Of a stretch of DNA of 64,000 bases, positions 1 through 64,000 are shown piece after piece. The position numbers and the translations under genes are program-made. Source of the DNA: Terriglobia bacterium. GTDB taxonomy: Bacteria; Acidobacteriota; Terriglobia; Acidiferrales; UBA7541. The first letter of the stretch is position 1; each line of letters opens with the position of its first letter. The notes beneath the pieces were generated by a model. The model had not been told where the DNA came from, did no database searches, and was given only the letters and a program-made list of their open reading frames with translations. The DNA is taken from positions 1-64,000 of the forward strand of contig JAIMAG010000013.1 of the NCBI GenBank assembly GCA_023512135.1, given 5' to 3'.

Positions 1-77
1 TGGTAGGCCCGTGCGGACTCGAACCGCAGACCTCTACCGTGTCAAGGTAGCGCTCTAACCAACTGAGCTACGGGCCT
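1..77 (-). tRNA. tRNA-Val (anticodon GAC)
   Basis: The minus strand folds into a full cloverleaf: a 7-bp acceptor stem (AGGCCCG with CGGGCCT), discriminator A, an encoded CCA end at the very start of the window, a GGTTCGAGTCC T-arm, and an anticodon stem CTACC/GGTAG around the loop TTGACAC. The anticodon GAC reads GUC/GUU valine codons. The gene is complete by one base. Confidence 0.95.
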
Positions 78-91
78 ACAGCCAGCCAATT

Positions 92-1543
92 CTAGCACAG
101 GCCGGCGGCGCGACAGACCAGCTCGAACGCGGTGCGGATCTGCTCGCGGCTGGTCCCGAGATTGCCGATGGCCAGCCGCAGACAGTAGCAGCCGCGCAGT
201 CGGGTGTGCGACAGAAACACCTTCCCGGTTGCGTTCACCTGTTCGAGGACCGCGGCGTTGAGTTTTTCGAGCGCGGCTTCGTCGTCAACGGCTTCCGGGT
301 GCACGCGGAAACAGACGACGGAAAAATGCACGGGCGCCAGCCGTTCGAGCTGCGGGTGGGCATCGACCCAGGCGGCGAATTCCCGGGCCAGACGGGCGTG
401 CGCGCGGATGCGCGCCGCGATGCCTTCCGTGCCGAAACCGCGAAAGACGAACCAGAGTTTCAGGGCGCGAAATCGTCGGCCGAGCTGAAAGGTGTAGTTC
501 ATCAGGTCCACAGCGCCCTCGGCATCGGTGCGGAGGTATTCAGGAACCAACGAGAAGCTGTGGCGGAAGGCCGCAGGCCGGCGGGTGAACAGCGCCGAAC
601 AATCCATGGTGGTGAACAGCCATTTGTGCGGGTTGGCGACGAAAGAATCCGCCCGCTCGCAGCCGGCCAGTGCCCAGCGAAATTCCGGTGCGACCGCAGC
701 GCTGCCGGCGTAAGCGGCGTCCACGTGCAGCCATAGGCCGTGCCGCTGGCAAATTTCGGCGATTTCCGGGACAGGGTCCACAGCGGTGGCCGAGGTTGTC
801 CCGACCGTCGCGACCACGGCGAAGGGCTTGCGGCCAGCAGAAAAGTCTTCGCGGATGGCCGCTTCGAGCGCATCGGGGCGGAGACGGAATTCCGCGTCGG
901 TAGGGATGCGGCGGACGCCGCGGTGGCCGAGACCCAGCACCAGAGCTGCTTTTTCGACCGAGGAGTGGGCCTCTTCGGAACAGTAGAGCACCAGCGGCGG
1001 CTGCCCGGCGAGTCCCTGTTCGCGCGTAGGCAGACCGGCGGAGTCGCGGGCAGCGGCGAGAGCCATCAGAGTGGACGTCGAAGCCGTGTCCGTGAGAATG
1101 CCGAACCAGTCGGCGGGCAGTCCCAGCGCGCGGGCATACCAGCGCAGAACCAGTTGCTCGAGCTCTGTAGCGGCGGGAGAGGTCTGCCAGAGCATGCCGT
1201 TCGCATTCAGCGCCGCGGCAATCAGTTCGCCCAGCACACCGGGCGCCGAGCTGGACGTCGGAAAATAAGCCAAAAATCCAGGATGATTCCAGTGGGTGAT
1301 CCCCGGGAGTATGATTTCGTCCAGATCGTGCAGCCAGCGCTCGAGCGGCTCGGGCTGAGCGGGCGGCTCAGGGGGAAGTTTACTGAGCACGTCGCCGGGC
1401 CGCACGCGGGCGAGCACAGGCAGCGCAACGGCCCGGGCCCGATAGTCCAGCACCCATTCGGCGACGCGCAGCAGCGCAGCACGAAATTCCTGCTCGGACA
1501 GATCCGGCTGGGCCACGACAGGGGACGGCCGTTCTGGATGCAT
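92..1543 (-). CDS. PLP-dependent aromatic amino acid decarboxylase (group II)
   Basis: A 483-residue pyridoxal-phosphate enzyme of the group II decarboxylase family, which removes the carboxyl group of aromatic amino acids (Trp, Tyr, Phe or DOPA) to give arylalkylamines; cytosolic. Family marks are the substrate-side segment GITHWNHPGFLAYF near residue 80, the PLP-phosphate region ILTDTASTSTLMAL, the PLP-ring Asp and Ala in HVDAAYAGSA, and the Schiff-base lysine in FVANPHKWLF. The length matches family members. The start has a good ribosome site, GGGAGGAG, about 5 bases upstream. It lies alone between tRNA-Val and the RHH gene. The exact substrate cannot be told from sequence; tryptophan or tyrosine are most likely. 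A tryptophanase is encoded near 55 kb, so the organism may have two routes acting on tryptophan. Confidence 0.9.
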   Translation of the reverse strand: MHPERPSPVVAQPDLSEQEFRAALLRVAEWVLDYRARAVALPVLARVRPGDVLSKLPPEPPAQPEPLERWLHDLDEIILPGITHWNHPGFLAYFPTSSSAPGVLGELIAAALNANGMLWQTSPAATELEQLVLRWYARALGLPADWFGILTDTASTSTLMALAAARDSAGLPTREQGLAGQPPLVLYCSEEAHSSVEKAALVLGLGHRGVRRIPTDAEFRLRPDALEAAIREDFSAGRKPFAVVATVGTTSATAVDPVPEIAEICQRHGLWLHVDAAYAGSAAVAPEFRWALAGCERADSFVANPHKWLFTTMDCSALFTRRPAAFRHSFSLVPEYLRTDAEGAVDLMNYTFQLGRRFRALKLWFVFRGFGTEGIAARIRAHARLAREFAAWVDAHPQLERLAPVHFSVVCFRVHPEAVDDEAALEKLNAAVLEQVNATGKVFLSHTRLRGCYCLRLAIGNLGTSREQIRTAFELVCRAAGLC

Positions 1544-1633
1544 GGCAGCTCCTCCCGAAAGAAAAGGATAGAGTACACCGAAGCACAGGGTACGTGCAGG
1601 CCGGGGGGAGGTTGCGGGTGGTGACGAGCGCGG

Positions 1634-1819
1634 TCAGGTTTTCTTCTTCTCTCGCGGGGCGGGTGCCGGGCGCGGCGCGCGTCCGGCCTCCTGCAGCGCG
1701 CGGCGGAGCAGGAATTCGATCTGCGCGTTCAGGCTGCGCAATTCGTCATCGGCCCAGCGCTGCAGGGCGTGCAGCGTGGCTGGATCCAGGCGCAGCAGGA
1801 ATGGTTTGCGTTCGGCCAA
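1634..1819 (-). CDS. Ribbon-helix-helix (Arc-like) DNA-binding protein
   Basis: A 61-residue protein with a short beta strand (KPFLLRLDP) followed by two helices (ATLHALQRWADDELRSLNAQ, then IEFLLRRALQEAG) and a basic, proline-rich tail: the ribbon-helix-helix fold of Arc/MetJ repressors, which bind DNA as dimers with the strand in the major groove. The start is TTG, chosen because GGGAGG sits 2-3 bases before it and no ATG exists in frame. It is the last gene of an SPFH - microprotein - RHH operon, so autoregulation of that operon is a reasonable inference; a matching palindrome lies over the operon promoter at 2821-2844. Small RHH proteins next to SPFH genes are a recurrent pairing in Acidobacteriota (recalled, not checked). 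Confidence 0.75.
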   Translation of the reverse strand: MAERKPFLLRLDPATLHALQRWADDELRSLNAQIEFLLRRALQEAGRAPRPAPAPREKKKT

Positions 1820-1849
1820 GCCTCCCTCACCGACGCGCTGGTTGCGCGA

Positions 1850-1924
1850 TCAGAGCAAGCGCTGCAGGAGTATGCGCATCAGGAGCCACAACAACCACAG
1901 CAACATCCAGAAAAGCCAGTGCAT
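1850..1924 (-). CDS. 24-residue hydrophobic microprotein between SPFH and RHH genes
   Basis: A short reading frame with an ATG 8 bases after the SPFH stop codon. It encodes 24 residues, almost all Leu, Trp, Met, Phe and Ile (MHWLFWMLLWLLWLLMR, then a polar-charged tail ILLQRLL), that is, a single transmembrane helix with a positive C-terminus. The ribosome site is weak (GGGTG). Its place between two genes of a tight same-strand operon argues for translation by coupling. If real, it could be a membrane anchor or modulator acting with the SPFH protein. It is too short for confident gene calling and could instead be a chance Leu-rich frame. Confidence 0.4.
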   Translation of the reverse strand: MHWLFWMLLWLLWLLMRILLQRLL

Positions 1925-1932
1925 GTTGCACC

Positions 1933-2802
1933 CTACTGGTAGAGCGTGCCCGTGTTGACCACCGGTTGCGCATCGCGGTCGCTGCAGAGCACAACGAGCA
2001 GATTGCTCACCATGGCCGCTTTGCGCTCTTCGTCGAGCTGGACGACCTGTTTGCGGGAAAGCTGTTCCAGGGCCATCTCCACCATGCCCACGGCGCCCTC
2101 GACGATCTTCTGGCGTGCCGCAATGATCGCCGTGGCCTGCTGGCGCCGCAACATGGCGTTGGCGATCTCCGGCGCATAGGCCAGATGGCTGATGCGAGCT
2201 TCCAGCACTTCCACACCCGCTTTGGCCAGTCGTTCCTGCACTTCGCGCTTGAGCTGCTCGGCAATTTCGGTGGTGTTGCCGCGGAGCGAGATTTCGTGTT
2301 CTTCGTGGGCGTCGTAGGGATACGAGGAGGCCATGTTCCGCAGGGCCGCTTCGCTCTGCACGTGAACGAAGTTTTCGTAGTCGTCCACGTGAAAGATGGC
2401 CTCGGCGGTATCCACCACCTGCCAGACGACCACCGCTGCGATTTCGATGGGGTTGCCGTCGCGGTCGTTCACTTTCAGTTTGCTGGATTCGAAGTTGCGC
2501 ACGCGCAGCGAAACGTGCTTTTTCGTGCACAGCGGATTCATCCAGCGGAAGCCGTGCGTTTTGATCGTGCCAAGATATTTGCCAAACAGCAGGATGACTT
2601 TGGCTTCGTTGGGGTTCACCACGATAAAGCCACCCAGACAGGCACAGAGAATGCCCAACACCAACACCAGGGCTACCGTTTGCCACAGGTGCCCGGCTCG
2701 GGCTGCAGCAATCGTGCCCCAGGTGGCGAGCGCGATGGCGACGATCAGCAGGCCGAGCATGAGCCAGCCCTGGCTGCCGCGGATCTCTTTTTCGCGAATC
2801 AT
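1933..2802 (-). CDS. SPFH/Band 7 (stomatin-like) membrane protein
   Basis: A 289-residue SPFH-domain protein. Two N-terminal hydrophobic stretches (about residues 12-32 and 40-60) anchor it, and then comes the Band 7 domain, starting at [20 protein letters not shown] and continuing through the beta-rich [20 protein letters not shown] and the helical region [23 protein letters not shown]. Members of this family oligomerise as rings at membranes and scaffold proteases or lipid domains. The start has AGGGGAGG 6 bases upstream. It is the first gene of an operon with a 24-residue membrane peptide and an RHH regulator and has its own strong promoter. No NfeD or FtsH partner gene is adjacent, so its client is unknown. 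Confidence 0.88.
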
Positions 2803-2820
2803 CCGGCACCTCCCCTAAGC

Positions 2821-2844
2821 AATCAAAATGATATCACTTTGATT
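2821..2844. promoter_or_regulatory. Palindromic candidate operator over the SPFH -10 box
   Basis: A 24-base inverted repeat with 11 of 12 pairs matching, centred on GATATC; the left arm is AATCAAAATGAT and the right arm ATCACTTTGATT. It covers the entire -10 element and the predicted start point of the SPFH operon. It is markedly AT-rich against its surroundings. Its symmetry and place suit a dimeric repressor; the RHH protein encoded at the end of the operon is the obvious candidate by inference. Confidence 0.5.
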
Positions 2845-2855
2845 TCAACTGTCAA
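2828..2855 (-). promoter_or_regulatory. Sigma-70-type promoter of the SPFH operon
   Basis: On the minus strand a consensus -35 TTGACA (2850-2855) and a -10 TATCAT (2828-2833) are spaced by 16 bases, with TG one base before the -10, giving an extended -10. The predicted start site is near 2821, leaving an 18-base leader before the SPFH start codon. Confidence 0.75.
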
Positions 2856-2921
2856 GAGGAACCGGGCGGGAAATCGACCGGGGAGTTGCGACGGATGCTT
2901 CCGGGGGTGTGCGAAAGGCTC

Positions 2922-2949
2922 TTGACAGCGGCGCAGCGTGGGCTGATAT
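2922..2949 (+). promoter_or_regulatory. Sigma-70-type promoter facing right
   Basis: TTGACA (2922-2927), a 16-base spacer and TGATAT (2944-2949). It is divergent from the SPFH promoter and would drive a short transcript that ends at the hairpin at 3105-3135. No annotated long gene lies downstream on this strand. Confidence 0.6.
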
Positions 2950-3023
2950 TCGCGCTGCCGGGCCGCTCTCGCTGGAATGCGCTTCTGGCTCCTGTTCATG
3001 CGACCGGCCGGCGGTGGTGAACC

Positions 3024-3080
3024 GTGAAGAAAAAGGCAAAGAAGGCTGCGAAGCCCGCGACTCCGAAGAAACCGGCGTAA
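3024..3080 (+). CDS. 18-residue lysine-rich peptide ORF
   Basis: A GTG-initiated frame encoding 18 residues made of Lys, Ala, Pro and Thr (start-KKKAKKAAKPATPKKPA), resembling a histone H1-type or AKP-repeat tail. It lies between a good promoter (2922-2949) and a strong hairpin terminator (3105-3135). Its ribosome site is weak (GGTGG). The composition is unlike any frame expected by chance in this GC-rich DNA, but the peptide is tiny and the transcript may instead function as a small RNA. Confidence 0.35.
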   Translation: MKKKAKKAAKPATPKKPA

Positions 3081-3104
3081 GCGCGGCAGAGTCGGCTTTT
3101 CCGG

Positions 3105-3140
3105 AAAGCCCCGGCGACTTCCTCGCCGGGGCTTTCGCTT
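3105..3140 (+). terminator. Rho-independent terminator hairpin (possibly bidirectional)
   Basis: A perfect 13-bp stem, AAAGCCCCGGCGA (3105-3117) with TCGCCGGGGCTTT (3123-3135), closed by a 5-base loop and followed by CGCTTTTT. The A-run at the left foot lets it also serve the leftward sucA transcript that ends at 3236. Confidence 0.8.
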
Positions 3141-3235
3141 TTTGGGGCTTCGTGCGGCGTGTCAGACGGACGCCGTCCGGGGTACGGAGCCGCTCTGGCG
3201 GGCATTCCGTTCCCCGGAGCTTCCCTGGGCGGGCC

Positions 3236-5689
3236 TCAAGACAGCGCGTCGCTGGCGGAAGCGAACGCCAGGGTGAGCAGGGTTTTCTGTTCAAGCTCGT
3301 GGGCGCGAGCCGAGCCGGTGGCGGGGCTGGCGCCGGGCGAGCGTTTCACCGAGCGCACCGGGCGGCCGCCGGCCAGCCGTTCCAGTTCCGGCACGACGTA
3401 GAACAGCGCTCCCATGTTGGCGGGCTCTTCCTGCACCCAGAGGATTTCGCGGGCCTTGCGGTGGTGTTCCAGGATGGTTTCGACTTCGCGGTGGGGGAAA
3501 GGATAGAGCTGTTCGATGGCGATGATGGCCGTGGAGCGGTCGCGGCGCCGCCGGCGTTCGCGCCGCAGCTCGTGGAGGATTTTGCCAGTAGCGAACAGCA
3601 GCCGCGCCGGCGTGGAGATCTCCGCATCCGGGAGCACAGCAAGGAAGCGCTTGCGGGAGAACTCTTCCAAGGGTGAGGAAGCGTCCGGGTGGCGAAGCAT
3701 GCTTTTCGGGGTAAAGACGACCAGTGGCTTGCGCCATTTGCGCAGGGCCTGCCGGCGAAGCAGGTGAAAATACTGCGCGGCGGTGGACGGCTGAGCGAGC
3801 TGGATATTGTCGCGGGCAGCGAGTTGCAGAAAACGCTCGATGCGGGCGCTGGAATGTTCCGGGCCCTGGCCTTCATAGCCGTGCGGAAGCAGCAGGACGA
3901 GTCCGGAAAGCAGGCCCCACTTCTCCTCGCCAGCAGATATGAACTGGTCAATGATGGCCTGCGCGTTGTTGGCGAAGTCTCCGAATTGAGCTTCCCAGCA
4001 GACCAGGGCTTCGGGGTAGTCGCGGCTGTAGCCGTATTCATAGCCGAGCACGGCGGCTTCCGACAACGTGGAATTGTAGATTTCAAAGCGAGCCTGCTTG
4101 CGGTCCAGATGGGCCAGGGGGATATAGGGAGCTTCGGTTTCGGTGTCGTAAAGCACGGCGTGGCGCTGATTGAAGGTGCCGCGGCGGCTGTCCTGGCCGG
4201 AGAGGCGGACGGGCACGCCTTCGAGCACCAACGAGCCGAAGGCGAGGGCTTCGGCCATGCCGAAGTCCACCGGTTTTTCGCCGCGGCCCATCCGGGCACG
4301 TTCTTCGAGCAGGCGCTTGACCTTCGGGTGAATGTGAAATACTGGCGGAACCGTAGTGATGGCTTCCGCGATGTCGCGCAGTTTCCGCGCCGGGACACCG
4401 GTATCCACTTCGTAGTCAGGGCGATAGCGTCCACCGCGGAAGGGATGCCAGTAAGCCGGAAAATCGCGCAGGGTGGGCTTTTTTTCGAGGCGGGTGGCCT
4501 GGCGATGGGCCGCTTCCAGCTCGGCACGAAACGCTTTTTCTGCCCGCTCGGTATCGGCACCGATAGCCCGGGCGTAGGCCTGATAGAGCGGCGGGCGCGC
4601 CTCGATTTTGCGGTAGCGGACGGGTTGCGTGATGGTCGGGTCATCCACTTCGCTGTGGCCGTGACGGCGGAAGCCAATCAGGTCGACAACAACCGGGCTC
4701 GCGAACGTGTAGCGATATTCGGTGGCCAGGCGGCCGGCGCGGACAACCGCCTCGGGGTCTTCGGCATTGACGTGGAAGATGGGGATGGGAAGGCGTTTGG
4801 CGACGTCAGCGGCGAAGCGGGAGCTGTGCAGCTCTTCGGGATTGGTGGTGAAGCCGATCAGGTTGTTGACAATGATGTGTACCGCTCCGCCCACCGTGAA
4901 ACCTTCTACGCCGCAGAGGTTCAGGGTTTCGGCAGCGATCCCCTGGCCCGCAAAGGCAGCATCCCCGTGCATCAGCACGGGCAGCACCCGGCGGGGACCA
5001 TCGCTGCCCAGCCGGTCCTGCTTGGCCCGGGCACGACCGAGTGCGACCGGGTCTACGGCTTCCAGGTGGCTGGGATTGGAGACCAGATGGATGGCCAGTT
5101 TCCTGCCTTGCGCGGTGCGGAAGCTGCCGGTCGCGCCGAGATGGTATTTCACGTCGCCGCTGCCGAGCACACTGCGCGGATCCACGTCTTCGAAGCCGGC
5201 GAACAGCTCGACGGCAGAGCGGCCGACGATGTGCAGGACGACGTTCAGCCGACCGCGGTGACTCATGGCCAGCACAGCCTGTTCAGCGCCGAGCTCACCG
5301 GCCGTGCTGAGCACGGCATCGAGCAGCGGGAGCAGCGCGGCCACGCCTTCAATGGAAAACCGCTTCGTGCCCGGGTAGCGCGACTGCAGCATCTGCTCGA
5401 AGACCTCTGCTCGCAGCAGAAAATCGAGGATGCGCTGCCGGTCCGGTTCAGGCGGCTCCGCTTCCATCCGCTCGGCAATCCAGCGGCGGCGCTCGGGTTC
5501 GGGGATGTGAGCAAATTCGACCGCCAGCTTGCCGCAGTAGATGCGGCGGGCGCGTTCGGCCTCGGGCCCGTCGAGGGCCAGCTCCGGATGCGGCAGCGGC
5601 TTCAGGTGTCCGAGCGGGTCGAGGTCAGCCTGCAGGTATCCCCAGCGGCGAAAAGCTTCCAGAATTTTCTCTTTGTCTGTCGCAGCCAT
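3236..5689 (-). CDS. sucA: 2-oxoglutarate dehydrogenase E1 component
   Basis: Thiamine-diphosphate-dependent E1 of the 2-oxoglutarate dehydrogenase complex (TCA cycle), which decarboxylates 2-oxoglutarate and transfers succinyl to the lipoyl group of E2. The 817-residue chain shows SHRGRLNVV and KYHLG near the active site, the ThDP/Mg motif HGDAAFAGQG...VNNLIGFTT, the HGHSEVDDP segment, and the pyrimidine-binding domain with GQDSRRGTFNQRH. An upstream in-frame ATG at 5791 exists, but residues 1-34 from it look non-native, so ATG 5689 (MAATDKEK) is preferred. It is shorter than the 930-residue enterobacterial enzyme because the N-terminal E2-binding extension is reduced. E2 (sucB) and E3 are not adjacent, so assembly partners must be encoded elsewhere. 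Confidence 0.93.
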   Translation of the reverse strand: MAATDKEKILEAFRRWGYLQADLDPLGHLKPLPHPELALDGPEAERARRIYCGKLAVEFAHIPEPERRRWIAERMEAEPPEPDRQRILDFLLRAEVFEQMLQSRYPGTKRFSIEGVAALLPLLDAVLSTAGELGAEQAVLAMSHRGRLNVVLHIVGRSAVELFAGFEDVDPRSVLGSGDVKYHLGATGSFRTAQGRKLAIHLVSNPSHLEAVDPVALGRARAKQDRLGSDGPRRVLPVLMHGDAAFAGQGIAAETLNLCGVEGFTVGGAVHIIVNNLIGFTTNPEELHSSRFAADVAKRLPIPIFHVNAEDPEAVVRAGRLATEYRYTFASPVVVDLIGFRRHGHSEVDDPTITQPVRYRKIEARPPLYQAYARAIGADTERAEKAFRAELEAAHRQATRLEKKPTLRDFPAYWHPFRGGRYRPDYEVDTGVPARKLRDIAEAITTVPPVFHIHPKVKRLLEERARMGRGEKPVDFGMAEALAFGSLVLEGVPVRLSGQDSRRGTFNQRHAVLYDTETEAPYIPLAHLDRKQARFEIYNSTLSEAAVLGYEYGYSRDYPEALVCWEAQFGDFANNAQAIIDQFISAGEEKWGLLSGLVLLLPHGYEGQGPEHSSARIERFLQLAARDNIQLAQPSTAAQYFHLLRRQALRKWRKPLVVFTPKSMLRHPDASSPLEEFSRKRFLAVLPDAEISTPARLLFATGKILHELRRERRRRRDRSTAIIAIEQLYPFPHREVETILEHHRKAREILWVQEEPANMGALFYVVPELERLAGGRPVRSVKRSPGASPATGSARAHELEQKTLLTLAFASASDALS

Positions 5690-5871
5690 ACCGTGCCAGT
5701 ATACCCGGTTCGCCGGCCGGCGCACCGGGGTGCAGGCTGCCTCTTGCGCCTGCCGCGCCAATGAAACTGGGCGCACGGCCTGCACGTCCAATCGTGCGCA
5801 GGTTGTACAGCCATGTCGCTCGATGCGCGTTTCCGGTTCCGAGTTCTACGGCCACTCTCAGGAGGTCAAAG

Positions 5872-7458
5872 GTGTTCCAACGTCCGAAATTCGTAGCGGT
5901 TTTTCTGGCTCTGGCGCTGGTGGTTCCGATTCTGGCGCAGGCACCCGAGCCGGTGGATCTCCAGGCCATTCAGCTCATCAAAGACGAAGGATTCAACAAC
6001 TCGAAGGTGAATGAAATTGCTTTCTATCTGACCGATGTCCACGGGCCGCGGCTCACGAATTCTCCCAACATCCGCGCCGCGGCCGAATGGGCCGTGGCCA
6101 AGATGAAAGAGTGGGGATTGACCAACCCGCGGCTGGAACCCTGGGAGGGAGAGTTCGGGCGCGGCTGGCGCAATGAACGTTTCAGCGCGCATGTGGTCAC
6201 GCCGCAGCCCTTCCCGCTGATCGGCTATCCGGTGGCCTGGACGCCCGGAACGGAAGGCACCGTGACCGCCGAAGCTGTGCTGGCACCCATCGAAAACGAG
6301 GAGGACATGGCCAAATTCCGTGGCAAGCTGCGGGGGAAAATCGTGCTGACCAGCGCCCTGCGGCGTGTCGAGCCGAAGTTCGAGGCTCAGGCGCGCCGGC
6401 TCACCGACGAGGAACTGGCGCAGCGCGCGCAGCAGCCGGTGCCCACCTCGCCGGCCGAGGACGCCGAGCAGCGGCGGCAGGAGTTTGCCCGTCGGCGGGA
6501 ATTTGCGCAGAAGGTAGCCCGATTCTTCGAGGAGGAAGGTGTGGCAGCCATCTTCGAACCTTCTCCCTGGGATGCGGGCGTGGTGCGAGTGGGTGGCGCC
6601 GGCGGCGCCGAAACCCGGCGTCCAGCCACGGCACCGAAGTTTCCGCGCGTGATGCTGGCCATCGAGCACTACGGCCGGCTCTACCGGCTACTGAAGGCCA
6701 ATCTTCCGGTGACCATCGAGCTGAACATTCAGAACCGGTTCTATGACAGCGAGATAGGTTCCTTCAACGTGCTCGCCGACCTGCCGGGCACCGACAAGGC
6801 CGACGAGCTGGTCATGTTGGGCGCACACTTCGATAGCTGGCATGCGGGCACCGGCGCCACGGACAACGCCGCCGGCTCGGTGGTGATGATGGAAGCGATA
6901 CGCATTCTGAAGGCGACCGGGTTGAAGCTGCGGCGCACAGTCCGGCTGGCGCTGTGGACGGGCGAGGAACAGGGCCTGCTCGGCTCGCGCGACTACGTCC
7001 GGAAATACTTCGCCGACCCGCAGACCATGCAGTTGAAACCGGGCCATGCAAAGCTTTCCGTCTATTTCAACATCGACAACGGAACGGGAAAGATTCGCGG
7101 AGTCTATCTGCAGGGCAACGAAGCGGTCGCGCCGATCTTCGCGCGGTGGATGGAGCCGTTCCGCAATCTGGGCATGACCACGCTGAGCATCCGCGGCACC
7201 GGCGGCACCGACCATCTCGCGTTCGACGCGGTCGGACTGCCCGGCTTTCAGTTCATTCAGGACCCGATGGATTACTCCACGCTGACGCACCACTCGAACA
7301 TGGATACGTTCGAGCGGCTCCAGGAAGCAGACCTGAAACAGATGGCCGTCATTGTGGCGGCGTTTGCCTACCACGCCGCGAATCGGAATGAGCTGTTGCC
7401 GCGCAAGCCACTGCCCAAGCCGGGACAGCGCGGCCAGGGCCCACCGCCGATCCTGTGA
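5872..7458 (+). CDS. Exported M28-family zinc aminopeptidase/carboxypeptidase
   Basis: A 528-residue secreted metallopeptidase. The start is GTG 5872, set by AGGAGG 6 bases upstream; the signal peptide follows (FVAVFLALALVVPILAQA). An inserted PA-like segment spans about residues 130-270. The M28 dizinc site is complete: GAHFDSWHAG (His, bridging region), TDNAAGS (Asp), WTGEEQGLLGS (catalytic Glu and ligand Glu), NIDNGTG (Asp) and THHSNMD (His). Such enzymes trim N-terminal residues from peptides in the periplasm or outside the cell. It stands alone, diverging from sucA and converging on the acyl-activating gene. Substrate preference cannot be read from sequence. Confidence 0.9.
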   Translation: MFQRPKFVAVFLALALVVPILAQAPEPVDLQAIQLIKDEGFNNSKVNEIAFYLTDVHGPRLTNSPNIRAAAEWAVAKMKEWGLTNPRLEPWEGEFGRGWRNERFSAHVVTPQPFPLIGYPVAWTPGTEGTVTAEAVLAPIENEEDMAKFRGKLRGKIVLTSALRRVEPKFEAQARRLTDEELAQRAQQPVPTSPAEDAEQRRQEFARRREFAQKVARFFEEEGVAAIFEPSPWDAGVVRVGGAGGAETRRPATAPKFPRVMLAIEHYGRLYRLLKANLPVTIELNIQNRFYDSEIGSFNVLADLPGTDKADELVMLGAHFDSWHAGTGATDNAAGSVVMMEAIRILKATGLKLRRTVRLALWTGEEQGLLGSRDYVRKYFADPQTMQLKPGHAKLSVYFNIDNGTGKIRGVYLQGNEAVAPIFARWMEPFRNLGMTTLSIRGTGGTDHLAFDAVGLPGFQFIQDPMDYSTLTHHSNMDTFERLQEADLKQMAVIVAAFAYHAANRNELLPRKPLPKPGQRGQGPPPIL

Positions 7459-7472
7459 CACCGCACGTTTTC

Positions 7473-7502
7473 CCGGGGCGCTGATCGATTTCAGCGCCCC
7501 GG
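7473..7502. terminator. Hairpin between two convergent genes
   Basis: A perfect 12-bp stem, CCGGGGCGCTGA (7473-7484) with TCAGCGCCCCGG (7491-7502), and a 6-base loop fill the gap between convergent genes. No U-run follows on either strand, so it may work with Rho or only protect 3' ends. Confidence 0.5.
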
Positions 7503-10031
7503 TCAGCTCCCCAGCGATTTCACCGCGGCTTCCAGCGCGCGCGTGATTTCCTCCGGGTCGCTATCCGGGGGGAAATGGAGCGCGGGGCCGATGGTCACGC
7601 GCACGGTGCCCGGCCGGGCCCAGCGCTGCCGCCGTTGCTTCAGCGCAAACAGGCCATCGATGCGCATGGGCAGAACGGGCAGGCGCAGGTTCGCAGCCAG
7701 GATGCCGATGCCGGTGCGGAACGGTCCGATCGAGCCATCGCGGGTCAGCCGGCCTTCGGGAAACACGAGCAGACTGTAGCCCCGGTCCACGCACTCTCCT
7801 GCATAGCGGAAACTCTGGCGGAAGCCGGCGCGGGTCGGCAGCGGAAAGACGTTGAACAGCGCGACCACGAGCACATAGCTGATGCGGTCGAGCCAGCCGC
7901 GCAGCACGCCGCGGGTCGGCGGCGGAGTGCGCATGTCGCGCAGGCGTTCGCCTTCCATGGCTACAGCCAGGCGGTGCCGCAGGGGGGCGGGCAGTGCGGC
8001 CAAAATGAAGCCGATGTCCGCGCGCGTGACGTGGTTCGAAACCACCAGCAGCGGCCCGCGGAGCCCGCGGAGGTGTTCGCGTCCGCGGATTGCCGGCCGC
8101 GCCAGCACCATCGTGGCCGGCCAGACGAGCAGGTAATAGACCAGCAGGCGCAACCAGGTGACCGGCCACCGCTGCGCCCAGCGCGGATAGACAAATTCGG
8201 CGCGCGGCGCAGCAGGCTGGCGCAGCATCTGCTCGACTTCGCCGATGGTGATGGCTTCGGTGAAGCGCGCTTCGCTCAGGTCCACCTGAAAGCGGTCTTC
8301 GAGCGCGCTGAGCAGCTCGACGCGGTCAATCGAGCTGAGATTCAGGTCGGCGCCGAGCCGGGCGTCGGGATCGAGCGCCCCGGGAGCGCGACCGGTAACG
8401 CGCGCGATCAGCTCCGCCAGTGCGCCGGAAGCCGGCTGGGCCACCGCGCGATCACCGAAAGCCGCCGCGACGGCCTGCTGGATTTCCCCCAGGCGCGGCT
8501 TCTGCGTGGGCGTGCGGGGAAAGTCTTCTTCCGGCCAGACGTGCCAGTGGCGAATCTGCTGGAAGTCGGCCAGTTCGGCGTTGGCGCGGCGAACGACGGC
8601 TTCCGGGTCGGCGCCGTTGCGCAGCAGCAGTACGGCACAAGGCTCGGCATTGCCCTCCCGTTCGATGCCGATGACGACTGCGTCCCGCACTTCCGGTTGC
8701 CGGCGCAACACCGCTTCCAGGTCTTCCGGATAGATGTTCAACCCGGCCGGCGTGACGATGACATTTTTTCGCCGGCCCTTGAAATAGAGATGTCCTTCCG
8801 CATCCAGCGCGCCAAGGTCGCCGGTGTGAAACCAGCCGTCCTCGCCGAGCACCGGCTGCAACTGCTGTCCGGTCCAGTACCCGGCGGCGACGCTCTCCCC
8901 GCGCACGAGAATTTCTCCGTTTTCGCTGAGCTTGATTTCCCGGCCGGGCAGGGCCTTGCCGATGGAACCTTTGCTGAGCCGGAAGGGATGATTCACGCTG
9001 ATCAGCGAGGTCGTTTCCGTGAGTCCGTAGCCCTGGATGACGGCATAGCCGAGGCGGGTCCAGAACTCCTCGGTGGCGGCGTCGAGGGTGGCCCCGCCGG
9101 AAACAAACGCCCAGAACTTCCAGCCGAAGCGACGGTGGATGCTGCGGAAACGCCACCAGCGCCACCAGAAGCGTTCTCCGGCTGCGGCGTGATACTGCTT
9201 CCAGAAACGATCCAGGCGGCCATCGGCTTCCAGATCCCGCAGCAGTTTCTGCTGAAGGGTTTTCAGCAGGTGCGGCACGGTGACCAACACCGAAATGCGT
9301 TGCTGGCGGATGGTTTCGATGATTTCGGCAGGATTCAGTGCCGGTGCGAACGTCACCGTGCCGCCGAGCAGCGGCGGCAGGAACAAACCGAGGAACTGGC
9401 CGAAGACGTGGCTGAGCGGCAGCAACGTCAGAAACCGAATGGGGTGGACGATGCGCTCGTACTTCAGGTAGGGGCGGATCTGCTCTTCGAGCGGTTCCAG
9501 GTTCGCCAGAATGTTGCCGTGGGTGAGCACCACGCCGCGGGGCTCTGCGGTGGTGCCGGAGGTGAACACAATCTGCACCGGGTCCTGGCGGCGCAGTTCC
9601 GGAGTGGACGGGGCCGCAGCGGGGTGCTGCTGGATGATTTCAGGCAGCTCTTCCAGCGACAGGTTCGGCCGGTTGGCGATGTGAGGGCTTAGGCCTCGGG
9701 CACATACCACGAGCCGTGCGTCTACCTGCTCGGCTACGCGGCGGGCGAAGTCCGGCGCCGCGATGCGGTCCATGGGCACCACCACCGCCCCGCGAAGCAA
9801 ACAGCCCCAGAACGCCGCCACCCACGCCGCAGAGTTTTCGCCCCACAGCAGGACACGGTCGCCCCGGCCGATACCGCGGACTTCCAGCTCGTACGCAAAC
9901 TGTCGGGCCCAGCGGAGCAGTTCGCGGTAGCGTACGCGGGACCAACGGTAGCCGCGGCGCTCGGCCACGGCGACATCGCTGCCGTAGCGTTCGAAATAGA
10001 CCAGATATTCCGTCAGTGCCGTCCGCGCCAT
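7503..10031 (-). CDS. Three-domain acyl-ACP synthetase / acyl carrier / 1-acylglycerophosphate acyltransferase
   Basis: An 842-residue fusion. Residues about 1-520 are an AMP-forming acyl-activating enzyme (VFTSGTTAEPRGVVLTHGN near 155, YGLTETTS and the GWFHTGDLG motif). Residues about 525-605 are an acyl carrier domain whose attachment Ser lies in LNLSSIDRVELLSALED (Ser 566/567). After one hydrophobic segment (about 625-645), residues 655-842 are a PlsC-type acyltransferase with NHVTRAD (His 667, Asp 672) and FPEGRL near 758. The protein could activate a free fatty acid, load it on its own carrier domain and place it on a lysophospholipid, as E. coli Aas does without a carrier domain. The start is ATG 10031; the upstream in-frame extension is antisense to the PQQ gene and is rejected. 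The promoter at 10047-10055 leaves a leader of only about 9 bases. Confidence 0.85.
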   Translation of the reverse strand: MARTALTEYLVYFERYGSDVAVAERRGYRWSRVRYRELLRWARQFAYELEVRGIGRGDRVLLWGENSAAWVAAFWGCLLRGAVVVPMDRIAAPDFARRVAEQVDARLVVCARGLSPHIANRPNLSLEELPEIIQQHPAAAPSTPELRRQDPVQIVFTSGTTAEPRGVVLTHGNILANLEPLEEQIRPYLKYERIVHPIRFLTLLPLSHVFGQFLGLFLPPLLGGTVTFAPALNPAEIIETIRQQRISVLVTVPHLLKTLQQKLLRDLEADGRLDRFWKQYHAAAGERFWWRWWRFRSIHRRFGWKFWAFVSGGATLDAATEEFWTRLGYAVIQGYGLTETTSLISVNHPFRLSKGSIGKALPGREIKLSENGEILVRGESVAAGYWTGQQLQPVLGEDGWFHTGDLGALDAEGHLYFKGRRKNVIVTPAGLNIYPEDLEAVLRRQPEVRDAVVIGIEREGNAEPCAVLLLRNGADPEAVVRRANAELADFQQIRHWHVWPEEDFPRTPTQKPRLGEIQQAVAAAFGDRAVAQPASGALAELIARVTGRAPGALDPDARLGADLNLSSIDRVELLSALEDRFQVDLSEARFTEAITIGEVEQMLRQPAAPRAEFVYPRWAQRWPVTWLRLLVYYLLVWPATMVLARPAIRGREHLRGLRGPLLVVSNHVTRADIGFILAALPAPLRHRLAVAMEGERLRDMRTPPPTRGVLRGWLDRISYVLVVALFNVFPLPTRAGFRQSFRYAGECVDRGYSLLVFPEGRLTRDGSIGPFRTGIGILAANLRLPVLPMRIDGLFALKQRRQRWARPGTVRVTIGPALHFPPDSDPEEITRALEAAVKSLGS

Positions 10032-10046
10032 CGAGCCAATTTTCCC

Positions 10047-10055
10047 ATGGTAGCA
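10047..10055 (-). promoter_or_regulatory. Extended -10 promoter of the acyltransferase fusion gene
   Basis: Minus-strand TGC followed by TACCAT. The predicted start site is near 10040, 9 bases before ATG 10031. No clear -35 is seen, as usual for extended -10 promoters. Confidence 0.45.
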
Positions 10056-10114
10056 GGTGCGCGGGTAAGGATATCGAGGCGAAAAAGGTCTTTCTGCTGC
10101 CGGCGCATCCCAGA

Positions 10115-10120
10115 TAGAAT
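10115..10120 (+). promoter_or_regulatory. -10 element of the PQQ dehydrogenase gene
   Basis: TAGAAT at 10115-10120 puts the transcription start at about 10127, on the GTG start codon at 10126, so the message would be leaderless. The -35 region is not recognisable. Confidence 0.4.
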
Positions 10121-10125
10121 GCAGG

Positions 10126-11367
10126 GTGCTCAGCCCCCGGGCGTCTTCTGTGGACAATCGTTCGGCGACAGAAGGAATCGGCAAGTGCGCTGCCGGCGCG
10201 CGTGCCGTCGCGCTTTTGCTTGCCGCGCTGCTGTGGAGCTGCGGTGCCGGCGGGGACGGCAGCAGCGCTCCGCCACCACCCCCGCCGCCGGGACCGCTCC
10301 AGGTCACCCTGGAAACGGTAACGAGCAGTGTGGCGGCTCCCGTAGACCTGCAGAATGCTGGGGACGGGTCGGGGCGACTGTTCATCGTCGAGCGGCGCGG
10401 CACGATTCGCATCTTCCGCAACGGTACGCTCGAGGCCGGTTTTTTCCTGGACATTTCCAGCCGGGTGGACACGCAAGGTGAAGGCGGGCTGCTGGGCCTG
10501 GCGTTTCATCCCGCGTTTGCGCAGAATCGGCGCTTCTTCGTGCACTACACCACGACGAGCAGCCCGCTGCGCACCGTGATTTCCGAGTTTCGAGTTTCTG
10601 CCACCAATCCGAATGTGGCGGACCCGGCAGAAACTGTGCTGCTCACCCTGGAACAACCGTTCAGCAACCACAACGGCGGGCAGATCGCGTTCGGGCCGGA
10701 CGGATTCCTGTATATCGCGCTCGGCGACGGCGGCGGCGCCGGCGATCCGCTGGGCAACGGGCAGCGGCTGGATACCCTGCTCGGGAAACTGCTGCGCATC
10801 GATGTGAACCGCCAGGACCCGGGCAGGAATTACGCGATTCCGCCGGACAATCCGTTCGCAGGCCAGGGGAACGCCCGGGGCGAGATCTGGGCCTACGGGC
10901 TGCGCAATCCCTGGCGCTTTTCGTTTGACCGCGCGACCGGCCGGCTGTTCCTGGCCGATGTCGGACAGGATCGGTTCGAAGAAATCAATCTGATTGCGCG
11001 CGGAGGCAACTACGGCTGGAATGTGATGGAAGGCCGGCAGTGTTTTCAGCCCCCTTCGGGATGTAACACCTCCGGGCTGGCGTTACCCATTTTTGATTAC
11101 GGGCACAGCGACGGGGAGTCGGTCACGGGAGGCTATGTGTACCGGGGAGCGCAGATTCCGCGGCTGGTCGGCGTCTATGTGTTCGGGGATTTTATTTCCG
11201 GAGTGATCTGGGGGCTCCAGCAGGACGCACAGGGCAACTGGCAACGAACCGAGCTGGTGCGAAGTGGGCGCCGGATCACTTCGTTCGGAGTGGACGAGCA
11301 GGGAGAAATGTACGTGGCGGACATCGGCGGCAGCGTGTTGCGCCTGCGCGAAGTCACAACCCCGTAG
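10126..11367 (+). CDS. PQQ-dependent sugar dehydrogenase-like lipoprotein (soluble Asd/YliI type)
   Basis: A 413-residue six-bladed beta-propeller protein of the soluble glucose/aldose sugar dehydrogenase family, which oxidises sugars to lactones with pyrroloquinoline quinone. The N-terminus carries a lipoprotein signal (VALLLAALLWSCGAG; Cys at about residue 39) and then a proline-rich linker. Family marks are RLFIVERRGTIRI, GGLLGLAFHP (with the catalytic-base His), NHNGGQIAFGPDGFLYIALGDGGG, GLRNPWRFSFD and GGNYGWNVMEG. It would sit in the outer or cytoplasmic membrane facing the periplasm. No PQQ synthesis genes are nearby, so the cofactor is either made elsewhere or scavenged. The GTG start is predicted to be leaderless. 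Confidence 0.87.
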   Translation: MLSPRASSVDNRSATEGIGKCAAGARAVALLLAALLWSCGAGGDGSSAPPPPPPPGPLQVTLETVTSSVAAPVDLQNAGDGSGRLFIVERRGTIRIFRNGTLEAGFFLDISSRVDTQGEGGLLGLAFHPAFAQNRRFFVHYTTTSSPLRTVISEFRVSATNPNVADPAETVLLTLEQPFSNHNGGQIAFGPDGFLYIALGDGGGAGDPLGNGQRLDTLLGKLLRIDVNRQDPGRNYAIPPDNPFAGQGNARGEIWAYGLRNPWRFSFDRATGRLFLADVGQDRFEEINLIARGGNYGWNVMEGRQCFQPPSGCNTSGLALPIFDYGHSDGESVTGGYVYRGAQIPRLVGVYVFGDFISGVIWGLQQDAQGNWQRTELVRSGRRITSFGVDEQGEMYVADIGGSVLRLREVTTP

Positions 11368-11458
11368 CCGCATGCGCCCCGGCAGCGGGATGGGCCGGTT
11401 CGCGCGAGCGTGCAACGGTGCGGGTTGGCGATTAGGACACGGCACGCGCCAGGCCCGG

Positions 11459-11487
11459 TTGACCTGGAAAAGGATGTCGAAGATAGT
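11459..11487 (+). promoter_or_regulatory. Promoter of the PilZ gene
   Basis: TTGACC (11459-11464), a 17-base spacer and GATAGT (11482-11487), with a predicted start near 11494. This excludes the more upstream ATG at 11410 and supports ATG 11521 as the start of the PilZ protein. Confidence 0.6.
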
Positions 11488-11520
11488 TGGCGGTGCAGCG
11501 AAATTGTTTGTCTTTCGGGC

Positions 11521-12018
11521 ATGGGGGCATCCGTGAGCGCTGCGAAAGACCGAAATCTTCTTTCGTTTTTGCGACCGAACGTTGCGGAATCCCCGACCAG
11601 TGAGGCGCCCGCCGAGCGAAGCCGCAGCCGGGGATTTTCTCGCGTACCCACCCATGTGATCGGCGTCGCGGCCGAGCGACGGCAGTATCCGCGTGCGGCC
11701 CTTCGGCTGCCCTTGCAGGTGCGTCGTGTGGCCGGACAAACCGGGGCAGTACGGGGCAGTTTGCTGACCCGCGATATCAGCTCGAGCGGGGTTTACTTTC
11801 TCTGTCCGGAACGAATCGAACCGGGCACTCCGGTCGAGATGGAGATCAGCATCATCCAGCGCCCGTTCGGCCGCGGCAGCGTGCGCATGCGCACTGAAGC
11901 GCGCATCGTGCGCGTCGATCCGGCCGGTGAGGGCGGCTGGCACGGGCTGGCCGCAGAATTCGAAGACATCAGCTTCTATCGTGACGACGCATTTCCCTCC
12001 GGCTTGTCTGAGCGCTGA
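11521..12018 (+). CDS. PilZ-domain protein (probable cyclic-di-GMP effector)
   Basis: A 165-residue protein with an unstructured N-terminal third and a PilZ domain at about residues 55-155. Both parts of the c-di-GMP site are visible: the RxxxR motif in ERRQYPRAALRL and the (D/N)xSxxG motif in TRDISSSGVYF. PilZ proteins switch motility, exopolysaccharide or secretion machinery when c-di-GMP binds. There is no other domain, so it must act through a partner. The start is set by the promoter at 11459-11487, although no strong ribosome site precedes ATG 11521. A HAD phosphatase gene follows after 20 bases. Confidence 0.85.
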   Translation: MGASVSAAKDRNLLSFLRPNVAESPTSEAPAERSRSRGFSRVPTHVIGVAAERRQYPRAALRLPLQVRRVAGQTGAVRGSLLTRDISSSGVYFLCPERIEPGTPVEMEISIIQRPFGRGSVRMRTEARIVRVDPAGEGGWHGLAAEFEDISFYRDDAFPSGLSER

Positions 12019-12038
12019 GTTCTGCATACCATCCGAGG

Positions 12039-12785
12039 ATGTCTGACCGGCCTCCAGGCAGGCTGCGTGCGGTGCTGTTCGACTGGGACGGCACACTGCT
12101 CGATTCCTACCGCGCCGATGTGCATGCCTATCTGGGGATGTTTGCCGCTCTGGGGGTGCGCTGGGGTGAGCGCGAGCTGCGACGGCATTACTCACCAGAC
12201 TGGCACCGCATCTATCGAGCCGCCCATATTCCGCCGCAGCGCTGGGACGAGGCGGATCGGCTGTGGGCCCGTTTTTACCGTCAGCAGCGGCCCCGGTTGC
12301 TCCCCGGGGCGCGTCGGGTAGTGCACTGGGTGGCCCGGCGGTACCGGGTGGCGCTGGTGACGAGCGGCCATCGTGCGCGGGTCGAACGGCAGTTGCGGGC
12401 GTTCGGCTGGGAGCGCGTGTTTGCCGTGCGCATCTGCTGCGAGGATGCCGCACAGCGCAAGCCGCATCCCGAGCCGCTGCAGCAGGCGCTGCATCGGCTG
12501 GACGTGGCCGCTGCCGAATGCATCTACGTCGGCGACGCGCCCGAAGATGTGCAGATGGCCCGTCGCGCGGGCGTCTGCGCGGTCGGTGTCCTCGGTCCGT
12601 TCCCCACGCATCGCAGGCTGCGGGCCGCGCGTCCGGATGTGCTGCTACGCTCGTTGCGCGAGCTGCCGGCACTGCTGCGGGACAGATTCCGGCAGGATGG
12701 AACGCCGCGTCAGGACTGCGGCCGCACCGCCGCCGGACGCGCCTGGCGCACCGCTTCCCGCAGGGGTTCGGGCAGCGGTGTATAG
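12039..12785 (+). CDS. HAD-superfamily phosphatase (phosphoglycolate phosphatase-like)
   Basis: A 248-residue haloacid dehalogenase-type hydrolase with motif I LFDWDGTLLDS (nucleophile Asp), an alpha-helical cap at about residues 20-85, motif II LVTSGH, motif III Lys in AQRKPHPEPL and motif IV YVGDAPEDVQMARRAG. It resembles Gph and PpaX subfamily enzymes that dephosphorylate small metabolites such as 2-phosphoglycolate. TACCAT at 12027-12032 predicts a transcript starting on the ATG itself. The last 76 bases overlap the 3' end of the opposite-strand gene; the tail after about residue 215 (Arg/Gly-rich) is not family-like and arises where the two genes run into each other. Confidence 0.82.
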   Translation: MSDRPPGRLRAVLFDWDGTLLDSYRADVHAYLGMFAALGVRWGERELRRHYSPDWHRIYRAAHIPPQRWDEADRLWARFYRQQRPRLLPGARRVVHWVARRYRVALVTSGHRARVERQLRAFGWERVFAVRICCEDAAQRKPHPEPLQQALHRLDVAAAECIYVGDAPEDVQMARRAGVCAVGVLGPFPTHRRLRAARPDVLLRSLRELPALLRDRFRQDGTPRQDCGRTAAGRAWRTASRRGSGSGV

Positions 12786-13552
12786 TCGGTGTAGCGCACG
12801 GTCAGGCGCAGGCGCGCTTCGCCCGCTTCCGACTTCAGCCACTCTTCCGAACGAACAAAGGTGGGAAACCAGAGCGTCTCACCCACATTTTCCCGATACA
12901 CCTCGAAACGGCGGAACAGGGCGGGGCGGCCCGGATCTTCCGCTTCGGCAACGTATTCGCCGTGCCAGCGCACGATGGCGAAGTCGCGGTCGTCCACCCA
13001 GACAACGCCGTCGAAGAAGCGGCGCTGGCGGCTCAACTGTTTCGGCTGTACGCGAAAGGAGAAGGTGGTCAGCTCGTCGAGCGGGCGCTGGCCCAGATAG
13101 GTGATCTCGTAGTGCTCGATTTCGCCCGCGGGGAGAGGAAACAGCGGCAGGGTGAGCAGCTCCTGCACGTCTTCCAGGCTCAGGGTGGCACGCTGCAGCG
13201 TAGATTTCGGCTCCGCGTCCAGACGGATGGAACGCTCCCCGCGCTCATTCACCAGAAGGCGGCCAACCAGTTCGTAGACGCCTGCTGGCTGGTCAGCCTC
13301 GTCGAATTCCTGCACGCGAAGGCTCACCCGGAACGAAAATTCTTGCTGCTGGTCCCGCAGGGCGGTTTCTTTTTCCGCGAACCGTCGGATGATTTCTTCG
13401 GCCGGAATCGGGGGAGGCTCCGGCGCGGGCGTGCGCGGCACGCGCATCACCTTGGGCGGCTCGGGGGGTTTCAGCGGGCCGGGTTTGGACTGCTGCGGCG
13501 TGGCTGCCGCAGCCAGCAGGAGGACCACCAACCACGGGAGAATTCGAGGCAT
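12710..13552 (-). CDS. Secreted LolA-like protein of unknown function
   Basis: A 280-residue protein with a signal peptide (ILPWLVVLLLAAAATPQQ), a proline-rich linker to residue 50 and a beta-rich domain in which strands alternate as in LolA/LolB-type lipoprotein-sorting folds (for example YEITYLGQRPLDELTTFSFRV, FFDGVVWVDDRDFAIVRWHG, LWFPTFVRSEE). It is likely periplasmic and may carry a lipid or lipoprotein, but no catalytic or binding motif is seen. Its 3' end overlaps the convergent HAD gene by 76 bases. The family assignment rests on overall strand pattern and is weak; a plain 'conserved secreted protein' is the safe reading. Confidence 0.7.
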   Translation of the reverse strand: MPRILPWLVVLLLAAAATPQQSKPGPLKPPEPPKVMRVPRTPAPEPPPIPAEEIIRRFAEKETALRDQQQEFSFRVSLRVQEFDEADQPAGVYELVGRLLVNERGERSIRLDAEPKSTLQRATLSLEDVQELLTLPLFPLPAGEIEHYEITYLGQRPLDELTTFSFRVQPKQLSRQRRFFDGVVWVDDRDFAIVRWHGEYVAEAEDPGRPALFRRFEVYRENVGETLWFPTFVRSEEWLKSEAGEARLRLTVRYTDYTPLPEPLREAVRQARPAAVRPQS

Positions 13553-13727
13553 GGCTCCGGATGAGTACGATGCGCCGCGACCGGGCCGCGTGGCTTCGGT
13601 CAGCTGGGCGCGTCAGCGTTCCAGCCCATAATAGCGCACCTGACCGGGCAACGACAGACGCATCGCCGGGCCGGCGCTCGAGGCCAGCGAGCGCAGAGAC
13701 CAGAGCCTGCAGGGAACGGCGCCGCTC

Positions 13728-13736
13728 TGGTAGAAT
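13728..13736 (+). promoter_or_regulatory. Extended -10 promoter of the acylphosphatase gene
   Basis: TGG followed by TAGAAT (13731-13736). The predicted start site is near 13743, only about 5 bases before ATG 13748. Confidence 0.5.
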
Positions 13737-13747
13737 CGCACGGCATT

Positions 13748-14044
13748 ATGAGCGAAGTGCGGCTGGCACGGCGGTACTACGTCTCGGGAATCGTGCAGGG
13801 AGTGGGGTACCGGTTTTTTGTCGAGCGGGAGGCGCGCCGGCTGGGCCTGGCCGGCTATGTGAAAAATCTTCGTGATGGCCGTGTGGAAGTGTATGCCATC
13901 GGCACACCCGAGCAGTTGCGACAGCTCGCGGTGCAACTGAAGCGGGGGCCCGCTCTGGCCAGCGTGGAGGCTGTCGCCGAAACCGAAGCGACGCTGGAAC
14001 CTGCCTACACGCAGGGTTTTTCCATCGAGCATGACTGGTCGTGA
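13748..14044 (+). CDS. acyP: Acylphosphatase
   Basis: A 98-residue small enzyme that hydrolyses acyl phosphates such as acetyl phosphate or carbamoyl phosphate. The signature GIVQGVGYRFFVEREA carries the phosphate-binding loop and catalytic Arg, and the second motif GYVKNLRDGRVEVYAIG carries the catalytic Asn. The length is typical of the family. The leader is predicted to be about 5 bases without a ribosome site. The apt gene follows after 33 bases on the same strand, perhaps cotranscribed. Confidence 0.93.
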   Translation: MSEVRLARRYYVSGIVQGVGYRFFVEREARRLGLAGYVKNLRDGRVEVYAIGTPEQLRQLAVQLKRGPALASVEAVAETEATLEPAYTQGFSIEHDWS

Positions 14045-14077
14045 CATCTTGCCCCTGGGAGGAACGAAGGAGCCTGC

Positions 14078-14599
14078 ATGGACGAGTTGAAGCGATTGAT
14101 TCGCGAAATCCCGGATTGGCCGAAGCCGGGAATTCTGTTCTACGACCTGACCACGTTGCTGAAAGACAAGCAGGGCTTCCGGACGTTGATTGATAAACTT
14201 TCCGAGCACTACAACGGTCGGCAGGTGGATATCGTCGTCGGCGTCGAGGCCCGCGGATTCATTTTTGCTCCGGCACTGGCCTATCGTCTCGGAGCCGGCT
14301 TTGTGCCGGTGCGGAAGCCGAACAAGCTGCCCTGGAAGACGGCGCGGGTACAGTACGAGCTCGAGTACGGCACCGATGCCCTGGAGATTCACCAGGATGC
14401 TGTCCTACCCGGCCAGCGCGTGCTGATCTGTGACGATTTGCTGGCCACCGGCGGCACAGCGGCTGCCGCCGTTCGCCTGGTGCGGGAGCTGGGCGGAGAA
14501 GTCATCGGTGCGGGCTTCGCCGTCGAGCTGCTGTTCCTGAAGGGTCGCGAAAAACTGAAGGGCGTAGACGTCTTCTCTCTGGTGCAGTACGAGAAGTGA
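14078..14599 (+). CDS. apt: Adenine phosphoribosyltransferase
   Basis: A 173-residue type I phosphoribosyltransferase that salvages adenine to AMP with PRPP. Visible marks are [18 protein letters not shown], the [20 protein letters not shown] hood region, RKPNKLPW and the PRPP loop [14 protein letters not shown]. The ribosome site AAGGAG lies 6 bases before the ATG. The PRPP donor enzyme Prs is encoded near 30 kb. The start and length match the family. Confidence 0.95.
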
Positions 14600-14681
14600 A
14601 TGGCGGAACCGGCAACAGCCGCGGTGCGGACAGATGCATCCGGGCGGGATTCACGAATCCGATGCCGCAGTGGAGGTCCAC

Positions 14682-15105
14682 ATGGGCGAAATCGTACCTA
14701 CGGCAAGGATGCGCATCGTGGAGAGGCAACGGCCGCTGCGTTTCGGCGTGCACGCCGGCTATGTGTCGTGCTGCAAGGTCAAGCCGGCCGAGCCGCTGCC
14801 GGCTGCGATTGACCACTTGCTCGCGGCACTCGCGGGTTGACTGACCGGCACCCTGGCTGGAGCACTGCAAGCGCGGAATTTCCGCGGCCAACAATCTGGA
14901 AGCCGAAGTCACGGGCCGCATCGAAACAGAAGAAAAGCTGATTCGCGTCACCGCGGTCGAGTTGCACTACCGGCTGAAAATCCCGCAGGGGAAGCGCGCC
15001 GGAGCCGACCGCACGCTCGCCATCCACGAACGCTACTGCCCGGTGCACCAGAGCATCTAGCGAGGCTTCGCGGTGCAATGGTCGGCCGAAATCGAGGAAG
15101 GCTAG
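14682..15105 (+). pseudogene. OsmC-family gene, disrupted; first stop is TGA at the catalytic Cys position
   Basis: Pieces of an OsmC/Ohr-like thiol peroxidase can be read in two frames. From ATG 14682 (GGAGGT just upstream) the frame gives MGEIVPTARMRIVERQRPLR...AIDHLLAALAG and then meets TGA at 14838-14840 (codon 53), precisely where OsmC proteins have their first catalytic cysteine (LLAALAG-C-LTGTL). The same frame continues LTGTLAGALQAR. Homology then moves to the +1 frame (GISAANNLEAEVTGRIETEE, then ERYCPVHQSI with the second Cys), where a TAG at 15058 replaces an expected Gln before RGFAVQWSAEIEEG and the natural end at 15103-15105. One TGA, one frameshift and one TAG make a decayed gene the simplest reading. 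Because selA is present in this genome, the TGA may once have encoded selenocysteine. Confidence 0.7.
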
Positions 15106-15202
15106 CCGGACGCAGTTGCGCGTTTCCGTTCGACCTCGCAGTCGGCGGTCACGCCTGCAGCGAGGCTGGCCTGCAGCCATCCCTCCCCATGCCTGAGCCG
15201 TT

Positions 15203-15955
15203 TTATTCCGTCGCATCGGTGCTCTGCTGCGCGCGCTCGCGCCGCTGGCGCACCGCTTCGAACAGGACGATGCCCGCAGCAACGGAAACGTTCAGTGAAC
15301 GCACCGGGCCGGTGGTAGGAATCGAAACCAGAAAATCGCAGCGTTCGCGGACGAGTTCGTGCAGCCCCCGACCTTCGTTGCCGAGCACCAGCCCGACCGG
15401 TGCGGTCAGGTCCACACCGGTATAAGGTTTCGCAGCGCGCTCATCGAGCCCGATCAGCCAGTAGCCGGCTTGCTTCAGCGTTTCGAGTGCCCGAGCCAGG
15501 TTTTTCACGCGCGCCACCGGCAGGTGCTCGAGTGCTCCGGCCGAAACACGCGCGACCGTGTCGGTCAGGCCGGCGCTGCGTCGTTCGGGAAGGACGACGC
15601 CGTCGGCGCCGGCGGCAAGCGCTGTGCGAAGAATCGCGCCGAGGTTGTGCGGGTCCTCGATGCCGTCCAGCAGAACGAGCAGGCCGGCCGGCGACGGGCG
15701 CCGCAGCAGGTCTTCCAGGGCCACAGTCGGCCGTGCGGCGAGCAGGGCGACGACACCCTGGTGCTGCAGGGTGCCGGCAACGCGGTCCAGCTGCGCGCGG
15801 TCTTCGAACCGCACCGGGACGCCCTGTGCGCGGGCCAGCCGGACGATTTCTTCCAGACGTTGGCCATGGCGGCCGCGCGCCAGCAGGATGCGGTCAAGCG
15901 GACGTCCGGCCCGCAGGGCTTCGCGCACGGAATGGATGCCGGTGAGGACGTGCAT
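15203..15955 (-). CDS. rlmB: 23S rRNA 2'-O-ribose methyltransferase RlmB (SpoU/TrmH family)
   Basis: A 250-residue SPOUT methyltransferase that methylates G2251-equivalent ribose in 23S rRNA using SAM. The N-terminal L30e-like substrate-binding domain starts at LTGIHSVREALRAGRPLDRI. The C-terminal knotted domain carries motif 1 (DGIEDPHNLGAILRTA), motif 2 (LVLGNEGRGL) and motif 3 (IPTTGPVRSLNVSVAAGIVL). The length and motifs are full. It is followed, 2 bases from its start codon, by the stop of the upstream GltX-like gene, so the two are translationally close and probably one operon. Confidence 0.92.
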   Translation of the reverse strand: MHVLTGIHSVREALRAGRPLDRILLARGRHGQRLEEIVRLARAQGVPVRFEDRAQLDRVAGTLQHQGVVALLAARPTVALEDLLRRPSPAGLLVLLDGIEDPHNLGAILRTALAAGADGVVLPERRSAGLTDTVARVSAGALEHLPVARVKNLARALETLKQAGYWLIGLDERAAKPYTGVDLTAPVGLVLGNEGRGLHELVRERCDFLVSIPTTGPVRSLNVSVAAGIVLFEAVRQRRERAQQSTDATE

Positions 15956-15957
15956 CG

Positions 15958-16530
15958 TCAGTCCAGTGCCGCGCAGAATTCCAAGATGCGCTGCCGCGTG
16001 CCTTTGACCGGGCAGGCAAAGGGCAGCGCCGCCGCTGCATCGAGCAGAAGAATCACGCGATCGAGTTCGCCCTGGCCGACGCGTCCGGCCAGTGCCAGCC
16101 GCAAGGGATGGAACAGCGCACGGCTGCTGGCGTGGACCTGCGCGCGGAGTTTGGCGGCAATTTCCTTCAGCCGCGCGGAATCCACCGGCGGACCTTCCAG
16201 CAACTCGAGCGCCAGCGCACGGAGCACTTCGCGCGCCCCCTGGCGGGTGAGCACACTGGGCGCTTCCGGCTGCGCCAGGGCGTCCCGGGCGTCGTAGTGG
16301 AAAACCAGGGCGAGCAGTTCTTCCAGTTGCGCAGGCGATTCAGCCTGCGGGCCGAGCAGCGCAGCCGCCTGCTCGCACCAGGCCAGGATTTCCGGCGTAG
16401 CGGTTTCGGCCAGCCAACCGCGCGCGCGCAGAATTGCCGCCACGTCCGCCGCCGAATACGGATTCGGCCGCGGGGCAGGCCCGTCCGACAGATGCACGGC
16501 CGGGTCCGGAGTGGTTTGCGATTCCGACAT
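15958..16530 (-). CDS. Stand-alone protein resembling the GltX C-terminal (anticodon-binding) domain
   Basis: A 190-residue helical protein with no catalytic HIGH or KMSKS motifs. Its last 70 residues (LKEIAAKLRAQVHASSRALF, then HPLRLALAGRVGQGELDRVI and a tail ending near RQRILEF) have the pattern seen in the C-terminal anticodon-binding half of glutamyl-tRNA synthetases (LFHPLRxALTG...). The true GltX is encoded separately at 38.9 kb. The start is taken at ATG 16530 (MSESQTTPD), since the upstream extension to 16602 covers an opposite-strand promoter. It lies 2 bases before rlmB. It could bind tRNA or act as a scaffold; no function is established. Confidence 0.6.
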   Translation of the reverse strand: MSESQTTPDPAVHLSDGPAPRPNPYSAADVAAILRARGWLAETATPEILAWCEQAAALLGPQAESPAQLEELLALVFHYDARDALAQPEAPSVLTRQGAREVLRALALELLEGPPVDSARLKEIAAKLRAQVHASSRALFHPLRLALAGRVGQGELDRVILLLDAAAALPFACPVKGTRQRILEFCAALD

Positions 16531-16564
16531 GCAGAAGATTCTAACGCACTGCTGCAGACCTTGC

Positions 16565-16593
16565 TTGACAGGGGGCGTGGGAAGGGATAGTGT
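16565..16593 (+). promoter_or_regulatory. Sigma-70-type promoter
   Basis: TTGACA (16565-16570), a 17-base spacer and TAGTGT (16588-16593), with a predicted start near 16600. It drives the secreted duplicated-domain protein at 16708 with a leader of about 108 bases. Confidence 0.65.
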
Positions 16594-16670
16594 CCGAGCC
16601 ACACAGGGATCGCCGCGCCAATCGGCCCTGCCTCTCCGAAAGACCCTGCGGTTCCTGCAAATTCAATGCG

Positions 16671-16692
16671 ACGCGAGGGTGTTCCCTCGCGT
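16671..16692 (+). promoter_or_regulatory. Leader hairpin directly before a ribosome binding site
   Basis: A perfect 9-bp stem, ACGCGAGGG (16671-16679) with CCCTCGCGT (16684-16692), and loop TGTT sit 3-4 bases before AGGAGG of the gene at 16708. It may stabilise the 5' end or adjust translation. Confidence 0.45.
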
Positions 16693-16707
16693 TCTCAGGA
16701 GGAACGA

Positions 16708-17469
16708 ATGGCTAAGGGAAGCCGTTGGGGGTTCGCCGTGTGTGTTCTGCTGTTGCTGGGCAGCGTCGCACAGGCGCAACCGCAGCACTACACGTTTGTG
16801 GCGGAATGGGCTGTTGAACGTTCGCAGTGGAGCGAATTCGTGAACAACTTCGAGCGCAACTCACGTCCGGTGTTGGAACGCCTGCTGGCCGACGGCACGC
16901 TGGTGGGCTGGGGTGCCTTCGAAGCCGTCGTCCATGTGCCGGGGGAAACTACCCATGGCATCTGGTGGACTTCCCGGACCATCGCCGGCATCGAACGCAC
17001 CCGGGCGGAGCTGATCCGCCTGGCGCCGAGTCCGGCGATGCTCTCGGCGCAGGTGCACCGGGACTATTTTCTGTCCGCGGCGCTTCACAAAGCCAGGGCC
17101 GGCAGCGGGGCCGGAGGCTATCTCTATGTGAGCTCCTATCTGACTCAGCCGGGCAAAGGGCAGCAGTGGCGCCAGTTGTGGGACAAATACCGGCAGCCCG
17201 TGTTCGATGAACTGTTCAACAGCGGAGCGATCGTCTTCTATGGAATTGACACAGAGGACGTGCACACCACCGACCCCGGCCTGCGGTTTGTCGTACATGT
17301 CTCCGCGAATGCCGAGGCAGAAGACAAAATCGCCGCTGCGTTTGCGGCTGCAGAAGGCAAGCGCAGCGCAGAAGAAAACCGGGCCATCGCCGACGCGTTC
17401 GGAGACGTGCTGCAAGCCGGCACGCACCGCGACTTTTTCGCTCGCATCCTGGCGTGGGCCCACAAGTAA
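16708..17469 (+). CDS. Secreted protein with an internally duplicated alpha/beta domain
   Basis: A 253-residue exported protein. ATG 16708 is chosen because AGGAGGA lies 5 bases upstream; a signal peptide follows (GFAVCVLLLLGSVAQAQ). The mature part holds two similar halves: the first opens with HYTFVAEWAVERSQW and closes with VHRDYFLSAAL, the second opens with YLYVSSYLTQPGKGQQW and closes with THRDFFARIL. Each half has the strand-helix-strand order of small dimeric alpha/beta-barrel (Dabb/NIPSNAP-like) proteins. No catalytic residues are recognised. It has its own promoter and terminator, so it is monocistronic. Confidence 0.75.
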   Translation: MAKGSRWGFAVCVLLLLGSVAQAQPQHYTFVAEWAVERSQWSEFVNNFERNSRPVLERLLADGTLVGWGAFEAVVHVPGETTHGIWWTSRTIAGIERTRAELIRLAPSPAMLSAQVHRDYFLSAALHKARAGSGAGGYLYVSSYLTQPGKGQQWRQLWDKYRQPVFDELFNSGAIVFYGIDTEDVHTTDPGLRFVVHVSANAEAEDKIAAAFAAAEGKRSAEENRAIADAFGDVLQAGTHRDFFARILAWAHK

Positions 17470-17500
17470 AACTCAGCGGACAAATCACCTAGATGACTGC

Positions 17501-17537
17501 AACGGGCGGGAGAACAGTTCTCCCGCCCGTTTTTTTC
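17501..17537 (+). terminator. Rho-independent terminator
   Basis: A perfect 14-bp stem, AACGGGCGGGAGAA (17501-17514) with TTCTCCCGCCCGTT (17518-17531), a 3-base loop and a run of T to 17536. It ends the transcript of the secreted protein at 16708-17469. Confidence 0.92.
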
Positions 17538-17586
17538 ACCCGAGATCGCTGCGCGCTCGCGTGACGTCCGGTGCCACGGGCAGACT

Positions 17587-18060
17587 TCAGGATTCCAGGG
17601 TGGCGATGGCGTAAGCGGCAATGGCTTCGCTGCGGCCGATGGCGCCGGTGCCTTCACTGGTTTTGGCCTTCAGATTGATTTGCTCGGGCGAGATGCCCAG
17701 CGTGGCAGCCAGCTTCTGGCGCATGGCGGGGAAGTGCGGGCCGAGCCTGGGCCGTTCGAGCACGACAACGGCGTCGATGTGCGCAATGTGCAGACCGCGC
17801 CCGTCCAGCAGTTTCCGCACGTGCTCCAGAAAGAGCAGGCTGGCGGCACCTTTCCACTGCGGGTCGTCGTCGGGGAAGTGCATGCCGATGTCGCCCAGGC
17901 CGGCAGCACCGAGCAGGGCATCGCAGATGGCGTGGCTGAGCACATCGCCATCGGAATGCCCCACCGGGCCCTTGTCAGACGGCACTTCCACCCCGCCCAG
18001 GACGAGTTTCCTGCCCGGCTCCAGCCGGTGCAGATCGTATCCGAGGCCGCTGCGCATCAT
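17587..18060 (-). CDS. ispF: 2-C-methyl-D-erythritol 2,4-cyclodiphosphate synthase
   Basis: A 157-residue enzyme of the MEP isoprenoid pathway that cyclises CDP-methylerythritol phosphate to MEcPP, releasing CMP. The zinc site is seen in GYDLHRL (Asp and His) and HSDGDVLSHAICDAL (His), with DIGMHFPD and the C-terminal TSEGTGAIGR, which binds the cytidine. The length is standard. The start codon overlaps the ispD stop by 4 bases (ATGA), so translation is coupled to ispD. The third enzyme of this stretch of the pathway, IspE, is encoded at 30.3 kb. Confidence 0.96.
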   Translation of the reverse strand: MMRSGLGYDLHRLEPGRKLVLGGVEVPSDKGPVGHSDGDVLSHAICDALLGAAGLGDIGMHFPDDDPQWKGAASLLFLEHVRKLLDGRGLHIAHIDAVVVLERPRLGPHFPAMRQKLAATLGISPEQINLKAKTSEGTGAIGRSEAIAAYAIATLES

Positions 18061-18773
18061 TTTCCCGCGCGCTCCAGTTCGAGATAAAAACGGGCCAGCT
18101 CCATATCGGCGCGGCGGGTGATTTTGAGATTCCGCTCGGAGCCGAGCACCACATGGACTTCGTAGCCGAGCCGTTCGACCAGCACCGCTTCGTCGGAGCC
18201 GATGAAGCCGTCCTGCCTGGCCCTGGCGAAGGCCTCCTGGAGCAGTGCGGTACGGAACACCTGCGGGGTCTGCGCGAGAACGATGCGTTCGCGGGGGATG
18301 GTGGCGGTAATCAGCGCGACATCTTCCGGCAGACTGGTGCGCCGGACTTCCTTGATGGTGTCCACGGCGGGAACGCCCAGGATGGCGGCGCCGCAGACAC
18401 GGGCTTCGGCGATGACGCGCTCGACCTGCTCGCGGGTGACGAGCGGACGCACGGCGTCGTGGACCAGCACGAGCTCCGCTTCCCCGGGAACTTGCTCGAG
18501 GGCGCTGGCCACCGAGGCCTGACGGGTCTCGCCGCCGCAGACCACGCGCACGAGCCGCCCGAGCGATTCCTGCGCAAGCAGCTGCTCGACGGCGGCAACA
18601 TCTTCAGCACGCACGGCCACCAGAAATTCCGAAAGCTGCGGCGATTCGGCCAGCCGGCGCAGGGTGAAGACGAGCAGCGGAACACCGTCGAGCTCGAGGA
18701 ACTGCTTCGGTGTCTCGGCGCCCATACGGGTGCCGAGGCCGGCGGCAGGCACGATCGCAGCAATGTGGCTCAT
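18057..18773 (-). CDS. ispD: 2-C-methyl-D-erythritol 4-phosphate cytidylyltransferase
   Basis: A 238-residue nucleotidyltransferase that forms CDP-methylerythritol from MEP and CTP. Motifs are IVPAAGLGTRMG (CTP-binding Gly-rich loop with the catalytic Arg), PKQFLELDG (catalytic Lys), VHDAVRPLV and the late TDE-like segment GSDEAVLVERLG. ATG 18773 is chosen because it starts directly at the Rossmann strand (MSHIAAIVPAAG); the longer frame to 18857 adds unlikely sequence. It overlaps ispF by 4 bases. Confidence 0.95.
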   Translation of the reverse strand: MSHIAAIVPAAGLGTRMGAETPKQFLELDGVPLLVFTLRRLAESPQLSEFLVAVRAEDVAAVEQLLAQESLGRLVRVVCGGETRQASVASALEQVPGEAELVLVHDAVRPLVTREQVERVIAEARVCGAAILGVPAVDTIKEVRRTSLPEDVALITATIPRERIVLAQTPQVFRTALLQEAFARARQDGFIGSDEAVLVERLGYEVHVVLGSERNLKITRRADMELARFYLELERAGK

Positions 18774-18908
18774 GGATGGGCGGAAAAGTCTAACGCAATT
18801 CGCGCCGCAGGGAAACCGCGGCTGGCTCCTCCCGGCCACCGGATAGGAAGGGCGCACGGTGGATGCCGCTGCCCGACCAGTCTGACGAAGCCACCAACAG
18901 CCGAGAAC

Positions 18909-20165
18909 TCAACTGTGCTCGGGGTCGTGGTAGGCCGGGCGCGGAGTGTGTTCGCCGGAGGATTCCCGGCCGGAGCCGGTGCTCCGCCGGCCGTACTCGC
19001 CGGCGCGGGCTTCATGGCGCGGGCCGTTGGATTCGCCTGCGGGTGCGGAAGGAGAGCGTGCCGACAGTTCCGCGCGTTCGTCGTAGCGGCCGAAGATCAT
19101 CTTTCCGGCGGTGGTCTGATGCACGGAGGTGACGGTGATGTCGATCGTTTTGTTGATCATTTTGCGGGCGCCATCCACGACGACCATGGTGCCGTCGTCG
19201 AGGTAGGCTACGCCCTGGTTGTATTCCTTGCCTTCGCGAAGAATGAAGACGCGCATGGTTTCGCCCGGGAGCACGACGGGCTTGAGCGCATTGGCGAGGG
19301 CGTTGACGTTGAGCACTTCGATGCCCTGCAGCGTGGCGATTTTGTTCAGGTTGAAGTCGTTCGTGATGATCTTGGCCTCATAGCGCTTGGCCAGCTCGAT
19401 CAGTTTCAGGTCGACTTCCTGGATGCCCGGGAAATCGTCTTCGGCGATTTCCACCTGAATGTGGGGCAGACTCTGCATGCGCTGCAGGACTTCCAGACCG
19501 CGGCGGCCGCGCTGCCGCTTCAGGGCGTCGGCGGAATCAGCCACGAGCTGCAGTTCGCGCAGGACGAATTGCGGGATCAGCAGCGTGCCATCCACGAAAT
19601 GGGCATCCACGATGTCGGCCACGCGGCCGTCGATGATCACGCTGGTATCGAGCACCTTGTAGAGCTTCTTCGCGCTGCGCTCGGCGCCGAACAGGCCGCC
19701 CAGAGCCTGCAGGTTCAACATGTCGCCTTTGTTGGCGCCAACAATCAGGCCGATGTAGAACATCACCAGCAGCACGGCGACACCGAGGAACGAACGGGTG
19801 CGGAGTTCCAGCGAGGTCTGGGCGAGCACCAGGTTCATCAGGTAGGCGCCGAGAATGCCCAGCACCGAACCCACGGCAGCGCCAATCAGCCGCTTCAGGC
19901 TGGCGCGCCGCAGGCGAATTTCAAACAAAATCACCGCCACGGAGAACAGCAGCCCCAGCGCGGCAGCCGGCAGGGCCTGCAGTCCGAACGGACGGAAATA
20001 GAGGCAGGCGGCCACGGCCGTCGCCGCGAACACGGTGCGCACGAGCAGCAGATCCCACCAGGAACCGAAGCGGGCCTCCGCCCGCGAGGGCAGCTCAGCC
20101 GGTTTCATCCCCGGAGTGGCTGCCGAAGAACGCGCGCCGGTGGCGCGGGAAAGAGTGCGTCGCAT
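18909..20165 (-). CDS. Integral membrane PIN-TRAM domain protein (YacL-like)
   Basis: A 418-residue protein. Residues about 35-155 hold four membrane helices. A PIN nuclease domain follows (LDTSVIIDGRVADI with metal-binding Asp, QFVLRELQ with Glu, and ITNDFNLNKIA with Asp), and then a TRAM RNA-binding domain (GETMRVFILREGKEYNQG to TAGKMIFGR). The C-terminal 50 residues are Ser/Arg/Gly/Pro-rich and look disordered. YacL-type proteins are widespread, with a presumed RNA-cleaving role at the membrane that is still unproven. AGAGGGTGG precedes ATG 20165; the extended -10 promoter at 20275-20283 leaves a leader of about 100 bases. Confidence 0.88.
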   Translation of the reverse strand: MRRTLSRATGARSSAATPGMKPAELPSRAEARFGSWWDLLLVRTVFAATAVAACLYFRPFGLQALPAAALGLLFSVAVILFEIRLRRASLKRLIGAAVGSVLGILGAYLMNLVLAQTSLELRTRSFLGVAVLLVMFYIGLIVGANKGDMLNLQALGGLFGAERSAKKLYKVLDTSVIIDGRVADIVDAHFVDGTLLIPQFVLRELQLVADSADALKRQRGRRGLEVLQRMQSLPHIQVEIAEDDFPGIQEVDLKLIELAKRYEAKIITNDFNLNKIATLQGIEVLNVNALANALKPVVLPGETMRVFILREGKEYNQGVAYLDDGTMVVVDGARKMINKTIDITVTSVHQTTAGKMIFGRYDERAELSARSPSAPAGESNGPRHEARAGEYGRRSTGSGRESSGEHTPRPAYHDPEHS

Positions 20166-20274
20166 ACCACCCTCTTGAAACACAACTATGAAGCGACTTG
20201 CCGGTCCAGGACATGGAGTAATGGAGTATTCCGGTTCAACGTTCCGTACGACCGACCGAGCAAGAAGCGGGGCT

Positions 20275-20283
20275 ACTATACCA
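20275..20283 (-). promoter_or_regulatory. Extended -10 promoter of the PIN-TRAM gene
   Basis: Minus-strand TGG followed by TATAGT (20275-20280); the start is near 20268. A good -35 is not seen. Confidence 0.5.
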
Positions 20284-20310
20284 CAAGCCCGGAGAAACAC
20301 CGTTCGTCGG

Positions 20311-21501
20311 CTAGCGCAGATAGAATCGCGGCACCCGGCTTCCCAGCGAACACAGCAGATCGGAAGTGACCGTGCCGATCTCAGCGGCCACATCGAAGGG
20401 GCTGCGAGAAAGCTCTCCGTCGCGGCCGAGAATGGTCACCACGTCGCCGACAGAGACTTCCGGCACGTCGGTCACGTCGATCGTGGTCAGGTCCATCGAG
20501 ACGATGCCGACAATCGGCACGCAGCGTCCGCGCACGATCACCCGGCCCGTGTTCGAAAGCCGCCGGACCAGGCCGTCGGCATAGCCGGCGGGAATCACGG
20601 CGATGCGCGAGGGACGCTGGGTCACGAACCGGGCGTTGTAGCCGATGCCGACTCCGGCCGGCAGGTCGCGCAGCAACACGATGCGCGCGCGCAGGCTGAG
20701 TGCGGGTTTGAGCGGGAGCGTTTCGCTCACCTCCGCGAGCCTTTCCGGCGGGTCGTAGCGCTGGTGATAGCCGTAGAGCAATGCACCGGGACGAACCATG
20801 TCGGCCCAGGTGTCCGGACGCGAGGCAATGGCCGCGCTGTTCGCCATGTGCACGAGGCCCGGGTTGACGCGCACCGCATGCAGCCGCTGCAGAAATTCTC
20901 TGAACACACGCAGTTGATCCTCGGTCTGCGCATGGGTGAACACTTCCGAGGAAGCGAAATGGGTCATCGTTCCCGCCAGCCGCAGGTGCGGACAATCGGC
21001 CAGCACCGAAACCAGACGGCCGGCATCAGCGGGAGCAATGCCCAGCCGGCTCATCCCGGTGTCCACCTTCAGGTGGAAGTCGAGCCGGCGGCGGGCGCGG
21101 CGGGCGGCGCCTTCCAGGTAGCGAAGCTGTTCGATGGCAGTGACGACAGGAGTGAGCCGGTATTGCAGGATGCGCGCTTCTTCTCCGGGCCAGAAGCCGG
21201 TGAGCAGCAGGATGGGCTGGCGGAGGCCGGCTTCGCGCAACTCGATGCCTTCCGCGGTGCAGGTGACGCCGAACCAGTCCGTGCCGGCTTTCGCCAATGC
21301 CTTCGATACGGGAACGGCGCCGTGACCGTAGGCATTGCCCTTCACCACGGAAAGAATTTTGCGCCCGCGCCCGATGTGCCGGCGAATCAGCCGGAAGTTG
21401 TGCTGAATCGCCCCGAGCGAAATCTCCGCCCACACCGGCCGGCCTTCGAATTTGAGCGGACGCCCCATGCCCTCCGCCTGAGCGTACTCGAAATTCGCCA
21501 T
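20311..21501 (-). CDS. alr: Alanine racemase
   Basis: A 396-residue PLP enzyme converting L-alanine to D-alanine for peptidoglycan. The PLP lysine lies in SVVKGNAYGHG, the second catalytic base Tyr in GVGIGYNARFV, and further family segments are FHLKVDTGMSRLG, ANSAAI, VRPGALLYGY and MDLTTIDVT. Two starts are possible: ATG 21501 (MANFEYAQ) and ATG 21468 (MGRPLKFEG); neither has a well-spaced ribosome site. TATTCT at 21506-21511 predicts a transcript beginning on ATG 21501, so that start is given. The long upstream extension to 21828 is rejected as non-coding. Confidence 0.92.
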   Translation of the reverse strand: MANFEYAQAEGMGRPLKFEGRPVWAEISLGAIQHNFRLIRRHIGRGRKILSVVKGNAYGHGAVPVSKALAKAGTDWFGVTCTAEGIELREAGLRQPILLLTGFWPGEEARILQYRLTPVVTAIEQLRYLEGAARRARRRLDFHLKVDTGMSRLGIAPADAGRLVSVLADCPHLRLAGTMTHFASSEVFTHAQTEDQLRVFREFLQRLHAVRVNPGLVHMANSAAIASRPDTWADMVRPGALLYGYHQRYDPPERLAEVSETLPLKPALSLRARIVLLRDLPAGVGIGYNARFVTQRPSRIAVIPAGYADGLVRRLSNTGRVIVRGRCVPIVGIVSMDLTTIDVTDVPEVSVGDVVTILGRDGELSRSPFDVAAEIGTVTSDLLCSLGSRVPRFYLR

Positions 21502-21758
21502 TCCTAGAATACCGGAAATCCCGTCCTCGCGCCGTGTAGTAAACAGCCTCACTCCTCCGCAGAGCACCGAGGCGCGCAGGTGAGCCTGACTCGCGCGGAG
21601 CAGCCGGGCAGGTGTGCTTGCAGTCCGGCCGCAGCGGACAGGACCCAATCTACGCAGAACGCATGTCGGCTGTCGCAAAGTCGGTCGTGGCTGCGGGTTC
21701 GCGGCCCACGGTGTGGCTGCGCGGATGCGGGTTGTGTCCTTTCCGCGGGCAGGCTGGG

Positions 21759-23021
21759 TTACGCGGTGCGAAGAGCACGGAGGGCGAGGTAGGCAAGAAC
21801 AACCACGGCGAGGCCCAGCGCCGACCACAGCACCAGCGGGTGACGCTCGGTCCAGGGGCGCTGATCGGTGCGCCCCGCGAAGCCAGGACGGAGCAGCTCG
21901 GCGCCCAACTGCGCAGCTTCGGCGCTGCGCAACTCGGTGTCGGGAATCAGCCGGGCGAGTTCGTATTCCGGTTTGCGGGCTTTGCCGTTGCCGTAAAGCA
22001 GCCAGTAGCGGCGGGCGGGCCCGGCGCGGAAGAATATCCTTCGCGGCGTGCCCGCAATTTTCAGCACCGGATCCTGCAGTGGCGCATCGTCGCGGTTGAA
22101 CACCGCGACGCGGATGTAGCGTGCGGCAGTTTCCGTGAAGCGAACGTGTAGCTGTTCGCTGATGCGTCCGTCGCTCCGGATGCGGTAGACAGCATCCGAA
22201 CCAACGGTGCGCCAGAATTCGCCGTCGTCGCTGGCAAAGACGCTGACCGGGCGGTGAAATTCCGCTTCGCGCACAGTGAAGTCAATCTCCGAGACCGGCG
22301 GGACAAACTCGCCAAAGTCGGCCACCCAAACGGAATGTCGCTCCAGGGCGCCCGGCTGCGGGGTGAACGAAACGTCGAACGGTACCCGCTCGGGCTCCTC
22401 GACGATTTCCCGGGCGACGCGGAGGCCGGTCACCGCAAACTGTTTGTCGGGCAGCAAGACGCGCACGCGCAGATAGCGCGAGCGTGTCTCCGGATAGGAA
22501 AGCACCGGGTTGCCGGCGTGACCTTGCTCGCGGAAGCGGTACAGCGGCAGGCGTTCGCGCAGGATGCGCCAGTTGTGCGCGTCGTCGCTTGCGGCCACCT
22601 CCGCCCAGGCGAAAAAGTCGGTGTCCGGGGTGGAAAGTTCGAGCGAGTTGTGTGGTGCCGGCTGCGGACCGGTGTCCACGATCATCTGCGTGTACCTGCC
22701 GGGAACAAAGCTGGGCTCGAAGGCCACTACATCGCGCCAGCGAACTTCCCGCCGGCCGTGGAAGGCGTGCAGCAGATGAGGGACCTCCGCGCCGGTGTCG
22801 TCCACGATGCGCAGGTCGGCCAGCGACCGCTGCGCCCGGGCGTACACTTCGCGCGGCACGACCACGCTCAGCAGCCGAATTTCCTCGCGGGCAGCTTCCG
22901 TGCCTTTACGTTCTATCGGGCGGGCGTAGTTCCACTCCGACCATCGCCGAATCCATTCCTCGTGGAAATCGGCGAGCACCGGAAGGGCCACAAGCAACAG
23001 GATCGCCGCCGGACTTCTCAT
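21759..23021 (-). CDS. DUF3999-family exported membrane-anchored protein
   Basis: A 420-residue protein with a signal peptide (AAILLLVALPVLADF), two beta-rich discoidin-like repeats (FAWAEVAASDDAHNWRILRE and VSVFASDDGEFWRTVGSDAV share the same 'ASDD..W' turn), and a C-terminal membrane helix (LVLWSALGLAVVVLAYLALRAL). This matches the DUF3999 family, usually paired with DUF2339 proteins. The start codon overlaps the stop of the DUF2339 gene by 4 bases (ATGA), showing translational coupling. The repeats may bind carbohydrate, but no function is known. Confidence 0.85.
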   Translation of the reverse strand: MRSPAAILLLVALPVLADFHEEWIRRWSEWNYARPIERKGTEAAREEIRLLSVVVPREVYARAQRSLADLRIVDDTGAEVPHLLHAFHGRREVRWRDVVAFEPSFVPGRYTQMIVDTGPQPAPHNSLELSTPDTDFFAWAEVAASDDAHNWRILRERLPLYRFREQGHAGNPVLSYPETRSRYLRVRVLLPDKQFAVTGLRVAREIVEEPERVPFDVSFTPQPGALERHSVWVADFGEFVPPVSEIDFTVREAEFHRPVSVFASDDGEFWRTVGSDAVYRIRSDGRISEQLHVRFTETAARYIRVAVFNRDDAPLQDPVLKIAGTPRRIFFRAGPARRYWLLYGNGKARKPEYELARLIPDTELRSAEAAQLGAELLRPGFAGRTDQRPWTERHPLVLWSALGLAVVVLAYLALRALRTA

Positions 23022-24934
23022 GCGTCGCTCACCTCTTTGTGCCGGCGCTGCCGCCGCGCGTAGAGGAACGACGCCAGCAGCAGCACTACACCGAGCACCA
23101 GGAAAGAGAAAATCCGGGAAGCACGACTCAGAAACGAGAGGTCGTAGAGAAAGACCTTGATGACCGTCAGCCCGAACAGCGCCAGTGCCTGCCAGCGGAG
23201 CCCGGCGAGTTTGCGCACAAAGCCGACAACGACCAGCACGGTGCCGTAGACCGCCCAGAGCAACGAGAGCATCATCTGCTGCGCCTGCCGCGTTTCCATC
23301 CCCAGCGGCCTGTGCATCCGGCCAAACACATCCCAGATTTCCTGGGACAGCGTCCACAGCAGCAACAGGTTGGCCGCGGCGGCGACCGCGGCATAAAGCG
23401 CGGGCTCGCGCTTTTCCTGCTGCTCGCGTTCCTGCCGTGCCATGTAGGCCGCCGCAGCGAAACATCCGGCACAGAACAGCCAGGTCAGCAAGCGTGCGTT
23501 CAGCAGAAACGTGGCGGCGGGAATCGGAAACACGAACAGCCGGAACGCCACGAGAGCAAACAGCACCAGCCCGGCCGCGCGCAGCAGCCAGAGCCGGGTC
23601 CGGAAGCCGCTCCAGATGAGCACGACACCTTCGATGGCCCAGGCCAGCGTAATCCACCTGCCCTCCAGGCGAATCGGGATGGCCAGCGTGGCGAACGTGA
23701 GCGCCAGTCCGGCATACAGGATGCGCACCGGCGAAGGTTGTCCGGCTTCTCCCGGAGGACTCATCCGGCTGATCACCAGATGCAGCGCGGAAAGCGCCAG
23801 GACTGCCAGCGTGAGCATCCAGCGATGCTCGGTCCAGAGCATCTGCCGCAGGGCGATCAGAAACAAGAAGGCATTGGCCAGCACGAGCAGAAACGGGCCG
23901 CGAGTGAACTGCCGCTCGCGCTGCGCGCGAAGGAACGGGATAGCGGAGAAAAGCAGAAAAAACAGGGTGGCAAACGCCGCCGTGCGGAACAGCTTTTCTT
24001 CGGTGTAAAACTCGTTGTACCAGCCCCAGAAGTAAATCTGCGTGGCGGCGAAGGCCAGCAGCTCGAGGCTGCGCCAGCGGCGGAGCCAGCCGAGCGCGAC
24101 CAGGCCCGCATCGAGCACGGTCAGATAGCTGAACAGGGTGACCTGCTGATCGCGGCCGGTGCTGGCCAGCATCGGTGTGGCAAAACCGCCGAGCAGCGCA
24201 ATCACGGCGATGCGCTGGGAATCGCGCCCCACGGCAATGGCCAGCAGCGTGATGGTAATCGGAATCATCCCCGTGAAGGCTGTGCCGGGGCCGAACAGAT
24301 TGTGGTAGCTCCAACCGAAGTAGAGCGCCAGATACAACACCGCGCCGCCCAGGCCGGCGATGCCTTCGGAAAAGTACGGGTAGCCGCGCCGCAGCAGCCA
24401 CTGGCTCCAGACCAGCAGCGCCGCGCCACACACCAGCAGGATGGCCACCTGCCCGGCCGGGCCGATCCAGCGGTTGTCGTAGGCCAGCTTCAGGAAAAAT
24501 GCTGCGGCCAGCAGCAGGGCGGCAATGCCGATGCGGTTCAGCAGGCGTCCACCAATCAGGCTTTCCAGGTCCCGTTCGGAAGGCGCCGGCCCGGGCGGCG
24601 GCAGTGGTCTGGCACTCGGGGGCGACACGGCAGAAGGCTCCGGGGCAACCGACGGTGGTGAAACAGCCGCGCGGTCGGCAGCGGGCGCGCCGGCGCCGCT
24701 TTCCAGGGCTGCGACTTTCTGTTCGAGAGCGTGAAGCCGCCGAAGGATTTCCCGTTCGGTCTGGATTTCCTGCACGCGCCGCTCGAGCCGGCGTACGCGC
24801 AGAAAGGCCATGATGGCGAATACAGGAACGACCAGAAAAAAGAACAAAGAGAGAAGAACCGACAGCCCAACCAGGCCGCTTTCAAGCAGCCAGTCCAGGG
24901 GACCTACGAAAGAGCTGTTGAAAAGGCCGGACAT
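23018..24934 (-). CDS. DUF2339-family polytopic membrane protein
   Basis: A 638-residue protein with an N-terminal helix, a coiled coil (about 45-75, RRLERRVQEIQTEREILRR), a Pro/Ala-rich linker, the conserved entry ERDLESLIGGRLLNRIGIAA and then about 18 membrane helices. This architecture and motif define DUF2339, whose members are large inner-membrane proteins of unknown role that co-occur with DUF3999. The extended -10 promoter TGC-TCTAAT at 24964-24972 (minus strand) predicts a 23-base leader. It forms a two-gene operon with the downstream DUF3999 gene. Confidence 0.88.
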   Translation of the reverse strand: MSGLFNSSFVGPLDWLLESGLVGLSVLLSLFFFLVVPVFAIMAFLRVRRLERRVQEIQTEREILRRLHALEQKVAALESGAGAPAADRAAVSPPSVAPEPSAVSPPSARPLPPPGPAPSERDLESLIGGRLLNRIGIAALLLAAAFFLKLAYDNRWIGPAGQVAILLVCGAALLVWSQWLLRRGYPYFSEGIAGLGGAVLYLALYFGWSYHNLFGPGTAFTGMIPITITLLAIAVGRDSQRIAVIALLGGFATPMLASTGRDQQVTLFSYLTVLDAGLVALGWLRRWRSLELLAFAATQIYFWGWYNEFYTEEKLFRTAAFATLFFLLFSAIPFLRAQRERQFTRGPFLLVLANAFLFLIALRQMLWTEHRWMLTLAVLALSALHLVISRMSPPGEAGQPSPVRILYAGLALTFATLAIPIRLEGRWITLAWAIEGVVLIWSGFRTRLWLLRAAGLVLFALVAFRLFVFPIPAATFLLNARLLTWLFCAGCFAAAAYMARQEREQQEKREPALYAAVAAAANLLLLWTLSQEIWDVFGRMHRPLGMETRQAQQMMLSLLWAVYGTVLVVVGFVRKLAGLRWQALALFGLTVIKVFLYDLSFLSRASRIFSFLVLGVVLLLASFLYARRQRRHKEVSDA

Positions 24935-24963
24935 GTCTGCTCGCCTTCGAGCGGTTGGCCCGC

Positions 24964-24972
24964 ATTAGAGCA
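24964..24972 (-). promoter_or_regulatory. Extended -10 promoter of the DUF2339-DUF3999 operon
   Basis: Minus-strand TGC followed by TCTAAT, with the predicted start near 24957. Confidence 0.4.
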
Positions 24973-24999
24973 CACCTCTTCCTGTAAAGCAAAAAAAGT

Positions 25000-26349
25000 T
25001 CAGGCTTCCCAGGATTCGGGTGCGGCTTCTTCGAAGCGGGTGAAGCTGCCGAGGAAGACGAAGTGGACGCGGTCGGTGGGTCCGTTGCGCTGCTTGGCGA
25101 TGATGAGTTCGGCCTTGGCGCGTTCTTCGTCGGGCAGGTCGGGTTTGAACAGGTTGGGGCGGTGGATGAACATGACCACGTCCGCATCCTGCTCGATGGC
25201 GCCGGATTCGCGCAGGTCGGCCAGTTGCGGCCTGCGTTCGTCGCGTTCCGGGGCGCGGGTCAACTGGCTGAGGACCAGCAGCGGAACCTTCAGCTCTTTG
25301 GCCAGGGCTTTCAAACCGCGCGAAATGGAGGCGACTTCTTCCTGGCGGTTGCCGAAACGGCCGCGGGCGGTGATCAACTGGAGGTAATCCACGATGAGCA
25401 GGGCAAGGCCTTTGTCGCGTTTCAGGCGGCGTGCCTTCGCTCCCATTTCGCTGACGGTGGTGGAGCCGGTGTCGTCGATCCACAGCGGGGCCTCGGCCAG
25501 GTGGGCCAGCGATTCGGTCATGCGGCGCCAGTCCTCCCGGCTCAGATGGCCGGTGCGGAATTTGTGTGCGTCGATGCGCGCGTGCGAAGCCAGCAGGCGC
25601 AACAGGAGCGATTCCTTGGACATCTCCAGACTGAAGATGGCCACGGGCTCTCCCCTGTGCAGGGCGACATTTTCAGCGATGTTCAGAGCCAGCGACGTTT
25701 TCCCCATCGAGGGGCGCGCCGCCAGAACAATCAGTTCCGAGGGCTGCAGCCCGGAGGTCAGGTTGTCGAGCTGGGCGTAGCCGGTGGCCAATCCGGTGAT
25801 GCGGCGGCCCTCGGCGAAGATTTTCTCCAGGCGGGCGAAATTTTCGCGGACCAGTTCCTTGACGCCGACGAACCCCGCGCGGATGCGCGCTTCCGCCAAC
25901 TGGAAAATGGACGATTCGGCGCGGTCGAGGATTTCGTCGGCTTCTTCGCTGGCTTCGAAGGCCTGCTGCTGGATGGCGTGGGCGGTGTGAATCAGATTGC
26001 GCAGCAGCGCCTTTTCCTTGACGATGCGGGCATAGTGTTCGACGTTGCTGACGCGGGGCACCCCGTCGACGAGCTGCGACAGGTACGCGGCGCCCCCCAC
26101 GGCTTCCAGTTCCCCGCGACGCCGCAGGTGTTCGGTCAGCGTGACCAGGTCGATCACCTCGCCGGCTTCCCGGCAGGCGACCATGCGTTCGAACACCTTG
26201 CGGTGCTGGTCAAGGAAGAAATCCTCCGGACGGAGCTGCTCCAGGGCGGCATCGAGCACATGATTGTCCAACAGCACGGCGCCGAGAATGCAGCGCTCGG
26301 CATCGAGGTTATAGGGCAAGGGGCGCTCGAGCACGGGCTGTGTGGCCAT
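25000..26349 (-). CDS. dnaB: Replicative DNA helicase DnaB
   Basis: A 449-residue hexameric helicase that unwinds DNA ahead of the replication fork. The N-terminal DnaB domain (residues 10-110, LPYNLDAERCILGAVLLDN) is followed by the RecA-like motor: Walker A ARPSMGKTSLALNIA, the H1a Glu in FSLEMSK, Walker B LLIVDYLQLI, and the arginine-finger and loop region LSQLTRAPERDERRPQLADLRESG. No intein is present. It ends the rpsF-rpsR-rplI-dnaB order common in bacteria but is separated from rplI by 276 bases that contain a possible own promoter (TTGACG at 26541-26546 with ACAATG at 26517-26522, minus strand, spacer 18). Confidence 0.97.
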   Translation of the reverse strand: MATQPVLERPLPYNLDAERCILGAVLLDNHVLDAALEQLRPEDFFLDQHRKVFERMVACREAGEVIDLVTLTEHLRRRGELEAVGGAAYLSQLVDGVPRVSNVEHYARIVKEKALLRNLIHTAHAIQQQAFEASEEADEILDRAESSIFQLAEARIRAGFVGVKELVRENFARLEKIFAEGRRITGLATGYAQLDNLTSGLQPSELIVLAARPSMGKTSLALNIAENVALHRGEPVAIFSLEMSKESLLLRLLASHARIDAHKFRTGHLSREDWRRMTESLAHLAEAPLWIDDTGSTTVSEMGAKARRLKRDKGLALLIVDYLQLITARGRFGNRQEEVASISRGLKALAKELKVPLLVLSQLTRAPERDERRPQLADLRESGAIEQDADVVMFIHRPNLFKPDLPDEERAKAELIIAKQRNGPTDRVHFVFLGSFTRFEEAAPESWEA

Positions 26350-26625
26350 GGTAGCCGCCTGTTCTTCGCTTTATTTTCGCCAGAGCGGGTCGTTCAGGCA
26401 AGTCCCCGCCCGGCGATTCGGGTTCGCTTCGGCGTGGGCGCAGACATCCGCAGGCAACGTACCGGCTGTCTCCGCGTTGCGGGCCGCGTCCGAGGAAGCG
26501 CTTGCACCGGCGCGGACATTGTTGGGGCTGCCGGGAGAACCGTCAATGTGGAATTCGCGCGGTCGCGTGGAAATTTTTTTGTGCCGGCGAAGGCGAGCGG
26601 CGCAGCGGAGTCCGTCGCGTGGTCG

Positions 26626-27072
26626 TCACGACTGACGGACGACCTGCACTTTCACCGACGCGGTCACTTCCGGATGCAGCCGCAGGGCGACTTCGTATTC
26701 GCCGATTAATTTGATGGGCTCTTCGAGCAAGATTTTGCGCTTTTCGATCTGGTAGCCGTGTGCCTGGAGCGCCTCGGCAATATCGGCGGCCGTGACCGAG
26801 CCGAACAACTGGTCGGTTTCGCCGGCTTTGCGCGGGATGGTCAGGGTGACGGCGGCCAGCAGCTCGGCCAGCTTCGCCGCGGCTTGCTTTTCCCCGGCGG
26901 CTTTGCGGGCGATCTGTTCGCGGATTTTTTCCAGCCGCTTCAGATTGGCCGGGGTGGCCTCGATCGCGAGTCGGCGCGGGAGCAGGTAGTTGCGAGCGTA
27001 GCCGGGCGCGACGTCCACGACCTGGCCGGCCGTGCCGAGTTTTTCGATGGTCTGCTGCAAGATGACCTGCAT
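26626..27072 (-). CDS. rplI: 50S ribosomal protein L9
   Basis: A 148-residue L9: an N-terminal RNA-binding domain (MQVILQQTIEKLGTAGQVVD, then the signature GYARNYLLPRRLAIEAT), a long connecting helix and a C-terminal domain (LFGSVTAADIAEALQAHGYQ). It binds 23S rRNA at the base of the L1 stalk. It follows rpsR by 21 bases in the ribosomal cluster. Confidence 0.97.
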   Translation of the reverse strand: MQVILQQTIEKLGTAGQVVDVAPGYARNYLLPRRLAIEATPANLKRLEKIREQIARKAAGEKQAAAKLAELLAAVTLTIPRKAGETDQLFGSVTAADIAEALQAHGYQIEKRKILLEEPIKLIGEYEVALRLHPEVTASVKVQVVRQS

Positions 27073-27093
27073 GGCGGCTTCTCCAGTTTTCCG

Positions 27094-27417
27094 TCAAATT
27101 TCCGAGGCAAACGGCAGCAGGGCAATGTTGCGCGCGCGCTTGATGGCGATTTTCAGCCAGCGCTGGTGGCGCGAACAGGTGCCGCTCATGCGCCGGGGTA
27201 CGATTTTGCCGCGCTCCTGGATAAAGGGCTGGAGCAGTTCCACGTTCTTGTAATCGATGAAATCGATGCGGTCGGCGCAGAAGCGGCAGACCTTCTTCTT
27301 GCGGAAGAACTGCCGTTTGCTGCGGCGGGCGCTGGCCGGTGTGGCCGCGGCGCGAGCGCGTTCCTGCACAGCCCCTTCCGCTGGTGGGTCCGATTGCGGT
27401 TTCAGTTCGTCTGTCAT
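27094..27417 (-). CDS. rpsR: 30S ribosomal protein S18 with N-terminal extension
   Basis: The S18 core is [20 protein letters not shown] through [15 protein letters not shown] to the end. At 107 residues it is longer than usual (about 75) because of a 32-residue Ala/Arg/Pro-rich leader, and the ATG with AAGGGATC just upstream supports the long start. The core keeps Cys pairs in VCRFC and a further Cys in GTCSRHQ, as in zinc-type (C+) S18 proteins. It partners with S6 on the ribosome platform. It lies between rpsF (30 bases upstream) and rplI; the ssb gene often found between rpsF and rpsR is missing. Confidence 0.96.
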
Positions 27418-27447
27418 GATCCCTTCCTTGCGCGAGCCGGCGCGCGG

Positions 27448-27846
27448 CTAGCTGGCCGCCTGCTGGGCGGCGGCTGCCGATTTCGGCTTGCGCGTGCGGC
27501 GCGCGGCACGGCGCTCGCGGCGCTGCGCCAGCTTGCGCTGTCGTTTCAGCTCGTCATCCAGGCGTACCGTCAGATATTTGATGACCGGGTCGGCAACTTT
27601 CAGGCGGCGTTCCATTTCCTGGATCATGTCGCCGCGGGTGCCGTGCACCACCAGATAGACGTAGTAGCCTTCCCGATGGCGTCGCACGCGGTAGGCGAGC
27701 TTGCGGGTTCCCCACTTTTCGGCTTTTTCGACGCGGCCCCCGCGTTCTGCAGCCGTCTGCTCGAGCAGGGCAATCAGTTTGTCCACTTCTGCTTCCGGCG
27801 TATCGGGCCGGCAGATGAAAATCAGATCATAGATGCGTTCTTCCAT
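27448..27846 (-). CDS. rpsF: 30S ribosomal protein S6
   Basis: A 132-residue S6 with the ferredoxin-like core (RIYDLIFICRPDTPEAEVDK, KWGTRKLAYRVRRHREGYYV, LKVADPVIKYLTVRL) and an added 30-residue Arg/Lys/Ala-rich tail. S6 pairs with S18 in the 30S central domain. It starts the rpsF-rpsR-rplI block, 36 bases after pth. Confidence 0.96.
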   Translation of the reverse strand: MEERIYDLIFICRPDTPEAEVDKLIALLEQTAAERGGRVEKAEKWGTRKLAYRVRRHREGYYVYLVVHGTRGDMIQEMERRLKVADPVIKYLTVRLDDELKRQRKLAQRRERRAARRTRKPKSAAAAQQAAS

Positions 27847-27882
27847 GGTTCCTCTTTCCGGTGCCTGAGGTTCCGCTCGAGC

Positions 27883-28530
27883 TCAGGGTTTCGGCGCCTC
27901 GGTGGCCGGTGCCTGGGGCGGAGCGATTCGGCGGTTGAACCGCGCCATGGCCCGGCCCACTCCTTCCGTCAGGATCATGCGCACCGCTTCGGCCGCAGCC
28001 TCGACCGAAGCCGCCGCCCGCTCCAGTTCGGCCTTCCGCATCGGACGAAGCACATAAGCGGCCAGGTCAGCGACGGGCTCGTCCGGGCCGATGCCCATGC
28101 GCACGCGGATAAAGTTGCTGCTGCCCAGCGCTCCGATAATCGAGGCCAGGCCGTTATGCCCGCCGGCGGTGCCGGAAGTGCGAATCCGCAGCATTCCCCA
28201 GGGCAGCGCCACGTCGTCAACCAGCACGATGAGCCGCTCCGGGGCGAGTTCGAACCGCTCGAGCAGTTCCCGCACCGCCAGCCCGCTGGCGTTCATGAAC
28301 GTCTGCGGCTTGGCCAGCGCAACGGGCAGGCCGGCCAGCGTGCCCAGGCCGAGCAGCGACTTCGCTTCCGGGCGCACCACCCGCGTACCCACGAGCTCCG
28401 CCAGCCGATCCACGGCCAGAAAGCCAAGATTGTGGGGCGTGCTGGCGTATTCCACGCCCGGGTTACCCAGGCCCACAATCAACCAGGCTGGCGGAGTCAC
28501 GATGCCCGCCCCTGCTGCCCGTGCGCGCAT
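27883..28530 (-). CDS. pth: Peptidyl-tRNA hydrolase
   Basis: A 215-residue enzyme that cleaves the ester bond of peptidyl-tRNAs that drop off the ribosome. Motifs are LIVGLGNPGVEYASTPHNLG (Asn and catalytic His), KPQTFMNASGLAV (substrate Asn), VDDVALPWG (Asp) and GGHNGLASI (Asn). The C-terminal 30 residues are an Ala/Pro-rich tail. GTG at codon 11 is an alternative start (directly before TPPAWLIVGLG). The gene order rplY-pth is a widely conserved pairing. Confidence 0.95.
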   Translation of the reverse strand: MRARAAGAGIVTPPAWLIVGLGNPGVEYASTPHNLGFLAVDRLAELVGTRVVRPEAKSLLGLGTLAGLPVALAKPQTFMNASGLAVRELLERFELAPERLIVLVDDVALPWGMLRIRTSGTAGGHNGLASIIGALGSSNFIRVRMGIGPDEPVADLAAYVLRPMRKAELERAAASVEAAAEAVRMILTEGVGRAMARFNRRIAPPQAPATEAPKP

Positions 28531-28605
28531 GCCGCGGTGCCCAAGGCGGCCATGGCCGGTGTTCGTGTTCGCCGGCGCCGTGTACGCCGTCGGGCGCGGC
28601 GAAAC

Positions 28606-29310
28606 CTATTCCTCCTTCTCGCGGGAGCGCTCTTCGGCTTCGCCTTCCTCTTCCTCGACTTCTTTCTTGCCCTTGCGAATGACTTCGGGCTCGGCCGGTG
28701 CGCCTTCCGCGGCCAGAGCCGCTTCCGCCGGCACCGCTTCTTCTTCGGCGCGCAGCGCGACCACGTGGACGATCACGCGGTCCGGATCGGTGACCAGGCG
28801 GATCTTCTGCGGGTCGAGCGGCAGATCGCCGGCCCGCAGATGCTTACCGATGGTCAGATCGGAGATGTCCACGCGGATTTCATCCGGGATGTCGCCGGGC
28901 AAGCATTCTAGTTCGACTTCGCGGGTGACTGTTTCCAGGATGCCACCCTGCACCTTGACGCCGACCGGGTCACCAAAGGTATGCACCGGTACTTTGACGC
29001 GGAGGCGCACATCCATGGCTACGCGCTGCAGGTCCACATGAAGCAGTTGTCCCTTGACTGGGTCCACCAGCCAGTCCTTGACCATGGCTCGGACGTCTTC
29101 GTGGCCGGCGATGCGCACCGTGAAAATCGTATTGCGACCCGCTTCCGAACGAAGGATCGCTGCCACCTGTTTGGTGTTGACCGCCACGGGCAGCGGCGGG
29201 GCCTGGCCGCCGTAGAGCACGGCCGGAATCCGGCCGGTCTGGCGGATGCGACGGGCGGCGTTCTTGCCGAGTTCGTTGCGCACAGTGGCTTCGACGATGA
29301 ATTCCGCCAT
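28606..29310 (-). CDS. rplY: 50S ribosomal protein L25 (CTC-type)
   Basis: A 234-residue long-form L25/CTC protein: the N-terminal 5S-rRNA-binding domain (EFIVEATVRNELGKNAARRI, RIPAVLYGG), the beta-rich TL5/CTC domain (GDIPDEIRVDISDLTIGKHL) and an acidic Glu/Lys tail (GKKEVEEEEGEAEERSREKE). ATG 29310 (MAEFIVEAT) is preferred over 29340 since AAGGAAG precedes it and it matches family starts. It lies downstream of prs, as in many bacteria. Confidence 0.95.
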   Translation of the reverse strand: MAEFIVEATVRNELGKNAARRIRQTGRIPAVLYGGQAPPLPVAVNTKQVAAILRSEAGRNTIFTVRIAGHEDVRAMVKDWLVDPVKGQLLHVDLQRVAMDVRLRVKVPVHTFGDPVGVKVQGGILETVTREVELECLPGDIPDEIRVDISDLTIGKHLRAGDLPLDPQKIRLVTDPDRVIVHVVALRAEEEAVPAEAALAAEGAPAEPEVIRKGKKEVEEEEGEAEERSREKEE

Positions 29311-29373
29311 AGCTGTGTTCTTCCTTTTCTGCTCGCGCACGGCAGACGCAACGGCGCTGCGTCCGGCGGCGCG

Positions 29374-30330
29374 CTAGATGAACAGCTCGCTGATCGAAGT
29401 TTCCTCGTGAATCGAACGGATGCCGCGCGCGAGCAACTCCGCGACGCTCAGAACTTTGATTTTGTCCACTCGAGCCGCCGCTTCCGACAGCGGGATCGAG
29501 TCGGTGACGACGACCTGTTCGATCGGCGAAGCGCACAGCCGTTCGACCGCCGGCCCGGACAGCACGGCATGGGTCGCGGCGGCGAAGATGCGGGTGGCGC
29601 CTTCACGGAGCAGGGCCTCGGCGGTTTTCACCAGGGTGCCGGCCGTGTCGATGATGTCGTCCACGACCAGCGCAGCGCGGCCGCGAACGTCGCCGATCAG
29701 ATGCACGACTTCGCTGACGTCCACGTCTACACGGCGCTTGTCCACAATGGCCAGCGGCGCATCCATCTTCTTCGCAAAATACCGGGCGCGCTCGACGCCG
29801 CCGGCATCCGGAGAAACGACCGTAAAGGGACCCAGATTCAGCTTCTTGAAATGTTCGACCAGCACCGGGGCGGCGAACAGGTGATCCACGGGCACATTGA
29901 AATAACCCTGAATCTGCGGGGCGTGCAGGTCGAGCGTCAGGGCGCGGCTGGCGCCGGCGGTTTCCAGCAGGTCGGCCACCAGCTTGGCCGAGATGGGAAC
30001 GCGCGGCTTATCTTTCCGGTCCTGGCGTGCATAGCAGTAGTAGGGAATGACGGCCGTAATCCGCCAGGCCGAAGCGCGTTTGAAGGCATCGATCATCAAC
30101 AGCAGCTCCATCAGGTGCCGGTCCACCGGATGGGAGCAGGACTGCACAACGAAGACATCGGCACCGCGCACATTCTCCAGGACCTGGAAATAGATCTCCC
30201 CGTCACTGAATTCGCGCAGCACACTCTTGCCGCGCGGAACGCCCAGGAACCGGCAGATGTCCTCTGCCAGCTTGACGTTGGCGCTGCCGCTGAAAATTTT
30301 GAACTTGTCGTCGAACAAAGCTCGCCTCAA
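29374..30330 (-). CDS. prs: Ribose-phosphate pyrophosphokinase
   Basis: A 318-residue PRPP synthetase feeding purine, pyrimidine, NAD, His and Trp synthesis. Marks are FSDGEIYFQVLENVRGADVF, the flexible loop YYCYARQDRKDKPR, DLHAPQIQGYF and the PRPP signature ALVVDDIIDTAGTLVKTAEA. The start is taken at TTG 30330, overlapping the ispE stop (TTGA); TTG 30318 (before FDDKFKIFSG) preceded by AGGCGAG is equally possible and fits the usual N-terminus better. It forms an operon with ispE upstream and rplY downstream. Confidence 0.95.
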   Translation of the reverse strand: MRRALFDDKFKIFSGSANVKLAEDICRFLGVPRGKSVLREFSDGEIYFQVLENVRGADVFVVQSCSHPVDRHLMELLLMIDAFKRASAWRITAVIPYYCYARQDRKDKPRVPISAKLVADLLETAGASRALTLDLHAPQIQGYFNVPVDHLFAAPVLVEHFKKLNLGPFTVVSPDAGGVERARYFAKKMDAPLAIVDKRRVDVDVSEVVHLIGDVRGRAALVVDDIIDTAGTLVKTAEALLREGATRIFAAATHAVLSGPAVERLCASPIEQVVVTDSIPLSEAAARVDKIKVLSVAELLARGIRSIHEETSISELFI

Positions 30331-31217
30331 AGCAGTTCGTGCAGGCCGAGGGCCCGGCGATAGGTTTCCCGCGCGATTGTCTGAACGACAAAGACCCGGT
30401 CGTCGGGAAACAGCAGTGCGGCTCGGCGCGCCTGCGCTGGGTTGGGGAACACTCCGAACACCGCCGATCCGCTACCCGCCAGCGCGGCTTCTGCAGCTCC
30501 CCTGCGCAGCAAAGCCCGCCGGAGAACCCTCAGGCGGGGATGGCGGCGGAAAACGACCGGCTCGAAGTCATTCGCCAGTCCGCCGCTCCAGCGCTTCCAG
30601 CAGAGAGCGCAGAAAGTAAATACTGTAGGGTCGGCGGGCCGTTTTGTCAACCGCGGCGCCAGCCAGCCGTAGGCTTCGCGGGTGTTTACGGACAGACCGC
30701 TCGGGGAGACGACCACGAGGGTGCGCCGCGGCATATCCGGCAGGGGGAAGACCTGTTCTCCGCGGCCGATTCCCAGCGCCGTACCACCCAGCAGGAAGAA
30801 GGGCACGTCGGCACCCAGCCGTGCCGCCCAGGCGAGCAGCCGCGGCACCGGGGGTCTCCGGCGGAGCAGGCGAAGCAGTCCGATCAGCGCGACGGCCGCG
30901 TTGCTCGAGCCGCCCCCGAGGCCCCGTCCAACGGGGATGCGTTTCCGCAGACGGGCATAGACGCCGGTCTTCACCGCCAGCTCGCGCCGCAGCAGGTGCA
31001 GGGCGCGATAGACCAGGTTTTCCCGACCGGTGGGCAGCGACGGGTCGTCGCATTCGAGCTGGATGCCCGGCGCGCGGCGGAGTTCCAGCTCCAGTTCATC
31101 GTGCAGGGAGATGGTTTGAAAGATGGTGCGGAGCTCGTGATAGCCATCGGGTCGGCGCCCCACGATGTGCAGTCGAAGGTTGACCTTGGCGAAACAGGGC
31201 AGGCAGAGCGAGCGCAT
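30327..31217 (-). CDS. ispE: 4-diphosphocytidyl-2-C-methyl-D-erythritol kinase
   Basis: A 296-residue GHMP kinase that phosphorylates CDP-methylerythritol in the MEP pathway. Marks are FAKVNLRLHIVGRRPDGYHE (catalytic Lys and substrate His), the ATP loop PVGRGLGGGSSNAAVALI, LGADVPFFLLGGTALG with the catalytic Asp, and ALAGSGSAVFGVF near the end. Its stop overlaps the prs start. The N-terminus (CLPCFAKVNL) matches the family. Confidence 0.94.
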   Translation of the reverse strand: MRSLCLPCFAKVNLRLHIVGRRPDGYHELRTIFQTISLHDELELELRRAPGIQLECDDPSLPTGRENLVYRALHLLRRELAVKTGVYARLRKRIPVGRGLGGGSSNAAVALIGLLRLLRRRPPVPRLLAWAARLGADVPFFLLGGTALGIGRGEQVFPLPDMPRRTLVVVSPSGLSVNTREAYGWLAPRLTKRPADPTVFTFCALCWKRWSGGLANDFEPVVFRRHPRLRVLRRALLRRGAAEAALAGSGSAVFGVFPNPAQARRAALLFPDDRVFVVQTIARETYRRALGLHELL

Positions 31218-31226
31218 GCGAGAGCG

Positions 31227-33293
31227 TCAACGCGGCTGGACGCGTTCAGCCGACTTCTGCGCCAACTGCCGCTTCAGCTCGGCCAGCTTGCGCTCCAGAG
31301 CGGAGATTTTCTCCGGCTCCAGTTCGGAAGGCAACGCACGCTGCCATTCGGCCAGCGCCTTTTCCCAGAAGGTTACGGCAAGCTGGTGGCGACCGGTCTG
31401 CTGATAGAGGTCGCCGAGGTGGTCGAGGATGGTGGGGTTGTGCGGGGCGCGTTCGGCAGCCCGGGTGAGATAGGTTTCTGCCTGCTCGAACTGCCCCAGT
31501 TTGAAATAGGCCCAGCCCAGGCTGTCCAGGTAGAAACCGTTGTGCGGCTCCTGCTCGAGGGCGCGACGGACCAGCGCGACGGCTTCTTCCAGCCGCAGGC
31601 CGCGCTCGGCGAGCATGTAGCCGTAGTAGTTCAGCGTCAGTGCGTGGCGCGGGTTGCTGGCCAGCACTTTCCGGAATGCTTCTTCGGCCGGCTGGAGTTT
31701 TTCCTGGCGCTCATAGATGGCACCGAGCATGAACCAGACGAGCTCACGCTGCGCCGGAGTCTGGGACAGTGCTTCGGCCTGGCGCGCAGCCTTTTCGGCT
31801 TCGGAGAAGGCCCGGCCGCGTTCGTAGACCTGTGTCAGGGCCAGATAGATGCTGTAGTCGTCCCCGGCGCGGCCGAGCAGATTGCGGAGCAGGCGGGCGG
31901 CCTCCTTGGTCTCTCCGCCTTCGGCCAGCAGCAGCGCGTGACTGCTGATGAAGCTGGGATCGTTCGGGAACCGCGCCAGGGCGCGTCGGGATTCGGTCAG
32001 GGCCAGCCGAAGATCGCGGGCCATGCGCAGGGTATCGGGAATGAGCAGCAGCGCCCGCTTTTCTTCCTCCTCGCCCAGCGACTCCAGTTCGCGGAAGGTG
32101 GCCACCGCGGTGGAGAACTGGTCGGTTTCGCGGTAGAGCCGGCCGAGCTGTTCGTAGAGGACGGCCAGCGTGCGGCGGACGGATTCCTGCTCGCGCTGCG
32201 GTTTCAGAGCCACCACAGCATCGGCCAGGACGCGGATGGCATCTTGGAAGCGTCCCTGGGCTTCGTAGAGCAGCGCTTCGTTGTAGATCACCTCCAGGTT
32301 GCCCGGGGCGCGTTCGCGTGCGCGGAGCAGGTGCTGTTCGGCTTCTTCGAGCCGGTTCTGCTCGCGGTAGATCTGGGCCGCGCGGAGGTGATGCTCCGGC
32401 TCCTGAGGCTCGAGTTCGATCAGACGAAGGAACTGCTCGAGGGCCTGATCCGGTTTCTGCCCGGCGAGCAGCGTGCGCGCCAGCCCCCGGCGCAGCGGGA
32501 TCGAACGGGGATCCAGTTGCAGGGCATCGCGGAAGGCGGCTTCCGCACGGTCGTACTGGCCGAGCTGCGCATAGGCATCGCCCAGCAGGCCGAGCAACGC
32601 CGGCGATTCCAGGGCCGCAGCGGTGTTCGCGAGCCGCTCTACGACCGGCTCAGGCCGACCGAGGTCGAGCAGCAACTGCGCGTACTGTTCGAGGGCACGC
32701 TCGTTTTGTGGTTCGCGGGTGAGCAGTTGGCGCAGAACTTCTTCAGCCTTTTCGTGTTCGTTCTGCGTGCGGTACAGGCGCGCCAGCCAGAGGGCAGCAT
32801 CCGCGTCGGCGGGGTCCAGACGCAGGATTTCCTGATACTGTTCGATGGCGCGACGGACAATCTCGCGCTGCCGTTCCGCCGCCGACCAGCTTCCCAGCGT
32901 GCGCAGGTAGATGCGGGCCAGCAGCCGGCGCGCGGGCAGGTTGTTCGGGTCGCGGCGGATGACTTCCTGGGCCTCGAGCACCGCGTCTCGAATCCGCTGC
33001 GTTTTGGCGTACATCTCCGCCAGCCGCTCGCCAATGACCGTGGAGGCTGGGTCCAGCTCGTAGGCTTTCTTGAAGTGTTCAATCGCAAGGCTGGCGTATT
33101 CGGAGCGTGCGGTGGACTCGAACAACTGCTCGTAGCTGTGCCCCATCGAGAAATGGTAGTACGCTTCCGCCTGGCGGTCTGCCGAGGAAGCCGGGCTGCC
33201 GGCTTCGGAAGCCGCAGGGGCCGGGGGCTGCTGCGGAAGTGCCGGGTACGCGAGCAGCGACAAAACGGCCAGCACTGAAAGAGCAGCTTTCAT
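31227..33293 (-). CDS. Exported TPR-repeat protein
   Basis: A 688-residue protein with a signal peptide ([17 protein letters not shown]) and about 14 tetratricopeptide repeats from residue 45 to 650, for example [20 protein letters not shown] and [19 protein letters not shown]. Such solenoids are protein-interaction scaffolds in the periplasm or on the outer membrane. No enzyme domain is attached. CATAAT at 33308-33313 (minus strand) predicts a leader of only 8 bases and no ribosome site is present. It lies 9 bases upstream of ispE, so it may share that transcript, though a functional link is not obvious. Confidence 0.85.
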
Positions 33294-33527
33294 TGTGCAA
33301 ATTCTGCATTATGCCCCATTGCCGGGTGGGCGTCAAAGCATTCAGCACGCTGCGGTGTGTGGGAGAAACGGTGTGCGTGGGAGGGGTAGCTGCCTCCGGG
33401 CCTGTGGAAATTGTCCGAAGAAAGTTGCAATCTTTCGACAACAGAAGTAAGCAGAACCCACTCCGGAAACGGGCCACGAAACAACTGCCCGCAGCGGAAA
33501 CTGCGGGCAGACCGAAGGGAGGCAGAG

Positions 33528-33956
33528 ATGGGAACCATCCGTTGGGGACGCGTGCTTTTAGGCGGGCTGCTGGCGGGCCTGGTGATGAATATCGGAGAGG
33601 CTGCGCTCCATTCTGGCGTGCTCGGCGAATCGGCGCGAGCGCTGCGGGAGCAGTACGGGCTCGCCACCGAAGGCAATCCACTGCAGTTGGCGGTGCTGGT
33701 GCTGATGACGTTCGTGCTCGGGATTGCGGCGGTGTGGCTGTATGCAGCGATCCGCCCGCGCTACGGTCCGGGGCCGAAAACGGCCGTCTGTGCCGGTCTG
33801 GCGGTGTGGTTGTTTGCGCACCTGTGGTCGGGTGTTTACCTGGGGATCGCCTATGGCGGGCTGATTCCGCCGAAGCTGGCCTGGCTGCCGGTGGTGTGGG
33901 GATTTTTCGAAGCTCCCATCGGCACCCTGGTCGGAGCCTGGATCTATCGCGAATAG
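33528..33956 (+). CDS. Small four-helix membrane protein
   Basis: A 142-residue protein with four hydrophobic helices (about 8-28, 52-72, 82-102, 112-138) and a short C-terminus ending WIYRE. ATG 33528 is set by GGGAGG 6 bases upstream; the frame before it is not coding-like. It resembles the product of 55911-56315 in length, helix spacing and C-terminal VYRE/IYRE end, so the two are probably paralogues. The role is unknown. It converges on purH. Confidence 0.75.
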
Positions 33957-33987
33957 TGCGGGCCGGAAAGCGTACCGGCCCGGCGGG

Positions 33988-35559
33988 TCAGTGTTTGAAG
34001 TGGCGGATGCCGGTGAAGAGCATGGCCAGGCCCAGGCGGTTGGCGGCGGCGATGACTTCGTTGTCGCGTACCGAGCCGCCGGGCTGGATGACAGCCGTGG
34101 CCCCGGCGCGGGCGGCTTCTTCGACGCCGTCCGGGAACGGGAAGAAGGCATCGGAAGCAACGACGCTGCCCTGCAGGGACAGGCCGGCCGCCTGAGCTTT
34201 CATCACCGCGATTTTCACTGAATCCACGCGGCTCATCTGTCCCGCGCCCACGCCGAGCGTGCGTCCATCGCCTGCGAAGACAATGGCGTTCGATTTCACG
34301 TGCTTGCAGACCTTCCAGGCGAAAAGCAGGGCACGGAGTTCGGCCGGCGTGGGTTGGCGTTCGGTAACGACGCGCAGATCGCTTTCCTGCAGCGGCCGAT
34401 GGTCCGGAGTCTGCACGAGCACGCCACCGGAGATGCGCTTCAGCTCCAGCAGCGCGCGTTCCTCCGCGGGGCTGATTTCGAGCAGCCGCAGGTTCTTTTT
34501 TGCGGACAGGGTTTGCAGGGCTTCCGGTGTGTAGCCCGGGGCGATGATGCATTCGACGAACAGTTTGCTGATCTCCGCGGCCGTATCGGCAGCGAGAGGA
34601 TGGTTAAAAGCCATCACGCCGCCAAATGCCGAGACCGGATCGCAGGCCAGTGCCAGGCGGTAGGCTTCGGCCTGGGAGTCGTGTTCGGCGGCACCGCAGG
34701 GATTCGTGTGTTTGATGATGACGGCAGCGGGACGGGTGAATTCGCTGGCAAGGTTCCAGGCCGCATCCAGGTCGACCAGGTTGTTGTACGAAAGCTCTTT
34801 GCCCTGCAGTTGGCGTGCGCCGGCGACTCCGGCGGGCGCGGCACCGGCGAGTGTGTACAGAGCGGCCTGCTGGTGCGGGTTTTCCCCGTAGCGCAGAATT
34901 TCCCGGCGCAGGAGCGGCAGGTGGAGCCGTTCCGGCAGCGGAGCGGGGCGGCTCAGCGAGAGGCGCTCATCGGCGGCTGCGAGCCGTTCGAGTTCGGTGG
35001 CGATGATGCCGTCATAGCGTGCGGTGGTAGCGAACACTTTGCGGGCCAGGGCCAGCCGGGTGGCCAGGCTGACGTCGCCCGTTTCCACCTCCGAGGCCAC
35101 GCGGTCGTAATCGGCCGGGTCGCAGACCACAACGACGTGGGGGAAATTTTTCGCCGCCGAACGCAGCATCGCCGGGCCGCCGATGTCGATGTTTTCCAGC
35201 AGCGCGTCAGGCGCCGTGTCGGGTTGCGCTGCGACGGCTTCGAACGGATAAAGATTGACGGCAACCAGGTCTATCGGCGGAAGGTGATGTTCGCGGACGA
35301 CTTGTTCGTCTTCGGCGTGCCCGCGGCGGAAAAGGATGCCGCCGTGGATTTTGGGATGGAGCGTCTTCACGCGGCCGCCGAGCATTTCCGGCCAGCCGGT
35401 TAGCTCGGCGACGTCGCGCACGGCCACGCTGGCTTCCCGCAGCAATTTCGCGGTGCCGCCGGTGGAGACAATCTCGACACCGGCCGCCGCCAGCCGGCGC
35501 GCGAATTCCACAACACCGGTCTTATCAGAAACGCTGATCAAGGCACGTCGGATCGGCAT
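33988..35559 (-). CDS. purH: Bifunctional AICAR formyltransferase / IMP cyclohydrolase
   Basis: A 523-residue enzyme for the last two steps of IMP synthesis. The N-terminal IMP cyclohydrolase/MGS-like domain has [29 protein letters not shown] and [13 protein letters not shown]; the C-terminal transformylase has [39 protein letters not shown] (catalytic Lys-His) and [18 protein letters not shown] 35559 with AGGAGG just upstream is clear; the frame continuing to 36144 belongs to another gene's antisense. TACAAT at 35587-35592 (minus strand) gives a leader of about 21 bases. Confidence 0.97.
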
Positions 35560-35648
35560 GCATCCTCCTGCGCTGAAAAGCCGAGTATTGTAAGCGGTGG
35601 CAGCAGGATGGGAAAGTGGCAGTCGGACGGGAGGCGCGGCCGCAGGAA

Positions 35649-36257
35649 CTATTTCTTGACGCGGGCCTTGAGCTTCACTTTGGCATCTTCCAGCTCGATC
35701 GAGTATTCCACTTCGCTGCCGCCCTGCGCCTTGCGAAGCTGCTGCGTTTTTGCGCGAACGAAGCGGGCAAAGCTTTCGAAGCTGGGCGGGGCAGTCGGCT
35801 CGCCAGCGGCCCGGTGGGCTTCCAGCAAGGCGCGGTAGAGTTGTTCGATCTTCTCCGGCTCTTGCTCCGGGTCCGAGCAGACGATGCGGGCGCGGGCAGG
35901 GGCGGACTCCGGTGCTGCAGACGCGTTCGCCTGCCGGGCGCGTGCGCGTTCGGCTTCGATGGCGCGTGCGGCGGCACCGAAGTGGCGCGGCACAAAACCT
36001 TCTTCTTTTTCCTTCAGACGCTTGCGCCACACCTCGCGGTATTTGGCGTAGGTGGAGGTGAGGTTGTTGAAGCGGAAACGCTGCGCATAGGACATCTCCG
36101 CACCCCGTTCCGTGAAGCGCTTGATGGCCTGTTCGACGCGCCACTCGGTGTCGGAAGGAGGACGGGGGCGGCCACCGCCGAAGTATTGCTCGTACTCGAT
36201 CTTCAGGGCACGGATGTCCCGTTCGAGCTGGCTGAGGGCGTCGTCGGTCTGGCTCAT
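35649..36257 (-). CDS. Hypothetical protein with MXAN_5187-type C-terminal domain
   Basis: A 202-residue, highly charged, mostly helical protein. The N-terminal half carries the segment ALKIEYEQYFGGGRPRPPSD followed by EWRVEQAIKRFTERGAEMSY and FRFNNLTSTYAKYREVWRKR, typical of the MXAN_5187 C-terminal family found in Myxococcota and Acidobacteriota (recalled). The C-terminal third is another helical pair ending in basic residues. No catalytic motif is visible. The promoter TTGACG - 18 - TAGCAT (-10 at 36284-36289, minus strand) gives a 20-base leader to ATG 36257. Its function is unknown. Confidence 0.75.
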   Translation of the reverse strand: MSQTDDALSQLERDIRALKIEYEQYFGGGRPRPPSDTEWRVEQAIKRFTERGAEMSYAQRFRFNNLTSTYAKYREVWRKRLKEKEEGFVPRHFGAAARAIEAERARARQANASAAPESAPARARIVCSDPEQEPEKIEQLYRALLEAHRAAGEPTAPPSFESFARFVRAKTQQLRKAQGGSEVEYSIELEDAKVKLKARVKK

Positions 36258-36402
36258 GGGAATGCGGTGCTGCTCTCGCACCGATGCTAGCGACCAGCGG
36301 TGCGGCACGTCAATCCTTCTGCAGAACAGGTGCGGTGGAACGGTCACCTGCGCGAAACAGGCGCATTGCCCCGGTTGTCGGGGTGTGTTGAAATAACCAG
36401 CG

Positions 36403-37839
36403 ATGGCTTCCCCTTCGGACCAGATGACGAGCCGGACGGAGTGGCTGCGGCAGATTCCTTCTGTGGATGAGCTGCTGCGGCGCGAACGGCTGGTGCAGCT
36501 CGCGGCGATAAACGGGCGCGCCCTGGTGGTGGAGGCTGCCCGCACCGTGTTGGAGCAGCTCCGGCGCCAGGTGACGACGTCGCCGGAAGCCGCCCGCAGC
36601 CTGCTGGACCCGTCGCGGCTGGAGGCGGCCGTGGCGGCTGAGCTCGAGCGCATCTGCGCGCCTTCGTTGCGGCCGGTGATCAACGCCACCGGCGTGATTC
36701 TGCATACGAACCTGGGCCGCGCCCCGCTCAGCACCGAAGCCATCGAGCACCTGCGACACACCGCGACGCAATACTCAAACCTGGAATACAACCTGGCCGA
36801 AGGCACGCGCGGCAAGCGGGATGCGCACACCGCGCAACTGCTGGCGCGGCTGCTGGGCGCAGAAGCCGCTATCGTGGTGAACAACAACGCCGCCGCGGTG
36901 TTTCTGCTGCTTCTGGCGCTGGCGAAGGGTGGCGAAGTGATCGTCTCGCGCGGCGAACTGATTGAAATTGGCGAAGGCTTCCGCATCCCGGACATCCTGG
37001 CCGAAAGCGGCGCCGTACTCCGCGAGGTGGGCACCACAAATCGCACGCGGATCCAAGACTACGAGCAGGCCATCAACGAACGCACGCGGTTGTTGCTGCG
37101 GGTGCATCCGTCGAATTTTCGCGTGGTCGGTTTTACCGAGCGGCCGAGCCTGGAAGAGCTGGTCGAGCTGGGACGGCGCGCGAACCTGCCGGTGTGTGAA
37201 GACCTTGGCTCCGGCTGCCTGGTGGACTTGCACCCGTACGGCGTGGACGAGCCACTGGCGACGGCGAGTCTGCGCGCCGGCGTGTCGCTGGTGACGTTCA
37301 GCGGCGACAAATTGCTCGGCGGGCCGCAGGCGGGCATCATCGCCGGCCGAGAGGAGCTGGTGGGACGCCTGCGGCGTCATCCGCTGTTCCGTGCCCTGCG
37401 CGTGGACAAGCTGACGATCTCCGTGCTGGAGGCCACGCTGCGCAGCTATCTCCAGGGGCGGCTGGAGGAGATCCCGGTCGTGCGCATGCTACAGATCTCC
37501 CTGGGCGAGATGGAACTGCGCGCGCAGGCTTTCCTGGAGCGGTTGCGGACCCGGTTGCGAGACACCGAGTGCGAGACGGAAGTGCGCAGCGGACACTCCG
37601 TGATCGGCGGCGGTTCGACACCCGGCGAGCAGTTGCCGACACGACTGATTGCCGTGCGGAGTCGGCGGTTCTCGGCTGCGGAGCTGGAATCCCGCTTGCG
37701 CGCGCCGGAGCAAAGCTCGCCGGTCATCGCCCGCATCGAGGACGACTGGCTGGTGCTGGACCTGCGCACCGTCTTCCCCGAGCAGGAGCCGGCGCTCGCC
37801 GAGGCCCTGGTGAGCGCACTGAATCCACATCGCCCGTGA
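36403..37839 (+). CDS. selA: L-seryl-tRNA(Sec) selenium transferase
   Basis: A 478-residue PLP enzyme that converts Ser-tRNA(Sec) to Sec-tRNA(Sec) with selenophosphate. Visible are the N-terminal tRNA-binding helices (LRQIPSVDELL), PVINATGVILHTNLGRAPLS, NLEYNLAEGTRGKR, EDLGSGCLVDL and the PLP lysine in VTFSGDKLLGGPQAG (Lys 303), with the 'GGG' segment late in the chain (GHSVIGGGSTPGEQLPT). Length and motifs are complete, so the organism very likely inserts selenocysteine. selB, selD and tRNA-Sec are not in the window. The start has no ribosome site, and AT-rich AAATAA 7 bases upstream suggests a leaderless transcript. Confidence 0.94.
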   Translation: MASPSDQMTSRTEWLRQIPSVDELLRRERLVQLAAINGRALVVEAARTVLEQLRRQVTTSPEAARSLLDPSRLEAAVAAELERICAPSLRPVINATGVILHTNLGRAPLSTEAIEHLRHTATQYSNLEYNLAEGTRGKRDAHTAQLLARLLGAEAAIVVNNNAAAVFLLLLALAKGGEVIVSRGELIEIGEGFRIPDILAESGAVLREVGTTNRTRIQDYEQAINERTRLLLRVHPSNFRVVGFTERPSLEELVELGRRANLPVCEDLGSGCLVDLHPYGVDEPLATASLRAGVSLVTFSGDKLLGGPQAGIIAGREELVGRLRRHPLFRALRVDKLTISVLEATLRSYLQGRLEEIPVVRMLQISLGEMELRAQAFLERLRTRLRDTECETEVRSGHSVIGGGSTPGEQLPTRLIAVRSRRFSAAELESRLRAPEQSSPVIARIEDDWLVLDLRTVFPEQEPALAEALVSALNPHRP

Positions 37840-37981
37840 AGTTTCTTCTCCACCGCCATCTGCCGAATTTTGCCTTCCCCAAGCCTTCGGCCGCTGGGCG
37901 GCCTGCGCTTCCCGGGGGCGTGGAATCGGGGTGACGCACCGGCCTGCGGCGAGTCAGCGCGATGCTCGAAGCAGGGCCGGT

Positions 37982-38734
37982 TCAGGGCAGGTGGTTGATG
38001 ACGCTGGCCACACAGCCGGCGCCGAAGCCGTTATCGATGTTGACGACGGTAACGTTGGATGCGCAACTGTTCAGCATGCCCAGCAGCGCGGCCAGACCGC
38101 CGAAGCTGGCTCCGTAGCCGGTGCTCGCGGGCACCGCAATTACCGGAACGCCCACCAGCCCGCCCACCACGCTCGGCAGCGCACCTTCCATCCCTGCGAC
38201 GACGATGATCACGCGCGCCGCGGCGATTTTCTGGCGATGATCGAGCAGACGGTGCAGGCCGGCGACGCCGACGTCATAGATGGTTTCGACGCGATTGCCC
38301 ATCAGCTCGGCCGTCAGGCGGGCTTCTTCGGCGACGGGGATATCGCTGGTGCCGGCGGAGACGACCAGGATCAGGCCCTTGCCGGTGATGCGTCGGTCGC
38401 GGCGGATGGCGATGACGCCAGAGAGGGGAGAGTAGCGGGCCGTGCGAGTGAGCCGTCGAACGGCGCGGAAGGTAGTTGGGTCGGCGCGGGTGATCAGCAC
38501 GTTGCTGCGGGAAGCCCGCAGCATGCGACGGACGATGGCCGCCACCTGCGCAGGAGTTTTGCCGCGGGCGAAGATGACCTCGGCGTAGCCCTGGCGCAGC
38601 GCGCGATGATGGTCGATTTTGGCGAAACCGAGGTCTTCGAACGGCAGATGCCTGAGCCGTTCGAGGGCTTCTGCCGTGCTCAGGCGCCGCCGGCGAACTG
38701 CTTCCAGCAGCTCGTGGATTTCGCGCGCGTCCAT
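37982..38734 (-). CDS. larB: LarB, pyridinium-3,5-biscarboxylic acid mononucleotide synthase
   Basis: A 250-residue protein: an N-terminal helical part (REIHELLEAVRRRRLSTAEA, FAKIDHHRALRQGYAEVIFA) and a C-terminal PurE-like domain (LILVVSAGTSDIPVAEEARL, AGMEGALPSVVGGLVGVPVI, STGYGASFGGLAALLGMLNS). LarB carboxylates nicotinic acid adenine dinucleotide, the first step to the nickel-pincer cofactor used by LarA-type racemases. ATG 38734 is preferred since GGAGG lies 5 bases upstream. LarC and LarE are absent from the neighbourhood, so the pathway would need distant partners. Confidence 0.92.
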   Translation of the reverse strand: MDAREIHELLEAVRRRRLSTAEALERLRHLPFEDLGFAKIDHHRALRQGYAEVIFARGKTPAQVAAIVRRMLRASRSNVLITRADPTTFRAVRRLTRTARYSPLSGVIAIRRDRRITGKGLILVVSAGTSDIPVAEEARLTAELMGNRVETIYDVGVAGLHRLLDHRQKIAAARVIIVVAGMEGALPSVVGGLVGVPVIAVPASTGYGASFGGLAALLGMLNSCASNVTVVNIDNGFGAGCVASVINHLP

Positions 38735-38920
38735 CGTCCTCCGGAGCGAGAGCAAATTCTACCATTCGGCGGGACCGGGCAGGCCGCATCTGTGTTCTGC
38801 AGAAGGATGGGCGACACCTTGGGTGCAGGGTCGCGTAGCCGATGCAGCGGAAGCTTTCTCGATTTTCCGTTTCTGTTCCGCTAAGATGTTCTGTTTTGTC
38901 TGCGGAGCGGAGTTGCACCG

Positions 38921-40384
38921 ATGGATTCCTCGTCGCCACCCCGCGTACGTTTCGCGCCTTCCCCGACCGGGTACCTGCATGTCGGCGGTGCGCGCACGGC
39001 CCTGTTCAACTGGCTGTTTGCCCGCAATCAGGGCGGCACGTTCATCCTCCGCATCGAAGACACCGACGTCGAACGCAACCGCCCGGAATTGGTGGAGGGC
39101 ATCCTGCAGGGACTGCGCTGGCTCGGGCTCGACTGGGATGAAGGCCCGGTGTTCCAGTCCCAACGGCTTGCGCTGTACCAGCGGGCCGCCGAACAACTGG
39201 TCGCTACCGGCGCGGCGTATCCCTGTTTCTGTCCCCCGGCACAGTATGCAGGGGGCGACGCCGCCGAAGATTCCGATGCCGAACCGTCCAAACCCATCCG
39301 CCGATACCCGGGCACCTGCCGCAACCTGACCGCCGCCGAACGTGCGGAAAAAGAACGCCAGGGACTGCCGCGCGCCATTCGTTTCCGCACCCCGGAGGAA
39401 GGCTTCACGGAATTCGACGATGCGGTGTTCGGCCGGCGCGCGGTGGCCAATCAAGAGATCGAAGATTTCGTCTTGCTGCGCTCGACCGGCCTGCCCACCT
39501 ACCAGCTCGGCGCGGTCGTGGACGACATCGAGATGCGCATCACGCATGTGATCCGCGGCGCCGACCATCTTTCGAACACTCCCAAGCAGGTACTGCTGTA
39601 CCGGGCTCTGGGCGCCACGCCCCCGGTTTTCGCGCACGTGCCTTTAATCCTCGGCCCGGACCGCACCCGCCTTTCCAAACGCCACGGGGCCACCAGCGTC
39701 ACCGCGTACGCCGAGGAGGGATTTCTTCCGGAAGCTTTCCGCAACTTCCTCGCCCTGCTCGGCTGGTCTCCCGGCGACGACACCGAATTCATCCGCACGG
39801 CCGACCTGATCCGGCGTTTTTCGCTGGCCGGCGTGAGCCGCACCAACGCCGTCTTCGATCGCTCCAAGCTGGAATGGTTCAACACACAGTACCTGCAGCG
39901 GCTCCCGGTCGAGGAACTCGCTCCCTACGTTGCCGAAGAGCTGCAGCGCGCCGGAATCTGGCGGCCGGAATGGGCCGACCGCCGGCGGGAGTGGTTTCTG
40001 CAAACGATCGATTTGATCCGTCCGCGCACGCGACTGCTGAAGGATTTCACTGGCTGGGCGCGAGCGTTTTTCACCGATGACTTCGACTACGAAGCCGCCG
40101 CCATCGAGAAATTCTGGAAAGACGAACGCGTCCCCGAACTGCTCGAGGCGCTGGCCGCGCGCCTGGAAACACTTCCGGATTGGAACCACGACACCTGCGA
40201 GCTGGCCCTGCGCACTCTGGCCGAGCAGCGGGGCGTCAAAGCCGCTCTGCTGATCAACGCGGCCCGGGTGGCCATCGTGGGTCGCGCCGTGGCGCCGCCT
40301 CTGTTCGATACCATGACCGCTCTCGGTCAGGCGCGCGTCGTGGAGCGTTTGCGTCGCGCCGTGGCCGCTTTCCCGAAATCGTGA
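38921..40384 (+). CDS. gltX: Glutamyl-tRNA synthetase
   Basis: A 487-residue class I aminoacyl-tRNA synthetase charging tRNA-Glu. The HIGH-type motif lies in RFAPSPTGYLHVGGARTALF, the substrate helix in NQGGTFILRIEDTDVERN, and the KMSKS-type motif in RTRLSKRHGA. The C-terminal anticodon-binding domain runs from about residue 330. The ATG has GGAG 10 bases upstream, and TAAGAT at 38882-38887 predicts a 27-base leader. Whether it is discriminating or also charges tRNA-Gln cannot be decided here; true gatB/gatC are not in the window. Confidence 0.96.
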   Translation: MDSSSPPRVRFAPSPTGYLHVGGARTALFNWLFARNQGGTFILRIEDTDVERNRPELVEGILQGLRWLGLDWDEGPVFQSQRLALYQRAAEQLVATGAAYPCFCPPAQYAGGDAAEDSDAEPSKPIRRYPGTCRNLTAAERAEKERQGLPRAIRFRTPEEGFTEFDDAVFGRRAVANQEIEDFVLLRSTGLPTYQLGAVVDDIEMRITHVIRGADHLSNTPKQVLLYRALGATPPVFAHVPLILGPDRTRLSKRHGATSVTAYAEEGFLPEAFRNFLALLGWSPGDDTEFIRTADLIRRFSLAGVSRTNAVFDRSKLEWFNTQYLQRLPVEELAPYVAEELQRAGIWRPEWADRRREWFLQTIDLIRPRTRLLKDFTGWARAFFTDDFDYEAAAIEKFWKDERVPELLEALAARLETLPDWNHDTCELALRTLAEQRGVKAALLINAARVAIVGRAVAPPLFDTMTALGQARVVERLRRAVAAFPKS

Positions 40385-40599
40385 CCTGCAGCAAAGCCCG
40401 GCCTGTCCCGTGGGCCAAACCGAATTCGCGAGCGTGATCCGTGAACGCACGGGCGTTTTCTTCCGTGCCGGTGCAGCCAGCAGGCAAAATTCAGGCCCGC
40501 AGCCGGGCACGGAAAACTCCATCACCCATTTCCTCGAAGCAGCACCGAGCGGAAGGGGTCTAGCCGGACCAGCGGGGCGCCGGCCATCCACACAGCGGC

Positions 40600-40929
40600 C
40601 TAGACGATTACCTCGGTGCCGAGCTGCTGGCTCAGGATACGACTCATCACCTGAAACAACGTTTCACCGCTGCGGTCGAGCACAAAATTGCCGGCGGACT
40701 CCGACCAGCCCAGCTTGAAGCTCGTGGCCAGAGCGGAAATCCAGATCTGCCGCGCCGGTGTGTTCGGACTGATCACGCATCGCGCAGGCTCCGGATCCTC
40801 GAACACCAGTTCCAGCTTCTCGCCTTCTCCTTCGACTTCGAAGCCGAACTGATCGGCCAGGGTCAGCAGGCGCCGACGAAGATTTTCGAGCGCGGCCTCC
40901 GATTTTTTGCGAAAATCCATCTCGTCCAT
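40600..40929 (-). CDS. cyaY: Frataxin/CyaY-family iron-sulfur assembly protein
   Basis: A 109-residue protein with the frataxin fold: two flanking helices (SEAALENLRRRLLTLADQFG and GETLFQVMSRILSQQLG) around a sheet containing the conserved ISPNTPARQIWISA and ESAGNFVLDRSGE. The N-terminal helix is acidic only in part. CyaY/frataxin delivers iron to, or regulates, the IscS desulfurase. No isc or suf genes are adjacent. Frataxins are best known from Proteobacteria and mitochondria, so its presence here is notable. The start could be ATG 40929 or the Met at codon 4. Confidence 0.8.
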   Translation of the reverse strand: MDEMDFRKKSEAALENLRRRLLTLADQFGFEVEGEGEKLELVFEDPEPARCVISPNTPARQIWISALATSFKLGWSESAGNFVLDRSGETLFQVMSRILSQQLGTEVIV

Positions 40930-41026
40930 GGCGACTTCAGCCTACAGCAACCGCGGGGAAGCAGCAAGCGGAGCTGTGACGCTCGGCTGCGCCCCCGGAG
41001 GACATTTCTTTCGCGGGAGGTGAACC

Positions 41027-41974
41027 GTGCAACCCGTTCCTGCCCCGGCCTGGGAATCTCTCAAACAGAGCTATCGGAGCGGAGCGATCTCGCGTCGCGA
41101 ATTCTTCCAGAAGCTGGCATATCTGACGGGCAGCATCATCCTGGCCCACGAAATCATGCTTGCCGAGGGCTTTGCTTTTGAGTGGGAAGCATACGACTGG
41201 CCCGACCCGCAGGCTCAGACGCCGAAAGAGTCCATCGCCGCCGGCGAGCAACGGCGCCCCGCCTCGGTCGTCACCGAATGGGTGAAGTACACCAGCGAGG
41301 AGGGCGTGGAAGTCGGTGCCTACCTGGCCCGGCCGCAAGCCGGCGCTCCGTTTGCGGCCATCATCGTGATTCATGAAAACCGAGGCTTGACCGAGTTCGT
41401 GCTGGACATTGCCCAGCGCTGGGCCACCGAAGGCCTGTTGGCGCTCGCCCCGGACTTCCTCTCCCGTCTCGGCGGCACCGCCAGCTTCGATTCCATGGAG
41501 GCCGCCCGCGAAGGCATCGGCCGTCTGCAGCGCGAAGGCGTCATGGCCGACCTGCACGGAGCCGTTCGCTATCTGCAATCCCGCCCCGACGTCCGCCGCG
41601 ATAAAATCGGAGTGTCCGGCTTCTGCTGGGGCGGCGGCCAAACATACTTCTTTGCCACGGAATCGAACGCGATTGCTTTCGCCATTCCCTTCTACGGTGC
41701 GGCACCGCCGCCCGAGCGGCTGGCACAGATTGCCTGTCCCGTCTTCGCGGTCTACGCGGAAGACGATCCCCGCATCAATGCCCGTATGGAAGAAGTGGAA
41801 GCGCGGATGCGGGAATTGGGCAAGCCGTATACGCGACGTGTCTATCCGGGCACACAGCACGCTTTCATGAACTTCACGGCGCCGAACCGCTACAACGCCG
41901 AACAGGCGCGCGTGGCCTGGGCAGACGTTACGGGATTCGTCCGGCAGATCGTCGGGGCCAGCCGAGCGCAGTAG
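41027..41974 (+). CDS. Dienelactone hydrolase-family protein with a possible Tat signal
   Basis: A 315-residue alpha/beta hydrolase. The core has the DLH marks VIHENRGLTEFVLDIAQRWA, the nucleophile in VSGFCWGGGQ (Cys instead of Ser), the acid in YAEDDPRI and the His in YPGTQHAFMNF. The N-terminal 45 residues begin with a twin-arginine-like SRREFFQKL and a hydrophobic stretch, suggesting export or membrane attachment, though the hydrophobic core is unusually weak. The start is GTG 41027 with GGGAGGTG upstream. Family enzymes hydrolyse lactones or small esters; the substrate is unknown. Confidence 0.86.
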   Translation: MQPVPAPAWESLKQSYRSGAISRREFFQKLAYLTGSIILAHEIMLAEGFAFEWEAYDWPDPQAQTPKESIAAGEQRRPASVVTEWVKYTSEEGVEVGAYLARPQAGAPFAAIIVIHENRGLTEFVLDIAQRWATEGLLALAPDFLSRLGGTASFDSMEAAREGIGRLQREGVMADLHGAVRYLQSRPDVRRDKIGVSGFCWGGGQTYFFATESNAIAFAIPFYGAAPPPERLAQIACPVFAVYAEDDPRINARMEEVEARMRELGKPYTRRVYPGTQHAFMNFTAPNRYNAEQARVAWADVTGFVRQIVGASRAQ

Positions 41975-42158
41975 CCGGAACCGCGCACTCGCAGCGGCTG
42001 CGGGTCCCGCTGACTGGCCACCGCGCGACATGGGCGACGGTCCGTCGGGGCAGCCAATCGCCCCGTGTGGCCCGCGGAATTCACCCGGAGGAATCGGCAG
42101 CCAGGCGGATTGGCGTGTTTTGATTTTTTGTCAGTTCATGGCGGCGCGGAAACCGCGG

Positions 42159-42728
42159 CTACTGGCCGGAACTCTGCCCCTGCGCCGGCACTGCTTGGCC
42201 CGCGCCTTCCCCGAGGAGCTTTTCGATTTCTTCTGCCAGCCGGTTGTGATCGATCAGACCGATCACACGCCGCACGCGCCGGCCTTCGCGATCGATCAAC
42301 ACGCTGGTGGGCAGTCCGATGATCCCGTCGAACTGCTGTTCGACCGCTTCACCGCCCAGCAGAATCGGGTAGTTGATCGCCACCTGGCGTCCGTTCACCT
42401 CGAAGCGTTCGTTTTCGACATAGGGTGCGACCTCTTTCCGGCCCCCCTCGTCCATGGCCACTCCCAGCACGGTGAATCCGCGCGCGGCGTACTTCTCCTG
42501 AAACTCAATCAGCCAGGGAATCTCCACCCGGCACGGCGCGCACCACGTGGCCCAGAAATTGACGAGAACCACCTTGCCCTTGTAGGCCTCCAGGTTGATG
42601 GGGCCGCCGCGCAGATCGATCAATTCCACTTCGGCCGCTTCCCCGGAGGGATTCGCCTGCCGACTGCAGCCTGCCAGCAGCACCGCCATGAGCAGGGCAA
42701 CCAGCAACCAGGTCCCGAACGCACGCAT
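42159..42728 (-). CDS. TlpA-like thioredoxin-fold lipoprotein
   Basis: A 189-residue periplasmic thiol protein with a lipoprotein signal (LLVALLMAVLLAGC) and a thioredoxin domain carrying the WATWCAPC active site (CxxC) and the cis-Pro segment IIGLPTSVLID. Such proteins reduce disulfides in the periplasm, often apocytochrome c or metal-binding sites. It is encoded 34 bases downstream of ccdA, which supplies electrons across the membrane, so the two form an operon. The C-terminal 15 residues are Gly/Gln/Ala-rich. Confidence 0.93.
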   Translation of the reverse strand: MRAFGTWLLVALLMAVLLAGCSRQANPSGEAAEVELIDLRGGPINLEAYKGKVVLVNFWATWCAPCRVEIPWLIEFQEKYAARGFTVLGVAMDEGGRKEVAPYVENERFEVNGRQVAINYPILLGGEAVEQQFDGIIGLPTSVLIDREGRRVRRVIGLIDHNRLAEEIEKLLGEGAGQAVPAQGQSSGQ

Positions 42729-42761
42729 GGATTCGCTCTCCTTCCCGCAGACAAAATGCCT

Positions 42762-43643
42762 TCAACTGCCCGTCAAGCTTTTTTCCAGCCAGAGCACCAG
42801 GTCGTTCAAAAATGCAAACTGGCCGGCCAGCCAACCCAGCCGGTTGGTGAAAATCAGAACGCCCACAAACAGCAGCAGCACTCCGCTGCCGACCTCGACC
42901 GCGTGCAGATGGCGACGGAAGCTCTGATAGAAACGCAGGAAATGACTGATGCCCAGCGCGGTCAGCAGAAAAGGCACCGCCAGGCCCGCCGAATAAACTG
43001 CCAGCAGAAATACGCCCTGGCCGATGGTTTCCTTCGTGGCGGCCAGCGCCAGCACGCCGGCCAGAATGGGCCCGATGCACGGCGTCCAGCCGAAAGCGAA
43101 GGCAAAGCCCAGCAGAAATCCCCCCACGACGCCGGGCTGCCCGCCCACGCTGCTCAGCCGCGCTTCCCGGTTCAGCCACTGCCCCAGCAGCGGCCCGGCC
43201 AGAAAGATCGCCGCTAGCGAAAAATAGTGCGAGGCACGCATCGGAATGTGCACACCGGCGACGGCCAGCACGCCGGCCAGAACGAACACGGCTCCCAGCA
43301 GCAGCCCCGCCCGCCGCGTCAGCTTCCCCAGCACACCCACCAGATGCAAACCGAACAGAATCACGATGGCCCCCGCCACCGGTGCCAGCAGATTCTTGTT
43401 GCTCACCAGGAACTGCCCCACGGCGCTGGCCGAAGCCCCGAACGCGATGAACACCAGCGAAAATCCGAACACGAACGCCAGCGATGAAGCCAGAATCGAG
43501 CCGCGCGGGCCTTCCCCGCGCTTCAACTGTTCCACCCCGATGCCCGACAGCATGGAAACATAGCCGGGCACCAGCGGCAGCACACAGGGCGAGAGGAACG
43601 AAACCACTCCGGCGACCAGCGCTGCCACCAACGATATATCCAT
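42762..43643 (-). CDS. ccdA: CcdA-type cytochrome c biogenesis/disulfide reductase membrane protein
   Basis: A 293-residue membrane protein with 6-8 helices. Its two redox cysteines lie in FLSPCVLPLVPGYVSML near the N-terminus and FGWTPCIGPILAGV in the centre, the classic CcdA/DsbD-beta pattern. It passes electrons from cytoplasmic thioredoxin to periplasmic acceptors, here presumably the TlpA-like lipoprotein encoded just downstream. The chain is longer than minimal CcdA (about 230), with an extra C-terminal helix after residue 240. Confidence 0.92.
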   Translation of the reverse strand: MDISLVAALVAGVVSFLSPCVLPLVPGYVSMLSGIGVEQLKRGEGPRGSILASSLAFVFGFSLVFIAFGASASAVGQFLVSNKNLLAPVAGAIVILFGLHLVGVLGKLTRRAGLLLGAVFVLAGVLAVAGVHIPMRASHYFSLAAIFLAGPLLGQWLNREARLSSVGGQPGVVGGFLLGFAFAFGWTPCIGPILAGVLALAATKETIGQGVFLLAVYSAGLAVPFLLTALGISHFLRFYQSFRRHLHAVEVGSGVLLLFVGVLIFTNRLGWLAGQFAFLNDLVLWLEKSLTGS

Positions 43644-43792
43644 CCCGATTGCCTCTGCTGTTTGTTGGATGCCGAAATCGTTTACCCTGGCATCGTCGCA
43701 CCGGCTATTTTCGCATATCCGGCGTCTATGTTAGGACGCATTCCAGACCGCAGAAGATTCACCCTTCGTGCATTCGGGCCATGGCCATCCGC

Positions 43793-44656
43793 CTACCGCA
43801 CCACGCTGGTTTCTGCGTGCGTCTCCAGACCGCGCAGCTTTTCGAGCGCCGACACATCGGTCACGTCCAGGGTCATCGGCGTCAGTGTAATGTAGCCCCG
43901 CGCGAAGGCCCACACATCGGTGCCTTCCACATCGTCCTCGAGCGGGCGCCACCGCGACCAGTAATAGACCCGGCCCCGCGGACTTTCGCGCCGTTCGTAA
44001 TCCTCATGCGTCGCCAGCAAACTGAGCCGCGCCACCCGCACTCCGCGACGTTCTCCCGCCGGGACGTTCACGTTCAGAAACAACCCGGGCCGCAGCGCCT
44101 GCTTCTGCTGCAATTGCTCGACCAGCCCCGCCACAAAGGCGGCAGCAGCCGCATAGTCTTCCTGGCGGTTGCCGCGCATCGAAACCGCAATCGCCGGCAG
44201 GCCGACGATGGCGGCTTCCCGCGCCGCGCCCACGGTCCCGGAAAGATACACGGTGATACCCAGGTTTTCGCCGCGATTGATCCCGCTGACGACCAGATCA
44301 GGCCGGCGGGGCAGCAGACTCTCCACTGCCAGTCGCACGCAGGTGGCGGGCGGCGCTTCGATGGCATACCAGAGAGCGCCGTCCGGCTGCCGGTGCGAGC
44401 GGAGAAAAATCGGTTCGGCTGAGGTGGTGATGCTGTGTCCCTTGCCGCTCTGTTCCGTAGCCGGTGCCGCAACCACAATCTCCGCGCGCGACCGGAACGC
44501 CTCCACCAGGGCACGCAGCCCGGGGGCATCGTAGCCATCGTCATTCGTCAGCAGGACTAGAAACTTTCCGGAAGCCTGCGGCTGCACGCCGCCGACCACC
44601 GCCAGCAACAGCAGCACCATCATCAACACGCGATTCCTGCCTGTTCGTGCCGTCAT
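43793..44656 (-). CDS. surE: SurE-family 5'/3'-nucleotidase with a signal peptide
   Basis: A 287-residue metal-dependent nucleoside monophosphatase. The SurE core has VLLTNDDGYDAPGLRALVEA (metal-binding Asp-Asp), AAPATEQSGKGHSIT, VVSGINRGENLG (Asn ligand) and VGLPAIAVSM. Unlike E. coli SurE, which is cytosolic and begins right at the first strand, this protein has a 30-residue N-terminus with a clear signal peptide (RVLMMVLLLLAVVGGVQPQA), so it should be exported. ATG 44656 is set by GGGAGAAG upstream. The amidase gene lies upstream on the same strand. Confidence 0.92.
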   Translation of the reverse strand: MTARTGRNRVLMMVLLLLAVVGGVQPQASGKFLVLLTNDDGYDAPGLRALVEAFRSRAEIVVAAPATEQSGKGHSITTSAEPIFLRSHRQPDGALWYAIEAPPATCVRLAVESLLPRRPDLVVSGINRGENLGITVYLSGTVGAAREAAIVGLPAIAVSMRGNRQEDYAAAAAFVAGLVEQLQQKQALRPGLFLNVNVPAGERRGVRVARLSLLATHEDYERRESPRGRVYYWSRWRPLEDDVEGTDVWAFARGYITLTPMTLDVTDVSALEKLRGLETHAETSVVR

Positions 44657-44702
44657 TTTTCTTCTCCCCGTTCGCAAACCTGTGCCTGGTCCGGCGCCGC
44701 TG

Positions 44703-46142
44703 TCAGGCGTCCAGCGGCGGCCGCTGCAGGTGGAATTCCGTCGCCCGCTGATACGCGTGCGCAATCTGCAGCAGCTCGGCTTCACCCCACCAGCGGCCGA
44801 TCAGTTGCACTCCCACCGGCAACCCCTCGACAAACCCGCAGGGAATCGAAATCGCGGGACAACCCGTCAGGTTGGACGGTCGGTTGAATCGCAACAGCGC
44901 CGATCGAACCGATTCCTCCTGCCCGTCCAGGACCACCTTCTGCGTGCCCAATTGCGGTGCCACCACCGGCACGGTCGGCGCCAGCAGCGCATGAACCTGT
45001 TCCAGCACTTCGGCGAACTCTCTCTGCAATTCTCGTTGTGTCTCCCGCGCAGCCAGGTAGTCCACCGCTCGCACCTCTGCGCCCAGTTCCAGCCGCTTGC
45101 GCACCTCGGCACTGTAGGCTTCGGCCTGCGCCGGGAAGTACCCCGCCTGCTGATGAACTCGGGTCGCTTCGGCCAGCGAAATCGTCGTGCCGGCTTCGCT
45201 CGCCTCGGCCAGGCGTGGGAGGTGCACATCCACCACGTCCGCCCCGAGTCGCACAAACTGCTCGACGGCCGCCCCGAAACAACGCGCCACTTCCGCCTGC
45301 ACTTGCTCGAGAAAAAAGTTCCCGGCAATCCCCAGGCGCAGTCCCCGCAATGGCCGGCTGCGGGATGATCGGCCGCGCAATGCAGCAGAGTAATCGGGCA
45401 CCGCACACCGCACCGAAGCCGGGTCGCGACGATCCCAGCCGGCCATGGCCCGGAGCAGAATGGCGGCATCTTCCACGCTGCGTGTCAGCGGCCCAACGTG
45501 GTCCAGGCTGGGCGCCAGCGGCACGACGCCCCAGTTGCTGACACGGCCGTAGGTCGGCTTCAGACCCGTGATGCCGCACAGCGCGGCCGGAATGCGGATG
45601 GAGCCGCCCGTGTCGGTTCCCACCGCCGCAAAGGCCAGACCGGCCGCCACGGCCGCGGCCGCACCTCCGCTGGAACCTCCCGCCATGCGTTGCGCATCCC
45701 ACGGGTTGCGCGTGGAACCATAATGCGGATTTTCGGTCGTCACGCCGTAGGCGAATTCGTGCAGATTCGTTTTACCCAGCAGCACCGCACCGGCCCGCTG
45801 CAGTCGCGTAACCACGGAGGCATCTTCCCGGGGCACAAAGTCAGCAAGAAATTTGGCACCGGCCGTAGTCCGGATGCCCCGGGTGTGGATGTTGTCCTTC
45901 AGCGCCAGCGGGATGCCGTGCAGCGGTCCGCGCCAGTCTCCGCGCCGGATTTCCACCTCCGCCTTGCGAGCCTGCGTACGGGCCAGCTCGCCTGTTACGG
46001 TCAGATAGGCCTGTAGCCGCGGGTTCAGCCGCTCCAGTCGAGCCAGCACCTGCTCGACGAGCTCGACCGGCGACACTCGCCGCGACCGGATCGAACCGGA
46101 AAGCTCGGCGATGGAAAAGAAGGCCAGTTCTCGTCCCCGCAC
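44703..46142 (-). CDS. Amidase signature-family hydrolase (GatA-like)
   Basis: A 479-residue amidase. The Ser-cisSer-Lys triad is intact: Lys in IPLALKDNIHTRG, cis-Ser in MAGGSSGGAAAAVA and the nucleophile Ser in GTDTGGSIRIPAALCG. It is close to GatA in overall sequence (GLKPTYGRVSNWG), but the segment GVVPLAPSLDHVGPLTRSVED is that of metabolic amidases rather than genuine Glu-tRNA(Gln) amidotransferase subunits, which read VAFASSLDQIGP. gatB and gatC are not adjacent. A tRNA-dependent role is therefore less likely but not excluded. Confidence 0.8.
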   Translation of the reverse strand: MRGRELAFFSIAELSGSIRSRRVSPVELVEQVLARLERLNPRLQAYLTVTGELARTQARKAEVEIRRGDWRGPLHGIPLALKDNIHTRGIRTTAGAKFLADFVPREDASVVTRLQRAGAVLLGKTNLHEFAYGVTTENPHYGSTRNPWDAQRMAGGSSGGAAAAVAAGLAFAAVGTDTGGSIRIPAALCGITGLKPTYGRVSNWGVVPLAPSLDHVGPLTRSVEDAAILLRAMAGWDRRDPASVRCAVPDYSAALRGRSSRSRPLRGLRLGIAGNFFLEQVQAEVARCFGAAVEQFVRLGADVVDVHLPRLAEASEAGTTISLAEATRVHQQAGYFPAQAEAYSAEVRKRLELGAEVRAVDYLAARETQRELQREFAEVLEQVHALLAPTVPVVAPQLGTQKVVLDGQEESVRSALLRFNRPSNLTGCPAISIPCGFVEGLPVGVQLIGRWWGEAELLQIAHAYQRATEFHLQRPPLDA

Positions 46143-46190
46143 CGGAGGCTCCTGCGTTGCTTCGCCGGCATCTTTGCGGCAAACTCTTGC

Positions 46191-48455
46191 TCAGAAGATT
46201 TTCTCGCGCTGCCGCACCGTGCCGACGGTTCCCAGGTTCGCGATCAACAACGATACTCGAAACTGATTGTCGCTGCGCACCGGCCCCAGAGCCAATCGCC
46301 GGTACTCGAAGCCAATGCCGCAACAGGCGCCGTTGTAGCTCACCTGCACGACCGTATTCTGGAGAAAATCACGATTGACGTCGTAGTTGAGCCCGACCGC
46401 AAAATTGAATCCTCGCCGCGCCAGCTCGCCATAGCCCACCAGGGCACGAATCTGGTTGGAGAGCGGCTGCAGAACCGGATCCGCGCGGGTCGCAAAGTGC
46501 GCCAGCGTGAGGAACGCCTCCCCGCGGGGTCGCAGTTTGACCAGCGTTCCCAGCGCCGTCACTTTTCTCCGCGTGGTGTCGTAGTCCAGCCGGAACTGCA
46601 GGTCGTAGGCACCGCCGGGAGTAATCTTGAAATCGCTCACCAGGGGAGAAAACCGTCGCGGCTGATCGGCAAACGCAAAGGGCGTGATCGAGTACAGCGC
46701 CGCAAACACGTTGCGACGCCCGGGCACCAGCGCGCCGCCGAACGTTTCGTCCAGATAGTATTTCTGGGCCACGCGCCAGCTCAGCACCTCGGCGGTCTCT
46801 GTCCCGGAGCGGCGATACAGTCGCTGCACGATGCCGTATTCGACCTCGTTCGTATCCGTCAGCAGATCGTTTTCGTCGAAGCGCAGGAATCTTCCGAACT
46901 GGTTCACCCCGTTCACATACCGGTAGACGAGCTGGGGTTCGATCACGTGCTTCCATTTCGTGTGCACACCATCCCAGATGCGCGCCAGCGCCGGCGGACG
47001 CAGATCCACGGTGACCTCGGCCGTATTGCGTCGCACCGGCACGCCGCTCAGGCTGCCGGCGACCGCAGGGTCTTGCGAAAGGCTGTAGCGGGTCGTGCGC
47101 AGCCCGAACGTCGAGCGAACGCCCAGCCACGGGCCCCAGCGCAACGGAATCGTCACGCGCGGCGCCAGTTCGCTCCGCTGCACGGTGTCCGGCGTTTCCA
47201 GCAGCGGGTCGCTGCGATGGACGGCGTCGACGGCCGCGTGGAATCCGAAATAGATTGGCAGGCGCGGCCAGGGGGCCTGCTCGACCGAGCTGAACCGCGC
47301 GCCCGGCGCCGTGCGCAGCACCACGGCCTGCTCAGGCACCGCGCTCAGAAAATTTTTGTATCGCCGCATGGCAAAGCCCAGACTGAAGCCGCGAAAATTG
47401 TTCGTCAGGGAAGCTGTGCTGCGTACCTCGGAACGGGCCGCCTGATCGAAAGTTTCCGCGAAGACCAGACGAAAGGTGAGCGAGGAAAGCTGATTCAGGT
47501 CGGCAACGGCGCGCCAGCCGTGCGGCAGGTGTGCGTCCAGTTCGAACCGGCTCTGATGGCCGCCCTGTTTGACCCGCGTGCCGCTCATGGTCTCGAGTCC
47601 GCGGTCCTGCACGGCAAAGTAGGAAGCGTTCACGCGCACCCGCTCCCACGGCCAGAGACGCATCTCGCCCAGATGCCCGAAGCCGCGCCGGCTCATCAGC
47701 TCCGCACCCAGCGTGAGGTCGGCCCAGTCCGCCAGCGCCCAGTAGAACGATTCCCTGAGCACGAAGCCTTTCTGCGACTGGTTGCCCACGGTGGGGATCA
47801 GGAAACCGGACTGGCGCGGCCGCTCTGCAATCGGCGCGGTCGCATAGGGAAGATAGACCAGCGGAATCCGAAAAATGCGGAAGTTGGCGTGCAGCAGAAC
47901 GACTTTTTCGCCCAGCTCAATGCGGGCCTCGGGCGCAAAGAACTGCCACTGGGGACGCCGGGGCTCGCAGACCGTCAGCCAGGCATTTTTCACCACAAAG
48001 GTGCGTGCGCCGGTTCGTTCCACCTCGCGGGCCTCGAAGTACAGCGGGTGCACGCTCACCAGCAACACGGCGCTCGGCTCGCGCTGGAAGCGGATGCTGC
48101 CCCGCACCCGCTGCAGGCGGCCGCGCCCGGTTTTCAAATTGTAGTGGATGGTCTCCGCCTCGAGGTGCTGGTCCTGCTGGACAAACCGGATGTTGCCTTC
48201 GGCAGCCAGCTCGCCGGTTTCGGTATCGTACTGCAGGCGGTCGGCGTGCAGCAGCAGATCCCCGTAGCGGATTTCCACATCGCCCTCAGCGTGGTACACC
48301 GTTCCTTCCAGCCGCTGCTGGCGGGCACGCAGCTCAGCCCATTCGCCGGATGCCGGCACGCGCACCTGCGCGCAGACCGGCAGGCTCACCAGCGCCGCAA
48401 ACCAGACGAGTCCGCACAGCCTCTGCACGCAAGCAGCGCGTCGCATCCCCATCAC
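46191..48455 (-). CDS. lptD: LPS-assembly outer-membrane protein LptD
   Basis: A 754-residue protein with a signal peptide (CGLVWFAALVSLPVCAQ), an N-terminal OstA/LptA-like jellyroll (about 45-140, AEGDVEIRYGDLLLHADRLQ) and a large beta-barrel C-terminal part. LptD with LptE inserts lipopolysaccharide into the outer leaflet. The C-terminal adjacent cysteines in YNGACCGIGFEYR correspond to the disulfide pair of E. coli LptD, and a mid-chain Cys (AWLTVCEPRRP) could be one partner. Its presence shows the organism is a diderm with LPS. It lies 48 bases upstream of the amidase gene. Confidence 0.93.
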   Translation of the reverse strand: MMGMRRAACVQRLCGLVWFAALVSLPVCAQVRVPASGEWAELRARQQRLEGTVYHAEGDVEIRYGDLLLHADRLQYDTETGELAAEGNIRFVQQDQHLEAETIHYNLKTGRGRLQRVRGSIRFQREPSAVLLVSVHPLYFEAREVERTGARTFVVKNAWLTVCEPRRPQWQFFAPEARIELGEKVVLLHANFRIFRIPLVYLPYATAPIAERPRQSGFLIPTVGNQSQKGFVLRESFYWALADWADLTLGAELMSRRGFGHLGEMRLWPWERVRVNASYFAVQDRGLETMSGTRVKQGGHQSRFELDAHLPHGWRAVADLNQLSSLTFRLVFAETFDQAARSEVRSTASLTNNFRGFSLGFAMRRYKNFLSAVPEQAVVLRTAPGARFSSVEQAPWPRLPIYFGFHAAVDAVHRSDPLLETPDTVQRSELAPRVTIPLRWGPWLGVRSTFGLRTTRYSLSQDPAVAGSLSGVPVRRNTAEVTVDLRPPALARIWDGVHTKWKHVIEPQLVYRYVNGVNQFGRFLRFDENDLLTDTNEVEYGIVQRLYRRSGTETAEVLSWRVAQKYYLDETFGGALVPGRRNVFAALYSITPFAFADQPRRFSPLVSDFKITPGGAYDLQFRLDYDTTRRKVTALGTLVKLRPRGEAFLTLAHFATRADPVLQPLSNQIRALVGYGELARRGFNFAVGLNYDVNRDFLQNTVVQVSYNGACCGIGFEYRRLALGPVRSDNQFRVSLLIANLGTVGTVRQREKIF

Positions 48456-48619
48456 CGCATCGTTCGAGAGAAAAAGTGAAACCAGGTTAGCCTAGCATGC
48501 AGGCTCAGGCGGCGAAAGGCCGCCGCACAGAAATTCCGTCGCCCCGCGTGGCCCCGTTTTCGTCGGGGTATCTGATTCGCGACACGGCCGGTCAACCCTA
48601 CCCCGCCGGCGCGCAAAGT

Positions 48620-48649
48620 TGCTAGCATCGGAAGGTCCCGTCGGGACAT
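48620..48649 (+). promoter_or_regulatory. Extended -10 promoter and leader hairpin of the RDD gene
   Basis: TGC followed by TAGCAT (48623-48628) predicts a start near 48635. The first transcribed bases form a small inverted repeat, GTCCCG-T-CGGGAC (48637-48649). This position rules out the TTG at 48619 as the start of the downstream gene. Confidence 0.45.
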
Positions 48650-48669
48650 CCGTAGCGCAAAAACGACTC

Positions 48670-49506
48670 GTGTACCAGATCTGTCCAAATTGCAAAGTTT
48701 TCAACAGCGAGCAGGCCACGGAGTGCTACGCCTGCCGCACCCCGCTTGCTGCCGCCGAACCGGAGGCCGAACCGGTGGCCGTGGCTTCCACGGCTTCCAA
48801 CTGGCGCGAGGAGGTGGCCCGGCGCCTGGCAGCGTACCGCAGCCGCCGCCGGGGTCTTCGTCCGGAGGCCGGACAGACCCCCCTGCTCTTTGCCACGGAG
48901 CAGCTCCTGCAGACACCTTCTCCTGCCGAAACTGCGGCGCGTCCGACTGTAAAAGCGAAAGCGCGCGAAGAAAACTCCGTCGGCATTACCATCGAAGTGG
49001 TGCAACCCCGGCTTGATTTTCTGGTCGCGGAAGAATCCTTGCGCCACCCCGACCGTGCCGCAGCTCCCGTGGTCGAACTATCCCAGCGCTGCTGGGCAGG
49101 ATTGCTCGATGCGTTTTTCATTTTGCTGGGCTTCGCCGGTTTCCTGCTGATCTTTCGCCTCGTCGGGGGAGAAACTCCGCTGGGCAAGCTGCCGGTGGCC
49201 ATCTATGCCGGCGCGCTGTTCCTCCTCTATCTGCTGTATTTCAGCCTGTTCACGTTCTTTGCCGGCGCCACACCGGGCATGCATTTGCGCAGGTTGCGGG
49301 TGGTGGACTTTTCGGGCCAAGCGCCGACAGATCGCCAGCTGCTGTGGCGCTGTTTCGGCTATGCGGTCTCGGGGCTGACGCTGTGGCTGGGGTTTCTCTG
49401 GGCCCTGTGGGATGAAGACCAGCTCACCTGGCAGGATCGCATCTCGCAGACGTACCTGACGGCTGCCGAACCCGTGGCCGCCGACGAGCTCCACACAGCC
49501 GTGTGA
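48670..49506 (+). CDS. Zinc-ribbon RDD-family membrane protein
   Basis: A 278-residue protein. The N-terminus is a zinc ribbon with two CxxC pairs (YQICPNCKVFN, then ECYACRTPL), followed by a variable, charged linker to residue 135, and an RDD domain with three membrane helices (WAGLLDAFFILLGFAGFLLI; AIYAGALFLLYLLYFSLFTF; GYAVSGLTLWLGFLWALW) and the family Arg-Asp positions (RCWAGLLDAF; TWQDRISQT). RDD proteins may transport ions or organise membranes. The start is GTG 48670, fixed by the promoter position, although no ribosome site is seen. A monocistronic unit. Confidence 0.82.
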   Translation: MYQICPNCKVFNSEQATECYACRTPLAAAEPEAEPVAVASTASNWREEVARRLAAYRSRRRGLRPEAGQTPLLFATEQLLQTPSPAETAARPTVKAKAREENSVGITIEVVQPRLDFLVAEESLRHPDRAAAPVVELSQRCWAGLLDAFFILLGFAGFLLIFRLVGGETPLGKLPVAIYAGALFLLYLLYFSLFTFFAGATPGMHLRRLRVVDFSGQAPTDRQLLWRCFGYAVSGLTLWLGFLWALWDEDQLTWQDRISQTYLTAAEPVAADELHTAV

Positions 49507-49632
49507 AGCACCGTGCAGGCTTCGGCCGCACCGGACGATTCTCGCAACCTGACCGTGTCAACATGCATCGTAGGGGAGCAGCCTGCGCGAGCAGCAGACG
49601 CGGAAAAGCTCCTGCGAGCAGTCGTGCAGGGA

Positions 49633-49641
49633 TGTTATAAT
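49633..49641 (+). promoter_or_regulatory. Extended -10 promoter of the S41-like gene
   Basis: TGT followed by a consensus TATAAT (49636-49641); the start is near 49648. The ATG at 49640 lies inside the -10 box and cannot be the start codon. Confidence 0.65.
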
Positions 49642-49669
49642 GCCGAGGCAAGTCAGTGAGGCGAAACCG

Positions 49670-50962
49670 ATGAACCGGCAGACGCGGATGGTCGTCCTGG
49701 CAGCTTCCCTGTTCGTTTTTGGCTACGTGGCCTTCGGGTATGTGCTGGGCCAGGCGGCCAACGAGCGCGCCTACCGCTCGCTGACGGTGTTCAGCGAAGT
49801 CCTCCAGCACATCCAGCAGGACTATGTGGAAGAGCCGGACCTGCGCTCGGTCACGGCCGGCGCCTTGCACGGACTGCTCGAGGCGCTCGACCCTTACTCC
49901 AGCTACATGAGTCCCGCCGAATTCGCTGAGTACAAGACGAAAAAAAATTCGGGTGCTGTTGGCGAATCCGGGCTGGCGCTTTCCAAGCGCTTCGGCTATA
50001 TCGCGGTGGTCGCCGTCCTTCCCGGCAGCCCGGCAGAGAAAGCCGGCCTGCAGCACGGCGATGTGCTGGAATCCATTGCCGGGTTCACCACCCGGGAGAT
50101 GTCTGTCGGTCAGGCCGAGAATCTGCTTTCCGGCGAACCCGGCAGCACGGTGCGGGTTTCGGTGGTGCGCCGGGCCGCCACGGAACCGCTCGAGTTGACC
50201 CTTACCCTGGCGCGTTTAGCGCCTCCCAAACTGTACGTCGAGCGATTCCCGACAGCGCCGGATAGCTCCGGTGCAACCACGGCCTTCATCCGTGTTCCCA
50301 CGCTGACCGAAGCCATCGTTGCGGAGCTTCGCGAACAGCTTCTCCAGCTTGACCGGCAGGGTGTGCAGCGGTTGATTCTGGACCTGCGGGACTGCGCGCT
50401 GGGTGAAAATGAAGAAGCCATCTCGGCCGCGCGGCTGTTTCTCCCGTCTGGAACGATTGCCCGCTTGCGTGGCCAGAAATACGACACCCGGGAATTCGCT
50501 GCAGACCCGGTGCGGGTCGTCTGGCGGCATCCTGTGGCGGTGCTGATCTCCAACAGCACGTCCGGGCCGGCAGAAATTCTGGCTGCGGCCATCGCCGGAA
50601 ACCAGCGTGGCAAGACCCTCGGCACCCGCAGTTTTGGCTCCGCTTCCGAGCAGCGCCTGATTCCGCTCGAAGATGGCGCCGCGTTGATTCTAACGGTGGC
50701 CAAGTACTACACCCCGGACGGCAAACCCATCCTCGACGAAGGCGTCGCCCCCACGGTGGAATTCGAGCCTTCCACCGAAGAAACCGCTCCGCCAACAGCC
50801 CGCGAACGCCAGAGCTACCGGGACGACCCGCTCGTCCGCCGCGCGCTGGAGGTCTTGCAGGGAGGCGCGGCAGCCAGCACGAGCACGGCGCCCGCGGGTC
50901 TCGCTCAGCCGCAGACGCAATCGCCCGAGCCGGAGCACCGGGAACAGCCCCCTGCCGCCTGA
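49670..50962 (+). CDS. S41 (carboxyl-terminal processing) peptidase-like protein lacking the usual dyad
   Basis: A 430-residue exported or membrane-anchored protein (signal anchor MVVLAASLFVFGYVAFGYVL), with the helical CTP N-domain (LDPYSSYMSPAEFAEY), a PDZ domain at about 90-185 and an S41 core. In canonical CtpA/Prc the nucleophile lies in SASASE and the base Lys in FGKGS/T. Here these positions read STSGPAEI (296-303) and SFGSASEQ (321-328), so neither the Ser nor the Lys is at its usual place. It may be a pseudoprotease or use a shifted Ser. ATG 49670 is fixed by the promoter and by GAGGCG upstream. The C-terminal 60 residues are low-complexity. Confidence 0.82.
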   Translation: MNRQTRMVVLAASLFVFGYVAFGYVLGQAANERAYRSLTVFSEVLQHIQQDYVEEPDLRSVTAGALHGLLEALDPYSSYMSPAEFAEYKTKKNSGAVGESGLALSKRFGYIAVVAVLPGSPAEKAGLQHGDVLESIAGFTTREMSVGQAENLLSGEPGSTVRVSVVRRAATEPLELTLTLARLAPPKLYVERFPTAPDSSGATTAFIRVPTLTEAIVAELREQLLQLDRQGVQRLILDLRDCALGENEEAISAARLFLPSGTIARLRGQKYDTREFAADPVRVVWRHPVAVLISNSTSGPAEILAAAIAGNQRGKTLGTRSFGSASEQRLIPLEDGAALILTVAKYYTPDGKPILDEGVAPTVEFEPSTEETAPPTARERQSYRDDPLVRRALEVLQGGAAASTSTAPAGLAQPQTQSPEPEHREQPPAA

Positions 50963-50982
50963 CTTCGCAGCACCTCGCCCAC

Positions 50983-52122
50983 CTAGCCCAGCACGGCGGC
51001 GACCAGCTCACTCACCTGCTCGGCAATCGAAGGAGCCGCAGTCAGCCCCGGCGATTCGATGCCCACCAGGTGGATCACCTGAGGGAACTGCGCGTCCGGT
51101 GTGATGACAAAATCTGCAAAACCTTTTCCCCCCGGCTTCGGCCCCGGTGGCACGAGTTTGGGCCGAATCCCGGAATATGCCGGTGTCAGGTCGCCCGGTT
51201 CGATCGCCGGCACCAGCAGTTTGGCCCGCCGGGCAAACTCCTCGACCGGTTCCCGGTCTCGTTCGTAATCGTTTTTATCCTCGATGTAGCGCGCGGTCGG
51301 CCCGACCAGCACGGTGTCGTGCAGGGTGCGCGTGAAGTGAACGCCCAGGCTCAGCCCCTCCGGATGCGGGAGTGGATAGACCAGTCCGGCGATGAGATAC
51401 GCTTTCGAGCGCACCACCTCGCAATATTCGCCGCGCACGGGATAGATTCGCCAGCGGGTGTTGCCGAGCAGCGCTGCGACCTCGTCGGCGAACAGTCCGG
51501 CGCTGTTCACCAGGCAGCGTGTTTCCACCGCTTCTTCTGCCGCTGTGCCGTCTTCACCCGTACGCATCCAGACGCGGATGGCCTCGCCGGCCGGCTCCAG
51601 CCGCGTCACTCGCGTGTGCGTGAGCAGGCTGGCTCCGTGCTGCACCGCGAGCCGCGCGAAGGCTTTGACCAGTTCCTCGCTGGACACGATCCCTGTCGAG
51701 TCGATTTCGAGCGCCGCGACCCCTCGCACATGCGGCTCTCGTCTCTGCAGTGCCGCGCGGTCGATGATGCGCAGTCCCTCGACGCCGTTCGCGGCTCCGA
51801 GTCGGCACAGCGCCTCGAGCTCCGCCGTCTCGCTGGCGTCGGTGGCCACGATGACCTTCCCCGTCCGGCGATGCGGGATTCCGTGCGCGGCGCAGAACTC
51901 ATAGAGCAGCCGGTTTCCGCGCACACAGTGCCGCGCCTTCAGCGAGCCGGTGGGGTAGTACACGCCGGAATGGATCACGCCGCTGTTTCGCGAGCTGGTG
52001 AGCATGCCCGGCCTGGGCAGCTGCTCCACGACGAACACGTCGCTGTAGCGACGCGCCAGGGCCAGCGCCGTCGCGCACCCGACCACACCGGCACCGACCA
52101 CGACCACATTGACGCGCTCCAT
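50983..52122 (-). CDS. lhgO: L-2-hydroxyglutarate oxidase
   Basis: A 379-residue FAD oxidoreductase of the DAO family that oxidises L-2-hydroxyglutarate to 2-oxoglutarate with electrons going to the quinone pool. Marks are the dinucleotide loop VVVGAGVVGCATALALAR, the SRNSGVIHSGVYYPTGSLKA segment typical of LhgO, VNSAGLFADEVAALLG, and GIESPGLTAAPSIAEQV near the C-terminus. The length is slightly short of E. coli LhgO (422). It lies 59 bases downstream of the asparaginase-type gene on the same strand and returns carbon to the TCA intermediate used by SucA. Confidence 0.9.
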   Translation of the reverse strand: MERVNVVVVGAGVVGCATALALARRYSDVFVVEQLPRPGMLTSSRNSGVIHSGVYYPTGSLKARHCVRGNRLLYEFCAAHGIPHRRTGKVIVATDASETAELEALCRLGAANGVEGLRIIDRAALQRREPHVRGVAALEIDSTGIVSSEELVKAFARLAVQHGASLLTHTRVTRLEPAGEAIRVWMRTGEDGTAAEEAVETRCLVNSAGLFADEVAALLGNTRWRIYPVRGEYCEVVRSKAYLIAGLVYPLPHPEGLSLGVHFTRTLHDTVLVGPTARYIEDKNDYERDREPVEEFARRAKLLVPAIEPGDLTPAYSGIRPKLVPPGPKPGGKGFADFVITPDAQFPQVIHLVGIESPGLTAAPSIAEQVSELVAAVLG

Positions 52123-52181
52123 CGAGACCTGCCTTGACCCGCAACATCCTCAGCCGCTCGGCGCAGCCGACCGTGCTGCAA

Positions 52182-53333
52182 CTATGCTTCGGCACCTTCC
52201 AGCAGCGCGGCGCAGTCCACCAGGCGCGCAGCGGTGCCATCGTGAATCGCATACTGGCGCGGACGTCCTCCGCGGGTTGCGCCCCACAGCGAAGCCCCGC
52301 CGTGCACGCCATCTTTGTTCAGCGCATAGAACAACAGATGGAACCGACGGAGCCGCGTGCGATCGTTCCCGTAGTTGCGGGCGACGCGGTGCAGAGCCTC
52401 CAAGCAGGCTTCGGTCGGCGTTTTGCCCTGCCGCATCATCTCCACGACGGTGTGCGCGCCGTTCACTTTGATGCATTCTTCTCCGCGTCCGGTCGAACCG
52501 GCGGCGCCGACATCGTTGTCCACGTACAGTCCGGCTCCGATCAGCGGCGAATCGCCCACCCGCCCGGCAATTTTCCAGGCCAGCCCCGAAGTCGTTGTCG
52601 TCCCCGAGAGGTTCCCGCGGCTATCCACGGCCAGACAATTGATGGTGCCCGTCGGCGGATGCAGAATCACCTCGCGAATCCACGCCAGCCACTCCTCGCG
52701 CTCCGGTTCGGAAAGGCCTGCGGGCAGCAGCCGGGCGGTGCGCTCGCGCCACTCCGGACTGTCCAACCCCGGTCCCCAGCTATCGCGGTCGCTCATGGAT
52801 TCTTTCCAGGCGAGCCAAGCCGTGCGCGCCCGTTCGGTGAGCAGATTCTGGCGCTCGAACCCGTGCGCTTCGGCAAAGCGCAGTGCTCCCGGCCCGACCA
52901 GCAGAACATGATCGGTGCGCTCCATCACGAGGCGGGCGACCCGCGAAGGATTTTTGATCTCCCGCAGCGAGGCGACCGCGCCGGCGCGCCGCGTCGGACC
53001 ATGCATGACACTGGCGTCCAGCTCCACCACACCATCTTCGTTCGGCAGGCCTCCGTAGCCCACCGAGGTGTCGTTCGGGTCGTCTTCGACCAGGTTCACC
53101 GTGGCCAGCACGGCGTCGAGCGTATCGCCGCCCTGCTGCAGGATAGCCATGCCGCGGTCGAGCGCACGCAGGCCGTTCGCACTGGCCACCATCAGCGGAC
53201 GCTTGCCCTGCGGCACCCCGCCGGTACCCTGGAACGCCTGCGCTTCAGGCGCTCCCAGCACGCGGCCGGCTGCGGCGGCCAGCCCGCTCGCCAGAGACGT
53301 CAGAAAAAACTGTCGCCGTGTCCAGCCCTTCAT
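52182..53333 (-). CDS. Exported Ntn-type asparaginase (glycosylasparaginase-like)
   Basis: A 383-residue asparaginase-2/glycosylasparaginase family enzyme that self-cleaves before a Thr to expose its nucleophile, here probably in PPTGTINCLAVD. Other marks are NLVEDDPNDTSVGYGGLPNE, DASVMHGPTRRAGAVASL and GRVGDSPLIGAGLYVDNDVG. The N-terminus carries a Tat signal (TRRQFFLTSLASGLAAAAG), so it should be folded and exported. ATG 53333 is preferred over the GTG at 53342 because GGAGG is 8 bases upstream of it. It may remove Asn-linked sugars from scavenged glycopeptides or hydrolyse isoaspartyl peptides. Confidence 0.9.
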   Translation of the reverse strand: MKGWTRRQFFLTSLASGLAAAAGRVLGAPEAQAFQGTGGVPQGKRPLMVASANGLRALDRGMAILQQGGDTLDAVLATVNLVEDDPNDTSVGYGGLPNEDGVVELDASVMHGPTRRAGAVASLREIKNPSRVARLVMERTDHVLLVGPGALRFAEAHGFERQNLLTERARTAWLAWKESMSDRDSWGPGLDSPEWRERTARLLPAGLSEPEREEWLAWIREVILHPPTGTINCLAVDSRGNLSGTTTTSGLAWKIAGRVGDSPLIGAGLYVDNDVGAAGSTGRGEECIKVNGAHTVVEMMRQGKTPTEACLEALHRVARNYGNDRTRLRRFHLLFYALNKDGVHGGASLWGATRGGRPRQYAIHDGTAARLVDCAALLEGAEA

Positions 53334-53468
53334 GTTACTCACCTCCCGATGTAGGTTCTGCGCCCGGACGGCACTGCCCGGTCACCGCCACCCCGTGGAA
53401 ACGCACGCGCCGCCGAATCCGTTTGCACCCGTGCCGGCGCCGAAAGCATCACCGTGCTCGAACGCGCT

Positions 53469-54155
53469 TCAGTCCCCCTGCGAGCCGGGCCCCAGAGGCA
53501 GGAAATACTGGGTGCCCTTGACCGGTTGCTGCAGTCTCCGCAGCAGGTCCTGCAGGTCCTCGTTGCGCTCCACGAAATCGATCTCCGAAGTGTTCACCAC
53601 CAGCAAATCGGAAGCCGTGTAGCGGAAGAAAAAATGTTCATAGGCCTGCGCCACCTGTTCCAGGTACTCGCGGGAAAGCTGCGCTTCGGCCGGGTCGGCC
53701 TTTTTGCGCACCCGCTGCTCGAGCACGTCCGGTCTGGCCTGCAGATAGATCACCAGGTCCGGCCGGGGCAGGCCCGCAGCCAGCAGGTCGTAGTAGCGCT
53801 CGTAGAGTTTCAGCTCCGCGTCATCCAGGCTCAGATAGGCGAAAATCTTGTCCTTCTCGAAGAGGAAATCGCTCACCACGGTGCCCGGCGCTTCCCAGTT
53901 CACTTCGCGCAGCCGGCGCTGGCGCTCAAACAGAAAGTACATCTGCGCGCGAAACGCTGCGCCGGGCTTTTCCTCGTAGTAGTCGCGCAGGAAAGGATTG
54001 TCTTCGCAGTCGAACACGCGCCGCGCATGCAGCTTTTCGGCCAGGAACCGGGCCAGCGTGCTTTTGCCCACCCGAATTGGACCTTCGATGGCAATGAATC
54101 GCGGTGGTTGAAAGGCTGGAACCGTTCGCGGCGCACTCGCAGGCGCTGCCACCAT
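53469..54155 (-). CDS. Deoxynucleoside kinase
   Basis: A 228-residue P-loop kinase of the dCK/dGK family, salvaging deoxynucleosides to monophosphates. The P-loop is IAIEGPIRVGKSTLARFLAE, followed by EDNPFLRDYY, the ERQRRLREV helix, SDFLFEKDKIFAYL and the lid region REYLEQVAQAYEHFFFRY. ATG 54155 is set by GGGAG upstream, and an extended -10 (TGT-TATAAT, 54192-54200) gives a 30-base leader. The upstream extension of the frame to 54482 covers the promoter and is not coding. Confidence 0.9.
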   Translation of the reverse strand: MVAAPASAPRTVPAFQPPRFIAIEGPIRVGKSTLARFLAEKLHARRVFDCEDNPFLRDYYEEKPGAAFRAQMYFLFERQRRLREVNWEAPGTVVSDFLFEKDKIFAYLSLDDAELKLYERYYDLLAAGLPRPDLVIYLQARPDVLEQRVRKKADPAEAQLSREYLEQVAQAYEHFFFRYTASDLLVVNTSEIDFVERNEDLQDLLRRLQQPVKGTQYFLPLGPGSQGD

Positions 54156-54191
54156 GCTTCTCCCGAAATGGAGCCGGTCAATTCGCGCTGG

Positions 54192-54200
54192 ATTATAACA
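54192..54200 (-). promoter_or_regulatory. Extended -10 promoter of the deoxynucleoside kinase gene
   Basis: Minus-strand TGT followed by TATAAT (54192-54197), with a start near 54185. The same nine bases form the promoter at 49633. Confidence 0.6.
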
Positions 54201-54355
54201 GAGGCACCGGCCCACTTCGCCAAACGCACCGCCATGGCCAGCGCCCGGGCAGCATTCACCGCCCTGCCCCTCGGCCCCTAGCATCCGCCGCGGGCCTCGG
54301 TCTGCGGAAGATGTCACGGCCCTTCGCCGTTCCCCCGGCTCCCTTCGAGCGCTGC

Positions 54356-55744
54356 CTACGAAGAAGAGGCCGCACCCGCAGGACTGGAAACATCCGCGGG
54401 CCGGAATCGCGCAGTGAAATGGCGCAGGAACGGTGCCTGGTAGGTCAGCTCGAGTCCGCGCACCTGCTCGCGTCGTTTCCACACTTCCAGGATCACTTCC
54501 ACCACGTAGTCGATATGGCTTTGGGTGTAGACGCGCCGGGGGATCGCCAGTCGCACCAGGTCCATCGTCGCGTGCTCGCCGAACATCAACGTGCCGATTT
54601 CCACCGAGCGCACCCCGCCCTCTACATACAGCTCTGCCGCCAGGGCCACACCGGGGAACTGGCTCGGCGGAATGTGGGGGAGAAACGCCCGCGCGTCCAG
54701 GTAGATCGCATGTCCGCCCGGCGGCTGCACGATCGGCACTCCTTCACGAGCGATGTGCTCGCCCAGGTAGGCCGTTGAAACGATGCGGTAGTGCAGATAG
54801 TCTTCATCGAGTGCTTCGTTCAATCCCACGGCGATCGCTTCCAGGTCGCGCCCGGCCAGCCCGCCATAGGTCGGGAAGCCTTCGGTCAGGATGAGCAGGT
54901 CTTTCTCCTGCTGGGCCAGCGCGTCGTCATTCGTGCAGAGAAACCCGCCGATATTGGCCAGCCCGTCCTTTTTGGCCGACATCGTACAGCCATCCGCATA
55001 GGAGAACATCTCCCGGGCAATCTCGCGCGGGGTTTTGTGGGCATAGCCCGGTTCGCGCTGCTTGATGAAATAGGCATTTTCGGCGAAACGACAGGCGTCA
55101 AGGTAGAGCGGGATATCGTGCTCGCGGCAGATGGACTTCACCTCGCGGAGGTTGGCCATGGAGACCGGCTGGCCACCGCCGGAGTTGTTGGTCAACGTCA
55201 GCATCACCAGCGGGATGCGTTCGCGGCCGACGCGCCCGATCAGTTCCCGCAGCCGCGCCGTGTCCATGTTGCCTTTAAAAGGATGATACGCAGCGGGCTC
55301 GAGCGCTTCGGGCACCGGCAGGTCTACGGCTTCGGCGCCCACAAATTCGCAGTTTGCGCGGGTGGTATCGAAGTGGGTGTTGTTGGGCACCACGTCGCCT
55401 TTTTTGCACATCACGGTGAACAGAATGCGCTCGGCCGCGCGCCCCTGGTGCGTGGGGATCACGTGCCGAAAACCAAAAATGGACTGCACCGCGTCGCGGA
55501 AGCGTGTAAAGCTGGATGAGCCCGCATAAGACTCATCGCCGCGCATCATGGCCGCCCACTGCTCGGTGGACATGGCGTTGGTCCCCGAGTCCGTCAGCAG
55601 GTCAATCAGGATGTATTCGGCGGGCACCAGAAACAGGTTGTAGCCGGCTTGCTGCAGCAACACCTCACGCTGTTCCCGGGTCGTCTTGCGAATCGGTTCG
55701 ACGGTCTTGATGCGGAACGGTTCGATGATCGTCTTGATGGCCAT
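54356..55744 (-). CDS. tnaA: Tryptophanase
   Basis: A 462-residue PLP beta-eliminating lyase that splits L-tryptophan to indole, pyruvate and ammonia. Family marks are EPFRIKTVEPI, IDLLTDSGTNAMS, IPTHQGRAAE, NNSGGGQPVSMANL, LDACRFAENAYFI, the PLP lysine in CTMSAKKDGLANIGG and RLAIPRRVYTQSHID. Against tyrosine phenol-lyase, the key position after RSVE is Ile (RSVEIGTL), where tyrosine phenol-lyase has Arg, so tryptophanase is favoured. It has a 15-residue Ser/Ala/Pro tail. There is no TnaC-like leader peptide upstream and no tryptophan permease nearby. Confidence 0.88.
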   Translation of the reverse strand: MAIKTIIEPFRIKTVEPIRKTTREQREVLLQQAGYNLFLVPAEYILIDLLTDSGTNAMSTEQWAAMMRGDESYAGSSSFTRFRDAVQSIFGFRHVIPTHQGRAAERILFTVMCKKGDVVPNNTHFDTTRANCEFVGAEAVDLPVPEALEPAAYHPFKGNMDTARLRELIGRVGRERIPLVMLTLTNNSGGGQPVSMANLREVKSICREHDIPLYLDACRFAENAYFIKQREPGYAHKTPREIAREMFSYADGCTMSAKKDGLANIGGFLCTNDDALAQQEKDLLILTEGFPTYGGLAGRDLEAIAVGLNEALDEDYLHYRIVSTAYLGEHIAREGVPIVQPPGGHAIYLDARAFLPHIPPSQFPGVALAAELYVEGGVRSVEIGTLMFGEHATMDLVRLAIPRRVYTQSHIDYVVEVILEVWKRREQVRGLELTYQAPFLRHFTARFRPADVSSPAGAASSS

Positions 55745-55910
55745 GCCGACCTCGTCGAAGGGCGCTCTTCATTCTAGCCCTGCGCCGGCTCAGCGCCCAC
55801 AGGTTTGCTCAGTTTTTGCTTTCCCTGCGGCCCGGAATGTGTCAGAAATGCAGCAGCCTTTTGACTCTGCAGGAGACAATTCGGCACCTCCAAGGGTCGG
55901 AGGAACAACC

Positions 55911-56315
55911 ATGATTAACACCAAACGAATGATCTGGGCCTTCCTGGCCGCCGTAGCAGTCGCGCTGGTCTTCGAGTACACCGTGTTTGGCCTGGCCCTG
56001 GCGAACTTCCACGCCGAGCATGCCGACTGGCTGAAGCCCCAGGCAGAACTGCCCCGGTTGCGGATGTTTCTGACCACGGCGCTGAATCTGGCTCTGGTCA
56101 CGCTGTTTTATGCGCTGTTTGCCCGCCACCGCGCCTCGAGCGTTTCCACGGGGCTCGTCTTCGGCGTGCTGCTCGGCCTGATCGCCGGCTGGGTGCCGCA
56201 GGCATTCAACAAAATGCTGTTCGTGGACTACCCGTTCTACCTGCACTGGGGCACGGCCATCTTTGCCGAAACTGTGCTCGTGGGCGTGGTGCTCGGCCTC
56301 GTCTACCGGGAATAG
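55911..56315 (+). CDS. Small four-helix membrane protein, paralogue of the product at 33.5 kb
   Basis: A 134-residue protein with four hydrophobic helices (about 7-27, 53-72, 80-98, 108-131) and a C-terminal VYRE. ATG 55911 is set by GGAGGAAC 6 bases upstream. It shares helix spacing, the short loop layout and the terminal (I/V)YRE with the product of 33528-33956. It converges on the tandem M42 gene with an 8-base gap. The role is unknown. Confidence 0.72.
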   Translation: MINTKRMIWAFLAAVAVALVFEYTVFGLALANFHAEHADWLKPQAELPRLRMFLTTALNLALVTLFYALFARHRASSVSTGLVFGVLLGLIAGWVPQAFNKMLFVDYPFYLHWGTAIFAETVLVGVVLGLVYRE

Positions 56316-56323
56316 CGCCGCGA

Positions 56324-58543
56324 CTACCACTCGCGAGTGAGCACGGCGACGATGCGGGCCAGCGCCTCGGCGTCGCGCACATCAATCACTTCACCCGGGG
56401 AGTGCGAATACCGCAAAGGCCAGCCGATGGGAATGTCCACCGTGCCGTAGCGCAGAAAAGCTGCGCCATCATTGCCACCGCCGGTCACGCCGAACTGTAC
56501 GGGAATGCTGTTTCGCTGCGCCAGGGCAACAATCCGGTCCACCAGCTCCCGCCGCACAATATTGGAATTATCCACCGCGCGGATGACGAAGCCCTTGCCG
56601 ACCTGTCCGTACCCGAAGCGTTTTTCTTCCAGCGGAGAATCCGAGCTGACGAAGGTGTCCACAGCGAACACGTAATCCGGGGCGCGCCCCTGCTGCGCCA
56701 GTCGTGTAGCCAGTGCGAACGCTCCGCGCAGGCCCACTTCTTCTTCCGTCACCCAGGCCAGCAGGATTTCGCGGCCGGCTAGATTCGGTCCCAGCTCCCA
56801 TGCCGCGGCGATCAGCGCGGCCGAGCCGACACGGTCGTCGAAGCTGCGCCCGCTGGCCCTCGTGCCGAACAGCGGACGATATTTCTTCGGCACGGTCAGC
56901 GAATCGCCCACCCGGATGCCCAGCTCGGCCACCTGTTCCGGGGTACGCGCTCCCACATCCACCCGCAGCACCTGAGCGGGTCCGCGCGGCCAGTCGAATC
57001 CCGGTTCTTCCCAGCCCGCAGGCAGCTCCATCACGGCTGCGCGCGGCCCGTGCGCCGTGTGCACCTGCAGGGCGTGACCCGCAAAAAATTGCAGAATGCC
57101 GCCCCCGCGCGACCGCACCACCAGCCGGCCGTCGGGCGCAATGGACTCCACCACGTAGCCGATTTCGTCCATGTGCGCGACAAACGCAATCCGCGGCACG
57201 CGGGAACCGGCGGGCGCACCCCCGATGCGGAGAAGCAGATTCCCGGCGTCATCGGTTTCCGGCCTGGCCCACGGCGGCAGCAGTTCGGCGATACGTTCCC
57301 GCACCGGGCCTTCGTGCCCGCTCACGCCGCAGGTTTCCACGAGCCACCGAAGCAGTTCGGTCATCGAAGGAGCGCGCGTTGGCCGAACAAACTGCTCTTC
57401 CCTGCTGGAGCGAACAGTGCCCGTGGGGCCTGCTTTCACTTCACCGAGGGCATACGCCGTCAGCAGATTGGTCAGCTGCTCGGCGTCTGCTACGTCCAGC
57501 ACCTCGGCGGGCGTCACCGGCCAGGCGATGGGAATGGCCAGATGGACGACACGAGCGGGCAGCTCAGGGCCGCCGGTATAACTGGCCCGTGGCAGCGGCG
57601 CCGCCGGCACCGGCCGGAGCGGAATGTTGTGTGCTGCGGCGAGCGCAGCCATCTCGGCGGCAAAACCGACCGGCTCGGCTCCCGCCCGCTCCACGGCCAG
57701 CAGCACGCCGGCACCCGGCTCCGGCACTGTTCCGGGGCCCGTCCCGCGCGGACGCAGCCGGCCGATGTACACCAGCTCATCGGCGCGGATGTGCTGCGTC
57801 AGCCGGTCCAGCCCGCGTGCGTTCGTCCATTGCTGCGCAAGAAACGCTATCGTCAAAGTGCCGCGCAAACGCGTGCGATCCAGTCGCCGCAACAGCTCGA
57901 GCAGCGCGGCAGCACCGAAGCGGTCGCCCAGATACGGCGCGGTCACCTTGCCGAAGCCCATCGCGAGCAGCCGCCGTTCGAGCGCGATCGGATCCAGCAG
58001 ACTCACGCCGGCCCTGCGAACGTCCTCGGCGCTGGCCGCGCCGATGTCCACGTACACTTCGTCGGGATGGTTGACCCGCGGCGGATTCTGCCGCCCGCCC
58101 TGCAGATGCGTGGAGAGCCCGGCGACGACGCCGGAAATCCACCGGCCCTCCCGGGTGTGAATCACCACCGGCTGCGCCGCATGGAGCTGCTCGAACAGCG
58201 GATGGACGCCGGACTGGGGCAGTCGTTGCACGCGCAGGTAGCCGTCGTCGGTGATGTGGCTGACGATGTAGCCCGGTTCGTCCACCGGCGCGACCACGAG
58301 CCGATGGGGCGTGCCGCGGCCCAGGGTGACGTAGAGCGTGCCGAGATTGTCCTGCTCGAGCGCGTAGCCGGCCGCGCGAGCGCGTTCGCGAATCTTTTCG
58401 CCCAGCGCCTGCTCGTAGCCGGCCACCGCCGGCGTTTCCACCAACGCCGCCAGGTCTTCACGCAGGTTCTGTGCCGCAGCGGGCACGGCGAACACGATTG
58501 CCAACAGAATGAGAAGGCGCGATACGAATATGGTGCGAGACAT
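56324..58543 (-). CDS. Tandem M42-type aminopeptidase with a degenerate N-terminal half
   Basis: A 739-residue exported protein: a signal peptide (VSRLLILLAIVFAVPAAAQ) and two copies of the M42 glutamyl-aminopeptidase/cellulase fold. The C-terminal copy (about 390-739) keeps all dimetal ligands: His 457 in VAHMDEIG, Asp 569 in SFDDRVG, Glu 601/602 in TEEEVGLRG, Asp 629 in AVDTF and His 714 in YSHSPGEV. The N-terminal copy (about 26-370) has the same order of segments with every ligand lost: VAPVDEPG (84-91), YLGDRFG, LAQQWTNARG, VYIGRL and IAWPVTPAEV. The N-half is probably a structural or regulatory pseudo-enzyme. GGGGGAG precedes ATG 58543. The P1 peptidase gene diverges from it. Confidence 0.85.
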   Translation of the reverse strand: MSRTIFVSRLLILLAIVFAVPAAAQNLREDLAALVETPAVAGYEQALGEKIRERARAAGYALEQDNLGTLYVTLGRGTPHRLVVAPVDEPGYIVSHITDDGYLRVQRLPQSGVHPLFEQLHAAQPVVIHTREGRWISGVVAGLSTHLQGGRQNPPRVNHPDEVYVDIGAASAEDVRRAGVSLLDPIALERRLLAMGFGKVTAPYLGDRFGAAALLELLRRLDRTRLRGTLTIAFLAQQWTNARGLDRLTQHIRADELVYIGRLRPRGTGPGTVPEPGAGVLLAVERAGAEPVGFAAEMAALAAAHNIPLRPVPAAPLPRASYTGGPELPARVVHLAIPIAWPVTPAEVLDVADAEQLTNLLTAYALGEVKAGPTGTVRSSREEQFVRPTRAPSMTELLRWLVETCGVSGHEGPVRERIAELLPPWARPETDDAGNLLLRIGGAPAGSRVPRIAFVAHMDEIGYVVESIAPDGRLVVRSRGGGILQFFAGHALQVHTAHGPRAAVMELPAGWEEPGFDWPRGPAQVLRVDVGARTPEQVAELGIRVGDSLTVPKKYRPLFGTRASGRSFDDRVGSAALIAAAWELGPNLAGREILLAWVTEEEVGLRGAFALATRLAQQGRAPDYVFAVDTFVSSDSPLEEKRFGYGQVGKGFVIRAVDNSNIVRRELVDRIVALAQRNSIPVQFGVTGGGNDGAAFLRYGTVDIPIGWPLRYSHSPGEVIDVRDAEALARIVAVLTREW

Positions 58544-58672
58544 CTCTCCCCCTTCTCCGTTCTTCCCAACGGAAGCCGTCAATCTATCCCGCGAAGAGCG
58601 GACGCGCAACCTCGGCGCCCTCTGCCCGCGGTGTTTCGCAGGACTCCCCTGCCGGGCTCCCGCCGATGGACG

Positions 58673-58678
58673 TACAAT
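58673..58678 (+). promoter_or_regulatory. -10 element of the P1 peptidase gene
   Basis: TACAAT at 58673-58678, predicted start near 58685, leader 34 bases with GGAGG before ATG 58719. On the other strand TAGATT at 58581-58586 would serve the M42 gene. Confidence 0.45.
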
Positions 58679-58718
58679 CTCCCGGCAGAGTTTCTATCTT
58701 CCCGACGGAGGCAAGGCG

Positions 58719-59897
58719 ATGCGCTGGCTCGGATTTCTCATCCTGGCAGGCGGCTTGGCAGGTGGAGCGTGGACGTGGATGGCAGCGGGTGCGCCACAGG
58801 AAATCCGTGAAGCAGAACTGCAGGCGAGCGAACGGCCCCGCGCTCGGGACCTCGGAATCGCTCCCGGCTCGTTCGAGCCGGGAATGTGGAATGCCATCAC
58901 CGACGTGCCCGGCGTGCGCGTCGGCCACGCGACGGTCATCGCCGGCGACGATGTCCGCACCGGCGTCACCGCCATCCTTCCCCACGCGGGCAATCTGTAT
59001 CGCGAAAAAGTCGCCGCCGCATTGCACATCGCCAACGCCTTCGGCAAGCTGGTCGGCTCGACGCAGGTCGCCGAGCTCGGCCAGTTGGAAACGCCCATCC
59101 TGCTCACGAACACGCTCAGCGTGTGGGACGCTGCGGCTGCGCTGGCCGAATGGATGCTCGCGCTGCCGGGCAACGAATCCGTTCGATCGATCAATCCCGT
59201 GGTCGGCGAAACCAACGACGGCTGGCTGAACGACATCCGCGGCCGGCACGTGCGCGCCGAGCACGTGCGCCAGGCGCTGACCTCGGCCAGCGACGGCCCG
59301 GTCGCAGAAGGCTCGGTTGGCGCCGGCACCGGCACGATCGCCTTCGGCTGGAAAGGAGGCATCGGCACCAGCTCCCGCCGCGTTCGCCTGGGCGGCGCCG
59401 CCAGCAGGCCCCATACGGTCGGTGTGCTCGTGCAGACGAATTACGGCGGACGGCTGACCATCGCCGGCATCCCGGTGTGGCAGCACGTGCCGCCGCCGCG
59501 CCGCGAGGACAGCGGCGATGGCTCCTGCATGATTGTGGTCGCCACCGACGCCCCGCTCGACGCCCGACAGCTGCGCCGGCTGGCTGCGCGTGCCATCCTC
59601 GGCATGGCCCGCACCGGCGCTTCAGGCAGCCACGGCAGCGGCGATTACGTGATTGCCTTCTCGACCACGAACCGCATTCGCAGCGCCGCGTCCGGCGACG
59701 AAGTTCCCACTGCTGCCGTCGAGCTGCTGCGCGAGGAACGGCTTTCTCCCCTGCTGCTCGCAGTCAGCGACGCCACCGAAGAAGCCATCTACAACTCGCT
59801 GTTTCGCGCCACCACCGTGCGTGGCCGCTCCGGACACACTGCAGAAGCGATTCCGATTGCTCCGGTGCGGGAACTTTTGCGGAAGTACGGCCGCTAG
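58719..59897 (+). CDS. Exported P1-family peptidase (DmpA/BapA-like)
   Basis: A 392-residue protein of the self-processing L-aminopeptidase/D-esterase family. It has an N-terminal signal or anchor (LGFLILAGGLAGGAWTWMA), ITDVPGVRVGHATVIAGDDV, TGVTAILPHAGN, the Asn in LTNTLSVWDAAAAL, EGSVGAGTGTIAFGWKGGIG and the autocleavage/nucleophile Ser in GDGSCMIVVATDAPL. Family members cleave themselves before that Ser and release N-terminal D- or beta-amino acids from short peptides. ATG 58719 is set by GGAGG. With the M42, M28 and S41-type genes it adds to a large exported peptidase set. Confidence 0.92.
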   Translation: MRWLGFLILAGGLAGGAWTWMAAGAPQEIREAELQASERPRARDLGIAPGSFEPGMWNAITDVPGVRVGHATVIAGDDVRTGVTAILPHAGNLYREKVAAALHIANAFGKLVGSTQVAELGQLETPILLTNTLSVWDAAAALAEWMLALPGNESVRSINPVVGETNDGWLNDIRGRHVRAEHVRQALTSASDGPVAEGSVGAGTGTIAFGWKGGIGTSSRRVRLGGAASRPHTVGVLVQTNYGGRLTIAGIPVWQHVPPPRREDSGDGSCMIVVATDAPLDARQLRRLAARAILGMARTGASGSHGSGDYVIAFSTTNRIRSAASGDEVPTAAVELLREERLSPLLLAVSDATEEAIYNSLFRATTVRGRSGHTAEAIPIAPVRELLRKYGR

Positions 59898-59915
59898 CGG
59901 CACCCGCCGGCGGAT

Positions 59916-61550
59916 TCATCCCTTGCAAAGCTCTTCGGTCAGCACCTCGCGCCTGCGTTCGGCCAGGCGTGAGCAGTGCTCGAGCGACCAGCGGTACAGC
60001 TTGCCGCTCAATGCAACGAGAACAACAAAAACCGCGCCCGCCAGCCACAAGGTCTGCGGACGGAATGCCAGAAAGAAAACGGGAGCACAGATCCCCAGCA
60101 CGACCAACTGCACTGCCAGGATCACCAGAACGGTCATGCCCGATTGACGCTGCCGGAATTTGCCAAAGTCGAACCGCTGCGGATAGGTCAGCGACATGTA
60201 GTTTCCAGCCGAAAAGTGCACCAGCATGACGAAGGCCATGGCCGCCAGCGTCAGCAGCGTCAGGGCCGCACGCGGCAGCCCTGCATACCAGCCGATCCAC
60301 AGCCAGATGACAACGAACTCCGCGACCCAGATCATCCCCAGCAGCAGGTTTTTCCCGAGTAACACGATGCGGAACCGTATCGGCGCGATCAGAAAAAACT
60401 GTATGCCCCGCCCATCAAAGGCAAAACTGTTGTAGCCAATCGGGGCAAGCACCAGGACCGCATACCCAACCGCCATCGGAAACAGCACATCCGGCCCCCG
60501 GCTCAGAACCCCGGGCTTCTCTTTGGAGGTCAACGCAAAGGTGAGAAATACCAGAAAGAACAGCGGGGTGAACAGATTCAGCAATAGGAAGCCGTTTCGC
60601 AACAAGTAGCGCACTTCCTTGGCGAACACCGCGGCGACCTGTTGGGAAACTCCGGGCAGCTCCCAGAGGAACTTGCCGGCAGCTTTTTCTTCCACTGCCT
60701 GCGCAGAGTGCACGGTGGCCGTTTCGCTCAAATCCTCCCCGCGGTATTGCGCCAGCAGCCTGCGTCGCAACAGCCAGCCGCAGCCGACCCCGTATCCACA
60801 GAGTCCCAGCAGCGCACCCAGCCACGCGCCGGTGCTCCCGCCACCCGCCACCACAGCTCCCACCAGTCCGGGAGGCAGAATCTGTGTCCAGTCGTAGACC
60901 TGTTGCAGCAGCGGCGCAAGGTTTTTTCCCCAACGCTCCGCCGCCAGACCCACAAACTGCAGACCGAACATCGTCAGCACAAAAATCAGGAAGAGCGCTT
61001 CCCGCGTCCGGCGTCGCGCCAGGAGCCGCTCCAACCAGAGGTAGAGCAACCGGTTCAACAACAGCGTGCACAGCGCAAACCCCAGCAGCAGCAGAGCGTT
61101 CGCCGCCAACCCCTGCGGCGCGGCCAATCCTACGCCGACCAGCACTCCACCCAGCCAGACCAGCGCAATGATCCCCGCCGGATCGAATATCCCATAGGCC
61201 AGATGCAGCAGAAAAAAAGCGCGGAAACGCAGCGGCAGCACCAGAAGCCCCCGGAGACTGGTGCCAGAAGCAAATGCTGCGATCAGCACGGGCAGCAGTT
61301 GCCAGGCCAGAAAAATGGCCCAGAGCAGAACGGTGAGCAGTTGCGGGGAGCCTCTGCGCACGGCGGCATAGCTGCCCGCGGCGAATCCCAGCGCGCCGCC
61401 CAGCGCCACCAGTCCCCCGAGCCCGGTCACCAGCAGCGTGCCGATCAGCTCGAGCTGCTTTCGTGGACTGCGCAGACTGTTACGCAGCAGCCGCCATCGC
61501 AACCCGGCCACCAACCAAACCTGCTGCCACACGCCCGAACCGGCTCTCAT
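59916..61550 (-). CDS. ABC transporter membrane protein (ABC-2/YhhJ-like)
   Basis: A 544-residue polytopic protein with about 12-14 membrane helices in two sets separated by a cytosolic segment at about 255-305 (RRLLAQYRGEDLSETATVHS). Its start overlaps the ATPase stop by 4 bases (ATGA), so the two make one transporter. Residues such as SPRKQLELIGTLLVTG and KEVRYLLRNGFLLLNLFTP are typical for ABC exporters of unknown substrate in this family. It converges on the P1 peptidase gene with an 18-base gap. Confidence 0.85.
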   Translation of the reverse strand: MRAGSGVWQQVWLVAGLRWRLLRNSLRSPRKQLELIGTLLVTGLGGLVALGGALGFAAGSYAAVRRGSPQLLTVLLWAIFLAWQLLPVLIAAFASGTSLRGLLVLPLRFRAFFLLHLAYGIFDPAGIIALVWLGGVLVGVGLAAPQGLAANALLLLGFALCTLLLNRLLYLWLERLLARRRTREALFLIFVLTMFGLQFVGLAAERWGKNLAPLLQQVYDWTQILPPGLVGAVVAGGGSTGAWLGALLGLCGYGVGCGWLLRRRLLAQYRGEDLSETATVHSAQAVEEKAAGKFLWELPGVSQQVAAVFAKEVRYLLRNGFLLLNLFTPLFFLVFLTFALTSKEKPGVLSRGPDVLFPMAVGYAVLVLAPIGYNSFAFDGRGIQFFLIAPIRFRIVLLGKNLLLGMIWVAEFVVIWLWIGWYAGLPRAALTLLTLAAMAFVMLVHFSAGNYMSLTYPQRFDFGKFRQRQSGMTVLVILAVQLVVLGICAPVFFLAFRPQTLWLAGAVFVVLVALSGKLYRWSLEHCSRLAERRREVLTEELCKG

Positions 61551-62371
61551 GCCAGCCAGGAAAGCTCCTGTTCTGTAGCGCGCGTACCGCCCACGATTTC
61601 CAGGAAAATTTGCTCCAGGGTCAGTTTCTGGCCCGTCGGGCGGACTGCTTCGGCACCCGTCGCTGCATCGGCAATCTTCGATTCCACCCCGGAACGCAAT
61701 TCTTCGATCGAGCCCTGCGCGACCAGTTTTCCCTTGTGAATGATGGCTACATGGCTGCAGAGCCGCTCGACGATTTCCAGCACATGCGAAGTCAGGAAAA
61801 TCGTGGCCCCGCGCGCGATCATCCGGTTCAGCATGTTTTTCAGTGTGCCTGCTGCGATGGCGTCCACGCCCTCGAATGGCTCGTCGAGAAACAGAATCTT
61901 CGGTCCGTGGATGACGGCTGCGGCTAAGGCCAGTTTCTTTTTCATACCGTGGGAATAATCGGCGATCAGGGTCTTCGGACGATCGGCCAGTTGCATGAAC
62001 TCCAGCAGCTCCTGCGTGCGCTGTGCTGCGGTTGCGCGGTCCAGCCCATACATGCGCGCGACGAAATTCAAGTACTCGGAGCCGGTCAGCCGGTCGAACA
62101 GCGCCAGGCCTTCGGGCACCACGCCAATCTGCCGTTTCACTTCGACCGGGTCCTGCTGCAGGTCGGTGCCCAGAAGCACGATGCGCCCGGCGGTCGGTTC
62201 CAACAGCCCGGTCAGCATGCGGATCGTTGTGGATTTGCCGGCGCCGTTCGGTCCAAGAAACCCGAAAAACTGGCCGGCGCCGACCGCCAAGTTGACCTGG
62301 TCCACCGCCACCAACTCGCCGAACCGGCGCGTCAGATTTTCCGTAACGATGGCGTAGGAATTTGTCGTCAT
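61547..62371 (-). CDS. ABC transporter ATP-binding protein
   Basis: A 274-residue ATPase with Walker A GPNGAGKSTTIRML, the signature YSHGMKKKLALAAA (a YSHGM variant of LSGGQ, common in ABC-2 exporters), Walker B KILFLDEPFEGVD, and the switch His in FLTSHVLEIVERL. It pairs with the downstream membrane protein. The substrate cannot be inferred; a drug, lipid or polysaccharide exporter is possible. Confidence 0.95.
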   Translation of the reverse strand: MTTNSYAIVTENLTRRFGELVAVDQVNLAVGAGQFFGFLGPNGAGKSTTIRMLTGLLEPTAGRIVLLGTDLQQDPVEVKRQIGVVPEGLALFDRLTGSEYLNFVARMYGLDRATAAQRTQELLEFMQLADRPKTLIADYSHGMKKKLALAAAVIHGPKILFLDEPFEGVDAIAAGTLKNMLNRMIARGATIFLTSHVLEIVERLCSHVAIIHKGKLVAQGSIEELRSGVESKIADAATGAEAVRPTGQKLTLEQIFLEIVGGTRATEQELSWLA

Positions 62372-62501
62372 GGTCGCTCAGCCCTCTAGAAAATGCGCAA
62401 AGAGAATTTTTCGTTCCCGGGGTTCCAAGTCCGAAGTGGCTTCGGCGCGGGCAGGTAACAAGTCGGCGGGAGCGGACCACGGTTTGCAGCCAGCGCTATG
62501 G

Positions 62502-62592
62502 TGGCGGAGGAGGAGGGATTCGAACCCCCGTCCCGGTGCAACCGGGAAGCGGTTTTCAAGACCGCCGCCTTCAACCACTCGGCCACTCCTCC
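62502..62592 (-). tRNA. tRNA-Ser (anticodon TGA)
   Basis: A 91-base class II tRNA on the minus strand: acceptor GGAGGAG/CTCCTCC, discriminator G, encoded CCA, anticodon stem GCGGT/ACCGC with loop CTTGAAA (anticodon TGA, reads UCA), a long variable arm (TTCCCGGTTGCACCGGGA) and a GGTTCGAATCC T-arm. Its 5' end is 4 bases from the stop codon of the recombinase gene. Confidence 0.96.
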
Positions 62593-62596
62593 GCGT

Positions 62597-63682
62597 CTAA
62601 CAGCTTCCGGCAAGGGTAGTTACGGGCGCTCCGGGTGACAGTGGTGCTGCCTTTTGGGGCAGCGAGGGTCCAACTGTCACCCAGTTGTCACCAAAACGGC
62701 TCAACTGCTGCACGGCCTCCCGCTTTGCTCGCAGATGGGTGTGGGTGTAACGCATCGTGACCGTGAGACTGGAGTGTCCGAGCAGCTCCTGGACGGTCAC
62801 CACGTCCACGCCGCAATTCACCAGCCGCGAAGCGAACGTGTGCCGCAGCGTGTGCCACGTCACCCCCTCGATCCCCGCTTTCCTGCAAGCTTGACGGAAG
62901 CCAGCCTTGAGGTCAACAAATGGTTTGCCGGTTCTAGGGTTGTAGAAAACAAACTCATTCCGCCGATTCTGCCCCCAAGCCCGGAGCACCTGAAGCGCAT
63001 CCGCGTTCAGCGGAACCTCGCGCACCTTCCCGGTCTTGGCGGCATAAACGGTCAGAATCCCTCTCTCCCAATCCACGTGCGACCAGCGGAGCGAAAAGAT
63101 CTCTCCAACGCGGAGGCCCGTATGCAACGCGAACCGCACGAGGTCCTGAAGGTACGGCGCAGCGTTCTGCAGAAGCCGCCTTTCCTCCTCCCCGCTCAGG
63201 ACGCGCGTGCCCGTGTTGAACTCCCGGAAGAACTTCACCTGCTTGACCGGATTGGCCTCCGAGTAGAGACCCCACGCGGCCGCGAGATTAAACATCCGCT
63301 TGAGCAACGCGAGCTCCCGGTTCACGGTGGAGCCCGAAACCGCTTTCCGCCGATGCAGCTTGTAGTTCTCCACGTCTGCCACACCGATTTCGGTAAGCGG
63401 CCGCTTCATCCCGAAGAACTCTTTCAATCGCTCCAGCATCTGCTGATCTCGCTGCCAGGACCGCTTGTTCGCTCTCGCATACTCCAGATAACGCTCGCCG
63501 AACTCGCCCAACGTTATCCTGACGGGCCGACGAAACACTCCGCGCAAAACCTCTGCCTTGCGCAGATTCAGCAGAGCTTCCGCGTCCCGCTTTCTGGAGC
63601 TATGCGATGACTCCTGGATTCGGTTCCGGTTCTGGTCATAGAAGTCAATCCACCAGATTCGACCTCTTCGATAGATCCCCAC
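62597..63682 (-). CDS. Tyrosine recombinase/integrase
   Basis: A 361-residue phage-type integrase. An Arm-binding N-terminus (VGIYRRGRIWWIDFYDQN), a core-binding SAM-like domain (about 60-150) and a catalytic domain with all residues: Arg 191 (HTGLRVGE), Lys 216 (AAKTGKVREVP), His 277 and Arg 280 (TWHTLRHTFAS), His 303 (LLGHSS) and Tyr 312 (TMRYTH). The start is GTG 63682, chosen because AAGGAG lies 6 bases upstream and a promoter -10 (TACAAT, 63720-63725) overlaps the ATG at 63721. It abuts the 5' end of tRNA-Ser, unlike the usual layout at tRNA 3' ends, and is probably the edge of an element extending beyond the window. Confidence 0.93.
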   Translation of the reverse strand: MGIYRRGRIWWIDFYDQNRNRIQESSHSSRKRDAEALLNLRKAEVLRGVFRRPVRITLGEFGERYLEYARANKRSWQRDQQMLERLKEFFGMKRPLTEIGVADVENYKLHRRKAVSGSTVNRELALLKRMFNLAAAWGLYSEANPVKQVKFFREFNTGTRVLSGEEERRLLQNAAPYLQDLVRFALHTGLRVGEIFSLRWSHVDWERGILTVYAAKTGKVREVPLNADALQVLRAWGQNRRNEFVFYNPRTGKPFVDLKAGFRQACRKAGIEGVTWHTLRHTFASRLVNCGVDVVTVQELLGHSSLTVTMRYTHTHLRAKREAVQQLSRFGDNWVTVGPSLPQKAAPLSPGAPVTTLAGSC

Positions 63683-63695
63683 TTGCGGCTCCTTC

Positions 63696-63863
63696 CTACC
63701 CCTTGCCAGCCGCACCTGCATTGTAACAACTCGAAAGGCTGCTCGACCGGGGAAAGTCCCTTGTGAGGGTTTTTTCACTACCCTCGATGAATCTTTCGAG
63801 ACCGGCCAGATAGCTGGCTGCCTCTCGCACAATCAAAAGCCGTAGCCGGATGCGCTCGTCCAT
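63696..63863 (-). CDS. Possible 55-residue ORF upstream of the integrase
   Basis: An ATG frame of 55 codons ending 13 bases before the integrase start. The first 37 residues (MDERIRLRLLIVREAASYLA, then a Glu/Thr/Arg-rich stretch) look like an amphipathic helical protein; the last part reads through the integrase promoter and is less protein-like. A weak AAGGGAAAC lies upstream. Its position suits a small accessory gene such as an excisionase, but there is no recognised motif and it may not be translated. Confidence 0.25.
   Translation of the reverse strand: MDERIRLRLLIVREAASYLAGLERFIEGSEKTLTRDFPRSSSLSSCYNAGAAGKG
63720..63728 (-). promoter_or_regulatory. Extended -10 promoter of the integrase gene
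   Basis: Minus-strand TGT followed by TACAAT (63720-63725); the start is near 63713, with a 31-base leader that contains the AAGGAG ribosome site. Confidence 0.5.
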
Positions 63864-63942
63864 CTTTTCGTTTCCCTTTCGCCGAAGCCCAATTCAACTC
63901 AAGCCAGCCCTTGGCCTCGGTCTCAAAAACGGATCGGGTCTG

Positions 63943-63960
63943 CAAGGTGCCTGCACCTTG
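63943..63960. repeat. 18-base inverted repeat
   Basis: CAAGGTGC (63943-63950) and GCACCTTG (63953-63960) form a perfect 8-bp inverted repeat with a 2-base centre. It lies about 260 bases upstream of the integrase and could be an operator or a recombinase arm site. Nothing else is seen in 63864-64000. Confidence 0.4.
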
Positions 63961-64000
63961 GCTCCCGCATGGGGCGAGAGCCCAGCTCGACTCGGTCAGT

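Follow-up and report, generated by a model that had tools for sequence, protein, structure and literature searches.

The osmC locus and its neighbours

The analysed stretch of 64,000 nucleotides, called the window here, lies within contig 35 of a draft bacterial genome (2.83 Mb, 51 contigs, 97% complete). An ATG at 14682 opens a frame that starts with MGEIVPTAR, reaches HLLAALAG and then meets a TGA at 14838-14840, which is followed by LTGTLAGALQ. The homology resumes in the +1 frame (RGISAANNLEAEVTG...) and continues as far as a TAG at 15058-15060; the TAG at 15103-15105 is the natural stop. The features of the locus, together with the selA gene farther along the window, are as follows.

14078..14599, + strand: upstream neighbour and synteny anchor, which we take from its sequence to be apt (order acyP-apt-osmC-rlmB in L004, L005, L006 and L007)
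14672..14676, + strand: GGAGG, remnant of a ribosome-binding site, seen in the sequence (a comparable purine-rich site lies 5' of the start in most orthologs)
14682..15105, + strand: relic, read as a pseudogene, of an OsmC-type selenoprotein gene (PF02566 match, identity to a TGA ortholog, synteny)
14733..14740, + strand: CCGCTGCG, junction left where 36 nt between direct repeats were deleted in frame, with the equivalent of REAYIEGFAEPL lost (alignment with L004, L005 and L006)
14838..14840, + strand: UGA, former selenocysteine (Sec) codon at the peroxidatic-Cys position (about 75 homologues share the TGA at this codon; aligned with the first Cys of Thermus thermophilus OsmC, 1UKK)
14859..14877, + strand: broken SECIS hairpin, arms GGAGCACT and AGCGCGGA, loop GCA, 4 of 8 pairs kept
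14871..14874, + strand: GCGC where orthologs have GCGCGC; the loss of 2 nt changes the reading frame and cuts into the 3' SECIS arm (aligned to L004, L005 and L006)
15037..15039, + strand: TGC, second (resolving-type) Cys, retained (matching the family's invariant C132 and, in 1UKK, the second Cys)
15058..15060, + strand: premature TAG, AAG in the sister species (alignment)
15203..15955, - strand: downstream neighbour, presumably, again from its sequence, an rlmB-type rRNA methyltransferase (same gene order in L004-L007)
36445..37809, + strand: selA, intact (TIGR00474, 572 bits, cut-off 268)

With the two frames merged and each of the two premature stops read as X, the relic matched PF02566 with 45.2 bits (gathering threshold 27.5, E=1.3e-11). 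The joined reading was needed, as the two separate unmended pieces gave no OsmC match in Pfam. The relic was 76% identical to an intact, TGA-containing ortholog of the same genus, and the shared acyP-apt-osmC-rlmB order makes it syntenic with L004-L007. Alignment through the family profile indicated that both catalytic positions of OsmC are still present, the TGA codon and the TGC falling on the Cys pair of 1UKK. The sequence-only reading, which had placed the TGA at the first catalytic Cys of an OsmC gene and had seen homology persisting beyond it, was thus borne out on both points, and the placement of the TGA is not chance because some 75 homologues have TGA at the same codon.

The in-frame TGA and selenocysteine decoding

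The codon was followed in a sample of 60 related genomes, of which the sister genome G001 (L004, also L026) is the only other member of the genus. In 18 of them, the sister included, the gene had a single in-frame TGA here, and 3 had Cys forms only. Among 399 genomes of the class, 82 had matches, nearly all with one TGA, and reading the codon after fetching and deduplication gave 76 TGA and 7 TGC genes, which means that the TGA at the catalytic position is kept among homologues and that Cys counterparts exist. In the phylum sample outside the class, exactly one in-frame TGA was present in 28/28 matches, counted per match without reading the codon itself. Because the homologues in the sister, the class and the phylum carry TGA, the codon is, on this comparison, ancestral at the locus and not the product of a decayed Cys codon. 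One genome (G079) had three Sec-type copies (L096, L098, L101), and L113 (G381:C11:155640-156017), another family member, contains a single TGA plus a single TAA within the match and may be a second copy in decay.

The seven Cys forms (L011-L014, L063, L064, L103) grouped as one clade (support 100/99) in an unrooted tree of 81 proteins; the nearest neighbours of this clade are Sec forms, and it lay apart from the group of L004, the window's sister. SelB over the cut-off was absent in six of the seven Cys genomes, the exception being G005, which has SelB and both Cys and Sec copies. Replacement of Sec by Cys is rare and is documented mainly for FdhA and SelD (review PMC13188914). The simplest reading of the tree, in which the direction stays unproven for want of a root, is one Sec-to-Cys change, and the Cys clade is a candidate for a further case beyond FdhA and SelD.

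The source genome has the whole selenocysteine machinery: SelA at the 36.4 kb where it had been noticed from the letters, SelB (395 bits, cut-off 242), a tRNA-Sec with anticodon TCA on contig 13, and SelD. The selD gene (L033:1500-1560) itself resembles a selenoprotein gene, with its own in-frame TGA (AAG-U-AAKLSPG). Since SelA, SelB, tRNA-Sec and a Sec-type SelD are present, selenocysteine decoding is, as judged from gene content, alive in this genome. Over the 61 genomes, SelB or tRNA-Sec passed the cut-off in every TGA-bearing genome, and none of the Cys-only genomes had SelB over it. Many other tRNAs lie near the tRNA-Sec cut-off, which makes tRNA-Sec alone a weak marker, and SelB was therefore added. 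A tRNA-Ser (anticodon TGA) at 62502-62594 of the window, - strand, passed the Rfam tRNA-Sec cut-off with 52.6 bits and was a false alarm, the true tRNA-Sec being that on contig 13.

The SECIS hairpin and the decay of the window copy

The region after the TGA was scanned with a published bacterial SECIS (bSECIS) model (PMC13188914): loop of 3-9 nt with a G within its first two positions, stem of 4-16 bp, spacing of 16-37 nt, and MFE of -7.5 kcal/mol or lower. The scan was passed by 75 of the 76 TGA genes, 3 of the 7 Cys genes and 39% of synonymous shuffles. The hairpin of the relatives is typically GGCGCGCU-GGA-AGCGCGYC and lies 26 nt 3' of the UGA; in live orthologs of the window copy it reads GGCGCGCT / GGA / AGCGCGC. 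The best model-conforming hairpin of the window copy reached only -3.7 kcal/mol. Because 75/76 Sec relatives pass and the window copy fails, the relatives qualify here as bacterial selenoprotein genes and the window copy only as a relic; the sequence-only reading had seen no convincing SECIS, which holds for this copy, the hairpin being present in the relatives and lost here. The free MFE z-score of the region was modest, averaging -1.16 in the Sec genes and -0.06 in the Cys genes, and the model-based scan was clearer.

Codon use indicated the same element. Hairpin codons were near-frozen in the Sec genes (Leu CTG in 76/76, Ala GCG in 65/76, GGA never at the second Gly, GCA at the hairpin Ala in 0/76), while the Cys genes, with nearly identical amino acids, used codons more freely across the region. 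The window hairpin has GGC -> GGA and GCG -> GCA, both silent for the protein and neither found in any of the 76 live genes. A compensatory pair, C-G to U-A, was seen in the hairpin of L083. In L008/L009/L042, L077-L080, L092-L095, L108, L109 and L111 the hairpin stands 18-20 nt after the UGA and not 26 nt, which suggests a shift of the SECIS element inside a single family.

Alignment with the syntenic ortholog showed three lesions within the 424 bases of the window osmC, two of which, the 2-nt deletion and the TAG, break the frame apart from the UGA. Both had been noticed from the letters alone: the +1 frameshift placed between 14841 and 14875 is the contraction of GCGCGC to GCGC, and the TAG at 15058 is a premature stop. 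The 36-nt deletion was absent from that account; in L004 the 8-bp repeat CCGCTGCG flanks both sides of the stretch that is missing from the window. Invariant residues of the family are deleted or substituted in the relic, and in nine neighbouring genes the alignment with the sister copies spanned nearly the entire length and no lesions were seen.

Overall dN/dS of osmC against the sister was 0.17, inside the range of its neighbours (0.06-0.19), so this ratio did not separate osmC from them, but polarised counts did. Counting only sites that two outgroup genera conserve, osmC had 12 amino-acid changes on the branch of the window and 2 on that of the sister; for apt, rlmB and acyP pooled the figures were 3 and 10 (Fisher p=0.0018). 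Synonymous changes in osmC were balanced (4 on each branch). The 12:2 against 3:10 ratio and the silent changes that break the SECIS argue for a dead gene and for real decay, not assembly error. Since overall dN/dS is only 0.17, much of the sequence still looks constrained, which points to a recent loss.

Origin of the relic and its live relatives

We are highly confident that a true selenoprotein gene has become a pseudogene here, lost at this one locus in a bacterium that still uses selenocysteine. The conserved TGA and hairpin, the machinery genes, the synteny, the lesions and the branch-specific decay can all be read directly from the genomes compared. A decayed selenoprotein gene was one of three options left by the sequence-only reading, and it is the one that the TGA homologues, the SECIS of the relatives and the decay on the window branch support. 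Another was a live selenoprotein gene spoiled by assembly or polishing errors, for which speak the 51-contig draft, the still low overall dN/dS and a genome able to decode Sec. We consider it highly unlikely, as errors could explain stops only and not the silent changes in the SECIS; conserved-site replacements rose, and the SECIS stem decayed, on the window branch only, the lesions crowd into one gene and spare nine neighbours, and the 36-nt deletion between 8-bp repeats and the contraction of the GC run resemble replication slippage.

The remaining option, an ordinary Cys-type OsmC pseudogene whose TGC turned into TGA during decay, could appeal to Cys homologues within the same family (genus g5), but all the nearest homologues (L004-L007, L074) have TGA and not TGC or TGT, and the Cys genes branch apart from the group of L004. 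It is next to impossible, and we reject it. That the remnant is still usefully translated, as a short peptide that stops at the TGA or as a product of frameshifting with readthrough of TGA and TAG, is hardly plausible either: start codon and ribosome-binding site are retained, but in the first piece the catalytic residue and the greater part of the fold are missing, the invariant residues are hit and the SECIS is lost.

The gene of the relatives encodes a small protein of the OsmC family that has two catalytic positions. At the peroxidatic one, SelB and tRNA-Sec would insert selenocysteine for the UGA with the help of the hairpin about 26 nt downstream, and Sec insertion in the relatives is inferred from these signals. 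The conserved Cys about 67 residues past the Sec would be the likely resolving partner, and by analogy the enzyme may be a thiol/selenol peroxidase. In the window lineage, selection on the single copy would have lapsed first, followed by the loss of its reading frame and SECIS, with Sec decoding in the genome staying intact. The dead copy is that of the window alone, and the sister copies are in all likelihood genuine selenoproteins.

The relatives probably form a large, phylum-wide OsmC selenoprotein subfamily that has Sec by default and lies outside the curated OsmC_like_Se family, one gene with three fates. The Sec dominance rests on the 76 Sec to 7 Cys genes in the class and the one TGA per match outside it; the subfamily falls into two clades (loci L037-L113). 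If this is true, the gene was kept with its SECIS, was once converted to Cys in a mostly SelB-less clade, and decayed, SECIS included, in a Sec-decoding genome; the intact, Cys-converted and decaying copies would be a natural series for studying selenoprotein loss in bacteria. The relic itself is of modest interest and the live family is the more useful result, a live selenoprotein group that is mostly unrecognised so far in this phylum. Annotation pipelines would truncate such genes at the TGA or label them pseudogenes, and the comparative SECIS evidence tells live Sec copies cleanly from the dead one.

Knowledge of OsmC-like selenoproteins dates from the Sargasso Sea survey, with three genes (PMC1088965), and they are described from the Sargasso Sea and GOS metagenomes under COG1765/PF02566 with the motif UxxT (PMC1088965, PMC2398784, PMC13188914). 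Our family is like them in belonging to OsmC, in its in-frame TGA, in the bacterial SECIS close downstream and in having Cys homologues, but it departs from UxxT, having U[ML]xGT (UxxGT) with the Thr at +4; this comparison is by motif, as the published alignments are figures. Classical OsmC/Ohr proteins (TIGR03562, TIGR03561; 1UKK) share both catalytic positions with our family (GCF..., CPVSR) and have Cys where it has Sec, and TIGR03562 gave the family 17-32 bits against a cut-off of 85.8. Sec65 and Cys132 of L004 align with the first and second Cys of T. thermophilus OsmC, and by analogy with OsmC/Ohr the live protein probably reduces hydroperoxides, its Sec making the attack. The intact ortholog, modelled with AlphaFold from its sequence alone, gave a poor fold (mean pLDDT 49.7), which was left unused.

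The NCBIfam family NF041052 (OsmC_like_Se, "OsmC-related (seleno)protein", cut-off 95 bits) is likewise OsmC-related with Sec members. The window-clade relatives tested scored 19-22 bits (Sec) and 27 bits (one Cys), the second-clade members tested gave no match, and the cut-off was passed by 0/151 genomes of the class. Because the scores stay far under the cut-off, the live family looks like an unmodelled subfamily. Two further loci came up in the OsmC_like_Se search, G114:C259:1951-2346 and G110:C761:1202-1579, both OsmC-related, below its cut-off and with one in-frame TGA.

Follow-up and report, generated by a model that had tools for sequence, protein, structure and literature searches.

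A tandem M42 peptidase whose inactive and intact halves divide the loop histidine and the metal ligands between them

A gene of a Terriglobia bacterium raises the question of what one half of a double-length M42 peptidase does once it has lost every metal ligand. A sequence-only reading of the window, by which we mean the whole 64,000-nucleotide stretch of DNA that was analysed, had described the gene product as an exported tandem M42 peptidase with a dead N-terminal half. It took this to imply an assembly different from that of ordinary M42 enzymes, which it described as normally single-domain subunits of 12-mers. The description of ordinary M42 enzymes agrees with PMC4220976.

Gene, domains and neighbourhood

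The open reading frame runs from 58543 to 56324 on the minus strand, starts with ATG, has no internal stops and encodes 739 amino acids. Its parts are as follows:

56324..58543, minus: coding sequence of the tandem pseudo-M42/M42 protein, 739 aa (ORF and translation)
58469..58543, minus: signal-peptide-like N-terminus, residues 1-25, ending in AAAQ (by eye; relatives have similar leaders)
57446..58474, minus: N-half, inactive M42 domain, about residues 24-366 (PF05343; model and fold match)
57371..57445, minus: inter-domain linker, about residues 367-391 (low pLDDT, evolves fast)
56327..57370, minus: C-half, intact M42 domain, about residues 392-739 (PF05343; PhTET1 Z 41.1)

Residues 1-25 resemble a Sec signal peptide and, together with the leaders of relatives, are in keeping with the export that had been proposed. 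When each half was searched alone, the N-half matched PF05343 (Peptidase_M42) with E=6.3e-31 over profile positions 1-291 of 292 and the C-half matched it with E=1.1e-53, which bears out the tandem M42 architecture. The tandem gene is the sole M42 of its genome (2.83 Mb, 97% complete) above the Pfam cut-off, and no second M42 that might serve as a tandem partner was found there above that cut-off.

An AlphaFold2 model of the full chain, based on an alignment of 26 tandem sequences, has a pLDDT of 88.3 and a pTM of 0.87, the latter suggesting a defined mutual orientation of the halves. In a fold search with the whole model, the C-half matches PhTET1 with Z 41.1 (rows spanning 391-739). Because the C-half filled this search, the N-half was predicted and searched alone (35 sequences; pLDDT 90.6, pTM 0.90), and its model matches PhTET1 with Z 36.3 and an rmsd of 2.5 A over 316 aligned positions (Foldseek E 3.9e-31). 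M18 chains match the halves with Z of about 24-27, compared with 36-41 for the best M42 matches. A non-M42 fold for the N-half, the outcome against which this structure check had been set beforehand, is ruled out by the PF05343 match, the PhTET1 Z score and the Foldseek E value.

The adjoining gene, divergent from the tandem gene, encodes an S58 (DmpA/P1-like) peptidase with a leader peptide (58509-59897, plus strand). Upstream, on the same strand as the tandem gene, lie an ABC ATPase and a membrane protein with a weak 12TM_1 match (59916-62371, minus strand), and in 10 loci (L032, L033, L036-L042, L050) the upstream flank contains ABC homologues at 1-3 kb. Nearby genes encode an S58 peptidase, an asparaginase and a beta-eliminating lyase, which is weak evidence that the neighbourhood suits the use of peptides or amino acids.

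Distribution, origin and selection

A search with the N-half matched 55 of 151 genomes at E<=1e-48 (own genome included). In a scan of the phylum, the N-profile matched 64 of 396 genomes at 1e-25, a cut-off that also admits ordinary M42s; at least 36 of these 396 genomes, counting the window's own, have N-type domains. From the 64 matched genomes we examined 40 regions together with 14 further regions that hold single M42s, leaving out G233, which is split over two contigs, and most of the singles of genus g120. A scan of genome contigs yielded 62 loci, with pairs from Gemmatimonadota and Planctomycetota among them; the pair occurs across these two phyla and Acidobacteriota. Identical proteins in both collections were counted once, and 9 short fragments were dropped from the alignment (L065, L055 twice, L050, L048, L045, L022, L012, L007). 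Rows were assigned to N or C according to either their profile score or their resemblance to the two halves of the window's protein, a labelling under which an active N-like partner could have been classed elsewhere.

A homologue search for the same fusion was also successful: among the 82 loci with both domains, 54 encode them in one ORF and 28 in two adjacent genes. The arrangement switches between fused and split at least 6 times on the tree of N rows, and domain order is reversed in two loci (L135 and L136). In each of 18 split pairs examined from the phylum scan, both partners carry a strongly hydrophobic leader (best 12-residue mean hydropathy at least 2.0), and the stretch preceding the C domain scores 0.4-1.5 in the 4 fused loci examined; this is a crude hydropathy measure rather than a signal-peptide prediction. 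The leaders of the remaining split pairs are alike by eye. Some split-pair leaders carry a lipobox-like Cys; in L127 and L132 the leader concerned is that of the active C partner, which suggests that some split pairs include a lipoprotein. Because the pair recurs across three phyla, whether fused or adjacent, the N-half is not a product of decay.

Some loci in the collection call for separate comment. An Anaerotruncus MAG (L085:4764-7069) has two adjacent single-type M42 genes, both with all ligands and the loop His, and these fall outside the clade. The fused pair of a Gammaproteobacteria MAG (L049:5001-7259) nests among Acidobacteriota rows in the N part of the tree as well as in the C part, a placement that points to horizontal transfer or a binning error. 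The locus L032:5001-7220 is labelled Bacillota, probably wrongly, because it encodes the same protein as the window's same-genus relative (G001/L003), and this protein groups with Acidobacteriota.

In a tree of 98 rows, the N halves form one clade (100/100). When the ligand and loop columns were masked (N 70, C 68 and single M42s 45 rows), N, C and single M42s formed separate groups with SH-aLRT of 99, 98 and 99, and N, C and the solitary relative L159 grouped together with SH-aLRT of 99. Therefore, N and C are sisters that arose by duplication. The mean depth in the tree is 2.40 for N and 1.60 for C, so N evolves faster; this depth tree, like the masked tree, omits the same-family rows L003-L027 and L029-L031. 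L159 branches at the base of the pair and joins C with support of only 88-91, as a single sequence, and its lineage could have lost N secondarily. No further solitary relatives of L159 were found, its order comprising one genome.

To compare selection on the two halves, dN/dS was calculated with our own NG86 script between the window and the same-genus L032. The values are 0.13 for the N-half and 0.105 for the C-half, with 0.52 for the signal peptide and a linker that is saturated at synonymous sites. These ratios indicate that the inactive half is under purifying selection. A sequencing or pseudogene artefact is ruled out by the same layout in dozens of genomes and by an N-half dN/dS well below 1.

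Reciprocal retention and loss of metal ligands and loop histidine

Ligand positions were read from an alignment to PhTET1 and MJ0555, and ligand roles in M42 were taken from PMC8993905. All of the following assignments rest on this alignment:

58286..58288, minus: P86, replaces the M2 His ligand in the N-half
57926..57928, minus: G206, replaces the bridging Asp in the N-half
57827..57832, minus: Q238-W239, replace the catalytic Glu and the M1 Glu in the N-half
57761..57763, minus: G261, replaces the M2 Asp in the N-half
57515..57517, minus: V343, replaces the M1 His ligand in the N-half
57173..57175, minus: H457, metal ligand (M2) in the C-half
56837..56839, minus: D569, bridging metal ligand in the C-half
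56738..56743, minus: E601, catalytic base, and E602, metal ligand (M1), in the C-half
56657..56659, minus: D629, metal ligand (M2) in the C-half
56402..56404, minus: H714, metal ligand (M1) in the C-half

The sequence-only reading had each of these losses right, including its motif examples (AHMDE to APVDE, EEE to QQW, YSHSP to AWPVT), and was equally right about the intact C-half, which has the M42 profile, all five metal ligands and the catalytic Glu. One second-shell residue, D88 (the Asp of HxD), is retained in the N-half. As judged from its sequence, the N-half is a non-peptidase homologue of M42, without any of the five ligands and without the base.

The inactive partners of other loci (88 distinct rows, of which 79 are gap-free) have lost ligands to varying extents. 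Most retain none (54 of the gap-free rows), 15 retain one, 5 retain two and 5 retain three, the maximum in any of the 79. Partial decay is seen as HDDQVDG and HDDQLDG (L150, L163) and as HDAELDH (L161, L162, L065), each with 3/5 ligands. All 82 gap-free rows of active partners retain 5/5; in this count L159 is included in C, though it is set apart in later counts. Because every homologous inactive partner examined shows ligand loss, the loss goes beyond chance.

The pocket of the N-half might have been rebuilt (QQW, GDR, VGRL) for a peptide, glycan or other ligand, independently of the C-half site, and the window's nearer relatives do conserve replacements such as Q-Q-W and G-D-R. However, the replacements vary between lineages and are therefore not common to all: at the M1 Glu column, N partners have W in 36, L in 9 and R in 8 of 88 rows, with other residues in the rest, and it is the loop His that is universal. 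We regard such a new function as very improbable.

Published work assigns a trans role to this loop His. In the M18 enzyme hDNPEP, His170 of the opposing subunit completes the site and the His170Phe mutant is inactive; by the authors' inference, M42 uses a trans His in the same way (PMC3472314). In PhTET2, mutation of the mobile-loop residue H123 weakens substrate binding, and H123 may sit near the adjacent subunit's site; across M42 structures, the distance from this His to the active site ranges from about 4 to more than 20 A (PMC8993905). Therefore, we inspected the loop column in the pair:

58106..58108, minus: H146, loop His (SxH) of the N-half, aligned with the PPH His of M42 (PhTET2 H123; hDNPEP His170)
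57011..57013, minus: W511, replaces the loop His in the C-half (alignment)

The loop His is present in 87 of 87 non-gap rows of inactive N partners and in 2 of 84 active C partners, where W (32) and Y (28) prevail. It is common in M42 without strictly defining the family (41 of 45 single M42s), and 14 of 14 extra single M42s from the same phylum have both the metal ligands and the loop His, as does the solitary exported relative L159 in its one chain. Counted per locus with both domains (n=82), the His is in N alone in 79, in both in 2, and gapped in 1. The two exceptions are L153 and L154, both of one genus, in which the C partner as well as the N partner has His at this column; several C loops have a His elsewhere in the loop, off the column. 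The fragment L055_C, which has a shifted frame, was treated as a single M42 in the ligand count and as C in the loop-His count and in the column screen described below.

A screen of the 55 columns conserved in at least 75% of the 45 single M42s gave the same picture. In fourteen columns C keeps the residue and N has lost it, and these include the base and four of the five ligands, the fifth being a mixed D/E column in single M42s and thus outside that set. The opposite holds for only 2 columns, namely the loop His and the Gln preceding the catalytic Glu. The N-half thus appears to retain what its partner's site needs and to have lost what its own site needs, and the C-half the converse. As N and C are each one clade, their losses may go back to few events, and the row counts for loop and ligands are not independent tests.

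Given the purifying selection on the N-half and an invariant loop His that is missing from the intact half, the N-half is not simply dead: the earlier label holds for its ligands and base, and fails for the half as a whole. One might suppose that it is a scaffold only, completing the M42 dimer or a 12-domain shell and gating access, with the loop His serving folding or packing. M42 dimers are indeed the building blocks of the tetrahedron (PMC4220976), the full-chain pTM of 0.87 suggests a defined arrangement, and the other residues conserved in N are mostly Gly and Asp, of a structural type. A scaffold leaves unexplained, however, why an N-invariant loop His should be among just 2 of 55 columns kept by N and lost by C, and single M42s retain the loop His alongside the metals. 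We therefore consider a pure scaffold unlikely. It is more doubtful still, indeed very unlikely, that the N-half is a regulator or inhibitor that masks or regulates the C-half, prodomain-like, pending the arrival of peptide or metal. Other metallopeptidase families do have inactive paralogues that regulate or assist active ones (PMC11266112), but the split form is co-encoded with both parts apparently exported, an arrangement more in keeping with a standing partner than with a prodomain, and the loss of the loop His from C would go unexplained.

A putative composite active site

The anatomy, fold, single origin, selection and reciprocal retention and loss are established here. Quite probably, the locus encodes an exported M42 aminopeptidase in which an asymmetric pair has one composite active site, with metals from the C-half and the loop His from the N-half; the reach of H146 into the C-half site, the aminopeptidase product and the oligomer are what we infer. 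The starting point would be an exported single-domain M42 gene that was duplicated. In the M42 homodimer, each site would combine its own subunit's metals with the other subunit's loop His. After duplication, the site made of C metals and N loop His would have been retained, and the site made of N metals and C loop His would have decayed from both sides, N losing its metal ligands and base and C its loop His, which Trp or Tyr has replaced in most cases. Both genes would have stayed side by side with separate export signals, and many lineages would have merged them into one ORF, a merger that would fix a 1:1 stoichiometry. The N-half would then act as a pseudopeptidase activator, its H146 binding substrate or the transition state in the C-half site, and would also provide a dimer face. 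Of the earlier proposal of a dead half in a different assembly, half is right: the pattern fits an ordinary M42 dimer made asymmetric and fused.

The structure models can be compared at the loop. In the model of the N-half alone, residues 144-146 (S-T-H) are the sole segment with pLDDT below 50, the loop blocks being at 50 and 63, and in the full-chain model the same stretch has pLDDT of 75-78. This comparison, between models that rest on different alignments, is consistent with a loop that becomes more ordered in the presence of the C-half.

The M42 TETs (PhTET1/2/3, TmPep1050, MJ0555) resemble the pair in the fold of both halves, the metal site of the C-half and the loop His of the N-half. 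The known TETs are single-domain, however, with metals and loop His in one chain, whereas the pair divides them over two domains or genes and looks exported. Completion of the site by a partner's loop His, the use predicted here, is known from hDNPEP (PMC3472314), which is homomeric and for which the available text describes no inactive partner; its fold match to the halves (Z of about 27) is below that of M42. In M16, the MPP alpha/beta and fused M16A/M16C systems combine inactive and active paralogous domains, separate or fused, and the inactive part is required for function (PMC11266112), but this is another family with an HxxEH metal motif, and MPP-alpha gives a glycine-rich loop rather than one trans His. 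Carboxypeptidase D (M14) is an exported tandem metallopeptidase with an inactive third domain (PMC11266112); it too belongs to another family, and the available text describes no composite site. YtoP and YsdC of Bacillus form a heteromeric paralogue pair with in-cell crosslinks (PMC10090944) and both match the two halves as M42 folds, but they are separate single-domain proteins, and that text, as available, describes no inactive member. DapE (M20) needs a dimerization domain for catalysis, with a His proposed in substrate binding (PMC4012986); that domain is inserted into the catalytic chain itself and is no inactive paralogue.

In the open-access literature we found no report of an M42 pseudoenzyme or an M42 tandem, and 'm42' does not occur in the available text of the pseudopeptidase review PMC11266112; a literature search for composite sites in M20 gave nothing relevant. 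The reciprocal retention and loss of metals and loop His between the halves is new here.

We think it probable that these pairs represent a widespread exported class in which duplication made a symmetric, loop-swapped M42 dimer asymmetric, with a single composite site; evolution would thereby record the trans action of the loop His, and the pseudopeptidase half would serve as an obligate catalytic cofactor domain. If so, the pair would be a natural complementation experiment on an open question in M42 biochemistry: does the mobile loop His (PhTET2 H123) act in the active site of its own subunit or in that of the neighbour? The pair would likewise represent a further class of pseudopeptidase, in which an inactive paralogue donates one catalytic residue, and the split, fused and partly decayed intermediates of that class would still be living.
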